Below are positions 1-16,924 of a DNA stretch of 16,924 bases, in pieces (position 1 is the first letter of the stretch; every line of letters begins with the position of its first letter). The notes beneath the pieces are model-generated. The model saw only the letters and a list, made by a program, of their open reading frames with translations. It did no database searches and was not told where the DNA came from. This DNA is from Candidatus Aminicenantota bacterium (GTDB taxonomy: Bacteria; Acidobacteriota; Aminicenantia; UBA2199): assembly GCA_020355945.1 (NCBI GenBank), contig CP070627.1:361184-378107 (forward strand), written 5' to 3'. The position numbers and the translations under genes were made by a program.

Positions 1-3000
1 CCAGGGGGGCGCTTTTTGAAAAAACTGCCCCCCTGAACCCCCCGCAAAAACTTCTTATTGAGAATCTATAGTTGGTTAACTCAGGCCTGTTTAAATATCC
101 CCTGGCTGTACCGCTTCCACCGATTACCAGACTGCCGGATACACCGATGGGCACCAGGTTATGGTATTTGTCAAGGATATAAACAGTTGAATGACTGATA
201 GGCTTGCCAATGGGAATGCCGGTTTTATAACTCTTTTCTACCGGGTGAAACGTGGAAAACGTTGTGTTCTCCGTAGGACCATACATGTGAAGAATTTTTA
301 GGTCTTTATACTTGTTTCTTATTTGATTCACGTAATGAGCCCGGACCAGGTCACCTCCCACCAGGAAATAATCAAGTCCTGAAAATATCTCCAGGTGCTG
401 CTCAACTAATTGATTGCATAACTGGGGAATGAGATGCAGTATGTTGATTTGATCTCTAACCAAAATTTCTTTTAATTTCTTGCCATCCAAAATAACATCT
501 TGCCCTGCTAAATATAACGTTAATCCATTTAAAAGAGGTCCCCAAATCTCAAAGGTGGTAATATCAAAAGAAATTGATCCGGTGAGCAGCAGCTTATCCC
601 CCGCTTGCCAACAGATATAATTGGTATCTTTTACCAATCTCACCACATTTCCATGTTCTACCAGTACACCTTTAGGCCTGCCAGTGGAACCGGAGGTGTA
701 GATGACGTAAGCCAGGTTCGCAGGGCTCACCTGGCAGGTTGAGGTTGAGGCTAAGGTTGAGAAAGATAATAGGCTAGAAATATCTATTATTTCTATAAAT
801 CTCTCCTCAACCTCAGCCTTAACCTTAACCTGAGTCTCTGGCGCAGCCAGCAAGATTTTGGCTTTGCTGTCGGTCAATATATATTTTATCCGTTCTTGTG
901 GATATTCCGGGTCAATGGGCAAATACGCCCCGCCGGCTTTTAATATCCCCAACATCCCGATAATCATTGCAAATGATCGTTCCACCATCAATCCCACCAG
1001 GGTATCCGGGCAACCACCTTTTGCCCGCAATCGGTGCGCCAGTTGGTGGGACTTTTCATTTAATTCCCGGTAGGTGAATTGCTTCTCATCCCGGATATCT
1101 TGCTCCCTACACTTTACAGCGATATGATCAGGAGTTTGGGATACTTGCTCTTCAAACCATTGATGGATGGTTTGCTCCCCGGGATAACCAAACCCGCTTT
1201 GATTAAAATCAACCAACAGTTGTTTTTTCTCCTCCGCAGATATAATTTCTATCTCCCGGATTTTCTTTCCCGGGTCTGCAATGATCGAGGATATGATATT
1301 CTTGAAATACTGACCGAATCTTACGATGGTTTCCCGGTTAAAAAGTTTTGAGCAGTATTCAACGCTAAAATGGAATTTTCCCCCCAATTCAATTGCAGAC
1401 AGGGAGAGATCAAATTTTGATATGATGTGTTCAAGAGGATAAGGCCCAATATTCAAACCTTTGATCCTGGTTTGGGGCATCTCTCCGGCGGAGGCAAAGG
1501 TTTCCCGGAAGGTAAACATCACATCAAACAACGGGTTTCGGCTCATATCCTTCTTTACATTTATCTTTTCCACCAGGTCTTCAAACTGGTAGTTCTGGTT
1601 CGCAAACGCCTCTAATGTGGTTTTTCTTACCTGGTGGAGAAACGCTGTGAAGGATTTTTCTCCTGATGGCTGGTTTCGCAGCGCCAGGGTATTGACAAAC
1701 ACCCCGACTATTTTTTCCAGGTCAGGATGATTTCGTCCGGCAATGGGTGTTCCCACCACGATATCTTCCTGGCTGCTTATTTTAGATAAAAATATGTTAT
1801 ACACAGCCAATAATACCATGAATGGGCTTGCACCTCCGGACCTTGCCCATTGGTTTAATGCGGTTGTTTCACCTGTATCCAGGTCAAAAGCGGTAATACC
1901 TCCTGCAAAACTTTGAACCACTGGCCGCCGATAATCAGCGGGCAGGTTTAATACCGGGATTTCTCCCTGGAACATCCCTAACCAATACGCTTCCTGCCGC
2001 TCCAGTGCTTCTTGCATCTTTTCACTATTCTGCCAGGAGGAAAAATCTTTGTACTGGAACTGCGGTGGTGGCAACGGATTTTCCCTGTTGTTTTTATAAG
2101 CATCATATAACATCAGGATTTCGCTGATCAATAAACGCATGGACCACCCATCAGAGATGATATGGTGCATATTTAATAAAAGCACATATTTGCTCTCATT
2201 GATATGGATTAATTTGACTTTAAATAAAGGTCCGTGTTCCAAGTCAAAAGGGGCAGCTGCTTCCCCGGATACTAAATTTTTTGCTTGTTTTCCCGGGTCT
2301 ACTTCTTTTCTTAGATCGATATATTCCAATTTAAACCCACTGATTTCAATATCATGGATTTTTTGCCTGGGTTCCCCTTCCTTCACAACAAACGTGGTTC
2401 GCAAGCTTTCATGACGTTTCACCGCAGTCTCATAGGCTTTCTCCAACACATTAATATTTAAATCCCCTTCCACCAGGTAGGGGATCAGTATGTTGTAAGC
2501 GATATGGGTTTCATCCAACTGGTGCAGGAACCACAACCGTTGTTGGGCCGGTGATAACTCATAGTCTTCCTGGTGCGCTGCAACCGTCAGCCCGGTGTAA
2601 TCCAGGGTCACCCCTTCTTCCAGGTAACCAAAGGATTTGGCCAATTGTATGGCCATTTCTCCCAGGAAATCCGTTTTATAATCTTTTTTCCATTTGTTCA
2701 ACACATTGGAGTCAATGTCCGAATGGGTGAAAAAGTTGAAATCCCCCAACATTTTCGATTCCGGGTATATACCGTTGGTCATTCTATTTGCGGTTTTCTC
2801 GTATACTTTGATCATGTCCTGGTTATATTGGATATGCAAAAAGTCACAAATTTCAGCCACCACAGCGTCCGGATGTTGAACAAGGTCTTCAAATTTAACC
2901 GCATGTTTTCGCTCAGTCGGTATGGAGTGAAGAAATTCCACGATATTTTGATGACTCACCTGCCATATCAATTCTGCCAATTCAATGACAGAAAAGTGGT

Positions 3001-6000
3001 GTTCATACCAGAACAATTGATCCATTTTGGCTTTTTCAAAGGAATGAATCATGGCATACGGATTTCGCTGCAAGTGAATATATTGAGGTTTTTCAAAGTA
3101 TTGTTCTGCCCGTTTTAAAACATCGATATCCAATGAATAGTAGGGGGATTTATCAACCAATCGGCGATGGCCCAACCACTCCTGCAGTGTCCGGTAAAAC
3201 TCCCGGGTGGTTACCCCCCGTTCTTCCATTGCCGTCATGATAGCTCCTGCCTCTTCCACAGGGCATTTTTTTATATCCATAATGGCCCGAATGGTTCCTT
3301 CGGTTAAATAACTGTATTTTTCGGAAATCACCCGTTTTCGATCTTGTAATGTATTGAATGACAGGAGTTCCAATTCAGGAGGAGCAAAAAGCCCGGGATT
3401 GCCGGCCAGGATGACCCGTAATAAGGTGGTACCGGAACGTGGGGCCGATAGGATAAAGACGGCTGAAGGATTTTTGGAACTTGAGACCTTCATTGGGGCC
3501 AGGGTGGGAATGAAGCGCCGGAATTCAGCCACTTTGGCAGCATCCACTTTGGTATGGGTTTCATTACGATAACCCTCAATCATCCTGGCCAATTCTTCAA
3601 TGGTAGGGGCTTCAAATAAAGCAGTCACATGGATAACTTCCGATAATTGTTTCTGGATTCGATTCACAGCACGAATACCTTTGATGGAATTGCCACCGAT
3701 TTCAAAGAAATTATCACGGCAGCCGACTTTCTCTACCCCCAACACCTGCTCCCAAATTTCTGCCAATTCCTTCTCCAAATCGGTACGGGGTGCAATGTAT
3801 TCTTTCCTGGTCTCAATTTCAATATCCAGCAGTGCGTTTCGATCCACTTTTCCATTGGGAGTTAAGGGTATTTCATCCACCGCTGCAAAATGGGTGGGCA
3901 CCATATAATAAGGTAAATCTTCCTGGAGATAATCTTTCATTGCCACGACATCTAACGTGCCATTGAACTTCAGGTAAGCACAGAGATGTTTGCTCTCTTG
4001 CCCGGTATTTGCTGCTGCTGTATTTTTAACCAGTACCACTGCCTGTTCCACCTTTGGGTGCTGGATTAATTTATTTTCGATTTCCCCTGGTTCGATGCGA
4101 AACCCTGCGATTTTTGCCTGGTGGTCTTTCCTGCCAAAGAACTCAATCACTCCGTCCGGAGTCCGCAGGCCCAGGTCACCGGTTTTATAAAGCCGATGTC
4201 CCTTTTTCCCGGGAAAAGGGTCGGTGGTAAATGTGTGCATGGTTTTTTCCACTTCATTTAAATACCCTCTTCCCACACCCGGTCCGGATACCACCAGTTC
4301 TCCTTTGATCCCCACCGGGCACAAATTCATGTGTTTATCCACCATGTATATATTAAGATTCTGTACTGTTTTACCAATGGGAATTCGTTCCGCCTCGGGA
4401 TCACGGTCCATGATATGATGGGTGATATCATCCGAGGCTTCGGTGGGGCCATAGGCATTCACCACTTTTAGCCCGGGAAACTGCTCAAATACCTTTTTTA
4501 CCAGGGGGGGTTTAACCTCTTCACCGGTGACCAGGAGGTAATGAATTTTTCCCAAATAGCTGTCTCCTGTCAAATCCAGGGTAGCAAAGATTGCCGACAG
4601 GTAAGAGGGGACCACCTCCAGGATGGTGACCCGGTCTTTCTCCAGGCGGGTTAAAAATTTGTCAGGCTCCCAAACCAGCCGGTTGGGATAAATAACCGTT
4701 TTCCCCCTGGCAGCTAATGCCGCAAAAAATTGCCAGACAGAAATATCAAAAGTATGGGGGGAATTCTGGGAAACAATACTTGCCGGGGTGATCTCAAGAT
4801 CGTTGATTTTGGCTTGCAGGTGGTTCATCATGCCCAGGTGCTCGATCATTGCTCCTTTTGGTGTCCCGGTGGAACCGGAAGTGTAAATAATATAGGCCAG
4901 GTTTTGTGAACAACCATGGTATTCCGGGGTCTGCACTGTCTTTTCCTGCTGCTGCTTCTCAAGGATATCCGGTTTAAGTATTTCCAGCCGGGGCGTTTGC
5001 CTCACCATGACTTCTTTGCGCACAAAGGCCAATCCTGGGATTTGTTCCAGGATATTTTCACCAGGTAATTCCCCCCCATTTTCTAATATATTTTTGATTA
5101 ATTCACTAAAGGTAAGCTCACCTTCCCCCCTGACCACAATATCGATATTCCTATCGTGCAAGAGGGTTTGATAATCACTGGTGGCATAAGGCCCGCCAAC
5201 AATAAGGGGCCCGCTAAATCCCCATTCCCGGATAATGGCAGCGGTTTGATGAAAAAAGTCTTTATAAAACGTCAGGGAGCGCGCTCCCACCAGGTGCGGT
5301 GCAAATTCCGCCAATAATTGTTTTAATTCGTCATAACTATCAAAATCAACCCGGGATTTGGCGATTTTACCGTTTATTTTGCCGGGAAACCGGTGATTGA
5401 GATAGGTTAACAAATACATCAGGCCCAAAGGGGGTTCCGACACATCATAAAGCATATGACTGTCTTTGCTGAAATACTGGGATAAATCCAGCAATAAAAC
5501 TTTCAGTGCTTTTGATTCCGGTTCTTGTTTAGGGAAACATTGCTTCATTTTTTCATGTAAACCGGGAACCTCGAAATGAAGGTCCTTTACAAAGGTGGCT
5601 TCCCCCAGTTGGTCCCGGGAAATGCCTGTGAATTCAAGTAAATCTGAAAAATTGTTAATATCTACAGGCAAATAGCTATTGTATTTTTGCGCCATTTCAC
5701 TTTCGGTTAATGACTTCATTTGCCAGGGCAGCACATGCAGCAGGCGTTCTTTAGATAAAAAGTATCCTGAGAAAAAATCGGTCTGGTATTTCAGGGTAAA
5801 TTGCTTATCAAAGGGTAAAGTTTCCGGGAGTTCATGGTAGGCAAGATTTTGCGACCGGGCAATGGCTTCTTTTGTAATACCGGCTTCAAGGGCCAACGCT
5901 TCCATATCCGTATTGGGGAAGATTTTCAAAATTTCCACGTAGGGAAAATGCAGCCATTTCTGTCTTTTGATAAATTCCAGGGTCATCAGGGCTTCCTTTT

Positions 6001-7798
6001 GGGTTTCTGTGGGAAAGCCCAGCATGGTGAACAGTTCCAGTATCACCTGGGGGTATTTTTTACATATATACCGGATATTTTCCTCTAATTTCTCCAGGTT
6101 CAGGTTTTTTTTGATCAATTTCTGCAGCCGTGGTGAAGCGGTTTCTAACGCCAACGCTAACCCCACGGTTCCGGCTTCGATCATTAAATCGATATATGCC
6201 TGGTCCAGTAGATCGCCCCGGACACCATTGGGGAAAAAGAGCTGGACCTCCATGCCATGATCAATGAGTAACCGGAAAAATTTCATGCTGTTCTTTCGAT
6301 TAAAATTGAAGATATCATCGATAAGGGCAAATCGTCGTATTCCCAGGTCATAATAGAGCTTCACCTCGTCAAAGATATTTTCTGCTTGACGGGGGATATG
6401 TTTTTTGGGCCAGATTTTGTGGCAGTAGGCACATTTATATGGACATCCCCGCGAGGCCTGGATGGATATGGCATGTCCCACCAGGGCCAGGCCGATGTTG
6501 TCACCATAGGTTTCATAGTTGATTAAACTTCGATCCGGGAAGGGGATCGAATCAAAATCAGTAATCTGTGGGCGGATACCGGTAATGACCACCCCCGCTT
6601 CACCGGTGCGAAGGTGCTGCAGCGTACGTAAACAGGTCTGCCTTTCTGCATCGCTGTCAGTGAGCAAAACCCGGGAACCTGAATCCGCTAAAACGTGCCT
6701 AATCCGCTGCACCGGGTCCTGGGGATCAAGGGGAATGTAAGCACTCCCGGCTTTCCAAACCCCAAGAATATTTTCCACCATTAATGGTTTCCGGTCCAAT
6801 AATATCCCTACCGGCTCTTCCTTTTGCAGACCCCGTTCTTTTAAAATTCCTGCCCAATGATGGGACCGTTGATTTAATTCCCGGTAGGTAATATGGTTTT
6901 CTTCACAGCCCAGCGCCACTCGGTGGGGAAACTCGGCTGCATACCCTTCAATAAATTGAAAGATAGTTTTATCTCTGGGAAAATCAGCTCGATTATTATT
7001 AAAACCAACAATTAACCGCTCTTTTTCTTCATTTGCCAAATAGGGGACCTCTGATATCTTTGTATTGACTTCCGACAGCAAATTCTCCAACATCCGGGCA
7101 AAATGCCTGGCCATTTGCTCTACATAAAAGGTCTCGCAGCCTGTGGCCGGGTATAAAATCTGCCCCCTGACCCGGTTCTCCTCCCGAATAAAGGAAAAAT
7201 GAAAACCGGTTGGTAAATTCTCAATGAACCCGTCATTATCACCATGAATATTTTTCAGGGAGCACTGCATATAAGAAATTGATGCATCAATAGGTATGTT
7301 GGCGGTACCGGACAAATAATCAATCAATTGATTAAAGGGATAATCCTGGTTTTCATAAGCCTCCAATACGGTTTGCCTGATGGTTAATAATAACTCTTTA
7401 AAGGTCATATTTTCATCAATATGATCATGAATCAACAGGAAATTATTGATGGTTTCTTCTGATACATTCAATTCATATACAGGGGATACCACAATACAAT
7501 TTTCGCAGTTGCTATATCGATAAACCAGGGATTTTAGCCCTGCCAATAAAATGATGTAAAGGGTAAGATCGGCTTGATTGCTTAAATTGAGCAATTGATG
7601 GGATAACTGAGCCGGGATGTCTATTCCTGTTTTCACCACATTATCATTGGAGGTGGGCTGCATTTTATTGGTAAAAAAGAGTTCGGTCTTCCCGATATCT
7701 TCCGGCAATCCTGCCAGTTTCTTTATCCAATATTCCCGCTGCCGGATGAATTTAGGGCTGAAGAGCAGCAGGTTTTCATTCAATTTATCTTCAAACAT
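1..7798 (-). CDS. large NRPS, 3'-partial: half-C - A[radical SAM-B12] - PCP - sulfotransferase - C - A(truncated)
   Basis: ATG at 7798; the frame stays open for about 2599 codons to the window edge. Domains by residue: 1-275, C-terminal lobe only of a condensation domain (no HHxxxDG; contains QDYPFNQLIDYL); A domain 288-1345 with A1 ITYREL (about 302), A2 WKAGSAYIPLDP (about 347), an insert 386-961 with radical SAM (C452-P-Y-K-C456-A-Y-C459) then B12-like domain, A3 YTSGSTGTPKG (from 972), A5 AYGPTEASDD, A8 GRKDHQAKIAGFRIEPGEIE, A10 [12 protein letters not shown] Ser1371 (FFEIGGNSI); sulfotransferase 1447-1705; C 1745-2180 with HHIISDG (His1878, His1879, Asp1883); final A from about 2205 with A1-A6 ending GYLNRPELT (about 2575). 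After that the reading frame enters a GC-rich repeat and A7-A10 are missing. The gene is therefore either disrupted or cut by an assembly or contig edge. Confidence 0.93.
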   Translation of the reverse strand, partial: MFEDKLNENLLLFSPKFIRQREYWIKKLAGLPEDIGKTELFFTNKMQPTSNDNVVKTGIDIPAQLSHQLLNLSNQADLTLYIILLAGLKSLVYRYSNCENCIVVSPVYELNVSEETINNFLLIHDHIDENMTFKELLLTIRQTVLEAYENQDYPFNQLIDYLSGTANIPIDASISYMQCSLKNIHGDNDGFIENLPTGFHFSFIREENRVRGQILYPATGCETFYVEQMARHFARMLENLLSEVNTKISEVPYLANEEKERLIVGFNNNRADFPRDKTIFQFIEGYAAEFPHRVALGCEENHITYRELNQRSHHWAGILKERGLQKEEPVGILLDRKPLMVENILGVWKAGSAYIPLDPQDPVQRIRHVLADSGSRVLLTDSDAERQTCLRTLQHLRTGEAGVVITGIRPQITDFDSIPFPDRSLINYETYGDNIGLALVGHAISIQASRGCPYKCAYCHKIWPKKHIPRQAENIFDEVKLYYDLGIRRFALIDDIFNFNRKNSMKFFRLLIDHGMEVQLFFPNGVRGDLLDQAYIDLMIEAGTVGLALALETASPRLQKLIKKNLNLEKLEENIRYICKKYPQVILELFTMLGFPTETQKEALMTLEFIKRQKWLHFPYVEILKIFPNTDMEALALEAGITKEAIARSQNLAYHELPETLPFDKQFTLKYQTDFFSGYFLSKERLLHVLPWQMKSLTESEMAQKYNSYLPVDINNFSDLLEFTGISRDQLGEATFVKDLHFEVPGLHEKMKQCFPKQEPESKALKVLLLDLSQYFSKDSHMLYDVSEPPLGLMYLLTYLNHRFPGKINGKIAKSRVDFDSYDELKQLLAEFAPHLVGARSLTFYKDFFHQTAAIIREWGFSGPLIVGGPYATSDYQTLLHDRNIDIVVRGEGELTFSELIKNILENGGELPGENILEQIPGLAFVRKEVMVRQTPRLEILKPDILEKQQQEKTVQTPEYHGCSQNLAYIIYTSGSTGTPKGAMIEHLGMMNHLQAKINDLEITPASIVSQNSPHTFDISVWQFFAALAARGKTVIYPNRLVWEPDKFLTRLEKDRVTILEVVPSYLSAIFATLDLTGDSYLGKIHYLLVTGEEVKPPLVKKVFEQFPGLKVVNAYGPTEASDDITHHIMDRDPEAERIPIGKTVQNLNIYMVDKHMNLCPVGIKGELVVSGPGVGRGYLNEVEKTMHTFTTDPFPGKKGHRLYKTGDLGLRTPDGVIEFFGRKDHQAKIAGFRIEPGEIENKLIQHPKVEQAVVLVKNTAAANTGQESKHLCAYLKFNGTLDVVAMKDYLQEDLPYYMVPTHFAAVDEIPLTPNGKVDRNALLDIEIETRKEYIAPRTDLEKELAEIWEQVLGVEKVGCRDNFFEIGGNSIKGIRAVNRIQKQLSEVIHVTALFEAPTIEELARMIEGYRNETHTKVDAAKVAEFRRFIPTLAPMKVSSSKNPSAVFILSAPRSGTTLLRVILAGNPGLFAPPELELLSFNTLQDRKRVISEKYSYLTEGTIRAIMDIKKCPVEEAGAIMTAMEERGVTTREFYRTLQEWLGHRRLVDKSPYYSLDIDVLKRAEQYFEKPQYIHLQRNPYAMIHSFEKAKMDQLFWYEHHFSVIELAELIWQVSHQNIVEFLHSIPTERKHAVKFEDLVQHPDAVVAEICDFLHIQYNQDMIKVYEKTANRMTNGIYPESKMLGDFNFFTHSDIDSNVLNKWKKDYKTDFLGEMAIQLAKSFGYLEEGVTLDYTGLTVAAHQEDYELSPAQQRLWFLHQLDETHIAYNILIPYLVEGDLNINVLEKAYETAVKRHESLRTTFVVKEGEPRQKIHDIEISGFKLEYIDLRKEVDPGKQAKNLVSGEAAAPFDLEHGPLFKVKLIHINESKYVLLLNMHHIISDGWSMRLLISEILMLYDAYKNNRENPLPPPQFQYKDFSSWQNSEKMQEALERQEAYWLGMFQGEIPVLNLPADYRRPVVQSFAGGITAFDLDTGETTALNQWARSGGASPFMVLLAVYNIFLSKISSQEDIVVGTPIAGRNHPDLEKIVGVFVNTLALRNQPSGEKSFTAFLHQVRKTTLEAFANQNYQFEDLVEKINVKKDMSRNPLFDVMFTFRETFASAGEMPQTRIKGLNIGPYPLEHIISKFDLSLSAIELGGKFHFSVEYCSKLFNRETIVRFGQYFKNIISSIIADPGKKIREIEIISAEEKKQLLVDFNQSGFGYPGEQTIHQWFEEQVSQTPDHIAVKCREQDIRDEKQFTYRELNEKSHQLAHRLRAKGGCPDTLVGLMVERSFAMIIGMLGILKAGGAYLPIDPEYPQERIKYILTDSKAKILLAAPETQVKVKAEVEERFIEIIDISSLLSFSTLASTSTCQVSPANLAYVIYTSGSTGRPKGVLVEHGNVVRLVKDTNYICWQAGDKLLLTGSISFDITTFEIWGPLLNGLTLYLAGQDVILDGKKLKEILVRDQINILHLIPQLCNQLVEQHLEIFSGLDYFLVGGDLVRAHYVNQIRNKYKDLKILHMYGPTENTTFSTFHPVEKSYKTGIPIGKPISHSTVYILDKYHNLVPIGVSGSLVIGGSGTARGYLNRPELTNYRFSIRSFCGGFRGAVFSKSAPL
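2..35. repeat. GC-rich inverted repeat at the truncation of the last gene
   Basis: Perfect 9-base arms CAGGGGGGC (2-10) and GCCCCCCTG (27-35) enclose an inner TTTTT/AAAAA stem, giving one long hairpin. A second C-run with GCAAAAACTTC follows to about position 54. NRPS similarity of the overlapping gene stops by about position 73. The T-run lies in the loop rather than after the stem, so it does not look like a Rho-independent terminator. It looks more like a dispersed repeat element. Confidence 0.75.
735..832 (-). repeat. in-frame inverted repeat of 6-bp units in the A2-A3 loop
   Basis: The left arm 735-761 (CAGGTTGAGGTTGAGGCTAA and onward) and the right arm 806-832 are inverted copies matching at 24 of 27 positions. 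All three differences are purine transitions on the same arm orientation. The arms are made of GAGGTT/AAGGTT/AGGCT hexamer-like units, and the spacer is AT-rich with its own short palindromes. It translates as a Val/Lys/Glu-rich then Ser/Thr-rich linker just before LAYVIYTSGSTG of the final A domain. Confidence 0.8.
2684..3460 (-). other. sulfotransferase domain between PCP and C
   Basis: About 260 residues following the PCP. FILSAPRSGTTLLRVI carries the 5'-phosphosulfate-binding loop (RSGTT, Arg1454), and LQRNPYAMIHSF (about 1576-1587) matches the 3'-phosphate-binding region of PAPS-dependent sulfotransferases. RRLVDKSPYYSLD and the HAVKFEDLVQHP block also fit the family. It would move a sulfuryl group from PAPS to a hydroxyl or amine of the carrier-bound chain. 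Sulfotransferase domains inside assembly lines are known (for example in curacin-type polyketide termination, where sulfation primes decarboxylative release). Here it is followed by another C-A module, so in-line tailoring rather than release is more likely. Confidence 0.85.
4916..6643 (-). other. radical SAM domain plus B12-binding-like domain inserted between A2 and A3
   Basis: The host A domain reads LLTDSD (378-383), then about 585 residues of other sequence, then LAYIIYTSGSTG. In the neighbouring uninterrupted A domain the same motifs are about 45 residues apart. Insert order: linker with FDSIPFPDRSLI (about 413-424); radical SAM barrel with the CxxxCxxC cluster motif at 452-459, FALIDDIFNFN, ALALETASP and MLGFPTET; a helical connector; then a Rossmann domain with LKVLLLDLSQYF (from 765), EPPLGLMYLLTYL, IVGGPYATSDY (868) and VVRGEGELTFSELI. 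The canonical B12 ligand motif DxHxxG is not evident, so binding of cobalamin is inferred only from family likeness. Such enzymes often do methylation or other radical chemistry at unreactive carbons; the likely target is the substrate activated or tethered by this module. Confidence 0.88.
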
Positions 7799-7803
7799 AT
7801 TTT

Positions 7804-7809
7804 ACCTCC
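7804..7809 (-). promoter_or_regulatory. ribosome binding site GGAGGT for the last NRPS gene
   Basis: On the minus strand GGAGGT stands 5 bases before the ATG at 7798, within the 13-base gap after the radical SAM gene stop (TAA 7814-7812). It is close to a consensus Shine-Dalgarno and fixes the start of the half condensation domain, showing that the missing N-lobe is not a mis-called start. Confidence 0.8.
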
Positions 7810-7811
7810 GG

Positions 7812-9494
7812 TTAAAACTTGAATTCCACATCGTATTTCTCAATTAAATTATTTTTATTATTAAAGATATCATCTGTTGGCCTGGCTGCCTGGCAAGATT
7901 TTACGATTTGTTTAATGATCTCAAAACTGGCCTCTGTTGGTGATGGGTTTAAAATTTTTTCTCGGATCCCGTTGTTAAAGCTTTTCAAAAAGCCTTTCAC
8001 CTGTTCCGGGTTCATTCCCCGGTGAACCAGGTGCCAGAAATTATCAAAATCAAAGTTATATTGAGGAATCCAGGTGGATTTTTTAATGGATAAGAATATA
8101 TCTTCGATTAAATCACAGGCGGTGGGGGAATCCATTGTGGCATGGCTCCACTCAAACCGTTCGCCCTCCAGTTGATATTTCTCTCTCTCACGCCATATGG
8201 GGGTAATGGGATCACAATACCATAATTGTGCCCGGTAAAAATCCAGTCCACTATTTTCGATTAATCGTATGGTATCCTGTACGGTTTCATGGGTTTCGCC
8301 CGGGAATCCAATGACAAAACTGCTGAAAGTAACGATTTCATACTCTTTCAATAAAGCGATTCCTTTCAAGTATTCTCCTGTTTTTGTACCTTTATTCATA
8401 TTTTTAAGTATTTGATCATTCCCGGATTCAAGTCCCAAATAGACCCCTTCACAACCGCTTTCTTTCATTAATTCCACTGTTTCCCTGTCGGCAAATTGGC
8501 ATCTGAAATAGGAGTGCCATTGGAATTTATATTTGTTTTTGATGATCATGCGGAGGATGTCTTTATATCTTTTTAAAGGGACATTAAAGGTGTCATCAAT
8601 AAAATGCACGCATTTAACCGTTCCTGGTTTATCCAGTTGATCCAATTCGTTTTCAATTGCTTCCACCGGGGCGATTTGATATTTGCCGGCGTGTTGGGGG
8701 AAGCCGCAAAAGGCACAGGAAAAGGGGCAGGATACGGCGGTCCTGACATTTACATATTCCCCCAGCCCATCAGCCAACAAATCCCAATTCACCATATTGT
8801 CAGCCAAACGATTATTTTCTTTGACAATAGGGGTGGAGACATAGCCATTGTCAGTCTTATAATAGATATTATTGATTTGATCAACCGGCTGTTTGTTTTT
8901 TAAATGATGAATTATTTTTTCCAGGGTGGTTTCTCCCTGGGAGCTATTGACATAAAAATCAGCCCCGATGGATTTAAACAGATAGTGCAGTTCCCCATCA
9001 TCGAGAATTTGCACCTGGGTGGCAACAAAAGGCCCCCCGATGATGATTTTTGTATAGGGATTGTATTTTTTTATAAAATTTACGATTTCAAGAATAGGAA
9101 ATACCGCCACATAAAAAGTGGTGGTGATTGCCACTGCCAGGACATCATTCTCTGCCAATTTCTTTGCCAGCACTCTTTTTTCGTCCCGGAACGAATTGAC
9201 ATAATCATAGGTGAATCCCCTCCGACTTAAATAAGACACCAGGTAGGCAATGGAAGCACTAAAGGTTTCTCCCATGCGCAAGGGTTTGGCTGAGGCTTTT
9301 GAATTGGCTGCATCGGAGCAAAATAAGTTGAAGACTTCCGAGATTGTATAGGGATGGTTATTATATTCGATAAAGTTTAACGCCAAATCCCGGTAGGCAC
9401 CCGAATGAATACCCATTTTCTTTACGGTTTTCTCGTATTCCCTGAAATCCATTTCATTATGACCAATTAAAAAACAATCAATTGCTTTATTCAT
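7812..9494 (-). CDS. B12-binding/radical SAM protein, PhpK-like
   Basis: 560 residues from the preferred ATG at 9494, or 565 from an ATG at 9509. I prefer 9494 because GAGG lies 9 bases before it, while the upstream ATG has GAGG only 2 bases away, and because MNKAIDCFLIGHNEMDF begins like its relatives. Residue numbers below use the longer form. N-terminal half: B12-binding-like Rossmann region with IIIGGPFVATQ (158-164). Radical SAM cluster motif: C261-P-F-S-C265-A-F-C268, followed by GFPQHAG. Later family features: FIDDTFNVP, GVYLGLESG and VIGFPGET. From memory the whole protein resembles the PhpK family (TIGR04479), founded on the radical SAM P-methyltransferase of phosphinothricin biosynthesis. 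No phosphonate genes are visible here, so methylation of a carbon on the peptide or a precursor is at least as likely. It lies between two NRPS genes in the operon (gaps 22 and 13 bases). Its C-terminus, VEFKF, resembles that of the upstream NRPS. Confidence 0.93.
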   Translation of the reverse strand: MNKAIDCFLIGHNEMDFREYEKTVKKMGIHSGAYRDLALNFIEYNNHPYTISEVFNLFCSDAANSKASAKPLRMGETFSASIAYLVSYLSRRGFTYDYVNSFRDEKRVLAKKLAENDVLAVAITTTFYVAVFPILEIVNFIKKYNPYTKIIIGGPFVATQVQILDDGELHYLFKSIGADFYVNSSQGETTLEKIIHHLKNKQPVDQINNIYYKTDNGYVSTPIVKENNRLADNMVNWDLLADGLGEYVNVRTAVSCPFSCAFCGFPQHAGKYQIAPVEAIENELDQLDKPGTVKCVHFIDDTFNVPLKRYKDILRMIIKNKYKFQWHSYFRCQFADRETVELMKESGCEGVYLGLESGNDQILKNMNKGTKTGEYLKGIALLKEYEIVTFSSFVIGFPGETHETVQDTIRLIENSGLDFYRAQLWYCDPITPIWREREKYQLEGERFEWSHATMDSPTACDLIEDIFLSIKKSTWIPQYNFDFDNFWHLVHRGMNPEQVKGFLKSFNNGIREKILNPSPTEASFEIIKQIVKSCQAARPTDDIFNNKNNLIEKYDVEFKF

Positions 9495-9516
9495 ACCTTT
9501 ATTCCTCATTACCTCA

Positions 9517-12500
9517 TTAAAAATTAAATTCGACTTTCATACTCTTTTTTTTGTCTTGATCGGTTGTTGGGTCTTTAATGGCTAGCCTGGTTTTCTTTTG
9601 TTTGATCAGTTCCCTTCTTTCCTGGTCACTAATCATTTCCAATTGCGATAATTTTTTTTCGGGGGTTTTTATCACTTCCGATAACAGTTTTTTAAAGTAG
9701 CTCACCAGTCGCTCTATGGTTTGGTGTTTGAACAGCTTTGTCTTGTAGCTAAAAAAGGCAAACAGCCTGGTTCCTGTGTCACTCACATTTAACTGCAGGT
9801 CAAATTTCGATGTTTTGAATTCATGTTCAACCTGTTTTTGGTTTTTGTTCTCTTTTTCTTTAGCTGGTGTTGCCCCTGGTGCTTCTTCAATTTTTGCATA
9901 TCGAAAGACCACATCAAACAGTGGATTTCGGTTCAATTGCCTATTCACAGCCAACTTATCCACCAGGTCTTCAAATGGATAGTCCTGGTTTTCAAAGGCA
10001 TTAAGGGCTGCATGTTTCACTTCCCGGAGAAATCCTTTAAAGGATTTATCTCCTTCGGGTCTATTCCTGACAGCCAGCATATTAACAAACATCCCGATGA
10101 TTTTCCGCAAGTCTGCATGCCTGCGTCCCTCCACCGGGGTTCCCACAACTATATCCTCTTGACCGGTTATTTTAGACAACAGGACATTGTAGAGGGCCAA
10201 CAATATCATGAACATGGAGGCTCCTTCTTGTGCAGCCAGGTGACTCAATGACTTTGTATCATTGTCGTGGATGTCAAATATCACTATATCCCCTTCAAAG
10301 CTTTGGGTTCCGGGTCTTGGGTAATCTGTGGGTAAATGAATGCAGGGGATACTGTCTTTAAAGCTGTCCAGCCAATAGTTCTCTTGCTGTTGGCCGGTTC
10401 CCTTTTCCTTCTCAAAATATTGCCATTGGGAATAGTCTTTATATTGAAGCCTGAGTTCAGTTAATCTTTCTCCCCTGTACAGGGCCAGGAACTCCCGGAC
10501 ATAAATCCCCAGGGAAACCTGGTCGGAGATAATGTGATGCATGTCTACCATAAGGATATGCTTTTCTTCATCCGCTTTTACTATTCCCACCCGCAGCAGT
10601 GGCGCTTGCGAGAGATCAAAAGAACGGATGAAGCTCTTTTCGTGGGGCACATCATATTCGATCTCAAATTCCACTTTATCGTGTACCCTCTGGACCAGTT
10701 CTCCCTGGATTATCTCAAATGACGTTCTTAAGACTTCATGCCGGTGTACCATTTTGGTGAAGGTCTTTTCAAACCTGGTAATATCAACTTCTCCAGCCAG
10801 GGTTCTCACCATTGGCATATTATAGGCAATATTTTTTTGGTCAAGCTGCCACAAAAAATACAGGCTCTCTTGTGCGGAGGATAAGGGATAGTACTCTTTT
10901 TTCTCTGTGGGTTCGATAGCAATGAATCGATCCACCGCACTGCTGTCAATATGCCGGATATGGTCTGCCAATGCTCTTATGGTAGGGGTTGTGAATACCA
11001 CTGTTAATTCCACCTTCACATTCAAGGCGCAATGGATTTGAGAGATCAATAAAATGGCTTTTAACGAATGCCCACCCAGGTGGAAAAAGTCCGAATCGAT
11101 CCCGATGTTGTCTTTTTCGATTCCCAGGACTTCAACCCATATTCCTGCTAACGTTTCCTCCAATTGGTCTCGGGGGGCAATATCATCTTCTCCTGCTTTG
11201 AGTTCAGGTTCTGGCAGCGCTTTCCTGTCTATTTTTCCATTGGGTACCAGGGGAATTTGCTCTATTGGTATAAAATAGGATGGGATCATATAATCAGGCA
11301 ATTTCCCGGCCAAATATTCCCTTAATTCCGACACCGAAAGCTCAATGTCCGAAACAATATATGCACATAGGTATTTATCGCCTTGTTCCCACTCTTTTTG
11401 TATGACAACGACATTCTTTATATCAGCATGCTTCAACAATTGAGCTTCGATTTCTCCCAGCTCAATACGAAAGCCCCGTATTTTTACCTGGTGGTCGATG
11501 CGACCTAAGAATTCAATATTGCCGTCCGGCAGCCACCGGGCCAAATCACCGGTTTTGTAAAAACGGTCATTGGTCATTGGACATTGATTATCGACGGAAT
11601 TGGTAGATTTAGAGAGCTTTTTAAAAGAACTAATGACGAATGACGAATGACCAATGACAGCTCTTAAAAATTTCTCTGCGGTTAATTCCGGGTCATTGAG
11701 ATACCCCCTGGAAACTCCTTCCCCACCGACACATAATTCTCCCGCCACCTTAACCGGCTGGAGATAATGGGCTTTATCAATAATAATTGCCGTAGAATTG
11801 GCTATAGGACTGCCAATGGGAATGTAGGTGTACTCTTTATCGATCAAAAAGGTTGTGGAGAAGGTGGTATTTTCCGTGGGGCCATACCCGTTGATCACCT
11901 TCAATGCAGGAAACCTGGTCTTTACTCGATTGATGTGAGCTGGTGATAACGCATCCCCTCCCACCAACAGGTTGGTTAACCCGGCAAAAATCTCCACATC
12001 TGCTTGCATCATCTGGTTGAACAAGGGAGAGGTCATCCATATGGTGCTGATGTGATATTTCTTTATGGTCTCTTTCAATCGTTTCGGGTTTAGTATTTGG
12101 CCTTTATCCAGTAGGTACAGGGTTAAACCGTTTAACAATGCACCCCATATCTCAAAGGTAGAGGCATCGAATTCCAGGGCTCCGGTTTGTAAAATCCTCT
12201 GGTTTTCTTTAAATTCCACGTAGTTGGTATTTTTAACCAGCCGGACAACATTGCGATGCTCCACCATCACGCCCTTTGGCTTCCCGGTGGAACCGGAGGT
12301 ATACATGATGTACACCAGGTTGGCTGCTGAGGCAGCCTGCCTGGAGGTCGAGGTTAACGTAAAAGTTGAGGAGGATTTATCCACTTTAATGATTTGACTC
12401 TCCGGCGCAGCCAGCAAGATTTTTGAGGGGCTGTTACTGCTATCGGTGAGCAGGATATCGATATGACCATCCTTCATCATATATCGCCGACGTTCACCAG

Positions 12501-14403
12501 GATACTGCGGATCAATGGGCAAATACGATCCCCCGGCTTTCAGTATTCCCAGCAGCCCGATGGCCATTAGCACGGAACGATCCACCATGAGCCCCACAAT
12601 GGTATCGGGCCGTGCACCTTTTTCTTTTAACTGGTGGGCCAATTGATCGGATTTATTATTTAATTCCCGGTAAGAAATATAGGTCATATAGGTCCTATAG
12701 GTCCTATATTTTATCGCCAATGGTCCGACAACGGCAATATTATCCGGGGTTTGTTCCGCCTGCCGTTCAAATAATTCATGGATGGTCTTCTCCTTTGGAT
12801 AGGATACCGCGGTATCATTAAAATCATATAATAACTGTTTTCTCTCTTCTTCCGGTATTATTTCTATTTCCGAAAGTTTTATATCATGATTGGTAAGGAT
12901 TGCCGAAATGATGTTCTTGAAATATTGAATAAATCTTTCCATGGTATCTGCTTTAAACAATTTGGTACAGTATTCAAATGAAAAGGCCAGTTTCTCTCTC
13001 CCTGTAAAAGCAAAGAGAAAGAGATCGAATTTGGCTGTGCGGCGTTCATAGTTATAGGTTTTGGCCTTTAAGCCCGGAGGTTCTTCTTTTTCTTTGACAT
13101 TTTTTCCTGGTACACCTGGTACAGCATTATTGCCGATCTCAAACATCACATCGCACAAGGGGTTGCGGCTCAAATCCCTTTCCAGGGCTACTTTTTCCAC
13201 CAGGTCTTCAAAGGGGTATTCCTGGTTATCAAAGGCTTTTATTGTATTTTTTTTCACCTGGGCGAGAAACTCTGCGAAGGTTTTCTCTCCCAGTGGATAA
13301 TTCCGCAAAGCCAGGGTATTGACAAACATGCCAATGATGGGTTCCAGGTCGGCGTGTCTTCGACCTGCGGTGGCAGTGCCCACCACGATATCCTCCTGGC
13401 CGCTTAATTTGAATAGGAATACATTGTAAACAGCCAGTAACAGCATAAACCGTGTCACCCCTTCCCTCCGGGTCACCTGGTCAAGCCTCCCGGATTGCGC
13501 CTGGCTTAAATCAAAAAACCTGACACTCCCTTCAATGCTCTGGACCATTGGCCGGGGATAATCCGTGGGTAAATGTAATACCGGGATTCCCCCCTGGAAC
13601 TCCCTTAGCCAATATTTCTCTTGCTCCTTGAGCAATTGCTGCACTGTTTCACCCTGCTGCCATTGGGAATAGTCCTTATATTGGAGCCTTAAGGCAGGTA
13701 ATGGCTTCCCGCTAAAAAGAGATAAAAAATCTCCTATCAATATACTGTGGGAAACGCCATCGGATATGATGTGATGCATATCCACCATGAGCACATGTCT
13801 TAAAGGTGCTATTCTTACCAGCCCCACCCGCAGCAAGGGTGCTTGACTTAAATCAAATGAGCGAACAAAATTTCTTATGATCCCATTATCTGACTCATGG
13901 TATCCGATTTTAAAATCCATTTCCCCTGGGGCATGTACGCTTTGCCGGGGCACGGTCCCTCCCATATGGAACGATGTCCTTAAACTTTCATGCCTGGCAA
14001 CCAATGCCCTGAAGGTTTTCTCCAACCTCTTTATCTCCACTTCCCCTTCCAATTCAATCATTTGAGGTACGTTGTAGGCCGTATTCTCTATATTCATCTG
14101 CTGGATAACGTACAGCCTTTGTTGAGGGGATGACATCCGGTAATATTCTTTCTTTTCGGTGGGTTCGACGGATGCATATTTCTTTAGTTTATCTTCACTC
14201 CTTTGTAAAAATTCAATGATTTCATCTTTTTGATCTTTTAATTCCTTCACTAACTGGGGGTGTAATTTCCCTTTAGGCGCATGAATCTTTAATTGACCAT
14301 TGACAAGGCGAACTTTTATTCTTTCTTGTTTTAGCCTGGTTAATAACGATAATACACGAGATGTTTTAGATTTTTTAAAGGGGCTGCCGGAGTCTGTATT
14401 CAT
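9517..14403 (-). CDS. NRPS: TubC-type docking domain - C - A (valine-like) - PCP - C
   Basis: 1628 residues. Residues 14-66 resemble the TubC N-terminal docking (beta-hairpin) domain, with a basic [17 protein letters not shown] stretch. First C domain about 85-520, with HHIISDG (His210, His211, Asp215). A domain about 540-1060: A1 ISYREL, A2 [13 protein letters not shown]3 [12 protein letters not shown]4 [11 protein letters not shown]5 [11 protein letters not shown]6 [14 protein letters not shown]7 [10 protein letters not shown]8 [21 protein letters not shown]9 LPDYMIP, A10 VPNGKIDR. Pocket residues read by eye are D-A-F-W-L-G-G-T-F-K, close to the published valine signature. PCP Ser1113 (FFHLGGHSL). 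Second C about 1169-1600 with HHIISDQ: the catalytic His and Asp are kept but Gly is Gln. The protein stops just after this C domain with a short Lys-rich tail ending VEFNF, so the acceptor module must be on another chain. Three in-frame DNA repeats sit in loops of the A domain. Confidence 0.95.
11566..11658 (-). repeat. in-frame inverted repeat of 7-bp units between A6 and A7
   Basis: Left arm 11566-11586 is built from TCATTGG-type heptamers. The right arm 11638-11658 is its inverted counterpart (AATGACG and AATGACC units). The arms match at about 18 of 21 positions and are separated by about 50 bases, so the RNA could fold as a hairpin. It encodes an extra linker (roughly [13 protein letters not shown] to PMTND) between PELTAEKFL and RFYKTGD, about 30 residues longer than a usual A domain here. 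Heptameric repeats of this style occur in several bacterial groups, for example the STRR repeats of cyanobacteria. Confidence 0.8.
12341..12373 (-). repeat. decayed AACCTC-type hexamer repeat in the A2-A3 loop
   Basis: Plus strand contains GGAGGTCGAGGTTAACG and, shortly after, AAGTTGAGGAGG, which look like degraded GAGGTT units. They occupy the same A2-A3 loop as the better-preserved repeat at 735-832 of the last gene. Both loops are flanked by an identical 20-base stretch (12404-12423 and 840-859). Encodes the Ser/Thr-rich stretch before [11 protein letters not shown]. Confidence 0.45.
12678..12704 (-). repeat. three tandem 9-bp units, in frame, before motif A1
   Basis: Plus-strand units are TATAGGTCA, TATAGGTCC and TATAGGTCC, followed by a partial TATA. 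In the protein they give RTY-RTY-MTY just before ISYREL of the A domain. In other A domains of the window this position holds an ordinary few-residue strand. The unit is a multiple of three, so copy-number change keeps the frame. Confidence 0.85.
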
Positions 14404-16924
14404 ATGGTTATCTCCTCTTCTTCTTCATTTGCCTCTATTTCTTTTTGATCTTCTATCCAATCAACTACGGTGGCCAGGGAGGCGATTTCTTTGATGAAGG
14501 GCATTTCAAATACTTCAGCCAGGGATAATCTCAAGTCCAGTTCTTTCTGAACCCTGGCTACCATTATGGCTGCATTTAATGAGTGCCCTCCGATTTCGAA
14601 AAAGTTAGTATGGATGCCGATGGCATCTTTTTCGATTCCCAACACCTCTGCCCATATTTTTGCCAATTTTTCTTCTACTTCATTCCGCGGTGCGATAATC
14701 GCGGCTTCTTCTCCTTGTTCTATTCCAGGCCCGGGAAGTGCCCGCATATCTACTTTTCCATTGGGGGTCAAGGGAATCTTTTCCAATTGGATAAAATAGG
14801 CAGGAACCATATAATCCGGCAATTCTTCCTGTAAATACTCTCTCAACTCTGAGACCAGGGAATTTGACCGGGATTTTCTCTTATTACTTTCAAAAGTGTA
14901 AGGAATGTAAGACGAAGCGTAAGGGCCGTTTCCATATAATAAGGCCGCGTAGAGCTCTGCCAGTCCGGCATTAATGCTGTAAGACGCTGTGGATAATACA
15001 GTCCTGGTTTTTTTACCGGGATTGGCCTGCCAATGATACGCATAAACCCTGGAAAAATCCAGGACATCTTTATGACTCTCTATGACATATTCTTGCGCTT
15101 CAAGGTCTCGAGGTGGCCCTGGAGAATATAACAAGTAGGCGGCTTGATCAGGGGCTATTTCAATGGCGGGATTCTCACCTGCAATACCCGGATCGCTGTC
15201 ATTTAAACCATCCGGACTGCTAATATTAATCACTTTAATATTCTTGTTGACTTTGTCCCTGATTTTTTCTGCTAATGGGTGATATTCATTATCGGTCAAT
15301 ATGATTCGTGATTCCGAATCTTCCAATATATGAGTTAATCTTTCCCGGGGCACAGTGGGGTCAAGGGGGACATATGTTTTCCCCGATTTTAACGCACCCA
15401 TGACCCCGGCGGCCATGGGGATATCATGGTTAAGCAATAAAGCGATGGTTTGCCAATGGTTTTTATTTTTTGATTTTTTTTCCTCTTTAATTTCAATGGC
15501 AGTTGGCACTAGTTTTGTCTTTTTTATCTGCTCTTCCGGTGTTTTTCTTTTCTTTGCCCCGGTTACTCCACAGAGGGGACAATTGGGATCAGGTTCTACT
15601 TTTAATTCTTCCAGGAAGTTTCCACTCCAACCCACATCCCAATCAAATCCTTGTTCTTTGCAGGTTCCCAGGAAATGTTCACTGAAAAGATGTGTCATGG
15701 CTTTATAGCCAGGGGTAAGTACCAGGTCCGGGGTTGCCCCTCTCTGGTTAAAATAAAAGAATTTATTGTAGGCGGGTTTATCAAATCCCAATAAGATCTT
15801 TAAGGCTTCATTAACGATTATTCCTGCACTGATGAAAAGGGAGGTGGATACCACGGGTAATGGGTTTTTACTATAATTTTCAACATAGTTTTGCATGCCT
15901 GTGACAATGGCTTCCAGCTTTTTCTTATCAAATATACAGTGATAGCAAGGAGTATGGGGGGTATGACATACCATGGCATAGGCATTGATGTCGGTCATGG
16001 CTAAGATAAGATGAGGGATACCTTTTGCTACTGCATATTGTGATAAAATGAATTTATCTGCCGGGCCATCAAACATATCGAAGATAATAGCCGCATCTCC
16101 TACCTGTTCGGCTATATTTTCCCGGGTCAATTTTCCTGTATAGGGGATGACGTTTATATTGGGATTGGTTTTACTTATAGTCAGTTTTGCGGATAGAGCT
16201 TTGTTGATGCCCAACCGCTCTTCATCATGTAAGAACTGGCGATTTAAGTTGCTTAATTCTACTTGATCAAAGTCACAAACTTTGATGGTGCCTAAGCCCA
16301 CCAGGGCCAGTTGTGTGATAGTGGGGGAGGCCCCACCTCCGGCACCGGCCACAAAAACCGTGGTGCCTTTTAGTTTTTCCTGGGCTGCCATTCCCCAGCC
16401 ATGAAGCAGCATCTGCCGTTTATACCTGGTCCGTTCACTCTTTGATAATTTGTATTTATCATCATATTCCTTTAATATTTTATGGGCTACCTGGTTGGCA
16501 TATCGGTTCAGGGCCTGGTAAGTCAAGGGTTGACCATCTGATTCCAGGATAATTTTATCGGGGTTCCTGGTAACCATGCTCTCAAAACAGTCAACAATGG
16601 ATGGCGGCGGTTGGTCCTTGTTCAATCCTGGTAAATCCTGCCAGGGACCTGCAAAATTCTCTTTCCCGGCAATTTCCTTTAAATTGATTAATTTTTTATT
16701 CGCTGCGGGTGGTACTGCATCTTTTATTTTCTCTCCTTTTGGTACGATATAAGCGCATAGATATTTATCTTTATTTTCTTCCTCTGCATCTTTTACCACC
16801 ACCAGGGCCTCTTCCACTTGTTTATGTTTCATTAATCGGCTCTCGATCTCTTTCAATTCGATGCGGTATCCCCTGACTTTAACCTGGGTATCGATACGAC
16901 CTAAGAATTCAATGGTTCCGTCAG
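14400..16924 (-). CDS. NRPS protein, 5'-partial: interrupted adenylation domain (nested E1/ThiF-like domain) plus PCP
   Basis: The frame is open from the right edge (first full codon at 16922), giving 840 visible residues. A TTG at 16856 is internal, not the start, because A-domain motif A8 ([16 protein letters not shown]) precedes it. Order from 16922: A8 and the segment ending KYLCAYIV (about residue 60); a 629-residue insert; then VSELREYL, A9 LPDYMVP, A10 PLTPNGKVD, and a PCP with FFEIGGHSL (Ser781 carries the phosphopantetheine arm in this family). The insert has an A1-like motif (LTYQALN), a full ThiF/MoeB/E1-like domain, an A2-like motif ([13 protein letters not shown]) and a ruined A3 ([16 protein letters not shown]). 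It ends before A5. The host A domain may still be active, as its A1-A7 lie outside the window. The inner copy is almost certainly dead as an amino-acid activator. The C-terminus is very acidic (EEEEEITI) and overlaps the next gene by ATGA, suggesting translational coupling and docking to it. Confidence 0.93.
14412..14417 (-). promoter_or_regulatory. ribosome binding site for the 1628-residue NRPS gene, inside the upstream gene
   Basis: On the minus strand GAGGAG lies 8 bases before the ATG at 14403. It is encoded by the Glu-rich tail of the upstream gene. The upstream TGA (14402-14400) overlaps the ATG as ATGA, a typical translational-coupling arrangement. Confidence 0.7.
14856..16742 (-). 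other. 629-residue insert between A8 and A9 of an adenylation domain
   Basis: The next gene's uninterrupted A domain serves as an internal reference: there KYLCAYIV and VSELREYL are separated by 6 residues. Here the same two motifs are separated by 629 residues. The A8-A9 junction is a known site for auxiliary-domain insertion in interrupted A domains, where methyltransferases are the usual cargo. The cargo here is different: the start of another A domain (A1), an E1/ThiF-like domain, and then A2 to roughly A4 of that second A domain. A3 is decayed and A5-A8 are missing. Boundaries are set by the flanking motifs and are good to a few residues. A less simple alternative is two adjacent A domains merged by two separate deletions. 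Confidence 0.85.
15558..16442 (-). other. E1/ThiF/MoeB-like adenylating domain embedded in the NRPS
   Basis: E1-like enzymes activate a carboxylate as an acyl-adenylate, often on a small carrier protein, and commonly pass it on to sulfur or another nucleophile. Visible family features: an N-terminal YKRQ-type stretch; a Rossmann nucleotide loop reading GAGGGAS (the family consensus is GxGGxG, so the last Gly is Ala); [14 protein letters not shown]; a Lys-containing helix after LGINK; and DGPADK where MoeB/ThiF proteins have an Asp-containing DNxxTR-like motif. Both zinc CxxC pairs are present (CYHC and CPLC), spaced as in ThiF/MoeB. The domain is full length (about 295 residues) with an extra segment before the second CxxC. 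Nothing looks truncated, so it is probably folded and zinc-bound. Its substrate is unknown. Confidence 0.85.

Follow-up and report, generated by a model that had tools for sequence, protein, structure and literature searches.

Adenylation (A) domains of nonribosomal peptide synthetases (NRPSs) are known to be interrupted by other catalytic domains. Passages of one review (PMC11355689) describe insertions for methylation, oxidase and ketoreductase functions, placed mostly between motifs A8 and A9 and sometimes between A2 and A3; in TioN, TioS and KtzH the insert is a methyltransferase between A8 and A9 or between A2 and A3, reported in the same passages to act after loading. A second relevant group is formed by the ThiF-like adenylyltransferases of RiPP pathways (PaaA, GrcB and MccB), separate enzymes with an N-terminal RRE that act on Glu or Asn of ribosomal peptides. 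According to excerpts of PMC12250964, PaaA works on two Glu residues of its precursor, while GrcB, which operates beside radical SAM enzymes, uses ATP and Mg to link Glu35 and Cys39 in a thiolactone; the group activated by GrcB is given there both as the C-terminal carboxylate and as the side chain. TyzB cyclises an N-acyl tyrosine with ATP (excerpts of PMC12479983). Finally, in the PDTC and quinolobactin operons, E1-rhodanese, ThiS-like, JAB and AMP-acid ligase genes occur together, and no carrier-protein fusion is reported for them in the passages concerned (PMC1779556).

Here, we characterize an E1 domain that lies within an NRPS module of a Candidatus Aminicenantota bacterium (contig CP070627.1; the 16,924 nucleotides analysed are referred to as the window). 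The module shares its E1 fold and active site with the RiPP enzymes, but the E1 is fused into an NRPS together with a carrier protein (PCP). It shares the A8–A9 insertion site with interrupted A domains, and related modules share the A2–A3 site; the insert, however, is itself an adenylating enzyme, in the window accompanied by a shard of an A domain of its own, and other E1 modules are interrupted between A1 and A2 or extended at the N-terminus. As in the PDTC and quinolobactin operons, an E1 is found beside an adenylate-forming ligase in what would be a small-molecule pathway. Judged by its sequence, an E1 in an A domain is a further kind of interrupted A domain, beyond the methylation, oxidase and ketoreductase insertions.

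A preliminary description of the window named no characterised precedent for an E1 within an NRPS, and we likewise found no description of one in the open-access literature covered (titles, abstract beginnings and passages). Passages of PMC12250964, PMC5384830, PMC12479983 and PMC1779556 contain no E1/ThiF domain in an NRPS; an E1-like match in those of PMC5384830 was rejected as a pyruvate dehydrogenase subunit.

An E1 domain nested within two adenylation domains

Pfam matches, the places of the motifs and an A-domain profile that we built from two intact A domains give the domain order A8-[A1'-E1-A2'..A4']-A9-A10-PCP for the frame of interest (Table 1). This confirms the nested layout, E1 inside an A fragment inside an A domain, that had been proposed from the sequence. 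In Pfam, ThiF (PF00899) covers aa 167–393 of the frame (3.5e-49), AMP-binding (PF00501) matches as a fragment at aa 491–664 (positions 47–231 of the 384 in the profile), AMP-binding_C matches two stretches (the best at aa 25–70), and the PCP occupies aa 751–815. Our profile resolves an A-domain C-part (aa 1–63), the E1 (aa 155–455), an A fragment (aa 464–668) and an A-domain end (aa 689–739), and places the boundaries of the insert at 14859–16733, compared with 14856–16742 in the preliminary description.

Table 1. Positions of the interrupted module, its parts and the neighbouring NRPS protein in the window
Feature	Position	Strand	Basis or remark
NRPS module, 3' part, open frame	14400..16922	(-)	840 codons, 5' end beyond window
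Host A part before insert (aa 1-63)	16734..16922	(-)	A profile; motif A8 at 16854-16901
A1' shard (aa 99-154), N-terminal scrap of second A domain	16461..16628	(-)	Similarity comparison; A1' motif 16485-16526
E1 (MoeB/ThiF-type) domain (aa 155-455), adenylation residues present	15558..16460	(-)	A profile, motif places
E1 Arg finger	16413-16427	(-)	Motif place
E1 GxGG	16323-16346	(-)	Motif place
E1 NLNRQ	16236-16250	(-)	Motif place
E1 Lys	16197-16211	(-)	Motif place
E1 FDxxD	16068-16082	(-)	Motif place
First CxxC (CYHC)	15936..15947	(-)	Cys kept in 160/160 rows
Second CxxC (CPLC)	15570..15581	(-)	Cys kept in 160/160 rows
A2'-A4' shard (aa 464-668)	14919..15533	(-)	A2' 15357-15389; degenerate A3' 15111-15143; A5'-A8' missing
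A9 (LPDYMVP) and A10 (NGKVD)	14706..14858	(-)	A9 14802-14822; A10 14748-14762
PCP (carrier protein) of module	14478..14672	(-)	Pfam PF00550, 4.7e-15
Next NRPS protein, TubC_N docking-C-A-PCP-C	9517..14403	(-)	Pfam

The host A domain runs to just past A8 before the insert and resumes with A9–A10 after it, the arrangement of an interrupted A domain and the one described initially; we take LPxYMVP to be A9 by the usual motif names, and hence call the insertion site A8–A9. The remaining architectural claims also hold: the insert is the N-terminal part of another A domain, split between A1' and A2' by an E1/ThiF-like domain with both CxxC pairs, and a single frame combines two unrelated adenylate-forming folds ahead of a PCP. 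Before the insert, the window reaches back only as far as the host's A8 part, so the host's substrate code is unreadable there; in the relative L001, the host A core is complete.

The inner A fragment has SPGPP where the A3 consensus has SGSTG, and the A3' consensus is missing from the window and from six aligned relatives alike. Given this loss, together with that of A5'–A8' in the window, the inner fragment should not be a working A domain, and we reject the idea that the insert contains another active one. In an AlphaFold2 model of the window module, pLDDT reaches 79–94 in blocks of aa 101–160 (A1' shard) and exceeds 90 in blocks of aa 491–570 (A2' core). In Foldseek, the model of the L001 module (23 sequences, pLDDT 78.6) matches A-domain structures of NRPSs best; the placement of domains relative to one another is uncertain in both models (pTM 0.65 for the window module and 0.49 for L001).

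E1-bearing modules recur at several sites of the A domain

A first search with the E1 part returned 48 proteins: the window's own (P0001), 43 more that join an E1 to A, PCP or C domains (P0002–P0044), a cut copy (P0045) and three other E1 proteins (P0046–P0048). From a second search, among longer proteins, 120 of 140 matches entered the counts. Altogether, at least 162 E1-bearing NRPS modules were counted, the window's included, and the possibility raised earlier that the fusion might be absent from other genomes is thereby laid to rest. The units counted are proteins and frames, which need not represent independent events; 16 locus frames repeating others or listed proteins were left out, P0001 is the only one of the window's frames included, and some locus frames may still repeat listed proteins.

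We sorted the 162 modules by the position of the E1: joined to the N-terminal end of an intact A domain (class I, 2 modules), between A1 and A2 (class II, 47), between A2 and A3 (class III, 21), and between A8 and A9 either with no A shard seen by profile (class IV, 31) or with a shard, nested as in the window (class V, 57). A further four are cut or ambiguous in layout. Since the nested layout recurs in 57 modules from many contigs, misassembly of the window is rejected. In 48 of the 88 class IV and V modules, the same A domain carries a second insert of at least 350 aa; by Pfam, that of L001 matches a B12-binding domain and that of P0149 radical SAM and B12-binding domains, reminiscent of the radical SAM enzymes beside GrcB.

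The window's genome likely holds at least six E1 modules (in P0001, P0009, P0012, P0064, P0120 and P0152; for five of these proteins the source is Candidatus Aminicenantes). Other sources are Acidobacteriota, Kapabacteria, Bacteroidales, Omnitrophota, Wukongibacter, Ruminiclostridium hungatei and Clostridiaceae M8S5. P0030 comes from Wukongibacter sp. M2B1, P0153 from R. hungatei and P0043 from Clostridiaceae bacterium M8S5; the last is an E1-A-PCP polypeptide of 909 aa with a code closest to Glu. Among species, E1 modules are rare: 4 of the 142 genomes in G001's class carry them, as do 2 of the 291 sampled in that of G005, and five of the six carriers had themselves led into the survey.

The embedded domain retains an E1 active site

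The embedded domain has the Gly-rich nucleotide loop, NLxRQ, Arg finger, and adenylation-site Lys and Asp of the E1 superfamily. Residues aligned with MoeB R14, K86 and D130 (which we take to be the MoeB catalytic residues), the NLNRQ Arg and the four Cys are kept in 158–160 of 160 E1 domains. The double CxxC typical of the MoeB/ThiF branch, with Cys at all four sites in 160 of 160 rows, is predicted to form zinc pairs, and MoeB and ThiF are the nearest solved folds. The domain differs from MoeB, ThiF and Uba4 in scoring about half of the NCBIfam equivalog cut-offs for MoeB and ThiF (TIGR02356, 133.2 of 275.25 bits; PRK05690, 130.4 of 266 bits), and in a family-specific stretch between the two CxxC pairs. 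No RRE domain is among the Pfam matches of the scanned proteins, although RREs are divergent and Pfam may miss them.

Host A domains in four of the five classes mostly carry codes of acidic types

The nine variable letters of the specificity code were extracted with position 278 anchored on a conserved Pro (P-3), an anchor that gives Lys at 278 in the Asp-type hosts. They were compared with 26 reference codes, which cover 19 amino acids and come in part from passages of PMC12283262 and PMC10391617, and a code was called upon a match at 6 of 9 letters or better. Classes I, III, IV and V comprise 111 modules, of which 90 were called, 10 are complete but uncalled (six being DARH-type) and 11 are incomplete. 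The called hosts are Asp (58), Aad (16), Glu (15) and Asn (1), with 81 of the 90 matching at 7 of 9 letters or better.

The 78 A domains without an E1 in the same proteins and loci provide a comparison: 43 called, 17 uncalled and 18 incomplete, at least two of the last being tails of cut E1 modules (P0045 and L094). The called ones are Gly (18), Pro (7), Ser (4), Cys (4), Glu (4), Val (2), Ile (2) and Asp (2). With distinct codes counted once, the split is 19 to 0 for E1 hosts versus 5 to 18 for A domains without an E1 (Fisher 1e-7, a value that is too small because the sequences are kin).

Class II stands apart. Among its 47 modules, 43 are uncalled, one is called at 6 of 9 letters (Gln) and three are incomplete; the 43 of 44 complete codes that match no reference mostly read DAMHVGGVT, or SAMHDGGVI without Asp235.

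For the window, whose host code lies outside the sequence analysed, we looked to relatives in the same E1 clade, taking codes near DLTKVGHI/VGK as Asp codes. L001 (DLTKVGHIG) and L099 (DLTKAGHIG) have complete codes of this type, P0003 and P0004 have the partial code KAGHIG, and P0002 has none; because L001 and L099 carry Asp codes, the window's host A domain likely loads Asp as well. Six nested modules elsewhere have Glu codes.

Module context varies with the code. All 16 Aad hosts, such as that of P0119, stand at the start of their protein (three may be cut), and a Gly code follows in 12 of the 15 cases with a visible next module. A C domain lies upstream of 46 of 58 Asp hosts (nine are ambiguous, three at the protein start) and 13 of 15 Glu E1 hosts; in classes I (2 modules) and III (21 modules), no upstream C domain is seen.

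Such codes cannot fully separate acids from amides. According to passages of PMC12283262, Asp and Asn share the code DLTKVGHVGK (most favouring Asp), Glu and Gln share DAQDLGVVDK, and the Aad code has 80% identity to one for Asn.

Free-standing relatives and the origin of the nesting

In a tree of E1 domains (73 tips), the window's E1 forms a clade with those of L099, P0004, L001, P0003 and P0002 (support 100). The embedded E1s group together with certain free-standing E1s (support 95), and by themselves with support 58. The free-standing group is encoded in a row of three genes: an AMP-ligase, a carrier protein and the E1. Such a trio was found at three of the 73 loci fetched from outside the NRPS set, L007–L079 (L012, L016 and L019); at 67 the E1 stands alone, and the others have an upstream ligase-PKS gene (L046), a separate A match (L071) or a weak carrier match (L079). 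A further survey, which covered 3 of 23 genomes, added L115 (its ligase cut by the contig end) and L116, so that the ligase-carrier-E1 order holds in five of the five loci of the nearest free-standing group, all in Syntrophobacterales-type MAGs. The trio E1s have the same C-terminal part with the second CxxC as the embedded ones; the trio differs in that it consists of three genes and is no NRPS. Among the trio ligases, that of L012 was scanned; it scores best as an acyl-CoA ligase, below the cut-offs of the models.

In a tree of 72 A domains, 41 of them with an E1, the E1 hosts occupy one clade of Asp type, one of Glu type and two sister clades, DPRH/DARH and DAMH, which unite with support 91. 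Members without an E1 occur in the Asp, Glu and DAMH clades as well. Moreover, the A domains of P0034–36 and P0027/30/32 are sisters (support 94), while their E1s belong to different E1 clades and sit at different sites. Hosts in at least three separate A clades, and sister A domains with unlike E1s, suggest that the pairing arose more than once; the E1 has apparently been paired repeatedly with particular residues.

The shard surrounding the window's E1 most resembles class II. Its best match outside classes IV and V is the class II A domain of P0012 (147 bits), compared with 81.6 bits for the best A domain without an E1. Between the window and six relatives, the E1 is 69–85% identical, and the shard 31–44% (A1'), 48–61% (A2' core, at most two gaps) and 32–51% (A3'/A4', with 2–60 residues missing); for comparison, A8 is 67–79%, A9–A10 57–71% and the PCP 38–76% identical. 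A shard that is class II-like, and poorly conserved beside its E1, suggests that a class II E1 moved into the A8–A9 linker along with the N-terminal half of its old host. The nesting is thus apparently the remains of a former E1-carrying A domain, now decaying except for its core.

What the embedded E1 may do

E1 enzymes adenylate carboxylates. The preliminary description offered two targets for the embedded domain, the carrier-bound chain or a carboxylate on a partner. The first gains from our results: from the trio gene order (5 of 5) and acid codes in four of the five classes, we infer that the E1 acts on the residue held by the neighbouring PCP. As the alpha-carboxylate of a loaded residue is engaged in the thioester, the side-chain carboxylate would be the target.

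In the reading that we prefer, at a probability of about 0.4, the A domain would load the alpha-carboxylate of Asp, Glu or Aad onto the neighbouring PCP, the E1 would adenylate the side-chain carboxylate of the bound residue, and a nucleophile of the chain would attack this adenylate to close a ring or form a cross-link. With an N-terminal Aad or Glu, the attack could come from the free alpha-amine and give a lactam cap; with an Asp within the chain or at a terminus, the nucleophile could be the N-terminus, a side-chain group or an amide nitrogen, and the product an isopeptide, lactone, thiolactone or imide. A succinimide or an amide, as suggested earlier, or a lactam may be the outcome. Active-site conservation, acid host codes, repeated pairing and the trio gene order speak for this reading. 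Against it stand the class II codes, which match no reference, the six acid-coded A domains without an E1 (four Glu, two Asp), the blur between acid and amide codes, and the L012 ligase, which is of the acyl-CoA type, not the amino-acid type.

The same host codes and active-site residues would also fit a side-chain adenylate captured by an amine, ammonia or thiol from outside the chain, yielding an amide or conjugate, since an E1 fold does not by itself dictate the nucleophile. We regard this as unlikely: Asn and Gln could be loaded directly, and the relatives PaaA, GrcB and TyzB, in the excerpts cited above, close rings or cross-links, which is why we favour those outcomes.

Alternatively, the E1 may adenylate a different carboxylate, that of a released chain's end or of a separate peptide, to be attacked by the PCP-bound amine in an alternative condensation. 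E1 enzymes commonly act on peptide C-termini, and the class I and III modules lack a visible upstream C domain. Most Asp and Glu hosts do have such a C domain, and the link to acid codes would be left unexplained; this route is improbable.

A shade less probable again is sulfur transfer, in which the E1 would adenylate the C-terminus of a ThiS/MoaD-like protein whose thiocarboxylate passes sulfur to the loaded residue. Its attractions are the MoeB and ThiF folds and the company kept by E1-rhodanese and ThiS-like genes in the PDTC and quinolobactin operons (passages of PMC1779556). Looking next to homologues for a small ubiquitin-like carrier had been proposed; in a pattern test that covered the window and 18 loci (298 kb, overlaps included), no GG-ending open reading frame of 55–130 aa lay clear of large genes, although a carrier may be encoded elsewhere in the genome. 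Three such GG-ending frames lie inside large genes, and the five trio loci have one, in L016, about 0.8 kb downstream and opposite a longer gene. The Pfam scans made contain no rhodanese match. The crossover loop has no conserved Cys (no column above 20% Cys at aa 331–372 in 160 rows), so a Cys-type E1 working through a thioester or acyl-disulfide is rejected. These results lend no support to the thiocarboxylate and partner-carboxylate branch of the preliminary description.

That the E1 is an inactive or structural spacer, as the decay of the surrounding shard might suggest, is very hard to reconcile with its own 69–85% identity against 31–61% for the three shard parts, and with active-site residues kept in 158–160 of 160 domains.

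Significance

Our tentative proposal is a 'second-carboxylate' adenylation domain, an undescribed NRPS editing domain by which one module would adenylate a single amino acid twice, with the A domain acting on the alpha-carboxylate and the E1 on the beta-, gamma- or delta-carboxylate, to build lactams, lactones, thiolactones or isopeptide branches on the carrier. As a mobile cassette, it would have been inserted into Asp, Glu and Aad A domains at several positions, in at least one instance taking half of a former A domain with it; in many Asp modules it would act jointly with another large insert, of B12/radical SAM type where scanned.

Nonribosomal peptides that are cyclic or linked through side chains are usually put down to release domains or to tailoring enzymes acting after assembly. 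If the preferred reading is true, activation of a second carboxylate on the assembly line would be a new route to such peptides. Genome-mining programs could then predict rings and branches that are perhaps missed now, and a portable domain, one that occurs at several insertion sites, would be at the disposal of engineers. A single polypeptide would unite ubiquitin-type activation with nonribosomal synthesis, and the ligase-carrier-E1 operon might show what the ancestral state looked like.

Interrupted A domains and accessory domains

Two inserts are found within a single A domain in the frame at 5576-13240 of locus L001 and in frames of loci L099 and L103. The first insert, of ~600 aa, lies close to A1 (and in L001 contains a B12-binding match), while the second is an E1 domain in A8-A9. 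In the window, ORF 2..7798 carries an A domain that is interrupted between A2 and A3 by radical SAM and B12-binding matches; the sulfotransferase domain of the same NRPS is flanked by PCP and C domains.

Coordinates of NRPS-associated features in the window and of E1-associated genes in locus L046
Feature	Source	Position	Strand	Context
Sulfotransferase domain (Pfam PF13469, 8.6e-29)	Window	2822-3460	-	Within ORF 2..7798
Radical SAM (Pfam PF04055, 2.6e-17) and B12-binding (Pfam PF02310, 1.8e-07)	Window	5099-6457	-	Within ORF 2..7798
Stand-alone protein matching B12-binding and radical SAM models	Window	7812-9509	-	NRPS genes on both sides
Ligase-PKS gene (KS, DH, KR, ACP)	L046	2655-9674		Desulfobacterales MAG
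E1 gene	L046	9941-10735		Desulfobacterales MAG; after ligase-PKS gene

Free-standing E1 loci

Five loci with a free-standing E1 (L012, L016, L019, L115 and L116) share an operon of three genes, encoding an AMP-ligase, a carrier protein and the E1. An aldehyde:ferredoxin oxidoreductase-like gene, identified by eye, lies upstream of this operon in L016, L019 and L116, and the carrier proteins of L012 and L016 end in a CEEC tail.

Specificity codes of E1-containing modules

Aad-coded E1 modules occur as starter modules (P0119, P0134 and P0152, for instance); among the matches listed, the next module is Gly-coded in 12 of the 15 cases where it is visible. In six class II hosts, whose E1 is inserted between A1 and A2 (P0026, P0029, P0037, P0038, P0041 and P0153), Asp235 of the specificity code is absent, the codes being SAMHDGGVI or SAVHDGGVV. 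Because Asp235 is absent, the substrate of these hosts may not be an alpha-amino acid.
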